Positions 1 to 40,277 of a stretch of DNA of 40,277 nucleotides are shown in pieces. How positions within the stretch are numbered: the first letter of the stretch is position 1; each line of letters starts with the position of its first letter. Below the pieces are notes generated by a model, which was not told the DNA's origin, ran no database searches, and worked only from the letters and a program-made list of their open reading frames with translations. The position numbers and the translations under genes were made by a program. Source of the DNA: Candidatus Iainarchaeum sp. (GTDB lineage Archaea > Iainarchaeota > Iainarchaeia > Iainarchaeales > DTGL01); the NCBI GenBank assembly GCA_021163505.1, contig JAGGVE010000020.1:1-40277 (forward strand), read 5' to 3'.

Positions 1-968
1 AGAATATCTTCTTTCTTTTCCTCCTTCTTCAGACCGTAGAGTTTCAGGATTGCATCGTCCATCTGCTTGCCGCTCAAGTGCACATAGCGAGCTGCCATAT
101 CTGAATCGCGGACCCATCCAAAGTACTCCTTCATCTGCGCTTCCGTCAAGAACTGCGCCAAGTAGGTTGCTCTGGAGTGCCTGAAGTTGTGCGGGTTCAC
201 AGGTTTTTTCAGGCCTGCCCTTCTTGCAATTTTGTGAAGCTGAAGCCTCATTGCATCATAGGTCATCAAAGAAACTTTATCCACATTTGTGCTGACCCAG
301 AGAGGTGCTTCCGGATCCTCTCTTCTGGGATGGTAGTTTATCCACTCCAGAAGGTAAGGAGCAGCACTAACCAGGCGGATTCTTCGCATGCCTGTTTTTC
401 CGTTTATTGTGATCTTACAGCCAAACTCATCAAAGACGACATGCTTTATTTTCATTGTTCCGATTTCGCCAGCTCTCGCACCGGATTCCCAGAGGACCGC
501 AACAAGCGCTTTGTCCCGTTTGTTCTCGCAGAATTTGAGAAGAAGCTTTACATCCTCTGGCGTGAGCAGCTCCTCAGGGAGCTTCTTGATTCGGTTTTCC
601 TTGACACGCATCCAAGCAACACATTCCGGGTACTCGTTGTTGCCGTTAAGCCACTTGTGGAACACTTTAAGGACCTTGATGTAGGTGTGCACGGTTTCTT
701 GAGATAGCCCCTTTCTCTTGAGCTCTGCTATGAATTTCATGTAATCTTCCTTTGTGGCTTTATCAAAGTCTTTACCCAAAGCGATAGCAACAATTTTCAG
801 AATATTTGTTTGTCTTGATATTCTCGCAACACTGAGATCTCTGGCAAAGTTGTAGTCGTGGAATTTGAGAATCAGCTCTTTGTTGCGCTTCGATATCTTT
901 TTGGATTTTTTAATGGATTCTATTTCCTTATCTAAAAGCTTCTTATAATCGTGGAATTTTTCATACAT
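1..968 (-). CDS. Tyrosine recombinase/integrase (XerC/D-like, archaeal), C-terminus truncated by window edge
   Basis: Manual minus-strand translation from ATG at 968: MYEKFHDYKKLLDKEIESIKKSKKISKRNKELILKFHDYNFARDLSVARISRQ...; catalytic motifs SGARAGEIG (Arg), HNFRHSRATYLAQ (HxxR) and YVHLSGKQMDDAI; open to the window edge, which explains its absence from the ORF track. Confidence 0.9.
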   Translation of the reverse strand, partial: MYEKFHDYKKLLDKEIESIKKSKKISKRNKELILKFHDYNFARDLSVARISRQTNILKIVAIALGKDFDKATKEDYMKFIAELKRKGLSQETVHTYIKVLKVFHKWLNGNNEYPECVAWMRVKENRIKKLPEELLTPEDVKLLLKFCENKRDKALVAVLWESGARAGEIGTMKIKHVVFDEFGCKITINGKTGMRRIRLVSAAPYLLEWINYHPRREDPEAPLWVSTNVDKVSLMTYDAMRLQLHKIARRAGLKKPVNPHNFRHSRATYLAQFLTEAQMKEYFGWVRDSDMAARYVHLSGKQMDDAILKLYGLKKEEKKEDI

Positions 969-972
969 TTAA

Positions 973-1024
973 CTACGCCCTCCTGCACCGAAAAGTTTAA
1001 AAAGGCAAGAGGCGGAGGGCGTAG
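973..1024. repeat. Perfect 11-bp inverted repeat (CTACGCCCTCC ... GGAGGGCGTAG) upstream of the integrase
   Basis: 973-983 ctacgccctcc and 1014-1024 ggagggcgtag, 30-nt spacer containing an A/T-rich TATA-like stretch (tttaaaaa). Confidence 0.85.
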
Positions 1025-1038
1025 AACTTAAACGGGTA

Positions 1039-1209
1039 CGCCCAGGCCGGGACTCGAACCCGGATCGCAGCCTTCCTGCAATTTGCTGAATATTGGTAGC
1101 GGGTTGCTGGAGGTATCGGAACCCGCTCGTTTGGTTGCTGGGGATAATAAGGACCCGCTGAGGTCCTTATTTCGACAGGGCCGCATCCTAACCCTTAGAC
1201 TACCTGGGC
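1039..1209 (-). tRNA. tRNA-Asp(GUC) with 99-nt intron at canonical position 37/38
   Basis: Acceptor GCCCAGG/CCTGGGC, T arm CCGGG-TTCGAGT-CCCGG, anticodon stem CGGCC/GGCTG with loop CTGTCG^A; intron 1074-1172; BHB central helix CUGU/GCAG. Confidence 0.9.
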
Positions 1210-1375
1210 ATAAATATAATTATAAGTTAGATGCAAGGTTTAAAAAATAATTCCCTTATGCAGTTAGAATTACTTAAATAAAATGAGTGCTTTTCCATAT
1301 ATGCCAGGAGCCAGAATTATTCCACTTAAAAAATTATCCCACTTAAATTCTGCTAACTAACTCATTGCTGGTGAG

Positions 1376-2185
1376 ATGAAAAAAATGGAACCGAAAATAA
1401 TAAAGATTAAAGCCAAGAAGGCCTTTACCCCAACCAGAATTCCAGGAGCGGATTATGTTTTAAATCAATATATCGGCTGCCAGCATGCGTGCAAGTACTG
1501 CTATGCTAAGTTCATGTGCAAGTGGCACAAACATGGAAAATGGGGAAGCTGGGTTGTGGTTAAGGAAAATTTACCAGAGCTTGTTAAAAATGAAAGTGCG
1601 GAGGGGAAAGTTTATATGTCAAGTGTTAGCGATCCCTATCAGCCAATAGAAAAAGAAATCAAACTAACTAGAAGGGTTTTAGAAAATATGGATAAGAAAA
1701 CGAGATTGGGAATTTTAACAAAATCTGATTTAATTTTGAGGGATATTGATGTTTTTAAAGAGTTTAAAGATATTGAGGTTGGTTTAACAGTAAACGGTTT
1801 CGATGGAGAATTGAAAAAAGAAATAGAGCCATTCTCTCCGAGCAATGAAAAAAGGATTCATGCTCTGAAAGTGCTTTATGAAAATGGCATTAAAAACTAT
1901 GCGTTTATTTCTCCAATAATTCCGAATCTGGTTGATGTAGGAGAATTAATCAGGGAAACAAAAAACTTTGTAAATTTTTACTGGTTTGAGTTTTTGAATT
2001 TAAAAGCGAGTGGTAGGGAATTTGGAGAATGGTTGAGAGAAAATTATGCGGAAAGCCACGAAATACTTACCCATAAAATTAAACTTGAGAGATACGTAGA
2101 AAATGTGATAGATGTCATAAAAAATAGCAGAATTTGTGTAAAGGGTATCTGCATTCATTATCCGAAACTTGTGGTGGTGAGATGA
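1376..2185 (+). CDS. Radical SAM protein, SplB/spore-photoproduct-lyase-like (COG1533-type)
   Basis: YIGCQHACKYCYAKFM (CxxxCxxC), SSVSDPYQPIEKEIKLTRRVLE, LGILTKSDLILRDIDVF. Confidence 0.85.
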   Translation: MKKMEPKIIKIKAKKAFTPTRIPGADYVLNQYIGCQHACKYCYAKFMCKWHKHGKWGSWVVVKENLPELVKNESAEGKVYMSSVSDPYQPIEKEIKLTRRVLENMDKKTRLGILTKSDLILRDIDVFKEFKDIEVGLTVNGFDGELKKEIEPFSPSNEKRIHALKVLYENGIKNYAFISPIIPNLVDVGELIRETKNFVNFYWFEFLNLKASGREFGEWLRENYAESHEILTHKIKLERYVENVIDVIKNSRICVKGICIHYPKLVVVR

Positions 2186-2439
2186 AAATAACAAAGGCAA
2201 ACCTTGAGGAATTGATTAGAAAATTGGGCGGGAAAATAATAGATGCAGGAAAACCTGTTAAAACTGTAGAACAGGCTGTTAAAGCAACTGGTTCAGAGCC
2301 AAAACAAATAATAAAATCCTTGCTCTTCATCTCTGAAGAAGAACCTGTACTGGTTATAGTGGATGGTGAATCAAAAGTTGACCTTGATAATATCACAAAG
2401 TATAACAATGAATTCAAATCACCAGAATTATGGAATTAA
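2182..2439 (+). pseudogene. YbaK/ProX-type aminoacyl-tRNA deacylase domain, apparently truncated at C-terminus
   Basis: MKITKANLEELIRKLGGKIIDAGKPVKTVEQAVKATGSEPKQIIKSLLFISEEEPVLVIVDGESKVDLDNI matches N-terminal half of the family; only 85 aa; ATGA overlap with upstream gene. Confidence 0.6.
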
Positions 2440-2532
2440 AGATAGGGTTATCCAATGACGGCTCGAAGGAACGCTTCCTGCTTCGCTTGGAACCTTGGTT
2501 CTGTTAACAGGCAGGGTTGCCTTTGCTATCGC

Positions 2533-3690
2533 TCACTTCGGTGCTTTTTCAAGAACATAAATCAAGCGTTCAATCTTGTGCCATTCCTCTTTGTAGAGAT
2601 ATGGCACGCTTGCTTTTATTGGCAAATTCTCAGTGGCATTGAAAATCCTGAAACCGTTCTCATGCAAAATTTTATCCATATTGATTGTAAAGAGCTTTGA
2701 ATTCTTTGTTCTGAATCTTGGAATCACGATCACTATCTTTCCATTAGGCTTCAGAACAAGCTTTGCTTCACTGAAAAATTTCTTATAAAGCCTCTGAAGC
2801 GTTGAAACAATTTGCTTAGCTTCCTGCTCTGCAGGCAACTTTTTGAGCAAAGGTCCAAGTTCTGGCTCTGTCACAATCGCGTCAATAGATTCATTTTCGA
2901 AATAATCGGAAAGCCTCCTTGCATCGCCGCTCTTTACCCCAAAATCTGCGCTTGTATTAAAACGCTCCTTAATCCATTCAAGATTTTCTGTGCAACGCTT
3001 TGCCCTTTCTGGACTCAATTCCAAACCTTTAACATTATAGCCGAGCAGCATTGCTTCCTGAAGCACTGTGCCGATGCCACAGAATGGATCTAATATTGTG
3101 GCTCTTGGCTTGGTGCAGCTCAAGTTTACAAGGATTCGTGCAAGCCGCACGGAACTCATTATCTCCGGCTCGACGAATGGTCTTTCTTCATCGCGCTCTC
3201 TGAATTTGTGTGGATCTGAGCATGCGATTGTTTTAGCAACAAAAAATTTTGAATTATTTTTAATGACGATTATATCAACATGCTCACAGAGTTTTTTTGC
3301 CAATATGTGCGGAGCAACAAACTTATGAACCGCTTTCAACTTTTGCCTCTTAAATGCATCTTTAAAAAATTCTCTCACTGACGAGCTCGCATTTATAACA
3401 TCAATAAAATACATTATTTTGTTTTTTGTTCCTTCATAAAGATCCGCGCTTGAAATTCTTTCTTCCAATTCATTTTCATTGCAGGAAAAAAGAAGCTTTG
3501 CGATCTTTACTGTGCCAGCAAGCTCTTCAACCAGAGCTTCAGCGCTAAACTCTTGTGGAAACGAAATCAGACAAGCCCTCTCAAACCGCGCTATTGGCTT
3601 GAAAGCGAGCTCGCGAGCTTTAAAATAGCTTGCAAGTTCCAAGTATGAAAGCTTAGGGTTCCTTCCAAATAGGAAAATACATTCACACAT
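2533..3690 (-). CDS. Trm11/Trm-G10-like tRNA guanine-N2 methyltransferase family protein
   Basis: ATILDPFCGIGTVLQEAMLLGYNVKGLELSPERAKRCTENL and TEPELGP motif IV variant. Confidence 0.75.
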   Translation of the reverse strand: MCECIFLFGRNPKLSYLELASYFKARELAFKPIARFERACLISFPQEFSAEALVEELAGTVKIAKLLFSCNENELEERISSADLYEGTKNKIMYFIDVINASSSVREFFKDAFKRQKLKAVHKFVAPHILAKKLCEHVDIIVIKNNSKFFVAKTIACSDPHKFRERDEERPFVEPEIMSSVRLARILVNLSCTKPRATILDPFCGIGTVLQEAMLLGYNVKGLELSPERAKRCTENLEWIKERFNTSADFGVKSGDARRLSDYFENESIDAIVTEPELGPLLKKLPAEQEAKQIVSTLQRLYKKFFSEAKLVLKPNGKIVIVIPRFRTKNSKLFTINMDKILHENGFRIFNATENLPIKASVPYLYKEEWHKIERLIYVLEKAPK

Positions 3691-3695
3691 GAGAA

Positions 3696-5471
3696 TCAGT
3701 TCTGCTTGAATTCCTCGATAGCCCTTCTGTAATGCTTGATTATCTTTGCCTGTTCTTCTTTAGATATCTTTCTTATATACTTATCATCACTTAGTTTCTT
3801 ACCAGTGCGCTTTTCCCACTCGCGGGCAGGAATTGAGTATTCTTTTTGCACCTTATCTCTGTATACATTTGGAAAAACATTGAATGCGCAGAAAGGAACT
3901 ATTCTGCCATCAGGCATTGCATAATGTATGCAGCAACGCTCAACGCGATCCACATCGTAATTATAGGTGTCCATAAAATGCATCATTCCTATAAAAAGCG
4001 AACGATAATGGAATTCCTTCAATCCATCATAACTACCGCTTATAAGTGCTTGAACTAGCATTTTGCCTAAGTTGAGATTTGCTGGCTGCTTTTCTTTATC
4101 TATAAATGTATTGAGCTTTGCAAGGAGCTTCGCTGCACTTATTATTGTGCTCACCTTTTTGGATTTGCTGTTTCTTATCTCGGCAGTAAGCTGTTTCAGA
4201 TATTCAAATAGTCCTTCTACATCAACAAAGCGTGTTATTGGCACAAAGCGCTTTCCATCTAAGAATACATAGGTGCCTGCTCCGCAAGCAAAATGCGTCG
4301 AAAGCCTATACTGCTGTTTTTCCTTAATTGCTTCCACTAAATCGCTTATTACGCCAACACAAGGCACGCAGTAGAAGTCATCCATACTAATCTGGCCATA
4401 AGTCTGTTCTTCAATAAGCTTGAGCACTTTTGGAATTGTAACGCGCTGCTTCTCGCGCTCTTTGCTAGGCATCATCCCAACAAGAGAAACAGGCTGGAAA
4501 TTTACACCCCGAACAACATCAATATTGTAAGCAGCGTATCTTATAATATCGCCAAGCTCGTGCGTATTAATACCACCAATCACTGTTGGTACAAGTACAA
4601 TGCCTGCGTTTTTTGCTTTGCGCACATTTTCTATTGCTTTTGGAACTTCCCAGAAATTTTTTGGATTCGTTTCAGGGCTAACCCCATCAAAACTCATATA
4701 CATTACATTGGCACCGGCATTTACAATCTTTTTTACAAGCTCAGGATCCTGGCTAAATCTTATAGCGTTTGTGTTGAACTGTACATGCTCAAACCCTTCT
4801 TCTCTGCACATCTTTACTATTTCAACAATATCTGACCTTATTGCCGGCTCGCCACCAGTTATCTGCACAGCATTGCATGGCACAGGCCTTTCTTCTTTGA
4901 GCATTCTCAGCATCTGCCTTATCTGCTCCAAGCTTGGTTCATAAACAGGCTCATCTCTTTTTTGATAGAAGAAGCAGTACCAGCAGGAGAGGTCACAGCG
5001 ATTTGTTACAACAATATTTGCCAGTGCTGTATGGCTTTTATGCTGCTTACACAGCCCGCAATCGTTTGGGCAAACTAGGCTTTCCAGAGGTTTATCTATT
5101 TGTGGGTTTTCCAGCTTTATTCCAGGGTCTGCAAACTGCATTTGTTTATAGTAATAATCAGCATCTTCCCAATAATAATCAGTAAATACGCCGTGTTTTG
5201 GGCAATGTTTTCTCATGGAAATTTTTCCATCTTTTTCAAAAATTAGTGCAGGAATGCGCATCTCTTCCCAGCGCTTTTCCTCCGCACAGGCAGGACAAAC
5301 GCTCATTATCAACCTTATCGGTTTCTCGCCCTTGCATAAAAGCTTTTTTATGGTTTTTAGAGCGTCCTCTTTGCTGAGCTTTACGTTTGCGCTTACCGTA
5401 ACTATGCCATCGCCAAATTCTATTGGCGTATCGCCAGAATATATTTTCCTAAGAATAATTTTTCGCACCAT
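3696..5471 (-). CDS. Radical SAM protein of the MJ0619/tetraether lipid synthase (Tes)-like family
   Basis: VTNRCDLSCWYCFF radical SAM motif, additional Cys clusters (CPACAEE, CPKHG, CPNDCGLCKQHKSHT, CCIHYAMPDGRIVPFCAFN); start chosen at MVRKIILRK rather than the longest ORF (5534). Confidence 0.75.
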   Translation of the reverse strand: MVRKIILRKIYSGDTPIEFGDGIVTVSANVKLSKEDALKTIKKLLCKGEKPIRLIMSVCPACAEEKRWEEMRIPALIFEKDGKISMRKHCPKHGVFTDYYWEDADYYYKQMQFADPGIKLENPQIDKPLESLVCPNDCGLCKQHKSHTALANIVVTNRCDLSCWYCFFYQKRDEPVYEPSLEQIRQMLRMLKEERPVPCNAVQITGGEPAIRSDIVEIVKMCREEGFEHVQFNTNAIRFSQDPELVKKIVNAGANVMYMSFDGVSPETNPKNFWEVPKAIENVRKAKNAGIVLVPTVIGGINTHELGDIIRYAAYNIDVVRGVNFQPVSLVGMMPSKEREKQRVTIPKVLKLIEEQTYGQISMDDFYCVPCVGVISDLVEAIKEKQQYRLSTHFACGAGTYVFLDGKRFVPITRFVDVEGLFEYLKQLTAEIRNSKSKKVSTIISAAKLLAKLNTFIDKEKQPANLNLGKMLVQALISGSYDGLKEFHYRSLFIGMMHFMDTYNYDVDRVERCCIHYAMPDGRIVPFCAFNVFPNVYRDKVQKEYSIPAREWEKRTGKKLSDDKYIRKISKEEQAKIIKHYRRAIEEFKQN

Positions 5472-5569
5472 ATTATCGCCAATATAACACAGGGGAGTAA
5501 AACATTTAAAATGTTCAATTTTTAAATATTCCACAAACTATTTTTATATGAATGTGAATACAGCTTTTT

Positions 5570-5655
5570 GGTGGGGTGGCCCAGTTGGTCCACGGCGGCA
5601 GCCTGCTAAGCTGCTGAGCTTTGTGCTCGCCCGGGTTCGAATCCCGGCCCCACCG
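5570..5655 (+). tRNA. tRNA-Ser(GCU)
   Basis: Acceptor GGTGGGG/CCCCACC, anticodon arm GCAGC-CTGCTAA-GCTGC, long variable arm TGAGCTTTGTGCTCG, T loop TTCGAAT. Confidence 0.93.
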
Positions 5656-6375
5656 CTACTTTCTTTTTATTGGAACTTTGGTTAGATATAAAATCCAAGA
5701 ATCTTCTGCCCGCTTTTTGCCCTTTACTTTTATCGCTTTAACGAGTTTAAAGCCCGGTATCTCTTTTAAGTAGTCTTCCGGTTTTCTTTCTATATATTCA
5801 TGGTCCAGCTCTTCCACAAAAACAGGCATTGTTGTTATAAGCAGGCCGCCTTCGTTTAATATTTTCCACACTGCCCTAAAATCTCTTACAAGGTTTGGCG
5901 AATATTCGAGGCCATAGTAAGAAAAAGCCACATCAAACCGCTGTTTTGGAAATTTTTTTGGAAGTTTGTAAAAAGGAGCGACAACCCACATAATTCCCTT
6001 GCCTTTTTTCCATTCGGGATTATAATTCAAAGAAATGCCTGCCAAAATTACCTTTTTATCATCTGGAAACAGACCGCGAAGCTCCCTCAATGCCACACCT
6101 TCGCCGCAACCAAGGTCTATTATACTTGCCTTTCCACGCGCATTTATAATTTTCTTTATAAGCTCACTAAAATTCGTTTTAAATGCGCCTTCAATTTCTT
6201 TAAGTCCTGTTCTCATGTATTTGTAGCCATAATTCACTATTTTTTCTTTTTTATCCAAAAACACGCGCCGCCTTGCGTTCATTCGTTCTTGACGTAGCAG
6301 TAGAGCCTCTGCTTTTCTCACAGGTGATTTTTTGTGCAAAGGTGGCTTTCTTTTTGGCATCTTCTCCCACTTCAA
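5656..6375 (-). CDS. Class I SAM-dependent methyltransferase
   Basis: SIIDLGCGEGVALRELRGLFP motif I; FDVAFSYYGLEYSPNLVRDFRAVWKILNEGG. Confidence 0.75.
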   Translation of the reverse strand: MKWEKMPKRKPPLHKKSPVRKAEALLLRQERMNARRRVFLDKKEKIVNYGYKYMRTGLKEIEGAFKTNFSELIKKIINARGKASIIDLGCGEGVALRELRGLFPDDKKVILAGISLNYNPEWKKGKGIMWVVAPFYKLPKKFPKQRFDVAFSYYGLEYSPNLVRDFRAVWKILNEGGLLITTMPVFVEELDHEYIERKPEDYLKEIPGFKLVKAIKVKGKKRAEDSWILYLTKVPIKRK

Positions 6376-6426
6376 ACAAATGGTGAATAATTCTATTTTT
6401 AATAATTTTTCATTGGAAAATTTACT

Positions 6427-6810
6427 ATGGGAATATTAAAACTTATTCAGAAAAAGGAGAAGAAACCGCTCGGTATATGCATCCCTGAGCATCAAAAGCA
6501 GAAGATTGGAAAGCTTGCAGAGAAAGCCACCAACGAAGTAAAGAGCGCAAGCATTCCTAAAAATAGTGCGGCCTTTGAAGTAGAGGAGTGTTTTAATATA
6601 CATAGCTTAGCAATGATAAAGGGCAAAGTGTTAAGGGGAATGGTGACAGATAAGGATAAGGTAATCTTAGAGGGAAAGAAATTAAAGATCTCTGAGCTTA
6701 GAGTGCATGACAGGAGAGTTAAAATGTTGGACGAAGGCGACCACGGAGCAATATTTCTTAATATAGAAAATCTACGCTTGCAACCCGGCGTGGTTATTGA
6801 AATTTCTTAA
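6427..6810 (+). CDS. Small protein with EF-Tu/SelB domain-2-like fold
   Basis: FEVEECFNIHSLAMIKGKVLRGMVTDKDKVILEGKKLKISELRVHDRRVKMLDEGDHGAIFLNIENLRLQPGVVIEI resembles translation factor beta-barrel domain. Confidence 0.6.
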   Translation: MGILKLIQKKEKKPLGICIPEHQKQKIGKLAEKATNEVKSASIPKNSAAFEVEECFNIHSLAMIKGKVLRGMVTDKDKVILEGKKLKISELRVHDRRVKMLDEGDHGAIFLNIENLRLQPGVVIEIS

Positions 6811-6814
6811 TTTT

Positions 6815-6898
6815 GCAGGGGTACCGAAGCGGCCAAACGGACCAGACTCAAGATCTGGTGGCTTAGTGCCTTCGGGGGTTCGAATCCTCCCCCCTGCA
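6815..6898 (+). tRNA. tRNA-Leu(CAA)
   Basis: Acceptor GCAGGGG/CCCCTGC, anticodon arm CCAGA-CTCAAGA-TCTGG, long variable arm, T arm GGGGG-TTCGAAT-CCTCC. Confidence 0.92.
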
Positions 6899-6977
6899 CA
6901 TATTTTCTCTGCTTTTAAACAAAAGTATTAAATATGGGTTTGAATTAATTATTCTAATTTGTCTGGAAGGTGATTTA

Positions 6978-7331
6978 ATGGGAATCAAAAGCCGAATTGT
7001 GAGAAGAAAAGCGTTTCCAAAAGCCACACGTGTAAAATTTAACGCACTGACACAACAAATAGAAGCAAAATCCTCTCGAAGAATAGGCCCTGTAAAAATT
7101 GAAAGTTCCACAAAATACACCCCAAAAGGCAAATTTGTTTCGAGCTGGAAACGAGTTGAAAGACCAAGCTTAAGAAAGCCGGGCAGAAGGGTAATCAAAA
7201 CAACGATTGTTTCTAGGGAAGCTGGCAAAAAGGAAAAACTTGTGATAAAAGAGGTCCCTGGAAAAGCAGCATATGAGACTAAAGTAACAAAGAAGATCAA
7301 ATCGTTTTCAAGGAAAACAGTTAGGAAATAA
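6978..7331 (+). CDS. Hypothetical highly basic small protein
   Basis: Open 117-aa ORF in an otherwise intergenic slot, Lys/Arg-rich, TATA-like sequence and ggaaggtga upstream; antisense ORF 6863-7300 overlaps tRNA-Leu and is less plausible. Confidence 0.6.
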   Translation: MGIKSRIVRRKAFPKATRVKFNALTQQIEAKSSRRIGPVKIESSTKYTPKGKFVSSWKRVERPSLRKPGRRVIKTTIVSREAGKKEKLVIKEVPGKAAYETKVTKKIKSFSRKTVRK

Positions 7332-7350
7332 CAACGGGTGCTTACTCTAA

Positions 7351-7644
7351 TTAGATGCCAAGTTTTTTTCTCGCTTCATGGCTCATCCGCTCGGGAGTCC
7401 AGGCAGGTTCAAATATAAGCTGCACTTCAGCCTTTTTTACATTGGGCAATTTAGAAACGGCCTCTTCCACTTGCGCTTTTAAATAGCTTTGAAGTGGGCA
7501 AGCAGGATTTGTGAGAGTCATTTTTACATTTACTTCATTATTATTTACTTCTACACTATAAACCAAGCCGAGGTCCACTATACTTAGCCCTATTTCAGGG
7601 TCTATTACCTGCTTTAAGGTAGACCAAACTTCTTCTTTCGAGAC
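7351..7644 (-). CDS. MIP18/SufT-like (DUF59) iron-sulfur assembly family protein
   Basis: MVSKEEVWSTLKQVIDPEIGLSIVDLGLVYSVEV...MTLTNPACPLQSYL. Confidence 0.85.
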   Translation of the reverse strand, partial: VSKEEVWSTLKQVIDPEIGLSIVDLGLVYSVEVNNNEVNVKMTLTNPACPLQSYLKAQVEEAVSKLPNVKKAEVQLIFEPAWTPERMSHEARKKLGI

Positions 7645-7652
7645 CATAGATA

Positions 7653-7871
7653 TTACTTTATATGTATACATGTAACCGGGCAGTTCTGCGCAGCTTGCTT
7701 TGCACATTCTTGCTCTTCTGGAGTAAATTCCTTTTCGAGGACAAAATTGCCTCCCTCTGCTATGCCGCCTTTGAGCTTTGCTTTTGCACCTTCCATCTCA
7801 AACAAAGCAGGGCACAGAGCAACGCAGGTGCCACAACCAATGCATTTTTCAACTTCATGCACAACCTTCAT
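7653..7871 (-). CDS. Ferredoxin, single 4Fe-4S cluster type
   Basis: CIGCGTCVALCP ... CPVTCIHIK. Confidence 0.85.
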   Translation of the reverse strand: MKVVHEVEKCIGCGTCVALCPALFEMEGAKAKLKGGIAEGGNFVLEKEFTPEEQECAKQAAQNCPVTCIHIK

Positions 7872-7896
7872 AGACTCACGCTCCTAAAAATTATTT

Positions 7897-9033
7897 TTAG
7901 CATTGTCCGCTAGCGCCTGTTTCGCCACTAAGCTCTTGAGAGCATTCATCTGGCTGTTCATTGAATGCCGAGCATATAGAATCCTTAAAGCTCTGCGGTG
8001 AACGATCGCCGCTATATTCGGTTTCGTTTATGAGGATTGTTGGCGATCCGCGTACATTATATTTTTCGTTAAGCTTTACCTCTTCTTCAAGCAATGAAAT
8101 TGCTTCATTGTTGAAGCATTCCTCTACCTTGGCAGTATCTATGCCAAGCGCTTGAGCCTGCTCTTTCCAGCAGTCATCTATATTGTTTAAATTACAGTTT
8201 CCTTGGTAGATTTTCTCAACATATGGCCAGAACTTATCTGGCTCATACTTCCATATGCAAAGCTGCCTTACATCCTCGCGAAGCTCTGCTACGCCGTGCA
8301 TTGAGCAATATTTTGCGTTTTCATCTAAGCAGTAATCTGGATAGCCGCTTCCATAGTTAGAGTAGATTACATAATGCGGCTCAAAATCTATAGTGTTACC
8401 TAAAAGTTCAACAGCTGGCTTCAAACCTTTTTCTGCTTGCTGACCGAATGGGCAGAAGCTCATAACGAACATAAGCACTTTCGGCTTGTCGCTTTTTGGG
8501 TATTCAACTGGCTCAGGCGTAGGCTGCTCAAATTTGAGTGGTTCGTTTAGGTCATATAACGGACCAATAATAATTTTTTCACCATCTTTTGTTGCGTATA
8601 TTGGACCTGCAGGCATGTTTCCTTTATCCGAAACTACTTCTGAGTCTATGTAATATAAATAATCGTTGTATGATTCTACTTTATTTATTTTCAGTTCCAT
8701 GCCCCTGCTTTTCAAAAAGCTTTCATCTACAAAATACTTTACCTTTTTCTTTACATCCTCTGGACTTATAAGCGCCAAACAAGCCATTCCTTCTGCGTTT
8801 CCACCTGGTGCAATAGCCGGCGCCTCACTCGGCTGGGATTGGCCGGGCTGTGCTTGCTGCGGGTAGAATGAAAGCACAGCAACAACACCAATCAATATGC
8901 CAAATAAACAGGAAAGCACTATAAAAAGCGCAGTTAAAACAGGCGCCTGTTTGAAGAGTTGCACTCCCTCATCTTTTTTTACTTCGCTCTTTTTCTCTTT
9001 GTTTTCTTTATTTTCAGAGTGTTTTTTGGCCAT
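7897..9033 (-). CDS. Membrane-anchored DsbA/thioredoxin-fold (GILT-like) disulfide oxidoreductase
   Basis: N-terminal TM LTALFIVLSCLFGILIGVVAVLSF; KVLMFVMSFCPFGQQAEKG active site; VRGSPTILINETEYSG cis-Pro loop; Cys-rich. Confidence 0.8.
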   Translation of the reverse strand: MAKKHSENKENKEKKSEVKKDEGVQLFKQAPVLTALFIVLSCLFGILIGVVAVLSFYPQQAQPGQSQPSEAPAIAPGGNAEGMACLALISPEDVKKKVKYFVDESFLKSRGMELKINKVESYNDYLYYIDSEVVSDKGNMPAGPIYATKDGEKIIIGPLYDLNEPLKFEQPTPEPVEYPKSDKPKVLMFVMSFCPFGQQAEKGLKPAVELLGNTIDFEPHYVIYSNYGSGYPDYCLDENAKYCSMHGVAELREDVRQLCIWKYEPDKFWPYVEKIYQGNCNLNNIDDCWKEQAQALGIDTAKVEECFNNEAISLLEEEVKLNEKYNVRGSPTILINETEYSGDRSPQSFKDSICSAFNEQPDECSQELSGETGASGQC

Positions 9034-9233
9034 ACAACCACCACGAAAAATTAAAGTAAGCGAATGTTTTTAAATATACTTATAATGTTCGCATAGATTT
9101 CTTTTGCTGGTAGATTTTTACCTGATTGTTTAAGAATTTTTAACTTAATTTATTTAAAGGCAAAAATCGCAATTATTTTGTTGCTAAGAGAGTTGGTACC
9201 TGCCTGCTGCATTACTGCGGCAGGCCATCCTTT

Positions 9234-9539
9234 TTATAAGCTTCTGAGAAGCTCCCTACCTCTTACTCCGATACGCTTTGTAACGCGCGCTGCCCGTGCT
9301 TTTTCTGGTCCTATAATCTGGGCAAGCTCTTCAAAGCTAAGCTTATCTTCAATAAACTTATCAAGAGCTTTTTTGTCTATGTTCCTTTCTTCTATTACCT
9401 TTTCAAGCGTATTTTCAAAGATCTCATTTATAAGTTCATCTCTTTTTTTGTCCTCCACCTTGGCCATTACTTCCAATTTTTTGGCAATATTTTCATCAAG
9501 CAGTATGGAGCATTTTTTCATTTTTGCCATGCACACCAC
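9234..9539 (-). CDS. Small ribbon-helix-helix/antitoxin-like protein
   Basis: KKCSILLDENIAKKLEVMAKVEDKKRDELINEIFENTLEKV. Confidence 0.5.
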   Translation of the reverse strand: MVCMAKMKKCSILLDENIAKKLEVMAKVEDKKRDELINEIFENTLEKVIEERNIDKKALDKFIEDKLSFEELAQIIGPEKARAARVTKRIGVRGRELLRSL

Positions 9540-9629
9540 TCAAATAAGATGCGTATTTCTAATTTAAAGGTTTTGGTCTTGGAAAGAAGCATTTAAAAAT
9601 ATTTTAGTTCCACTTAGAAAGTGAATTGA

Positions 9630-10889
9630 GTGCCAGCAACACTTGTTTTAGGCATGCAGTTTGGTGATGAAGGCAAAGGCAAGGTGGTCGATTTCTTAGC
9701 CAGCAAAGCAGACATTGTTGTAAGGTTTAATGGTGGCAATAACGCTGGCCACACGGTTGTAGTGGCTGGCAAAACCTATAAATTTCATTTGATACCAAGT
9801 GGGGCTGTTCAGGATAAGCTCTGCTGCTTAGCAAGTGGCGTAGCAGTAAACCCAAAGGTGCTTCTTGAAGAGATTGAAATGTTGCAGCGAGAAGGCAGGA
9901 AGGTTAAGCTGGTTGTTGATGCTCGCGCGCAGATAATAATGCCCTACCATATTCTGCTTGATGGTGCAAAGGAAGCGAGGGCAAACAAAAAGATTGGGAC
10001 TACTAAGCGGGGTATTGGCCCTTGCTATGCAGATCGTGCAGCGAGAACAGGAATTCGCTTTGCGGAGTTCGTTGATTTGGAGCGATTTAAGGAGCGATTG
10101 AAAGCAGTGCTGCTTTTCAAGCAAAAAGAGCTTTCTGCTTATGGACTTAGCTGCCCGAACGAAGAAGAGATACTTAGAGAACATGAAAATGCTTGCAGAA
10201 AACTTAGGCAGTATTTAGGCGACGTTTCGCTTGTAGTGAGAGATGCTTTAAAAGAAGGCAAGCAAGTTCTGCTTGAAGGTGCTCAAGGCTTTTTTCTGGA
10301 CAATGATTTTGGCACTTATCCTTATGTTACAAGCTCGCATCCAACCACAGGCGGCGCTTTAATTGGTGTCGGCATTCCGCATAGCTCATTGGAGCGCATT
10401 ATAGGCGTTGCAAAAGCGTATTGCACGCGCGTGGGCTCAGGACCTTTTGTTACCGAGCTTGCCGGTGAGCTTGCAGATACTATAAGAAAAAAGGGGAAAG
10501 AGTATGGTACAACAACCGGCAGACCTAGGCGCATAGGCTGGCTTGACCTTGTTATGTTAAGAACTGCAAGCAGAATAAATGGAATAGATGAGCTAGCGAT
10601 AACAAAGCTCGATGTTCTTTCTGGAATCGAGAAGCTTAAAATCTGCTGTGCTTACAAGCTTGGTGGTAAAGAGCTAAAAGAAGTTCCTGCTGATACAGCT
10701 CTGGTTGAAAGATGTAAGCCTATATATAAAGAATTTGAAGGCTTCGAGCTGCCTGCAGAGATAAAGAAGCTTAGCGATTTGCCAGCACAAGCAAGAGAAT
10801 ATTTAAAATTCATAGAAACTGAGCTGAATGTGCCGATAAAAATAATTTCTTATGGCTCAGGCAGAAAGGATACACTTTTGATTGATTAG
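9630..10889 (+). CDS. purA: Adenylosuccinate synthetase
   Basis: LVLGMQFGDEGKGKVVDFLASKADIVVRFNGGNNAGHTVVV; GTTKRGIGPCYADRAARTGIRF; TTTGRPRRIGWLD. Confidence 0.97.
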   Translation: MPATLVLGMQFGDEGKGKVVDFLASKADIVVRFNGGNNAGHTVVVAGKTYKFHLIPSGAVQDKLCCLASGVAVNPKVLLEEIEMLQREGRKVKLVVDARAQIIMPYHILLDGAKEARANKKIGTTKRGIGPCYADRAARTGIRFAEFVDLERFKERLKAVLLFKQKELSAYGLSCPNEEEILREHENACRKLRQYLGDVSLVVRDALKEGKQVLLEGAQGFFLDNDFGTYPYVTSSHPTTGGALIGVGIPHSSLERIIGVAKAYCTRVGSGPFVTELAGELADTIRKKGKEYGTTTGRPRRIGWLDLVMLRTASRINGIDELAITKLDVLSGIEKLKICCAYKLGGKELKEVPADTALVERCKPIYKEFEGFELPAEIKKLSDLPAQAREYLKFIETELNVPIKIISYGSGRKDTLLID

Positions 10890-11028
10890 AATTAACATCC
10901 AGTTATCTCTTTTTAATTTCATTTTTAGCTCGTTTGCTATTTCATCCTTCTAAATGGCAAAGACCCTATAGAAGCTCCAAGAATACCCAAAAAGAGCTAT
11001 TCTTCTACCCTTCTCTTTTTCATTTTTA

Positions 11029-11949
11029 TTACCTGTAAAAACGCATTAAAACTTTGGATTCAAAAAAAGTTTTTTCGAGCTCTCTCAGGAAATCAAATGC
11101 ATCACTGCCAACCTGAATTTCGTCAAGATACCTGTAAAACAGAGCCCTAACCTCGTTTAGGGTTTTTGGAGCCCTTTTTTCAAGCCATTTGATTGTAACC
11201 CTTTTGCTTCTTAAACCTCTTTCAACAGCCTCTTTTTCTTCCGGGTGTCGAGTCAAAAAAGAAACAAAAATGTTCTGGTTTCGACCATAGTCCAAATGCA
11301 AATCCCGCATATCGTCAGCTATTTGGGCAGCCAGCGACCAGTTGCGCAGCGCTTTGCCAGCCAGTTTTGCCTCTTCTTCTGAAAGGTCATTTAAAAGCGC
11401 CATTATCTTACCCAGTGCTTCAAATCCCTTGCCGGTGGTGTTCTCTTTCCACGAGATAACTTTATCGGGGCTTGCGAAATAACCAAGTTCCATTTCCTTC
11501 AAATATTCTCTAAATACAGCCCTTCTCGTTTCAGCAAAAATTTTCAAAATTTGTTTTTTTGTTTTATTTTTCAGGGGCATTCTAGAGATTAGTGAGATAA
11601 ACGCTGTGATTGTTTGTTTGGTCCTTTCATCTTCTTTCAATTGTTTAAACTTTTTAAGTTTTCTTTCTCTCACAAGCCTTTCAGCCAAGTCATCGAATGC
11701 TCGCATCCAGGTGTAGATAAGACTCAATGCCTTTGCAGATTCTTTTCGTTTAAATTTGATTCCCTTTTCACGCGCAAACCTTTGGAAAATATCGAGCATT
11801 AAATAGTAGTGTACTTTTGGTTTCGTGCCTAGTCTTAAAAGCACTCTTCGCTCACGAAAGTTTAAAAATCTATTAAAAGCAGCTTTCGTAACAGTTTTTG
11901 CAACTTTCTTGCGAAATCCCCTTATGGGCTTTGCTGTGCGCGAAGGCAT
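11029..11949 (-). CDS. Divergent class I isoprenoid-synthase-fold protein (squalene/phytoene-synthase-like)
   Basis: Two Asp-rich motifs: MRAFDDLAERL and SLAAQIADDMRDLHLDYGRNQNIFVSFL; all-helical composition. Confidence 0.55.
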   Translation of the reverse strand: MPSRTAKPIRGFRKKVAKTVTKAAFNRFLNFRERRVLLRLGTKPKVHYYLMLDIFQRFAREKGIKFKRKESAKALSLIYTWMRAFDDLAERLVRERKLKKFKQLKEDERTKQTITAFISLISRMPLKNKTKKQILKIFAETRRAVFREYLKEMELGYFASPDKVISWKENTTGKGFEALGKIMALLNDLSEEEAKLAGKALRNWSLAAQIADDMRDLHLDYGRNQNIFVSFLTRHPEEKEAVERGLRSKRVTIKWLEKRAPKTLNEVRALFYRYLDEIQVGSDAFDFLRELEKTFFESKVLMRFYR

Positions 11950-12090
11950 AAAACATAAATTAATTGGCTATTTAAAATTGTTTCCATTTCTTTTACTTTA
12001 AAACCTTTTTCCTAGTAGGCCTTCTGTTTAGTTATGTGCACTAAATGCGCAATATTTATATAATTTAATGTGCGCCTATTGTATAGGTGA

Positions 12091-12333
12091 ATGCTTATGA
12101 ATGTGAAGCTTGGAGTGCCCTATGAGATGATAATAAAAAAGATTATTGAGAAAGGGTATGCTGGGAATCAAACTGAAGTGATACGGCAAGCTTTGCTTGC
12201 ATATGAAAGATTGCTTGAAGAGGAAGAGGTGGTGCTTGTAAATAGAGGCATTAAACTTGAAATGCAGGAAATAAAAGCAGGCAGGATAAAAACCAAAAGT
12301 TTGAAGAGTATAAAAAAGAAGTACAAGTTGTGA
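12091..12333 (+). CDS. Type II antitoxin, ribbon-helix-helix (RelB/ParD-like)
   Basis: KLGVPYEMIIKKIIEKGYAGNQTEVIRQALLAYERLLEEEE; immediately upstream of RelE-like toxin. Confidence 0.75.
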   Translation: MLMNVKLGVPYEMIIKKIIEKGYAGNQTEVIRQALLAYERLLEEEEVVLVNRGIKLEMQEIKAGRIKTKSLKSIKKKYKL

Positions 12334-12339
12334 GCATGC

Positions 12340-12600
12340 ATGAAAATACTATTCTCTGAGAGGGCAGAAAAAGAATTGGAAAGTGCTGATCATAGCTTGA
12401 GAAAACTTTTCATAAAGCATGCAGAAAAAATTGCTTTAATGCCACTGCGAAAGCATATGCGATTTGGTATGCCTTTCAATGTCGAAAAGGTGACCAAACA
12501 GGCAAGAATCGTCTACCATATAGAAAAAAATATCTGCTATATATTGCACTGTTTTAAAACACACAAGGAATATGAAAGGTGGTACAAGTCGTTTAAGTAG
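12340..12600 (+). CDS. RelE/ParE-family toxin
   Basis: MKILFSERAEKELESADHSLRKLFIKHAEKIA...ARIVYHIEKNICYILHCFKTHKEYERWYKSFK. Confidence 0.8.
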   Translation: MKILFSERAEKELESADHSLRKLFIKHAEKIALMPLRKHMRFGMPFNVEKVTKQARIVYHIEKNICYILHCFKTHKEYERWYKSFK

Positions 12601-12658
12601 TTCTGCTATTGGACAGCCACTTAATAAATTTTTACCATGCCTTTCGAAACAGAACCGG

Positions 12659-13543
12659 TTATTTTTCTCCCTCAACTTTCTTCTTTATAAATTCCATCAT
12701 CTTCTTTGGCACTGTGTTGCCTAGGAATTTTCTAAATGGCCCTGGCTGAAAGTTTGCCTCAATCACTGCAAAGCCCTGCTTTGTAAGGTTTGTTTCTATA
12801 AAATCTACTGCACAGATATCAAAGCCTAGGACACGAGCGGCTTTCACAGCATACTTTTCCATCTTTTTATTGCCTTCAATTATTTCCGCTTTGCCGCCTC
12901 TGCTTATGTTTGCGCGCCAGTCGCCCGGCTTTCCTGTCCTTTTTACACTCAGCACCTCATCGCCAAATACATAGCACCTAATATCGCTATTCTTGCCTGG
13001 AACAAAGCGTTGCGCAGATATATAATCCTCGAAGAGGTGTACCGTATCTAGAATTGAAAGCAATTGCTTTTTATCTCTTACAAGCATTACTCCTTTGCCT
13101 GCAAAGCCGCTTATAAGCTTCAAAACAACGGGAAAGCCGAATTCTTTTACAATATTTTCCATTGCCTGTGGTGAAGCGCTGAGCGATGTGAGCAAACAGG
13201 GCACCTTGTTCTCTGCAAGTTTCTTTATTGTGAAATATTTGTGGTTCGCTAACTGGTAACCTTTAAGAGAAACCGGCGTATATATCGAAGCATTGTCTAG
13301 TATCCTAAGGATGGCTTCGCCCATAAAGAAATCGCTCGAACCGAAACGGGGATAGCAGGCATCGAACTCAAGCAGATTTGTTTCTTTATATAAAATTTTT
13401 GTGGTGCCGTTCTCTTCAACTATGCGAAGCTTGTTTATAGGCACGAATAGCGCTTTATCAAACACGCGCTTAGCTTCTTTTATCAGAAGCTTATTATTTC
13501 CTTTATTATAGTGCGTTGCAGCGATTATAGCAATGCTTGCCAT
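12659..13543 (-). CDS. RimK/LysX-type ATP-grasp ligase
   Basis: FPVVLKLISGFAGKGVMLV, FVPGKNSDIRCYVFGDEVLSVKR, WRANISRGG, DICAVDFIE...FAVIEANFQPGPF; start chosen at MASIAIIA (overlap with upstream ORF minimal). Confidence 0.88.
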   Translation of the reverse strand: MASIAIIAATHYNKGNNKLLIKEAKRVFDKALFVPINKLRIVEENGTTKILYKETNLLEFDACYPRFGSSDFFMGEAILRILDNASIYTPVSLKGYQLANHKYFTIKKLAENKVPCLLTSLSASPQAMENIVKEFGFPVVLKLISGFAGKGVMLVRDKKQLLSILDTVHLFEDYISAQRFVPGKNSDIRCYVFGDEVLSVKRTGKPGDWRANISRGGKAEIIEGNKKMEKYAVKAARVLGFDICAVDFIETNLTKQGFAVIEANFQPGPFRKFLGNTVPKKMMEFIKKKVEGEK

Positions 13544-13544
13544 T

Positions 13545-14384
13545 TTAAGCACCAGAAACCTTTTCTTTAAAGAGCGAAGCGACCTCTTCAAATATATTTT
13601 CGCCTGTTTTCTTAGTGAAAACAACCATATTCACATAGGGCTTTACTTTAAGCACGAAGCCTTTGCACATCTTTACAGTTGCGATATCACAGCTACAGAC
13701 GCTTGCCGCCTGTATTGCTGTTTCTTCCTCTGCTTTTGATAGCTTTGAGGGCAAAGCCTTTTTTAATGGCTGCAGGCTTCCATCTTCTTTCACCATTCTT
13801 TTCAAATTGTACACCTTATCACCTATTACTGCGCAATGATCTACTTCGCCGGCAATGTACTCGCGAATAATTGCATTATCTGCTTGTACGCGTTCAGCTA
13901 AAGATGCTAGCATCTTTTCATCGTTTGCTATGAAGCTCTGTATCTTCTCGCCTTTTGAGTATAATTTCAAAAGCACAGGGTAGCTGAATTTTTCAGCAAC
14001 TGCTTTAATCTGCTCCACATTGCCAAGAATTGTTGTGCGCGGAATCTTTATGTTGTATTCGTTTAGCACACTTAATTGAAGCAGCTCATTGCTTCCGATA
14101 TAATATGAATTTTTCTTCACCTGACAATAAATGCCACGCCTCTCTATCTCATCTAATAAAGGCTCTACAAACTGGGTGAGCTTTAAAGGTGTTTCTAAAT
14201 AGATTGCTTTTATTTTGCTCAAGCCAAGCTTCGAATTTTTTATCTTTGAACCGCTCATATTTGTGAATAATGTAAGCTCGCGCACAGTTATAGCTTTTAC
14301 ATCAAGCCCTGCTTGCCTAAACGCATCTTTTAAGAAAGTGAATCGTTTCTTTTCGCCTTCCACAGCCATTAGAAGTTTTTCCAT
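13545..14384 (-). CDS. ATP-grasp-like protein, likely degenerate RimK paralogue
   Basis: FSYPVLLKLYSKGEKIQSFIANDEKML, EYIAGEVDHCAVIGDKVYNLKRM, CDIATVKMCKGFVLKVKPYVNMVVF; collinear with neighbouring RimK-like gene. Confidence 0.75.
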   Translation of the reverse strand: MEKLLMAVEGEKKRFTFLKDAFRQAGLDVKAITVRELTLFTNMSGSKIKNSKLGLSKIKAIYLETPLKLTQFVEPLLDEIERRGIYCQVKKNSYYIGSNELLQLSVLNEYNIKIPRTTILGNVEQIKAVAEKFSYPVLLKLYSKGEKIQSFIANDEKMLASLAERVQADNAIIREYIAGEVDHCAVIGDKVYNLKRMVKEDGSLQPLKKALPSKLSKAEEETAIQAASVCSCDIATVKMCKGFVLKVKPYVNMVVFTKKTGENIFEEVASLFKEKVSGA

Positions 14385-14534
14385 AAATGCCCCCCAACTA
14401 GCATATTAGAATAACATTCAATAAATATATACCTTTGCATTCCTCCAATAAAAAAATTACCTATTTTATGGCATATTCTTTTTTATAAGAGTGCCTCTTC
14501 TTTAAAAATTTTTTGATTTTTCCTTTGTGTTGTT

Positions 14535-14996
14535 ATGTCTCAACGAAAGGCAAAAATCGCAAAAATTCTAAGCGATAAAAAGATTGTAGGCCTTGTTGAA
14601 CCTGTGAAAATAATCGGAAAAAAACGCGCAATAGAAACACTTGCATTGCTTGATACAGGTGCGACGCGTTCAAGTGTTGATTTAAAGATTGCAGCTAGAG
14701 CTGGTTTAGGGCCTATAACAAGCGTTGCTCGCATAAAAAGCAAGGCTGAACCTAAAGGCTATACCCGCAGAGCGATAGTTGCTGGCCAAATAGAGATTGC
14801 AGGCGTAAGAAGAAAGGTGCACTTTACGCTGGCGGATCGCTTGGGTATGCGCTACCCTGTGCTCGTTGGCAGGGATGTTCTGCATGAGGGTTTTGTGGTT
14901 GATATAGAAAAAACGCACAATGGGTTTAAACTTACTGATATAAAGGAAGATGTTGAGCAAAATGCCAGAGATAAAAATAAGAGAAGCAAAGCTTAG
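14535..14996 (+). CDS. Retropepsin-like aspartic protease of the RimB/COG4067 type
   Basis: IETLALLDTGATRSSVDLKIA (DTGA), RRKVHFTLADRLGMRYPVLVGRDVLHEGFVVDI. Confidence 0.8.
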   Translation: MSQRKAKIAKILSDKKIVGLVEPVKIIGKKRAIETLALLDTGATRSSVDLKIAARAGLGPITSVARIKSKAEPKGYTRRAIVAGQIEIAGVRRKVHFTLADRLGMRYPVLVGRDVLHEGFVVDIEKTHNGFKLTDIKEDVEQNARDKNKRSKA

Positions 14997-15426
14997 TGAT
15001 GCAGAAGCGTTAACTACTCTATACCCTCACTGGGGCATCGAATTAGCAGAAAAGCGAATTGGAAGGGCTCTCAATAGCAAATATGAGAAGCGTTATATTG
15101 CTGAGATTGATGGCAAAGTGGTCGCACATCTCCTCGTTAGGTTTGAGCGAGGCGCCCATAAACATTTAGCAACTTTTTATTCTCTCATTGTTCATCCGGA
15201 ATACAGAAAAAAAGGCATAGCTACAAAGCTTGTTGAATATGCTATCTCAAAGCTCCCTGAAAATATTGAAATTGTTCTTGCTCAAGTGCAGCATGATAAT
15301 GTTGGCTCTTTAATGCTCTTCAAAAAGCTTGGGTTTGAGCAGTATGGATTGCTGAAGGATGCTTGGAAAAAAGAGAAAAGCTGCAAGGATAATATTCTTC
15401 TTAAAAGAGCGGTAAGAAAACCATAA
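14965..15426 (+). CDS. GNAT-family N-acetyltransferase (RimI-like)
   Basis: IREAKLSDAEALTTLY...LIVHPEYRKKGIATKLVEYAI...NVGSLMLFKKLGFEQYG. Confidence 0.88.
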   Translation, partial: PEIKIREAKLSDAEALTTLYPHWGIELAEKRIGRALNSKYEKRYIAEIDGKVVAHLLVRFERGAHKHLATFYSLIVHPEYRKKGIATKLVEYAISKLPENIEIVLAQVQHDNVGSLMLFKKLGFEQYGLLKDAWKKEKSCKDNILLKRAVRKP

Positions 15427-15439
15427 AAAGTTGCCAAAA

Positions 15440-15889
15440 TTAAACAAATACCTCATCTATGCCAAGATCAAGCGGAATGCGCTTTTTTATTATGGAGCTT
15501 TTGTATTTCTTTGCGTTGTATGCTTTTATTCGCACAACTTTTGCGTCTATGTTATGCTGCTTTAAAAATCTTTTAATAGTTTGTTTGCTAACTTTATGGT
15601 CATAACCCAAAGCAATAACATCTGGCCTATATTTTAAAATCATTTCAAGCTTATCCCTCTTCGAGCCCAAAACCGCTTTATCAACAAACCGCAACGCGTT
15701 TATTATCGCTAATCTTTGCTTTTCATCCTTCAATGGCCTGTAACCTTTTTCTTTCAATGCGTTTTCATCGCGAGCTATAACAACTATTAATTTAGAGCCC
15801 AAAGCTTTAGCTTTCTTTAGATAGTATAGATGCCCGGGATGCAATATATCAAAGCAGCCAAAAGCAAGCACAAGTTTTTCCTTCCCCAT
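15440..15889 (-). CDS. ribL: Cytidylyltransferase-family nucleotidyltransferase, probable archaeal FAD synthetase RibL
   Basis: AFGCFDILHPGHLYYLKKAKALGSKLIVVIARD (HxGH) ; PDVIALGYDH. Confidence 0.8.
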   Translation of the reverse strand: MGKEKLVLAFGCFDILHPGHLYYLKKAKALGSKLIVVIARDENALKEKGYRPLKDEKQRLAIINALRFVDKAVLGSKRDKLEMILKYRPDVIALGYDHKVSKQTIKRFLKQHNIDAKVVRIKAYNAKKYKSSIIKKRIPLDLGIDEVFV

Positions 15890-15967
15890 CTCTTTCTATA
15901 TGAAAGGAAATTAATAAAAGGTTAAATTTAAATACATATTAAAGTTAAAAACTTAATTGGTGGGCAT

Positions 15968-16681
15968 ATGCTTGTAAATCCATTTATAGTGCTTGCGCAT
16001 CCAATAAAAACAATTAAAGACGCTATAGAAAAACCAGATTTCAATACCGCTTTCTTTATAGTATTGATGCCCACTGTTTTACTGATAGTTTTTAATCTCA
16101 TTGCTGGCGTTCCCTTGGATCTTTTCTCTATCGCAAGGCACGGCGCATTGAATTACCTGAGCTGGGTTATCGCAAGCTGTGTATTTTATTTCTTCGCTTT
16201 TCTTGTAGCAGGTAAGAAAATAAAAGGGAAATTCTTGGCAATAATGTGTTCTCTTTCATATATTTGGTTCTTTGTTTCAATAATGATGATTGTTTCTTTT
16301 TTGCTTCTGATAGGCTCGCCAAAATTGATAGCGCTTCAAAATGTTTTGCAGAAGGAATCTCTAACACAAGAAGAAGTACGCGTGCTCTATAATATATTGG
16401 CTAACAGAGATTCTGAAGCATTGCAAAACTTTGAGAGAGTGCACGATATTAGTACTGACCTTAGTGGCTATATGCTTACAGAAGAGGAAGCGGGCATTAT
16501 CAACAATATTACTTTCTTCGGATTTATTTCTGGAATTGTTTTAATGTTCTATACTTCATTCCTTTACCCATTTCTTACGCTAAAACTGATAATAAAACGC
16601 GGCCCAGCAGCAACATTTGTCTTATACCTTATAGTGTTTGCTGCGCTTTACTTTATAGTGCCGCCACTCAGGATTTTTTAG
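15968..16681 (+). CDS. Multi-pass membrane protein (Yip1-domain-like)
   Basis: NPFIVLAHPIKTIKDAIEKPDFNTAFFIVLMPTVLLIVFNLIAG; several hydrophobic helices. Confidence 0.65.
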   Translation: MLVNPFIVLAHPIKTIKDAIEKPDFNTAFFIVLMPTVLLIVFNLIAGVPLDLFSIARHGALNYLSWVIASCVFYFFAFLVAGKKIKGKFLAIMCSLSYIWFFVSIMMIVSFLLLIGSPKLIALQNVLQKESLTQEEVRVLYNILANRDSEALQNFERVHDISTDLSGYMLTEEEAGIINNITFFGFISGIVLMFYTSFLYPFLTLKLIIKRGPAATFVLYLIVFAALYFIVPPLRIF

Positions 16682-17126
16682 ATTCTCTTTTTATCAAAAA
16701 CAGAACTATGGGCAAAAGAAATACAAGTAAAGCTGGTTGGGTTTCATCTATGTCCAATGAGTGGAATTTTTTAGGCACAACAAAACTCTGCTTATAAGAG
16801 CAGATACCTGCAGGATTGCAATTACTTTTAACTTCAGCAACAACATAATAGTTTCCCGGGTTAAGTGTGCCATAACTACTAAGGTCATTATAACCACATG
16901 TGCCATCTATTGCTCCAAATGGCTGGCCTCCCTGTTCATTATACACAGTTATTCTTACCTGTCCATTTGTTGGTGAACCAGCGTCATCATAGCATTCGAC
17001 ATAAACCATTGCCTGTCCATCTGAAACGGAAATGTTCATATCTGTTATGGAGTACAATGCGCTTGCTTCGCTTAGGAAAACGCCGAATAAAAGAAATGTT
17101 ACTACCAAATACAAGTTTTTTTGCAT
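16668..17126 (-). CDS. Small secreted protein with C-terminal membrane anchor
   Basis: Signal peptide MQKNLYLVVTFLLFGVFLSEASA; C-terminal QPALLVFLLPIVLFLIKRESKKS. Confidence 0.6.
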   Translation of the reverse strand: MQKNLYLVVTFLLFGVFLSEASALYSITDMNISVSDGQAMVYVECYDDAGSPTNGQVRITVYNEQGGQPFGAIDGTCGYNDLSSYGTLNPGNYYVVAEVKSNCNPAGICSYKQSFVVPKKFHSLDIDETQPALLVFLLPIVLFLIKRESKKS

Positions 17127-17166
17127 ACAAACACCGTAATAATGATGTTAAAGGTGTTTATTAAAT

Positions 17167-17601
17167 TTATTGTAGCAGCTCTTTGAATGATTGCATTAAC
17201 AGCTTTGGCAGTTGTGAGTAGATTTTCTTGCCTGTGCTAAGAGCGCAACCAATAATCTTGCCTTTAAACTTCAAAGCAACATAGCCCCTTTCCATTTTCC
17301 TTGCAAGCGGCTTTCCTTCTATTAAGTTAAGAAGTTCTTTTTCATCCACTTCGCAAATGCGCTTGTTTATATGCTTTGCTAAAAGCTGCAATGCAAAGCT
17401 TGTTGGCTTCAACCCCCACTTTACAATATGCATAATTCTTAAGCCGGATGTTTGCACGTTAAACTCTTGCGGTTTTTTTAGCCCCTTCGCTACTAACCAA
17501 ATGGAATTGCCAACCCTTACAAATTCTTTACCTGCAAAAGCGCTTTTCGGTACTCCAAAGCTTGCAAAGTATTCTTCAACCTCTTTTCTTAAGCTTTGCA
17601 A
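17167..17601 (-). CDS. PUA-like / RsmF C-terminal-domain-like RNA-binding protein
   Basis: GLRIMHIVKWGLKPTSFALQLLAKHINKRICEVDEKELLNLIEGKPL...GYVALKFKGKIIGCALST; overlaps 3' end of RNA m5C methyltransferase. Confidence 0.65.
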   Translation of the reverse strand: MQSLRKEVEEYFASFGVPKSAFAGKEFVRVGNSIWLVAKGLKKPQEFNVQTSGLRIMHIVKWGLKPTSFALQLLAKHINKRICEVDEKELLNLIEGKPLARKMERGYVALKFKGKIIGCALSTGKKIYSQLPKLLMQSFKELLQ

Positions 17602-18472
17602 TGTATGCGCCTCCTGAATTTAAATGGTGCGGATATACTCGCATAGTGTTTTTCATTTCACTGCAATAGCCTTCGCTACCGAAACTCTCTAAGCCTTTCT
17701 CGTGTGGAAGCTTTAGCTTTAGCGGAAGCACTTTTAAATCACACTCCTGAACAACACTTGAAACTACCCTTTCATTTTCTTCAGGAGCAAAGGTGCATGT
17801 GCAATAAACTATTGTTCCTTTCGGCTTTACAAGCTCGCAAGCTTTTCTTAGCAATGCTTTTTGCAACCTTGATAAGTTTTCCCTTGTTTTTCTAGGCATA
17901 AGGGTTATTTTTTCCTGCAAATTTCCTTCTGCTGTGCATGGGGCATCCACAAGGATATAATCAAAACGCTCTTTTGTAGCTAGCTTCGAAGCATCATTCC
18001 AAGTAACTACTACATTTAAGCAGGCTAACCTTGAAACATTTGCAACTAAGCTCTTCAACCTTGGGATTGATTTATCGTTAGCAACTATTGTGCCTGTATT
18101 TTCCATAAGCGCGCTCAGCTGCGTTGTTTTGCCTCCAGGAGCAGCACACATATCAAGCACATAAGAATCCTTTTCTGGGTTCAACACTAAAGCTGCGAGC
18201 ATTGCAGATTCTTCCTGAATATAATAGTGCCCTAAAGCATGCGCTAAAGTCTTGCCAGGCTTTTCTACTTTGCCTAAGCGAAAAGCATGTTTGTACCATT
18301 CTACCTCTTCAACGCTAGCAAAGCACTCTTCAAGCTCTTCAATTAGCTCAGCTCTTGTTACTTTATGGGGGTTCCATCGCACAGTAACAATTCGCTCGCT
18401 TTTTATAGCCTGCATAAAGGCATCAAAATCGCTTATTATATCCCTGTATCTGTATAATGTTTCTCTCTGCAC
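17576..18472 (-). CDS. NOL1/NOP2/Sun (RsmB/RsmF) family RNA m5C methyltransferase
   Basis: VLDMCAAPGGKTTQLSALM, FDYILVDAPCTAEGNLQ, GTIVYCTCTFAPEENERVV. Confidence 0.93.
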   Translation of the reverse strand: MQRETLYRYRDIISDFDAFMQAIKSERIVTVRWNPHKVTRAELIEELEECFASVEEVEWYKHAFRLGKVEKPGKTLAHALGHYYIQEESAMLAALVLNPEKDSYVLDMCAAPGGKTTQLSALMENTGTIVANDKSIPRLKSLVANVSRLACLNVVVTWNDASKLATKERFDYILVDAPCTAEGNLQEKITLMPRKTRENLSRLQKALLRKACELVKPKGTIVYCTCTFAPEENERVVSSVVQECDLKVLPLKLKLPHEKGLESFGSEGYCSEMKNTMRVYPHHLNSGGAYIAKLKKRG

Positions 18473-18526
18473 AATCTAAGATAATAGGCTTGCTTTTAAA
18501 ATGATTTTGGCAAGGTTTATTCTTAA

Positions 18527-19084
18527 ATGAAGAAAGAGCTTAGAGAAAAATATCTGAAGATAAGAGATTCTTTAAGTGGCGAAGAGCGAAGAATTAAGAG
18601 TGAGCTTATAATGACAAGCGTTCTTCTTCTGCCTGAAACTGCAAGCGCAAACTCAATAAGCTGCTATTTTTCTTTCGGCTCTGAAGTGGATACAAAACAT
18701 CTTATAGAGCTACTTCTCCTAATAGGCAAGCGCGTTTCGGTTCCTTACTGTGATCTTGCAAAGCAGGAAATGCAAATGGTTGAAATAAAAAGCCTGCAGG
18801 ACATCAGCATTAGTTCAAAAATACCGCAACCCAAAGGCATTAGCGTAGTGCCTAAAGAAGCCCTGGATGTTATAATTGTTCCTGGTATCTGCTTTGATCT
18901 TCGCGGCTACAGGATTGGCTTCGGCAATGGTTTTTACGATTCTTACCTAAAAGATGTTTCCGCAACAAAGATTGGCTTAGCGTTTGAAGAGCAGATAATT
19001 GAAAGGCTACCAGCAGAGACGCATGATGAAAGGGTTGATATTATTGTAACAGATAAGCGCGTCATATTTACGCATAAAAAATAA
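18527..19084 (+). CDS. 5-formyltetrahydrofolate cyclo-ligase
   Basis: MKKELREKYLKIRDSLS, VIIVPGICFDLRGYRIGFGNGFYDSYL, LPAETHDERVDIIVTD. Confidence 0.92.
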   Translation: MKKELREKYLKIRDSLSGEERRIKSELIMTSVLLLPETASANSISCYFSFGSEVDTKHLIELLLLIGKRVSVPYCDLAKQEMQMVEIKSLQDISISSKIPQPKGISVVPKEALDVIIVPGICFDLRGYRIGFGNGFYDSYLKDVSATKIGLAFEEQIIERLPAETHDERVDIIVTDKRVIFTHKK

Positions 19085-20339
19085 ATTCTTTGCAAAGCTC
19101 TTGCACCTGCTGCTTTACGCTTTTTATGGTTGCTGTGCTGTGCGGCTTTTCAAGAACGCGATTTATAAGATACGCCAAGAATTGCATCTCGCTTTCTTTC
19201 ATGCCGCGAGTTGTAGCTGCTGGCGTACCTAAGCGAATACCGCTCGGGTCCCAGGGACTGCGCTTATCGTAAGGAATGGTATTCTTATTGCAGTATATGC
19301 CTGCTTTTTCTAATACTTTTTCCGCCTTCAATCCAGTTATGCCTTTAGATGTCACATCCACAAGCAATAGATGATTATCTGTGCCACCAGAAACAATTCT
19401 ATTGCCTAAGGCTGCTAGCTCTTCAGCAAGCGCTTTTGCGTTTTTCACCACCTGCTTAGCGTAGCGCTTAAAGCTTGGCTGCATCGCTTCTTTAAACGCC
19501 ACTGCCTTTGCAGCTATAACGTTTTCATGAGGACCGCCCTGCAAGAAAGGGAATACTGCTTTATCTACTGCGTTTGCTAACTCTGCTTTACACATTATTG
19601 CAGCGCCTCTGGGGCCGCGAAGCGTTTTGTGCGTTGTTGTAGTAACCACATCAAAATAAGGCGCTGGATTTTCATGTACGCCAGCGCAGCATAAGCCTGC
19701 TATATGCGCTATATCAGCCATTGAGTAAGCGCCTATAGAATCAGCTATTTCCTTAAAGCGCCTGAAATCTATAGCGCGGGGATAAGCAGTATAACCAGAA
19801 AGCAGCACAGCAGGCTTTTCTTTCTTTGCAAGCTTTTCTATAGCATCGTAATCAAGCATCTCTGTTTTTGGATCAACAGCGTAATGCACCGCTTTAAAAA
19901 GCACCCCTGAAAAGTTTACTTTATGGCCATGCGTTAAATGCCCTCCCATATCCAAGCGCAAAGCCATAAATTTATCGCCTGGTTTCATCAATGCAAAGAA
20001 AGCAGCCATGTTTGCAGGCGAGCCACTCAAAGGCTGGACATTTGCATGCTCTGCTTTGAAAAGCTTCTTCAATCTTTTTATCGCTAACAACTCTATTTTA
20101 TCTATTATTTCGTTGCCACCATAGTAGCGCTTCCCTGGATAACCCTCGCTATATTTGTTTGTTGGCACCGTTGCCAATGCTTCAAGCACTGCTTCGCTCA
20201 CCAAGTTTTCACTCGGAATCAGCTCTATGCCTTGCATCTGCCTCTCTTTTTCGCGCAGTATTAAAGAATAAAGCAGCTTGTCTGCTTTTTTGAGTGCTTC
20301 CAGGTGCATTTTATGCTTTTGTTTTTTCGCTTTTTTCAT
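19068..20339 (-). CDS. glyA: Serine hydroxymethyltransferase
   Basis: IELIPSENLVSEAVLEALATVPTNKYSEGYPGKRYYGG; TTTTHKTLRGPRGAAIMC. Confidence 0.97.
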   Translation of the reverse strand: MKKAKKQKHKMHLEALKKADKLLYSLILREKERQMQGIELIPSENLVSEAVLEALATVPTNKYSEGYPGKRYYGGNEIIDKIELLAIKRLKKLFKAEHANVQPLSGSPANMAAFFALMKPGDKFMALRLDMGGHLTHGHKVNFSGVLFKAVHYAVDPKTEMLDYDAIEKLAKKEKPAVLLSGYTAYPRAIDFRRFKEIADSIGAYSMADIAHIAGLCCAGVHENPAPYFDVVTTTTHKTLRGPRGAAIMCKAELANAVDKAVFPFLQGGPHENVIAAKAVAFKEAMQPSFKRYAKQVVKNAKALAEELAALGNRIVSGGTDNHLLLVDVTSKGITGLKAEKVLEKAGIYCNKNTIPYDKRSPWDPSGIRLGTPAATTRGMKESEMQFLAYLINRVLEKPHSTATIKSVKQQVQELCKEFIFYA

Positions 20340-21085
20340 TCACCCACCGCTAGCTTGGTTTGAAAGCACCCTTTAACGCTTGGCATTGCCACTTCAAGCT
20401 TTGAAAGAGCATAGCTCAACATATAATAGCTTGCGGTTATTCCGCCCGCAAACATCAGCCTTTCAAATGCAACTATTGGGATAAGTATAATCCAAGCATT
20501 GGCAGGCATCGGCACTGTGTAAAGCCAGAGCGTAGAGCCTATCGCATGCGCTGTGAATGTAGCCCCCAAGCTTCTGAAAAAAGCACTCTTTTTGAAGCGC
20601 AATGATGCTAGCGGAATAAGCCAATAGAGCGTATAGAACCAAACTTTAGAACCAATAGGGTGCATTGCAAATGCAAACATGCAAGCCAAAGGGATTGCTG
20701 CAAAATAAATGCGCTTTTTAGCAGAACCGAAATATGCTGCTGCAAATACCATCGGCGCTAATCTCAGCAAGCCTATTGCATCGAATGCTTTACCAAGAAT
20801 GAAGTAATTTATTAACTGCGCAAAAAGCACAGCTAAAGCTCCGAAAGCCGGGCCTAAAAAAGCGCCAGTGATTGGTGCGAAGAATTGAAAGAATGTGAAG
20901 TACTGCTTTTCAGTCCCAATTATTGGGGAGAAGTTTATTTTATATGAGATAATTGCAATGAAAACAAACACAGCAAAGAAAATTAGTTTTTTGCCCAATC
21001 CCTTTGAAAAACTAAGCATAGAAGCACCCTGCATAGCGTAAAAACTAAAAACCCTTAAAAAAGTTTCTAAAAGGTCATTCAACAA
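20336..21085 (-). CDS. Multi-pass membrane protein resembling an ECF transporter substrate-binding (S) component; candidate folate transporter
   Basis: FFAPITGAFLGPAFGALAVLFAQLINYFILG plus about six hydrophobic helices; start overlaps between folC and glyA (4 and 11 nt). Confidence 0.55.
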   Translation of the reverse strand: MLNDLLETFLRVFSFYAMQGASMLSFSKGLGKKLIFFAVFVFIAIISYKINFSPIIGTEKQYFTFFQFFAPITGAFLGPAFGALAVLFAQLINYFILGKAFDAIGLLRLAPMVFAAAYFGSAKKRIYFAAIPLACMFAFAMHPIGSKVWFYTLYWLIPLASLRFKKSAFFRSLGATFTAHAIGSTLWLYTVPMPANAWIILIPIVAFERLMFAGGITASYYMLSYALSKLEVAMPSVKGCFQTKLAVGE

Positions 21086-22418
21086 CCTTTCTAAGAAAAG
21101 CTCGCGCTTCGCTCACACTGAAAAAAGAGCCGGTAAAAATAGTTAGCTCAGCACTTTCTTCCAACACCATTTTGCAGGCTTCGCTTACTTTTTTTGTTAT
21201 GTATATATCTTTCACATATGGCTCAAATGCTTTCGCTAGCTTGCAAGCTTGCATCCCTCTGAACTGCGCTTTTGTGCATATTAATTTATCTACCTGCCCA
21301 CTTATTGTTTTTGCAATGCGCTTGGCATCTTTATCTTGCGAAATGCCTATCACGAATAGCTTTTCTTCATTTGGGAAGTATTCTTTCAGCGAGTTATGTA
21401 GAGCTTTGAAGCCAGCGGGGTTATGAGCAACATCAAAGAGCAGTTTTCTTTCAGAATCTACAAATTCGAAACGACCAGGTAAAAAGGCCTTTCGCAGGCC
21501 TTCTTTTATTGCTTTTTTTCCAAGTCTAAACCCTTTTGTTTCTAATGCCTGCAGAGCAGCTATCGCTAAAGCGGCATTCCTGACCTGATGCTTGCCCAAA
21601 AGCCTTATTTTCACATTTTTTATAGAATAAAAAGGCTCGCTTTCCGCAACAAAATCAAAGCTCTGGCCTTTCAAGCTGTTGCTTTTCCTTTCTGCATAAA
21701 ATGCATTGCCATAGCGAGCGAATTCCGCATTTTTTTGCCTTGCTTTTTTCTCAAAAGCGCTTGCGATTTTTGCATTTTGCTCAGCGGTTAATACAAAAGA
21801 GCCCTGCTTTATTATGCCTGCTTTCTCGCGAGCAATTTTAGCTAATGAATTCCCTAAATGCTTTGTATGTTCCATACTTATGTTTGTTATTACGCTCACC
21901 AATGCTTCAACAACATTTGTTGCATCTAAGCGGCCGCCCATTCCAACTTCAAGCACAGCTAGCTCACTCTTTTCAGCGAAAAATTGCAAAGCCAGCGAGG
22001 TAACAAACTCAAAATAGCTCAAATCGCTAGCGGTTTTTTCTTTTAGCCTTGCGGTTTTCCTAACAAGTCTTAAAAGCTCTCTGTTGCTTATGCGTTTGTT
22101 GTTTAGCTGTATTCGCTCATTGAAAGAATCCAGATGCGGACTTAAATATAAACCAGTGTTATATCGCTCTGCAAGCGCATAGCTTAAATAGGTGCTCACA
22201 GAGCCTTTGCCATTCGTGCCAGCAACATGCAATGCATTAAACTTTTTCTGCGGGTTTCCCGCATAGCTGAGAAAAGAGAATATGCGTTCTAAGCCGAGAT
22301 CTATGCGATGCAGATCGAAAGAATTGAAATATGCAATAGCATCGTCAATAGTGGTTATGTGCTTTTTTATACGCATCTTAAAATTCCATAACAAAAACGT
22401 TTTAATGATTTCAAACAA
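21075..22418 (-). CDS. folC: Folylpolyglutamate/dihydrofolate synthase
   Basis: FNALHVAGTNGKGSVSTYLSYALAE, GLYLSPHLDSFNERI, LEVGMGGRLDATN, LLGKHQVRNAALAIAAL, LLFDVAHNPAGFKAL; real start probably MRIKKHITTIDDAIAYF. Confidence 0.93.
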   Translation of the reverse strand: MFEIIKTFLLWNFKMRIKKHITTIDDAIAYFNSFDLHRIDLGLERIFSFLSYAGNPQKKFNALHVAGTNGKGSVSTYLSYALAERYNTGLYLSPHLDSFNERIQLNNKRISNRELLRLVRKTARLKEKTASDLSYFEFVTSLALQFFAEKSELAVLEVGMGGRLDATNVVEALVSVITNISMEHTKHLGNSLAKIAREKAGIIKQGSFVLTAEQNAKIASAFEKKARQKNAEFARYGNAFYAERKSNSLKGQSFDFVAESEPFYSIKNVKIRLLGKHQVRNAALAIAALQALETKGFRLGKKAIKEGLRKAFLPGRFEFVDSERKLLFDVAHNPAGFKALHNSLKEYFPNEEKLFVIGISQDKDAKRIAKTISGQVDKLICTKAQFRGMQACKLAKAFEPYVKDIYITKKVSEACKMVLEESAELTIFTGSFFSVSEARAFLRKVVE

Positions 22419-22430
22419 AGCTTTTAATGT

Positions 22431-23807
22431 ATGCGAAACACCTTTGAGCTAATGAGTCCTTTGGATTTTAGATACGCTAAAGGTAGGCTGTTTGAAAAAG
22501 CAAGGCCTTTTCTTTCAGAAGAGGCGCGCATAAAATACTGCTTAAAGGTTGAAGTTGCTTATGTTAAAGCGCTTGCAGAGAAAGGCATTTGCAGCAAAGC
22601 GATTGCAAAAGAAGTCAGCTTAGCATCTAAGAGAATCAGTGCTGAGCAGGTTTATCGCGAGGAAGAAAAAACAAAGCATGATGTGAAAGCATTGGTGAAC
22701 TGCTTAAAAGCAGCGGTTAGCGAGAAGGCAAAACCCTTCATTCATCTCGGCTTAACAAGCTATGATGTTGTCGATACTGCTAACAGCTTGCGCTACAAGC
22801 ATTTTGTTGAGCGTGTTCTGCTACCTGAACTCAAAGCACTGGAAAAGGAGCTTATAAAGCTTGCCTTAGAGCATAAGCGCACGTTGCAGATAGGCAGAAC
22901 GCACGGCCAGTTTGCAGAGCCGATCACATTTGGCTTTGCCTTAGCTTACTATGTTGAACGCCTTGGTAATAGAATTGTTGCAATTGAAAGAGCTAATGAA
23001 AAGCTTGCTGGCAAAATAAGTGGCGCAGTGGGCGCTTACAACGCTATTTCGCTTTTCTGCGATAGGCCTGAAGAGCTTGAAAAAATAACGCTTAAAATTT
23101 TGGGCTTAAAGCAGGCAAGGTGCTCAACTCAAATAGCTCCAAGAGAGCCACTGGTTGATTTGATGAATGCAATAATAAGCATGCTCGGCGTGCTTGCAAA
23201 TTTAGCTGATGATATGAGGCACTTGCAAAGAAGTGAGATTGCTGAAGTAGCAGAGTTCTTCGGAAGCGAACAAGTGGGTAGTTCCACAATGCCTCATAAA
23301 CGCAACCCAATTTCATTTGAGAATATAAAGAGCTTCTGGAAGGCATTTATGCCGAGGATGCTAACAATCTATATGGACCAGATAAGTGAGCATCAGCGTG
23401 ACTTGAGCAATTCAGCAAGCTCAAGGTTTACTCAGGAGATTTTGTTTGCAAGCTATTATGCAAGCAACAGAATGCTAAGAGCGATCTCAAAGCTTTATGT
23501 TGATAGCAACGCTATGCGAAAGAACTTTGAAAAAGCCAAGGATAGAATAATTGCAGAGCCTTTATATGTGTTGCTTTCGTTGCAGGGATTTAGCGATGCG
23601 CACGAAAGAATAAAGCGCTTGGCTTTGAAAGCTAATAATAAGAACCTGCTTGAGCTTGCAATGAATGACCCGGAGCTAAAACCTTATATGCAAAAAATTG
23701 CATCTACCTCAATGCTTTTATTAAAAAACCCAGAAAAATATATAGGCATTGCAGAGCAAAAAACCAAAGCGGTATGTGAATATTGGAAGAAAAAGCTTGG
23801 GCTGTGA
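22431..23807 (+). CDS. purB: Adenylosuccinate lyase
   Basis: KTKHDVKALVNCLK, HLGLTSYDVVDTANSL, GRTHGQFAEPITFG, GSSTMPHKRNPISFE. Confidence 0.95.
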   Translation: MRNTFELMSPLDFRYAKGRLFEKARPFLSEEARIKYCLKVEVAYVKALAEKGICSKAIAKEVSLASKRISAEQVYREEEKTKHDVKALVNCLKAAVSEKAKPFIHLGLTSYDVVDTANSLRYKHFVERVLLPELKALEKELIKLALEHKRTLQIGRTHGQFAEPITFGFALAYYVERLGNRIVAIERANEKLAGKISGAVGAYNAISLFCDRPEELEKITLKILGLKQARCSTQIAPREPLVDLMNAIISMLGVLANLADDMRHLQRSEIAEVAEFFGSEQVGSSTMPHKRNPISFENIKSFWKAFMPRMLTIYMDQISEHQRDLSNSASSRFTQEILFASYYASNRMLRAISKLYVDSNAMRKNFEKAKDRIIAEPLYVLLSLQGFSDAHERIKRLALKANNKNLLELAMNDPELKPYMQKIASTSMLLLKNPEKYIGIAEQKTKAVCEYWKKKLGL

Positions 23808-23811
23808 GAAT

Positions 23812-25203
23812 ATGCAGGTACACAACACTTTAGGGAACAAAAAAGAGGAGCTTATTCCTGAGAAGAAAGGATTGATACGAATGTATGTGTGTGGGCCAAC
23901 AGTATATGGGCCGGCACATATTGGGCATGCACGAACCTACATAGCATTTGATGTGATAAGGCGTTATCTTGAATATAAAGGCTATAAAGTAAAGCTTGTA
24001 ATAAATATAACCGATGTACATGATGATATGATTGCTGAAGCAAATAAGCAAAATACAACGATTTTTGAGTTAGGCGATCGTTTCACAAAACAGTTCTTTG
24101 AGGATATGAAAGCCTTGCATATAAAACCTGCAAGCGTTTACCCAAGAGTAACTCAGGAAATAGATGCAATAATAGAAACTATAAAATTGCTTTACGATAA
24201 AGGCTACGCTTACGAAACCAAAGATGGTGTGTATTATGATATAAGTAAATTCGCAGAGTATGGAAAGCTTTCCGGAATAAAACCAAGCAAGAGCATTACA
24301 GGCACAAGGGTCAAAACAGATAAATATGAGAAAAAGAAGGTTCAGGATTTTGCGCTATGGAAGAAAGCAAAACCTAATGAACCATATTGGGAAAGCCCTT
24401 GGGGCAAAGGCAGGCCTGGCTGGCATATAGAGTGCTCAACAATGAGCTCCAAGTATTTAGGCTTGCCTATAGATATTCACGGCGGTGCAGTTGATTTAAT
24501 ATTCCCACATCACGAAAATGAAATAGCTCAAAGCGAAGCCGCCTACGATGTTAAGCCGTTTGTAAAATACTGGTTGCATACTGGCTTTTTAGATATTGCT
24601 GGCCAGAAGATGAGCAAATCTTTAGGGAACTTTATAACGGTGCCTGAGCTTCTTGCAAAATATAGCGCAAGAGTATTTAGATTTTTCATCGCAACAAAGC
24701 ATTACCGAAGCAGAATTGATTTCTCTGAGGAAGCGATGAAGCATGCAGAAAATACGCTCGCAAGACTCAACGATTTCATTCAAAGGCTTTATGAAGTAGA
24801 GCTTCCAGGCAAGAGCTTAGCGGTTGAGCCAATACTTGGCAAAGCAAGGCAAGAGTTTGAGCTCGCGATGGATAACGATTTTAATGCGCCGAAGGCCTGG
24901 AGCGCGATCTTTGCGCTCGAAACAGAAGTAAATAAGTTGATGAACGAAAACAAGCTAACAAAGAGCGGCGCACTTAGAGTGATAGAATTTCTAAAAGAAA
25001 TAGATTCTATCTTCGCGGTTCTTTCATTTGAGAAGAAAATGCCTGACTTGAATGAAGAAGAAAGAAGGCTTATAGCGCTTAGAGATAAGCTCAGGAAGGA
25101 AAAGCGGTTTGAGGAAGCAGATAAAATAAGGGAGCAGCTTGCTTCTCGTGGCATAATACTCATCGACACACCGCAAGGAACAAAATGGCGAAAAGCCAGA
25201 TAA
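23812..25203 (+). CDS. cysS: Cysteinyl-tRNA synthetase
   Basis: MYVCGPTVYGPAHIGHARTYIAFDVIRRYL, GWHIECSTMSSKYLG, KMSKSLGNFI. Confidence 0.96.
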   Translation: MQVHNTLGNKKEELIPEKKGLIRMYVCGPTVYGPAHIGHARTYIAFDVIRRYLEYKGYKVKLVINITDVHDDMIAEANKQNTTIFELGDRFTKQFFEDMKALHIKPASVYPRVTQEIDAIIETIKLLYDKGYAYETKDGVYYDISKFAEYGKLSGIKPSKSITGTRVKTDKYEKKKVQDFALWKKAKPNEPYWESPWGKGRPGWHIECSTMSSKYLGLPIDIHGGAVDLIFPHHENEIAQSEAAYDVKPFVKYWLHTGFLDIAGQKMSKSLGNFITVPELLAKYSARVFRFFIATKHYRSRIDFSEEAMKHAENTLARLNDFIQRLYEVELPGKSLAVEPILGKARQEFELAMDNDFNAPKAWSAIFALETEVNKLMNENKLTKSGALRVIEFLKEIDSIFAVLSFEKKMPDLNEEERRLIALRDKLRKEKRFEEADKIREQLASRGIILIDTPQGTKWRKAR

Positions 25204-25259
25204 TAGCGCTAAGTGCGCTAGCGAGCATAACAATTATAAATTAAATCTACTTATTCAAT

Positions 25260-27077
25260 TTGAGCCGCATGATAGAAATTACAAGCAATCTTTCTCTCAA
25301 TTTGCTCTGGGAACTTGGCCTTATCATAGTTGCTGCAGCGGTATTTAATTTTATAGCAAAGAAATTGAAGCAACCAACGTTGTTGGCATATATACTTGCA
25401 GGCATTTTTATAGGGCCTTATTTTTTGAATTTTTTAGCAAACACTTTTAGCATTGATTTAACTATTTTAAAAATAGCAAACATCCAAGATATCGCTTTGC
25501 TATCTAAGCTTGGCGTGGCTTTCTTGCTTTTCTCTGTTGGTATAGAATCGGATTTCCTGAAGCTGAAAAGCTTTGGAAAGCTCGCGGTTATTGGCGGAAC
25601 CCTGCAGGTAGCTTTAACCGCGCTTTTCACTTATATTTTAGCATATTACACCGGCATCCTTGATTTCAATGAAGCATTATATTTAGCGGTAATACTGGCG
25701 TTTTCTTCCACAATGATTGTGGTAAAACTGCTTTCAGACAGCTTTACTATCGACACCTTGCATGGAAGAATAATGCTCGGATTCTTGCTTGTACAAGACG
25801 TGCTTGTTATACTATTGATGCCCCTGCTAAGTAACCTAAAGCTTTTACTTGAACTGCAGACATTCGCAAACTTTATTATTTCCGGAGCCGTGCTTATGGC
25901 AGTGGCGCTTATAGCCAGCAGATTTATCTATCCGAGAATCTTTAGCTTTTCGGCAAAAGGCGCAGAGATGCTATTTTTGGGTTCGCTCTCCATTTGTTTC
26001 GTTTTTATGTTTTTAGCAGAATCTTTGGGCATTCCAATGGCTATTGGTGCATTTATAGCAGGTTTAAGCCTCTCTGTGCTCCCCTACAGCTTTGAAATCT
26101 ACGATGAAATTAAAGGCGTTCGCGATTTCTTTGTCACTATTTTCTTTGTTACATTGGGGATGCAGCTAAACTTTTTCCAGCTTTCAAATAGCCTGCCCTT
26201 GCTATTGCTCTCGTTCTTGGTTGTTTTTATTATAAAGCCGACTATTTTCTATTTGCTCTGTCTGTTTGCAGGCTATGGCAGAAACATTTCATTTACAGTT
26301 GCTTTAGGCCTAAGCCAAGTTTCTGAATTCTCATTCTTATTGGCTGGTCAAGGCTTAGCTGCAGGTCTAATTTCACAGGACTTTTATTCAACAATTATTT
26401 TTATAATAGGTCTTTCAATGGTTGTAACGCCTTATTTTTTCAAATACCGGCAGGCTTTTATGGAGTTTATAGATAGTATTTCATCCAGAATTCCCATACC
26501 AATAAAGAAAGACCTTTTCAACAAGAAAATAAAGCATCTTGAAGAGGTTGCAGAGCAAAAGGGACATATTGTGATAGTTGGTGGCGGCGTGGTTGGCAGT
26601 GCAATTGCTAAATTCCTGAAAGACAAACCATTGCTTATAATTGACCACGATCCAGATGTGGTAGCTTTACTAAGGGCTGAAGGTTTCACTGCTGTTTATG
26701 GTGAAGCAGAGAATAAAACGCTTTGGAACAAGCTCAATTTAAAAGATGCCAAGATGCTTGTGCTGGCTATTCCACAGTTTGAAGCCTCTATGCACTTGCT
26801 CAATTATGCGAAGCATGCGAATCCTAAAATTGTAATATTTGCGAGAGCACACAAATACGATGAAGCCAAACAGCTTTATGATGCTGGCGCTGACTTTGTA
26901 TGCATACCTGAAGCGGCCGGTTCCAATATACTCATAAAAGAAATAGTAGAATACCTGGAAACCAACTCTTTAAGGCATGTTAATGCACTCAGAGATGAGC
27001 TCTTAAAGCAGTTGGAAGAGGCCTCAAAGAAGCAGCCGAAGAAAAAGCCCTTTAATCATAAACACGACTTTATATAA
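25260..27077 (+). CDS. CPA2 cation:proton antiporter with TrkA-N domain (Kef/MjNhaP-like)
   Basis: LAYILAGIFIGPYFL, ILAFSSTMIVVKLLSD, HIVIVGGGVVGSAIAKFL Rossmann. Confidence 0.93.
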   Translation: MSRMIEITSNLSLNLLWELGLIIVAAAVFNFIAKKLKQPTLLAYILAGIFIGPYFLNFLANTFSIDLTILKIANIQDIALLSKLGVAFLLFSVGIESDFLKLKSFGKLAVIGGTLQVALTALFTYILAYYTGILDFNEALYLAVILAFSSTMIVVKLLSDSFTIDTLHGRIMLGFLLVQDVLVILLMPLLSNLKLLLELQTFANFIISGAVLMAVALIASRFIYPRIFSFSAKGAEMLFLGSLSICFVFMFLAESLGIPMAIGAFIAGLSLSVLPYSFEIYDEIKGVRDFFVTIFFVTLGMQLNFFQLSNSLPLLLLSFLVVFIIKPTIFYLLCLFAGYGRNISFTVALGLSQVSEFSFLLAGQGLAAGLISQDFYSTIIFIIGLSMVVTPYFFKYRQAFMEFIDSISSRIPIPIKKDLFNKKIKHLEEVAEQKGHIVIVGGGVVGSAIAKFLKDKPLLIIDHDPDVVALLRAEGFTAVYGEAENKTLWNKLNLKDAKMLVLAIPQFEASMHLLNYAKHANPKIVIFARAHKYDEAKQLYDAGADFVCIPEAAGSNILIKEIVEYLETNSLRHVNALRDELLKQLEEASKKQPKKKPFNHKHDFI

Positions 27078-27105
27078 AGACTTCGCAAGTGATTATTAGA
27101 AATCA

Positions 27106-27495
27106 TTACATCCGAAAGAGTTTTAGGCCAAATGTTTCGAATCTTTTAAAGTGTTTCAGATTCAATGTAAATAATTTAGCACTGTTGTTTATTGCAATGG
27201 CTGCAATCATACAATCCAGCCTTGCTACCTTAGTCCCCTTTTTCTCCAGCTTAAATTCCATTTTAGCTGCCAGTATGGCATCGTTTTTTGTAAATTCGAG
27301 TATATTTAGATCTGATATCTTGGTCGCAGTTTCAAAATCACCATTCTTAAAAAGCCCATGGAGGATCTCATAAAGGTTTATTGTAGTTGTTGTTATTTCT
27401 TCATTTGTGCTCTGCAGTTTTTTGAAAATCGTTTCGCCCCTTTTTGAGCCTTTCTGCATTAGTTCAATTAGAACGTCAGTATCAAGAAGTATCAT
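27106..27495 (-). CDS. vapC: PIN-domain toxin VapC
   Basis: MILLDTDVLIELMQKGSKRGE ... ARLDCMIAAIAINNSAKLFTLNLKHFKRF. Confidence 0.9.
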   Translation of the reverse strand: MILLDTDVLIELMQKGSKRGETIFKKLQSTNEEITTTTINLYEILHGLFKNGDFETATKISDLNILEFTKNDAILAAKMEFKLEKKGTKVARLDCMIAAIAINNSAKLFTLNLKHFKRFETFGLKLFRM

Positions 27496-27704
27496 CTTCT
27501 CTCAAACCTTTTAGAATAAATTTCCTCAACGAGTTTTTCTTTGTCCTTCCAGTCAACACTACCCTTGAGCTTTACAATGATATCAAAGGAGTTCCTTTCT
27601 CCAACAAGTCTTTCAAGCAGTTTGCTAAAGCTCTCATCAGCTCTCTTAAACCTCAGAAGCTTTTCATAGGTTTCTTTTCTTATTGTGATTGTTTTTACAG
27701 CCAT
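27492..27704 (-). CDS. vapB: VapB-type antitoxin
   Basis: MAVKTITIRKETYEKLLRFKRADESFSKLLERLVGE; overlaps vapC start by 4 nt. Confidence 0.85.
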   Translation of the reverse strand: MAVKTITIRKETYEKLLRFKRADESFSKLLERLVGERNSFDIIVKLKGSVDWKDKEKLVEEIYSKRFERR

Positions 27705-27733
27705 ATAAACATATGTTTAAACATATGTTTATA
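27704..27733. promoter_or_regulatory. Perfect 30-bp palindrome at vapB start; probable autoregulatory operator/promoter
   Basis: TATAAACATATGTTTAAACATATGTTTATA, its own reverse complement; made of two AAACATATGTTT palindromes. Confidence 0.85.
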
Positions 27734-27749
27734 AATGTATTTCTCCTCA

Positions 27750-28247
27750 CTAGCAGCTATTCGCTTTGCTGCTCTCTTTTTCAATAATCAGTTCAAGAAC
27801 ACCATTGTTGAAGCTCTTCTTGAGCGATTCTGGTTTTACCCGCTCTTCTAATGGTATTTCTTTATAGTAGCTTGTGTCTTTCTCAGTCGCAAAGATTCTC
27901 ACAATGTTTGGCTGTACTTCCAGCTTTATATTCTCTTCCCTTGCGCCAGGCAGGGCAGCAACGATCCAAACAGAATCCTTATCATATCTCACTTCGTAGA
28001 ACGGCTCTGAGCGTGTCCTGAAACGCTTAGCATAATTCCTTCTTTTTTCATATCTCTTCACCCTTACGCTTGGCACGCCTTTAGCATCAAACTTTATTGT
28101 AAAACCTAGCGCTAATGGCTTTGAATCTCGCATAAGCTCGTCAAAATCAGGCATATTAAATAAGAGCTCGTTCATCACCTGAAACATTCTCCGCTCCAAC
28201 TCCTCAAACTCATCAAGCTCTTTTCTCTTTTTCTTTCTATGAAACAT
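27750..28247 (-). CDS. Hsp20/alpha-crystallin-like small heat shock protein
   Basis: YEVRYDKDSVWIVAALPGAREENIKLEVQPNIVRIFATEKDTSYYKEIPLEERVKPESLKKSFNNGVLELIIEK. Confidence 0.85.
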   Translation of the reverse strand: MFHRKKKRKELDEFEELERRMFQVMNELLFNMPDFDELMRDSKPLALGFTIKFDAKGVPSVRVKRYEKRRNYAKRFRTRSEPFYEVRYDKDSVWIVAALPGAREENIKLEVQPNIVRIFATEKDTSYYKEIPLEERVKPESLKKSFNNGVLELIIEKESSKANSC

Positions 28248-28912
28248 TAAAATTCCTCCAGTGTTTTTTGTAGTTGCTTATCCAGTGTTCTTATATTTGG
28301 TTGCCAGTAAGCTCTTGCACAGCTTGGCAACTTTCCATGCTTTGCGGTCCACTTCTCGACGAAACTCTTGGTTAGTGGATCGTGCCAATAACCTGAGCCT
28401 ATCTCCCCATAGTACTTTTTCAGAGTTTCGATTTCGGAGTCGCGAGCCACTTTTGCAAGGATGCTTGCGGCGCTTACTGCAGCATATACTTTATCAGCAA
28501 AATGTTCTGCTTTAATAATTAGATTAAAGGGGAGATACTTTTTAATCCTTTTTGCAAAGTTGTCTGCAATTATATCTGGAGAATCCACAATCAATATAGC
28601 AGGCTTCACACCTATTCCTTGAATCAGGTGTGCTGCCTTCATCGCCTCTATCTCATTTAAAGATCTCATTGGCATTAATTCATTAAGCTCTTTGGCGGTT
28701 ATCTTAACAATAGCATATTTTTCTACTATCTTTTTTATTTCCTTTGCCAAGCGCTCGCGTTCTTTTTTACTAAGTTCTTTAGAATCTCGCACCTGTAGCT
28801 CGATAAGCTGTTCTTCCTGCGTTTTATCCACTAGCACAGCAGCCATTACCAATGGCCCTATAGCAGAGCCTCTGCCTGCCTCATCAATACCTGCAATAAG
28901 AATTTTCTTCAT
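28247..28912 (-). CDS. rnhB: Ribonuclease HII
   Basis: IAGIDEAGRGSAIGPLVMAAV; DSKELSKKERERL; AVSAASILAKVARDSEI; GSGYWHDPLT. Confidence 0.96.
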   Translation of the reverse strand: MKKILIAGIDEAGRGSAIGPLVMAAVLVDKTQEEQLIELQVRDSKELSKKERERLAKEIKKIVEKYAIVKITAKELNELMPMRSLNEIEAMKAAHLIQGIGVKPAILIVDSPDIIADNFAKRIKKYLPFNLIIKAEHFADKVYAAVSAASILAKVARDSEIETLKKYYGEIGSGYWHDPLTKSFVEKWTAKHGKLPSCARAYWQPNIRTLDKQLQKTLEEF

Positions 28913-29025
28913 TGAAAAACTTCATTTAGAATAAATTTAAAAAGCCTTCATTGAAGAATTATTTAAGCTTTCTAATAAGCTTGAAATTCTTCTTAGAATT
29001 AGCTTTTTTAATATTGGTGAGGTTT

Positions 29026-29283
29026 ATGGAAGGAGTGATAAAAAACTACCGCAGAGGAAGGCATACTCAAAATCCCAGGCAAGCGATAATAGAAATTGCA
29101 GGCATTAATTCTCGCAGCAAAGCATTTTCTTTAGTTGGAAAAGCGGTGGAATATAAAACGCCAAGTGGCAAAGTGATAAGAGGTAAAATTTTAGCGGCGC
29201 ATGGCAATAGTGGCGCGGTGAGAGCACGCTTTGCAAAGGGCTTGCCCGGCCAAGCTATTGGCGCAAAGGTTCAGATTCTATGA
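29026..29283 (+). CDS. rpl35ae: Ribosomal protein eL33 (L35Ae)
   Basis: MEGVIKNYRRGRHTQNPRQAIIEIAG...VGKAVEYKTPSGKVIRGKILAAHGNSGAVRARFAKGLPGQAIG. Confidence 0.9.
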   Translation: MEGVIKNYRRGRHTQNPRQAIIEIAGINSRSKAFSLVGKAVEYKTPSGKVIRGKILAAHGNSGAVRARFAKGLPGQAIGAKVQIL

Positions 29284-29579
29284 GGAAAAGCCCTATTTAC
29301 AAAATCTACTTCTCTATCGCAAGCGCTACATTTTTCAGCTAGGTCCATGCAATGCCTTTTAAGCTCCAATGCTCTTTTTATATCTTCTGCTTTAGCATTC
29401 TTTGCCCTTAAGCTATTGTACAAATTATCATAATGCTCTATCAGCTTTTTTAGCAGCGCTAGCACTTCTTCCTTTTCACTGCCTTCGCGCAGATTCTTGC
29501 GCCCAAAGCAAAGCAAGCATTTGCGCTTTGCCTGAAGAATCAGTTTTTCTCCTGTAGAAACCTCGGCAACCGTGTCCAT
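29271..29579 (-). CDS. Hypothetical protein with two CxxC pairs (putative zinc-binding)
   Basis: KRKCLLCFGRKNL ... AEKCSACDREVDFV flanking helical segment. Confidence 0.6.
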   Translation of the reverse strand: MDTVAEVSTGEKLILQAKRKCLLCFGRKNLREGSEKEEVLALLKKLIEHYDNLYNSLRAKNAKAEDIKRALELKRHCMDLAEKCSACDREVDFVNRAFPHRI

Positions 29580-29620
29580 AAATTAATACTTGTAACAAAA
29601 ATAGTAAAAAGATAGCAGCT

Positions 29621-30529
29621 TTAAGCTGCTACCTCTATGCCCAGCTCCTTCTTCAGTTCGCGGTATCTGTTACGAATAGTTACCTCCGTGACGCCTGCAA
29701 CATTAGCCACTTCTTTCTGAGTTCTGCGCTCGCCCATAAGCAAGCTCGCTATATATACTGCTGCTGCAGCAACGCCTGTGGGGCCGCGACCGCTTATAAG
29801 GCCTTTCTTTATTGCCTTTTCTATAATCTCGCGGCCTTTCTCCTGCACTTCGCCGCTCAAGTTAAGCTCGGTAGCAAACCTTGGGATATAATGTATAGGG
29901 TTTGTAAGCGGCACATCAAGCTTAAGCTCCCTTACCAAAAACCTATATGTTCTGCCAATCTCCTTCTTAGTAAGCCCGGAAGCTTCAGCCATCTCGTTGA
30001 GCGTTCTTGGCACCTGATAAGTTCTGCATACAGCATAGAGAATTGCGGCAACTACAGCTTCAATGAGTCTGCCCCTAATAAGGCCTTTTTCTACAGTCTT
30101 TCTGTAAAGCAAAGCTGCTGCCTCAACCAAAGATTCCGGAATGTTTAAATAGCTAGCAATTCTGCGCATTTCAGTCAAAGCAATACTGAGGTTTCTCTCC
30201 ATCGAAGAGCTTACAGAAGCCCTTTTATGCCACTTTATAAGCCTATACATTTGCGCTTTGCCTGCACTGGAAAGCTTATTGCCGCGCAAATCTCTGCCCT
30301 TGCGGTCTATCATGGTTACTAAGCCTTTATTGAGCTTTACGTACTTCTTTGGTGAACCCGTGCGAGCGCGCTGTTCAAACTGATCTGAATCAAAGGAGCG
30401 CCATTCCTTGCCTAAGTCAACCATATCCTCTGTAATCACCAATCCGCACTTCTGACAGATTATCTCGCCTCTTGATTCATCCTTCCTAATCTTTTTAGAG
30501 CCACATTCTGGGCACTTAGTTATAGTCAT
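29621..30529 (-). CDS. tfb: Transcription initiation factor IIB (TFB)
   Basis: CPECGSKKIRKDESRGEIICQKCGLVI zinc ribbon; two cyclin-like repeats; RNRYRELKKELGI. Confidence 0.97.
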   Translation of the reverse strand: MTITKCPECGSKKIRKDESRGEIICQKCGLVITEDMVDLGKEWRSFDSDQFEQRARTGSPKKYVKLNKGLVTMIDRKGRDLRGNKLSSAGKAQMYRLIKWHKRASVSSSMERNLSIALTEMRRIASYLNIPESLVEAAALLYRKTVEKGLIRGRLIEAVVAAILYAVCRTYQVPRTLNEMAEASGLTKKEIGRTYRFLVRELKLDVPLTNPIHYIPRFATELNLSGEVQEKGREIIEKAIKKGLISGRGPTGVAAAAVYIASLLMGERRTQKEVANVAGVTEVTIRNRYRELKKELGIEVAA

Positions 30530-30699
30530 ACAACCACCTTCCTTACAAATTAAAATTTAGGACGCAAAGAGCAAGCCTCTCCAAGTTTGTTCAGAAAAAA
30601 AGCATACCTTTATATAATTAACTGCTGCCTTTCTCATATTTAAACCTTTCGGTACATTCAAAATCTCAAAAATCAAGCGAAAAATGGATGCAAAAGAGG

Positions 30700-31104
30700 C
30701 TATTTTGCCTCTTCAAGCAGCTTTGCTTGCACCACTCCGCATTGACCGGGCCTGCTAGTTACAACTGCTTTTGCCTGTTTGCCTTTAAGTTCAACCTCTA
30801 TTACCGCACCTTTAGTTATTATATTGCGCCTTGCAAACTGCCTATCAGCTTTATTCTCAATTATCGTTCTTATTGGTGCGACAATTGCTTTGCCACCAGC
30901 AGAAACTACTGCCTTAACAGCTTTCTTAAGCTTAACCTTTATATTGTCGCCTCTGGCTCTTACAACCTCGCGCTTTTCTTCCTTATCGAGCTTTGTGTGT
31001 GTAGGCGGATTTCCCTTCCAAGCAAGCTTTTTATCGCATCTTCGCAATGAATGCCTCAAGCCACCGCTTGGCTTCCTTCTGGATTTCATGCGATATTCGG
31101 CCAT
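30700..31104 (-). CDS. rps8e: Ribosomal protein eS8
   Basis: RRKPSGGLRHSLRRCDKKLAWKGNPPTHTKL; VRARGDNIKVKL; VTSRPGQCGVVQAKLL. Confidence 0.94.
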   Translation of the reverse strand: MAEYRMKSRRKPSGGLRHSLRRCDKKLAWKGNPPTHTKLDKEEKREVVRARGDNIKVKLKKAVKAVVSAGGKAIVAPIRTIIENKADRQFARRNIITKGAVIEVELKGKQAKAVVTSRPGQCGVVQAKLLEEAK

Positions 31105-31150
31105 AGGATCACCTGTTAAGGATTAAAAACTTTGCAGAGAAAAGCTTATT

Positions 31151-31675
31151 ATGGTTCGCGATGCCAAGAGTTTAAATATTGCGCTAAAAAAAGGCACCGC
31201 TAATATTAATAATATAGAAGCAATGATTAATAAATGTTTGTTTTCCAAGAAAGACATATTTGCGATAGTGCCGGCAAGCACCATTGTAAGCGAGCTTCAA
31301 ATAATAAATGCTGTTGAAAAAGCACTTGCAGAGTTTCGTTCAAAGAAAGCGATTGCAAAAAGCCTCTCTTTAGAATTCCTGCTTTTTCTTTACGGCACAA
31401 GAAAAATAAAAGAGGCTTTGAAGATTGTTGCGCAAAAAGATAAGCAATATTTCCTTGTAGCTGCTTCAAAGAATAAGGATAGGCTCAAAAGGATGCTTAG
31501 CTGCGCAATAAATTCAGGCTTCAAGGAAAGAGAATTTGCATTAAAGCCCAACACGAAAAAGCTTGCAGCGCTTTACAATATAGATTGGTTGCACGCATAC
31601 AGGGGTTATAAAAAGGATGAAGCGCTTAAGTTGGCGATACTTGAAAAGCAGGCTCTTTCCAGATTAATTGAATAG
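31151..31675 (+). CDS. KEOPS complex subunit Cgi121-like
   Basis: ASTIVSELQIINAVEKALAEFRSKKAIAKSLSLEFLLFLYGTRKIKEALKIV. Confidence 0.8.
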   Translation: MVRDAKSLNIALKKGTANINNIEAMINKCLFSKKDIFAIVPASTIVSELQIINAVEKALAEFRSKKAIAKSLSLEFLLFLYGTRKIKEALKIVAQKDKQYFLVAASKNKDRLKRMLSCAINSGFKEREFALKPNTKKLAALYNIDWLHAYRGYKKDEALKLAILEKQALSRLIE

Positions 31676-31738
31676 CTTTTTTAATTCTTTCCTTCCAACA
31701 AATCATATACTTATTTTGCTTCTTTAAAGGTGCTTTAA

Positions 31739-32014
31739 ATGGAAATGCCAAAGAAAGTAAAGCGTTATTGCAAAAAATGCAAGAGACATACAGAGCACAC
31801 TATAAAAGAATATAAAGGCGGGAGAGCGCGCACATTAGCGAAAGGCAACCGCAGGCACGAAGCAAATGTGGCTGGCTATGGAGGCAAATACCAAGCAGTG
31901 GCTTTGAGAAAGAAACTAAACAAAAAGCCAACATTTGTAGCTGTTTGCAGTGTTTGCGGTGCTAAGCAGGTATTCAGCTTGGGGAAGCGCATGAAACGCG
32001 TTACTTTAGCGTAA
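31739..32014 (+). CDS. rpl44e: Ribosomal protein eL42 (L44e)
   Basis: MPKKVKRYCKKCKRHTEHTIKEYKGG...FVAVCSVCGAKQVFSLGKRMKRV. Confidence 0.95.
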   Translation: MEMPKKVKRYCKKCKRHTEHTIKEYKGGRARTLAKGNRRHEANVAGYGGKYQAVALRKKLNKKPTFVAVCSVCGAKQVFSLGKRMKRVTLA

Positions 32015-32050
32015 CTATAACCTTAAAACCTCTTTTCATATAATATTAAC

Positions 32051-32839
32051 ATGGCGTCGCGAAATTCGCTTCTGTTAATTATAAAGCAGAAGCCTGGAAT
32101 CACCTATACTGCTTTGTTAGCAAGAATTTTAGGTGATTATTCCAATATAAATTCTGCGAGAGCCGCACTAAGCAGAACATTGAAGGATTTGGATGCGTTA
32201 GGTCTCATAAGGAGAAAAAACAATATGCTTTTTATAACTGATAAAGGCTTAGCGATGCTTCAGCTCGAGATGAAGAACAAGCTTATTCTAAAGCTCAACG
32301 AGGTTATTTTGAAAGGGCAAGCTCCAGAAGAGCTTGTAAGGGATCTTTCCATACTTGTGCAAAGAAGCAAGGGAGATCATGATCTGCTTGAAGTAGCAAA
32401 GAAAAGTGTTAGCTTCTTTGTAAGCGATATAGAGAAAAAGCACAAAGCGCTGGAGAAGAAAATAAAGCAACTGAGCTATTTAAACAGCGTGCTTAAAAAG
32501 CAGATAAATACACTAAAGGAACTTGGCTTTAAAGACAGGGTTGTTTTCAATAAAGAATCCTTCCCAAAAGTGCTGAGCACCCTTATAAAAAAGGAGAAGC
32601 CAGAAGAGCTTATTGTTACCGCTGACAGCGAAACACTTGAAGAAATAGCTGAACTTTTAGAAGCAAGCATTCAGAGCAATGCGATAGTAGTTGCACCAGA
32701 AAAAATAAGCAAGCTATTGAATTTCTTCGAAAAGAATGCTAAGCAAGTGGTAATAATGTTCCAAGATTTTCAGATAAGGGTTGCAGAGCACTGCGAAATA
32801 ATCGCACCAGCAAAGAAGCTTGAATTTATAAAGCTTTAA
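32051..32839 (+). CDS. Winged-helix transcriptional regulator with coiled coil and C-terminal sensor-like domain
   Basis: N-terminal wHTH SLLLIIKQKPGITYTALLARI...LKDLDALGLIRRKNNMLFITDKG; C-terminal alpha/beta region EELIVTADSETLEEIAELLE. Confidence 0.65.
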   Translation: MASRNSLLLIIKQKPGITYTALLARILGDYSNINSARAALSRTLKDLDALGLIRRKNNMLFITDKGLAMLQLEMKNKLILKLNEVILKGQAPEELVRDLSILVQRSKGDHDLLEVAKKSVSFFVSDIEKKHKALEKKIKQLSYLNSVLKKQINTLKELGFKDRVVFNKESFPKVLSTLIKKEKPEELIVTADSETLEEIAELLEASIQSNAIVVAPEKISKLLNFFEKNAKQVVIMFQDFQIRVAEHCEIIAPAKKLEFIKL

Positions 32840-32843
32840 AAGA

Positions 32844-32914
32844 TGCGACCGCCGGGATTCGAACCCGGACCGGGAGCTTGGGGGGCTCCAATGCTGCCAT
32901 TACACCACGGCCGC
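32844..32914 (-). tRNA. tRNA-Gly(CCC), noncanonical C33
   Basis: Acceptor GCGGCCG/CGGTCGC, anticodon arm GGAGC-CCCCCAA-GCTCC, T arm CCGGG-TTCGAAT-CCCGG. Confidence 0.9.
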
Positions 32915-32921
32915 TTAGCGT

Positions 32922-33635
32922 TTATTTCTCTTCATCAATATATTTTGCTTCGATAATTTTTATTATTTTTTTAGCCTTTTTCGGGCCAATGTTTGGTAAG
33001 CTCTCGAGCTCTTTAACGCTAGCGTTGAAAACACCTTTCACCGAACCAAATTTTTTCAGCAGAATCTTTGCTGTTTTCGGCCCAACTAAAGGCAAGGATT
33101 CCACAATAAACTGCTGCCATTCCTTGAGCGCTAGCGCAGGCTTCTTCCTTAAACTTATTTCCCTCCTTGCTTTTTGCTGAATGCGCTTTGCAATTATATA
33201 TATGTATTCTGCAGTCTGAGCTTTACTTTCAGAGAATAGAATAGGTATTCTGAAATCCAGAGCAATTGTGCTTAAAGCGCCCATCAATGCATTAGCGTTT
33301 ATATCACGCAGAAAGAAAAGTTCGCGAGGCGTACCCTCAATAATCAACAGTGGCTTCTCATAGCTGAGCATATTTGCAAGCTGATTAAACAATCTGCCGT
33401 CAAGCAAACTCGCTAAAAAATCGTTTGCGGTTTTCCTCTCAATCACAACCTGCTCAGAAATTAAATAATCGCCAATATCAAGCATCACTTCTTTTACCTC
33501 AGCCCCTTTTCTGCGCAGGAATTCTGCTACTTCGGAGCTCGCTTCCCTGTGGTCTGCAAATACTAAAGGTTTATCGCTATCAACAAAACCCGCAAGTGTA
33601 TTTTGTTTTATTATGCGCTTTTTCATTTCATTCAC
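32922..33635 (-). CDS. XPF/ERCC4-type nuclease with HhH domain (Hef nuclease half)
   Basis: DIGDYLISEQVVIERKTANDFLASLLDGRL (GD...ERKxxxD); LPLVGPKTAKILLKKFGSVKGVFNASVKELESLPNIGPKKAKKI. Confidence 0.93.
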   Translation of the reverse strand: MNEMKKRIIKQNTLAGFVDSDKPLVFADHREASSEVAEFLRRKGAEVKEVMLDIGDYLISEQVVIERKTANDFLASLLDGRLFNQLANMLSYEKPLLIIEGTPRELFFLRDINANALMGALSTIALDFRIPILFSESKAQTAEYIYIIAKRIQQKARREISLRKKPALALKEWQQFIVESLPLVGPKTAKILLKKFGSVKGVFNASVKELESLPNIGPKKAKKIIKIIEAKYIDEEK

Positions 33636-35202
33636 CTAAATAGCTACTAAGCGTCTGCTGCTTAGCTATTTTGTTTTGCTCCTTCATATCCTTGAGCTGT
33701 TCAAGCATCTTGCGTTCTTTTCTCCTTGCAACCCAGTAATATGCCTCATCCCTAGTGCCCTTTGTCAGGAGTATTATCACTTTGCCACTCTTTACGCGAG
33801 CGGTTCTACCGCGCCTTTGAATATGCCTTATTTCGCTTGGCACCGCTTCGTAAAATATTACTAAATCGCAAGCTGGAATATCCAAGCCTTCTTCCCCGAC
33901 ACTTGTAGCTATCAATACATTTATTTTATTTGATTCAAACTCTTCAATTGCTTTTGCCTGTTCCTTCTGGCTCATCCCTTTGCTTTCCCTTTTCGCCTGC
34001 CCAATGAAACGCTTTGCTTTCACATTTTCTAATTCATTCAGCTCCTTTTCAAGAAGCTCCACGGAATCGCGGTAATGATTGAAAACTATTATTCTACTAT
34101 TAGGATTTTCGTTTAGCTGTTCCCGAACTATTTTTGCAAGCATAATCAACTTTGGATGCTTTGCATTGCTTTCAACAAGCTTCTTTGTGATTAGAGCTGC
34201 GCGAGCAACATTTGCATTATTCAAAAACATCTTTCCTGCCTTTGTATTCCTATCTTTTTCGTACAGCCTTTGGAAATATGCCCACAACGCTTTTGGCCCT
34301 TGAGTTTCAATGAGGATGAGCGCATGGTTTGCCTTGATTAAAGAAGCTACGCGAGCTGCTAACGTATAGAGTTCTGGCCTTTCCCTGCCTCTTTTTTCAA
34401 TCATTGAGCTTATCTTCCTCTGAAGTGCCAGCAACTTTGCTCTATTAAAATAGTCCTGCCTTGGCATCTTTGTTACGCTAAGCTCTTTTAGCTTTAAAGC
34501 ATTCTCTCTAATAAAATCAGTTAATGCCTTTTTTATCTGTTTGAATTCTTCAGGCAATTCAACCTTGCGCCATTCAAGCTTTATTTCACTAATATAAGGC
34601 TTTACATCCTCATCCTCCAAAGTAACTATTTCAATATTCTTTATTCCAAGGTTATTGCATATTTCTGCAATGCGCTCCTTTTCATGCCCAGGCGAAGCGG
34701 TTAAACCAAGAAGCAAACTACTACCTTGCTCTTTGAATTTCTTCGCAATAAAAACATAGGAATAATTGCCCACTGCTCTGTGCGCCTCATCAAATACACA
34801 TAGCCCGAATTTACTTAGATCAATAAGCTTCTGCTTTATATCGTTTTCAATGCATTGCGGTGTTGCGCTTATAACGCGAGCCTCTTTATAAAGCAAATAT
34901 CTTTGTTTAGGTGGTTTGGCACCTGTAATAAGCACTATTTCGCCTTTAGGAATATTAAGCACCTTTTTCAACGTCTTTTGGTGCTGCATCGCTAATGGTT
35001 TTGTGGGTGCAACCATCAGCACATTCTTTCCTTTTCCAAGAAAATGTGCTGCAAGCACTGCGGCGATAATGGTTTTTCCCAGGGCAGTAGGCGCAACAAC
35101 AAGCGTGCTTCCCTTCCTGAGCACACTATTGATAAGCCTCTCTTGATAAGCCCTTTTCTCAATACTCTGCGGTTTTATTAAAGGATGTTCAAAGAATTCC
35201 AT
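33628..35202 (-). CDS. Hef-type SF2 helicase (Hef helicase half)
   Basis: VAPTALGKTIIAAVLA, FDEAHRAVGNYSYVFIA, LGLTASPG, ATSVGEEGLDIPACDLVIFYEAVPSEIRHIQRRGRTAR. Confidence 0.94.
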   Translation of the reverse strand: MEFFEHPLIKPQSIEKRAYQERLINSVLRKGSTLVVAPTALGKTIIAAVLAAHFLGKGKNVLMVAPTKPLAMQHQKTLKKVLNIPKGEIVLITGAKPPKQRYLLYKEARVISATPQCIENDIKQKLIDLSKFGLCVFDEAHRAVGNYSYVFIAKKFKEQGSSLLLGLTASPGHEKERIAEICNNLGIKNIEIVTLEDEDVKPYISEIKLEWRKVELPEEFKQIKKALTDFIRENALKLKELSVTKMPRQDYFNRAKLLALQRKISSMIEKRGRERPELYTLAARVASLIKANHALILIETQGPKALWAYFQRLYEKDRNTKAGKMFLNNANVARAALITKKLVESNAKHPKLIMLAKIVREQLNENPNSRIIVFNHYRDSVELLEKELNELENVKAKRFIGQAKRESKGMSQKEQAKAIEEFESNKINVLIATSVGEEGLDIPACDLVIFYEAVPSEIRHIQRRGRTARVKSGKVIILLTKGTRDEAYYWVARRKERKMLEQLKDMKEQNKIAKQQTLSSYLGE

Positions 35203-35271
35203 ACTAGCAAAAAGTAGGAATTAAAGGTTTTTAAAGGAATGGAAAAATGCAACAATGCTTTGCGCATTTTT

Positions 35272-36327
35272 TTAATCCTTTAAGCGCTCGGGCTTATCTG
35301 GATGCGGAATAAGAAAACTCAGCTTTCCAAACGCCGGGACCTTATTATATTCGTATAGTTTTTTGAGTGCATTTAAATAGGTTTCTGAGCCCACCCACTT
35401 CTTTGCGATCTCATCTGCTTCTTTCTCAAACGCACGCACAGTTTTTGCAGTAAATATTAAAACTACTGGTGCAAAAAGCATCACAGAAAAAAGAACTATG
35501 GGGGGAATATAATAACTGAATAATAAAAAGGGCATAATAGACAATGCTATTAAGCCACTCACCACTCTTTTTAGAAGAAATTTGTTTCTTCCCTTTAGGT
35601 GAGCTAATTCATGAAGAATTATCGCATCCAGTTCTCTTTTTGTTAGAATTTTTTCAATGTCGCCCAACAAAATTATTTCATTTGTTTGAAGAATTGCGAC
35701 TGCAGAAATTGAGTTAAAGAAAGGCTCTTTTATTTGCAGAATTTTCACCTTGGTTTTTAGTTTACTTATCTTATCTGAAAAGCGTCTTTCCAAATCGCGC
35801 CTTCTTTCTATTTTGTTGAACATATTTGTTATCCTTTTGTAAATAATTGGCTGAAGAATAAATAAATACAGCAGCCAAACACACGTGGCAAAGACCGTAA
35901 CCAAAATCATTTTTGATGAGAGATCCATCTCAAGCCCGATTATAAAAAAGGTAAACAAATATAGAATGAAAAAAGAAATAGCTTTTAGTAGCGATATTAT
36001 GCCCATTTTTGTAACAAGAAGTGTTGGCTTTCTTTTGAGCCCACTTAGTTTTACTGCTGCAGCTGAATGAATGGTGGAGATTGAAAATGAAAGAATGAAA
36101 AAAGAAACAATAAATTCCAATGAACCATAAACAGAAGCGATATCGAACAACGGCACAAAGAGTAGAAAAACAAATAGGATGATAAGGGCTAAATTATTCA
36201 GGTGAGAAAAAATAATACACAATTTAAATAAATTCTCTGTTTTTCTATTGCTCACATAATCACGCTCTACTTTTGTATGAGGAAAGCTATAAATTATTAA
36301 AATTGCTTTCTTGTTACTGTTCCTCAC
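35272..36327 (-). CDS. M48/HtpX-like membrane metallopeptidase
   Basis: DAIILHELAHLKGRNKF (HExxH), AFEKEADEIAKKWVG; multiple TM helices. Confidence 0.88.
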   Translation of the reverse strand: MRNSNKKAILIIYSFPHTKVERDYVSNRKTENLFKLCIIFSHLNNLALIILFVFLLFVPLFDIASVYGSLEFIVSFFILSFSISTIHSAAAVKLSGLKRKPTLLVTKMGIISLLKAISFFILYLFTFFIIGLEMDLSSKMILVTVFATCVWLLYLFILQPIIYKRITNMFNKIERRRDLERRFSDKISKLKTKVKILQIKEPFFNSISAVAILQTNEIILLGDIEKILTKRELDAIILHELAHLKGRNKFLLKRVVSGLIALSIMPFLLFSYYIPPIVLFSVMLFAPVVLIFTAKTVRAFEKEADEIAKKWVGSETYLNALKKLYEYNKVPAFGKLSFLIPHPDKPERLKD

Positions 36328-36428
36328 TAAAAAACCTTATTTTTGCCGAATTTATGAATTGAAAACCTTACAAGCCTTATTTTTCGCAAAAAAGCAAAGC
36401 TTTTTATTATTTAGCGTTATACTCTTTA

Positions 36429-36644
36429 TTGGTGTTGTTTATGGGTGAGTTGCCATTAGCAGCAGTTGATAGAATAATAAGGAAGGCCAGCGGCCTGCGC
36501 GTTAGCGAATCTGCAGCAGTAGAGCTTGCGCGCTTGCTTGAAGAGGAAGGAATGCGCCTATCTCTAAAAGCAAAAGCGCTAGCAGAACACGCAAAAAGAA
36601 AAACAATTACTGCTGACGATATAAGGCTTGCAGCAAGGCAGTAA
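36429..36644 (+). CDS. Archaeal histone
   Basis: GELPLAAVDRIIRKASGLRVSESAAVELARLLEEEGMRLSLKAKALAEHAKRKTITADDIRLAAR. Confidence 0.96.
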   Translation: MVLFMGELPLAAVDRIIRKASGLRVSESAAVELARLLEEEGMRLSLKAKALAEHAKRKTITADDIRLAARQ

Positions 36645-36670
36645 CTGCTTTGCGATTCAATCTTCCAATT

Positions 36671-39600
36671 TTAATTTATTTTTCTCCAGAAGAATAAATA
36701 TTCTCTATGTTTTATTCTCTTTTCTATTTTCTTCAGCTTCCTATTTAATTCCTCATAACGCGCCTTGAATTCGGCTTCAGTTATGTGCCTCTTGAAATAT
36801 TCTGCTTTGAGCTTCTTTCTTAAAGCCAGTAGCTCGCTGCGCTGATGCATAATCCTTGCTTTTGCATCCTTGATTCTGAGCGAAATTCTAAGAGTTGCAT
36901 ATATTACAATTACAACAGCAAACACAAAAGCCAGGCCTGCCAAGATCTCCTGCGGTTTAAGCGCGCGAGTTATCTTCACATAAGAAAGCTTTTCTGTTTT
37001 TAATGGCTCTTCTATTTTAAGTTCTATTACATGCTCACCGAAATCCAAAGGCTCAGAAAGCTTCGCAAAGTAGTTCTCACCCCTCTTTTTTAGCATTATA
37101 TCGCTAGCTTCACCATCTACAATGAGTTTGCCCCCAACATTCTCTGCTTCAAGCAGCTGCCCATTGCTATACTCAACCTTCACCTCTATTTCATCTATTG
37201 GTTCCGTGCTGGCTTGCTCAGGCTCCCGCGGTTTTATAAAAGTAATTCTCAACCCACTGATTACATTAAAATCAAGCCTCTCAATATCCATCGCTTCTGC
37301 GCCAACAGCTTTGGCAGTAAGCTTGCAGTGAAGAGTACTTCCTTTATAATTTGCAGGAAGCTCTAATGTAAAATAGTGCTTATCCTCCACATCATCGTAA
37401 TTCATTTCCCCTTTAAGTATGCCACAATCAACATCTATAGTTCCATTCAATCCTTTATTTGACTTTATCTTAACCACAATTTCCTTCTCTTCGAGCAAAG
37501 CAATTTCTCTATCCTTTGGCTCTAGCACTTCCATATCAAATGCAGGATTGCTCTTACTAATGGGGATTTCTATAGCTGCTCTTAATTCGTTTCCATAAGC
37601 ATCGTGCCCAGAAAGCAAAAGCATTAGTCCATTTTCAGCATCACGCTCATTGATTATATGGTTTACATCTACGTATACAGAATAGGGAATTTTTTCATCT
37701 GTTATCACTTTTAGATTTTTTTCCCAATCTTTAGAAACAAGTTTTGCTTGCAGATAAAGGTCTCTTGCCTGAGCATTACCATAAAGTAGAAAATCAAATC
37801 GGTACATTCCAAGCTTTGAACCCATGTAAAGCTGCCTGCCAGCAAACGGATTTCTCGTTTTTAGTTCCAAAGGCTCAAAGTTCAAAACAAGCCTGCTTGT
37901 AAGCTCCCTTATAGCTCCTTCTACTGGTGCTGCTGTTTTTATAAGCACGAATTCAGTATTGTTTACTCTCAACTTTGGATCAAACACTGTTTTAAACACT
38001 CCGGATGCTTCCTCTTGTAGCCTAAGCCTACGTCCTTTCATATACGCTTCTAAATAAAGCACATCGGTTGCACTCAAAGGGTTGTTTCGCTTATCCGTAA
38101 GCTGAATTTTAAGGGTTACGGGCTTTGTTTTCTTATTTGCCCCTCTTGGTTCTAGTATGCGAGCCTTAATATATGCCCTTACCACAAGCACCTCTACGCT
38201 TTTTTCATCAATAATGCCTTTCTCATCTTTTAGTATTAACTTCACTTCAAATTGTTTCTTCTCCCTGCCTTCCAAATAATACACATGCATCGCGCTTATT
38301 TGCTTTGTTTCTGTGCCTTTGCTGCCATTCTCTTCTATAGTTCCTTGCTCCTTTTCACCATCGCCAAAATCCCATTCATAGGTTGCTTTACTTACATTTG
38401 CAACCAAAGCAGTAAAAATTACTAAAGAACCCTCAGGAACAACGTGATTGCTTGGTTCAACCATTATTTCCATAATCTGTGCCTTTGCAGGAAGCTCAGC
38501 AGTAATAAAACTGCTTTCCTGTTCAACGCGCTGTGCAGCACTAATTGCCTCTATTTTGAAATAATATTTGGTGTTGGGTTCTAAATTTTCCAATAACACT
38601 TCGTGAATTTTTCCGTTGCTTTGCAAGCTTCCTTCCTCAAATTTTCCAGTTTTTCCATAATATAAAGTACAGCTCGCATCAACGCTTGTTTCCCAGCCTA
38701 TTTTAGCATAATTTGAAAATGCTTCAACTTTAATATTCATTATTTTGAAATTCTCATACATTGTAGTAAATTCCTTGAGCTTGCTTTCCACACTCTTCTT
38801 CTCGTTCCAAGCCCTTACTTTAAAATAATACTTCGTTGCAGGCTCTAAGCCCTCTAAAAGTATTGCGTGCGTTGTTCCAAACTCGCCTTTTGTGCTTAGC
38901 CCTAAACTTTTGCTCTTTCCATAAAGAACCTCAGCATCTGCTTCCACACTTGTTTCAAAAACTATCTTTGCGGTGCTGGAAGTTACATCCACCACTCTAA
39001 CATTATAAATTTCAAGCGTTTCAAGAGGATCAATCACAATAAAGCTTTCTTGCTGCATTGCACTTTCATTTCCAACATTATCCTTTGCAAAGAACTGCAG
39101 AGTATGATAACCCTCGCTAGAAACAGCAAATTCATCATTATAGGTTCGCCATTGCCCATTATCCAAGCGATATTTTATAGTTAAGCAACCTGAGCCCTTA
39201 TCTTCACAGCTAAAACTTACAGTAGCTTTTCCAGTAACCTGACCACTATCCCCAGTATAACGAACTTCAGGAGCTTTATTATCTATCTGCACCTTTACGC
39301 TTTTCACCTGCTCTCTATTTCCCTCCTTATCCACAGAATAGAACCTCAAATAATACACGCAAACAGAATTGTTGGAGCATTCTATTCTCACAAAATTTCC
39401 TTTTTTGTTAGGCTCACAAGTATTTTCTGTATCTACACAATAATAAGTATGCTTACAGCCACTTTGCGAATCGTTGCAGTTCAGGGTAACAAGCACAGAA
39501 CGTGGATACCATTTGCTTGAATCTACGCTTGCAGAAGTAATTGGTGGCTGAGTATCCTCAACACAGGTTCCGTTTTTACAACCATATTTGCAATGTTCTT

Positions 39601-39937
39601 TATCTGTGCTGCAATCCTCCTTCTGGCAAACCAGCATGCTACCCTCACACCAGCAGCTAGGTTCGCAGGTTTGAGGTGTTGGTGTTGGAGTGGGAGTGGG
39701 GGTTGGTGTTGGTGTGGGAGTTGACGTGGGAGTTCCACTCGTTCCAGTTCCTCCGCTTTGCCCTGTACTTGGACCGCTACCCCCGCTGCCACCTGTGCCA
39801 CCGTCACTTGTTCCAGTTCCTCCGTTCTTGCCATGGCCGCCCCACCCTGCACACACATTAACTAACAAAAGTATTACAATAATTAGACATAACGCCCATT
39901 TTGAATATTTAACCACATCCATGTAAATACAATACAA
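36671..39937 (-). CDS. Large modular surface protein (signal peptide, Thr-Pro linker, Cys-rich/Ig-like, FN3-like repeats, PKD-like domain, C-terminal TM and coiled-coil tail)
   Basis: Signal WALCLIIVILLLVNVCAG; STPTPTPTPTPTPTPTP; two repeats ending LEPATKYYFKVRAWN / LEPNTKYYFKIEAIS; ATYEWDFGDGEKEQG; TM ILAGLAFVFAVVIVIYATLRI. Confidence 0.85.
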   Translation of the reverse strand: MYCIYMDVVKYSKWALCLIIVILLLVNVCAGWGGHGKNGGTGTSDGGTGGSGGSGPSTGQSGGTGTSGTPTSTPTPTPTPTPTPTPTPQTCEPSCWCEGSMLVCQKEDCSTDKEHCKYGCKNGTCVEDTQPPITSASVDSSKWYPRSVLVTLNCNDSQSGCKHTYYCVDTENTCEPNKKGNFVRIECSNNSVCVYYLRFYSVDKEGNREQVKSVKVQIDNKAPEVRYTGDSGQVTGKATVSFSCEDKGSGCLTIKYRLDNGQWRTYNDEFAVSSEGYHTLQFFAKDNVGNESAMQQESFIVIDPLETLEIYNVRVVDVTSSTAKIVFETSVEADAEVLYGKSKSLGLSTKGEFGTTHAILLEGLEPATKYYFKVRAWNEKKSVESKLKEFTTMYENFKIMNIKVEAFSNYAKIGWETSVDASCTLYYGKTGKFEEGSLQSNGKIHEVLLENLEPNTKYYFKIEAISAAQRVEQESSFITAELPAKAQIMEIMVEPSNHVVPEGSLVIFTALVANVSKATYEWDFGDGEKEQGTIEENGSKGTETKQISAMHVYYLEGREKKQFEVKLILKDEKGIIDEKSVEVLVVRAYIKARILEPRGANKKTKPVTLKIQLTDKRNNPLSATDVLYLEAYMKGRRLRLQEEASGVFKTVFDPKLRVNNTEFVLIKTAAPVEGAIRELTSRLVLNFEPLELKTRNPFAGRQLYMGSKLGMYRFDFLLYGNAQARDLYLQAKLVSKDWEKNLKVITDEKIPYSVYVDVNHIINERDAENGLMLLLSGHDAYGNELRAAIEIPISKSNPAFDMEVLEPKDREIALLEEKEIVVKIKSNKGLNGTIDVDCGILKGEMNYDDVEDKHYFTLELPANYKGSTLHCKLTAKAVGAEAMDIERLDFNVISGLRITFIKPREPEQASTEPIDEIEVKVEYSNGQLLEAENVGGKLIVDGEASDIMLKKRGENYFAKLSEPLDFGEHVIELKIEEPLKTEKLSYVKITRALKPQEILAGLAFVFAVVIVIYATLRISLRIKDAKARIMHQRSELLALRKKLKAEYFKRHITEAEFKARYEELNRKLKKIEKRIKHREYLFFWRKIN
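39675..39732. repeat. Imperfect 6-bp tandem repeat encoding a (Thr-Pro)n linker
   Basis: ggtgttggtgttggagtgggagtgggggttggtgttggtgtgggagttgacgtggga. Confidence 0.85.
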
Positions 39938-40045
39938 AATTCTGGTTAATAAATCTTTCGAAAATTTAATTTTTAACTTTTTCTAATTAGTTAGCGAAAA
40001 ATATATAAATAAGGTAATGCACTTAATTAATATGGGGGTGCAAAT

Positions 40046-40277
40046 ATGAAAAAATTGCTCTTGCTTAGTATAAGTATTTCATTTTTTGCGTTTGTTTTAG
40101 TTTCGAATGTTTTTGCCCAAACAGCGCAAACACAGGTTGCTTGCAAATATGATTGGGACTGCAGACATCTAGATCATTTTGTGAAATTGGATCAGAATGT
40201 TTGTGTAGGCCCAGAAAAGGTGTTTGATGGTAGGAGCGATCCAATATTGCCAAGGAGAGGTTATGTATTTCTTGACC
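40046..40277 (+). CDS. Secreted protein, 5' part only (truncated by window edge)
   Basis: Manual translation MKKLLLLSISISFFAFVLVSNVFAQTAQTQVACKYDWDCRHLDHFVKLDQNVCVG...; signal peptide with AXA-like site; open to window end. Confidence 0.75.
   Translation, partial: MKKLLLLSISISFFAFVLVSNVFAQTAQTQVACKYDWDCRHLDHFVKLDQNVCVGPEKVFDGRSDPILPRRGYVFLD

Follow-up and report, generated by a model that had tools for sequence, protein, structure and literature searches.

What do two abutting ATP-grasp genes, a retropepsin-like protease gene and an acetyltransferase gene do together in a small archaeal genome? The question is raised by a locus at positions 12659-15426 of a contig from a Candidatus Diapherotrites archaeon, which the original prediction regarded as a possible undescribed system for attaching amino acids to a target and removing them again. 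The window, meaning the whole stretch of DNA analyzed, is 40,277 nt long. The genome assembly comprises 958,664 bases (0.96 Mb), is 93.6% complete, and its only PF08443 proteins are the two encoded at this locus, here designated AG1 and AG2. Judged by AG2 identity, the nearest relatives among the named genomes are two Candidatus Diapherotrites assemblies (97% and 76%) and a third assembly (80%) that bears just the name 'archaeon'.

Locus layout and the paired RimK-like genes

The four genes are arranged divergently. AG2 (13545-14384, 279 aa) and AG1 (12659-13543, 294 aa) are read leftward on the minus strand, with AG2 first and a gap of 1 nt between its stop codon and the ATG of AG1 at 13543, while the protease gene, RLO (14535-14996, 153 aa), and the overlapping GNAT gene (14950 or 14962 to 15426, there being two candidate ATG starts) are read rightward on the plus strand. 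A longer AG1 ORF, beginning at TTG-13624, overlaps AG2 and is unlikely to mark the real start. The 150 nt region separating AG2 from RLO (14385-14534) yielded no convincing small ORF in a list that extended down to 20 aa. All of the genes originally described, together with the divergent region, are present and are supported by Pfam and NCBIfam matches. Between AG1 and a polyprenyl-synthetase-like gene lies a small gene pair (12091-12600) with weak matches to ParD and ParE/RelE, a possible toxin-antitoxin module by these matches; it was not recognized in the loci of relatives.

AG1 matches the Pfam RimK family (1.5e-29) and exceeds the cut-off of TIGR00768 (rimK_fam; 152.4 bits, cut-off 143.4). 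Its catalytic set consists of K102, K142, a Gly loop (146-151), R189, R210 and N212, with D247, E262 and N264 as Mg ligands, and these align with residues K100, K141, G145-G150, R189, R211, N213, D248, E260 and N262 of E. coli RimK. Across 77 aligned ATP-grasp proteins of Diapherotrites loci (AG1 set, n = 33; AG2 set, n = 35), every one of these positions is kept in 33/33 AG1 proteins except for E262, which is found in 32 and is conservatively replaced by Asp in the remaining one. The dN/dS of AG1 relative to its nearest relative is about 0.06. AG1 is predicted to be a catalytically competent ATP-grasp ligase, in agreement with the RimK-like writer that had been proposed. A further RimK-like ATP-grasp protein (AG3) with intact Mg-binding residues forms a separate branch and is encoded near certain loci of the MscS type described below (L049:6270-7100, L050:10978-11781, L055:3438-4259 and L089:4345-5262).

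The Pfam RimK match of AG2 is weak (3e-9, 37 bits) and its TIGR00768 score (45.4) does not reach the cut-off of 143.4. The D/E/N triad that binds Mg is retained in 0/35 members of the AG2 family, and the first Lys and the Gly loop are mostly gone from the set. An AlphaFold2 model of the protein (pLDDT 92) finds RimK structures as its top PDB matches (TM 0.80-0.85), with MdnC, MdnB and PsnB ranked below them, and a profile of AG2 aligns end to end with RimK 7QYR (2.6e-21). AG2 is also under purifying selection, with a dN/dS of about 0.05 (0.048) relative to its closest relative, comparable to that of AG1. Since the RimK fold is kept and selection maintained, AG2 appears to be a functional pseudoenzyme; it has lost the ATP-grasp catalytic residues across its family and should be a non-catalytic partner. 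The writer-like partner of the original prediction therefore survives as a RimK paralogue but not as a second writer.

The pairing of an active with a dead RimK recurs in other archaeal families. Wherever genes of this RimK clade were found as adjacent pairs in the loci examined, one copy is intact and the other degenerate, some of the intact copies carrying a substitution at a secondary site. The dead copies cluster together in a larger tree (SH-aLRT 96) and in a more careful one (bootstrap 74, SH-aLRT 85), so that the dead paralogue probably arose once, a history favored by both trees without firm support.

The retropepsin-like protein and the acetyltransferase

RLO carries the motif DTGA at residues 40-43, D40 being the predicted catalytic residue, and matches the Pfam Zn_protease/COG4067-type family (PF05618) above cut-off (5e-9). 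Its best NCBIfam match is RloA3 (3.4e-10), which lies under the curated cut-off, and assignment as either equivalog was rejected on the scores for RimB (NF052261; 23.1, cut-off 200) and RloA3 (NF052264; 39.8, cut-off 210). By sequence, RLO is a relative within the RimB/RloA family and is neither a RimB nor an RloA equivalog. An RLO profile aligns with the RloA structure 9g58 (5.8e-14), and the AlphaFold2 model (pLDDT 84) most closely resembles Lpg0085, RloA and RloA2, followed by HIV-type retroviral proteases, the first fold matches being 2pma, 9g58 and 9g59. Residues D40, G42, R79, R102 and G112 are invariant in 27 archaeal RLO members. No N-terminal hydrophobic signal was visible when the RLO sequence was inspected by eye. 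These features are as expected for the candidate eraser originally envisaged, which is here predicted to be a retropepsin of RimB/RloA type.

In RloA, residues K46, R114 and R137 contact polyglutamate (PMC12239564). From the residue spacing given in that study and the profile alignment, R114 and R137 correspond to R79 and R102 of RLO, while the position of K46 is occupied by L38 in the window protein; Lys is absent there from the Diapherotrites RLOs and present in many other archaeal members. With both arginines matched, an acidic substrate is plausible for RLO, but the third contact is altered. A genome-encoded polyglutamate target was rejected, no run of at least six Glu being encoded in the assembly, and a polyglutamate substrate would consequently have to arise after translation.

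Proteins of this family also occur in other settings. At L125:3675-4529 and L126:2685-4382, an RLO domain opens a longer protein that matches PF05618 once more and contains the motif HHELSH (weak match to peptide deformylase); no RimK homologue was detected in those two genomes. At L104:5461-7919, genes for a PF05618 protease, a RimK and an AstE/AspA-type deacylase stand in a row, and the RimK among them is placed by the tree closer to the E. coli enzyme than to AG1.

The GNAT protein matches Pfam Acetyltransf_1 (4.3e-16), and its gene overlaps the 3' end of RLO by 35-47 nt; the alignment of the family has 14 members. An identification as RimI, the S18 N-acetyltransferase, was rejected (44.7, cut-off 86.4). 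Within the Diapherotrites the gene lies beside RLO at 15/23 RLO loci and is present in 0/12 loci of the MscS type, and in the other archaea examined no GNAT gene adjoins RLO. On these counts GNAT is an optional neighbor and not a core part of the system, contrary to the role it had been given. In one genome, a gene for an HGSNAT-type membrane acetyltransferase is found between AG2 and RLO (L046:4135-4881).

Conservation of the neighborhood and the MscS-papain alternative

AG2 was identified as a strong case in 36 of 92 genomes of the phylum, and wherever the contig permits the comparison, AG1 lies directly downstream of it. RLO was found in 24/92 genomes, each time beside a RimK-like gene (24/24), and 23 of these genomes also carry AG2, the remaining one being G091. 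A simple count test of this overlap gives 1.6e-11, a value that ignores kinship among the genomes. Given the phylum-wide adjacency of AG2 and AG1 and the constant presence of a RimK-like gene beside RLO, the cluster is not a chance grouping, and the comparative neighborhood analysis bears out the association first noticed in a single genome.

The linkage extends beyond the phylum. An RLO profile was positive in 66/392 archaeal genomes; comparing its positions with those of RimK matches and of the Diapherotrites loci placed a RimK homologue adjacent to RLO in 54 and on another contig in six, and none was detected in the other six. In other archaeal families the arrangement may be divergent, collinear in the order RLO-dead-active, or collinear as RLO-active. 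RLO adjoins only the dead RimK in G239, G291 and G257, where the active copy is on another contig, an arrangement that links RLO not only with the ligase but also with the pseudoenzyme; RLO and dead RimK pairs of this kind are seen at L127:3742-5110, L128:3783-5103 and L129:652-2010. Synteny around the locus is broad, and since purA, a CTP-transferase-like gene and a membrane protein gene accompany the block in many genomes, proximity is not by itself proof of joint function. The related clusters in many archaea suggest a system, little studied so far, for reversible tagging or for making peptides.

In 12 other Diapherotrites genomes with AG2, RLO and GNAT are replaced by a gene just upstream of AG2 for a protein of about 510-560 aa, in which MscS channel domains are fused to a C39/papain-like domain. 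Among the 36 AG2 genomes, 35 have either RLO or MscS-C39, none has both, and one (G062) has neither; a count test of this exclusion gives 1e-8 when genomes are counted and 0.002 when families are. The sampled MscS-type AG1 proteins form one branch, so the switch from RLO to MscS-C39 may have been a single evolutionary event. Read by eye, the alignment shows the papain-like Cys and His kept in all seven of its Diapherotrites members and missing from about five of those from another archaeal family, and the domain weakly matches the phytochelatin-synthase-like protein Alr0975. Fusions next to AG2 or AG1 are found at L049:8844-10406, L050:9364-10890, L058:1825-3495, L088:4397-5962, L098:4332-5897 and in relatives. 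A full-length MscS-C39 relative also lies beside AG1 and RLO at L103, L105, L106 and L115, and no MscS-C39 protein was found in the window genome.

Proposed function and relation to known systems

The sequences and models establish a RimK with the residues needed for activity, a second RimK that has lost them, a retropepsin with an intact predicted active site, and conserved linkage. The reading preferred here, with a probability of about one half, is that the locus encodes an archaeal version of the ligase/protease pair known from RimK-RimB. In bacteria, RimB strips Glu from RpsF and also stimulates RimK (PMC11957791); RloA cleaves polyglutamate and shares a pathway with an ATP-grasp protein (PMC12239564). 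By analogy with both, AG1 would be a working ATP-dependent amino-acid ligase that activates a carboxylate and, going by its family, most likely attaches L-glutamate either at the C-terminus of a protein or to an acidic peptide as it grows. Glutamate is the probable residue by family membership, and other amino acids are also used by relatives of RimK. AG2 is most likely an obligate partner of AG1, probably in a heteromer, and would contribute not catalysis but acceptor binding, regulation or protease docking. RLO would cut the acidic chain made by AG1, reversing the modification or recycling its product, and GNAT may, more speculatively, cap the amino group of the product. The 12 Diapherotrites genomes that carry the AG pair and lack RLO count against RLO being indispensable. 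An extension of this reading that takes the replacement into account is rather unlikely as a whole: the dead RimK would be a specificity or docking subunit common to ligase and eraser, and erasure would be the work of either the soluble retropepsin or a sensor of membrane tension (MscS plus papain-like peptidase), thereby coupling a reversible acidic-peptide system to osmotic state.

Other explanations draw on much of the same evidence. That the genes are together through shared ancestry or general synteny, with separate functions, would account for purA and the other companions of the block, but RLO and RimK are linked in differing orders and orientations in other archaeal families, and RLO adjoins a dead RimK even with the active gene elsewhere, which makes mere synteny improbable. 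A known ligase for a cofactor or carrier protein (F420, methanopterin or LysW type) beside an unrelated protease is a still weaker proposition. MptN, CofF and LysX are relatives of RimK and each is weakly matched by AG1, but the scores are far under the curated cut-offs (105, cut-off 350; 49, cut-off 300; and 107, cut-off 276), neither LysW nor the F420-0 ligase CofE was detected in the assembly in searches whose controls gave matches, and the linkage to RLO is conserved across archaea; assignment to a known cofactor pathway, the outcome that the original prediction had named as fatal to it, was not what emerged. Least credible of all is a graspetide (RiPP) cluster, in which two ATP-grasp ligases, GNAT and a protease would mature a ribosomal peptide in the manner of microviridin. 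Microviridin clusters contain two ATP-grasps, a GNAT and a C39-type protein, so the gene content is reminiscent, as is the lower-ranked resemblance of the AG2 fold to MdnC, MdnB and PsnB; against this, AG2 is dead, AG1 belongs to rimK_fam above cut-off, the synteny across genera is that of a housekeeping gene set, and no recognizable precursor ORF of at least 20 aa is present between AG2 and RLO.

Two further explanations have the locus make a small product. Synthesis of an N-acetylated peptide or peptide metabolite, on a plan like that of N-acetylglutaminylglutamine (GNAT, ATP-grasp and peptidase), would have GNAT cap what AG1 ligates. It draws on the overlap of GNAT with RLO, the restriction of GNAT to RLO-type loci, weak matches of AG1 and GNAT to TIGR03103 (N-acetylglutaminylglutamine synthetase) and the resemblance of the papain-like domain of related loci to Alr0975, but it has little likelihood when the TIGR03103 scores are far under cut-off, only a single ligase is catalytically competent, and GNAT is missing from 8/23 RLO loci and from beside RLO in the other archaea examined. 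A free acidic peptide serving osmotic or charge balance is an unlikely alternative that nevertheless deserves some weight. Here the product of AG1, with AG2, would be a solute or a store in the form of free poly-alpha-glutamate or some short peptide; RLO would degrade it, a task that elsewhere in the phylum would fall to MscS-papain at the membrane upon tension. Free poly-alpha-Glu is a product of E. coli RimK (literature cited in PMC12239564), and Pseudomonas rloA mutants are sensitive to hypoosmotic conditions, a defect suppressed when the ATP-grasp protein RloC or the membrane papain-fold protein RloB is lost (PMC12239564). The substitution of MscS-C39 for RLO in 12 genomes, and its presence with AG1 and RLO in four loci, point the same way; on the other side, the window genome lacks MscS-C39 and the swap may count as one event only.

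For the ligase/protease reading, the closest counterparts are bacterial. RimK-RimB antagonism is an established mechanism there (PMC11957791), of which the Rlo operon represents a second version (PMC12239564), and with these precedents 'undescribed modification system' was too strong a term. Neither study mentions archaea, and in the open-licence literature nothing relevant was found on archaeal RimK/RimB, on pseudo-ATP-grasp proteins or on MscS together with ATP-grasp, nor any description of an archaeal version with a dead RimK and the MscS-papain swap. The initial observation was right and the functional idea reasonable. The main revisions concern the second ligase, which is dead, GNAT, which is optional, and the protease, whose place can be taken in related genomes by a membrane-channel protein. 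Very few bacterial substrates of reversible C-terminal polyglutamylation are known. If the process also operates in archaea with a dedicated pseudoenzyme subunit, it would provide a heteromeric RimK for study, a route to the archaeal substrate and a second link of RimK-like ligases and RimB-like proteases with membrane or osmotic physiology; genes conserved in many small-genome archaea also gain a testable functional hypothesis.

Like the Pseudomonas RimK-RimB (RimABK) system, the locus places a putative glutamate ligase gene beside a retropepsin of the kind that removes the added residues, AG1 has the catalytic residues of E. coli RimK, and RLO shares the RimB/RloA fold and active site and matches two of the three polyglutamate contacts. 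Archaea are not known to have the bacterial S6 protein, and the substrate must for that reason differ from that of bacterial RimK-RimB. The archaeal locus differs further in its extra dead RimK paralogue and GNAT, in the absence of an EAL-domain rimA among the genes identified beside it, and in an RLO that is about 27 residues shorter than RloA between the DTG and the first conserved Arg. LysX/ArgX-LysW, MptN and CofF are likewise archaeal ligases of the RimK superfamily, from which AG1 is set apart by its scores and by the undetected LysW and CofE; microviridin clusters share two ATP-grasp genes, a GNAT and, in the wider family, a C39-type protein, whereas here one ATP-grasp is active, of the RimK subfamily, in housekeeping-like synteny. 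With the RloABC operon of Gammaproteobacteria the locus shares a retropepsin and an ATP-grasp protein (PMC12239564), and the papain-like membrane protein of related archaeal loci, some members of which have lost the catalytic residues, recalls RloB, whose membrane anchor bears an inactive transglutaminase (PMC12239564). Unlike that operon, in which RloA is secreted and RloC is only 24% identical to RimK, RLO has no obvious signal, and the archaeal membrane protein, missing from the window genome, is MscS-like and not 7TM. The locus is best read as an archaeal variant of the RimK-RimB/Rlo type and not as a categorically new system.
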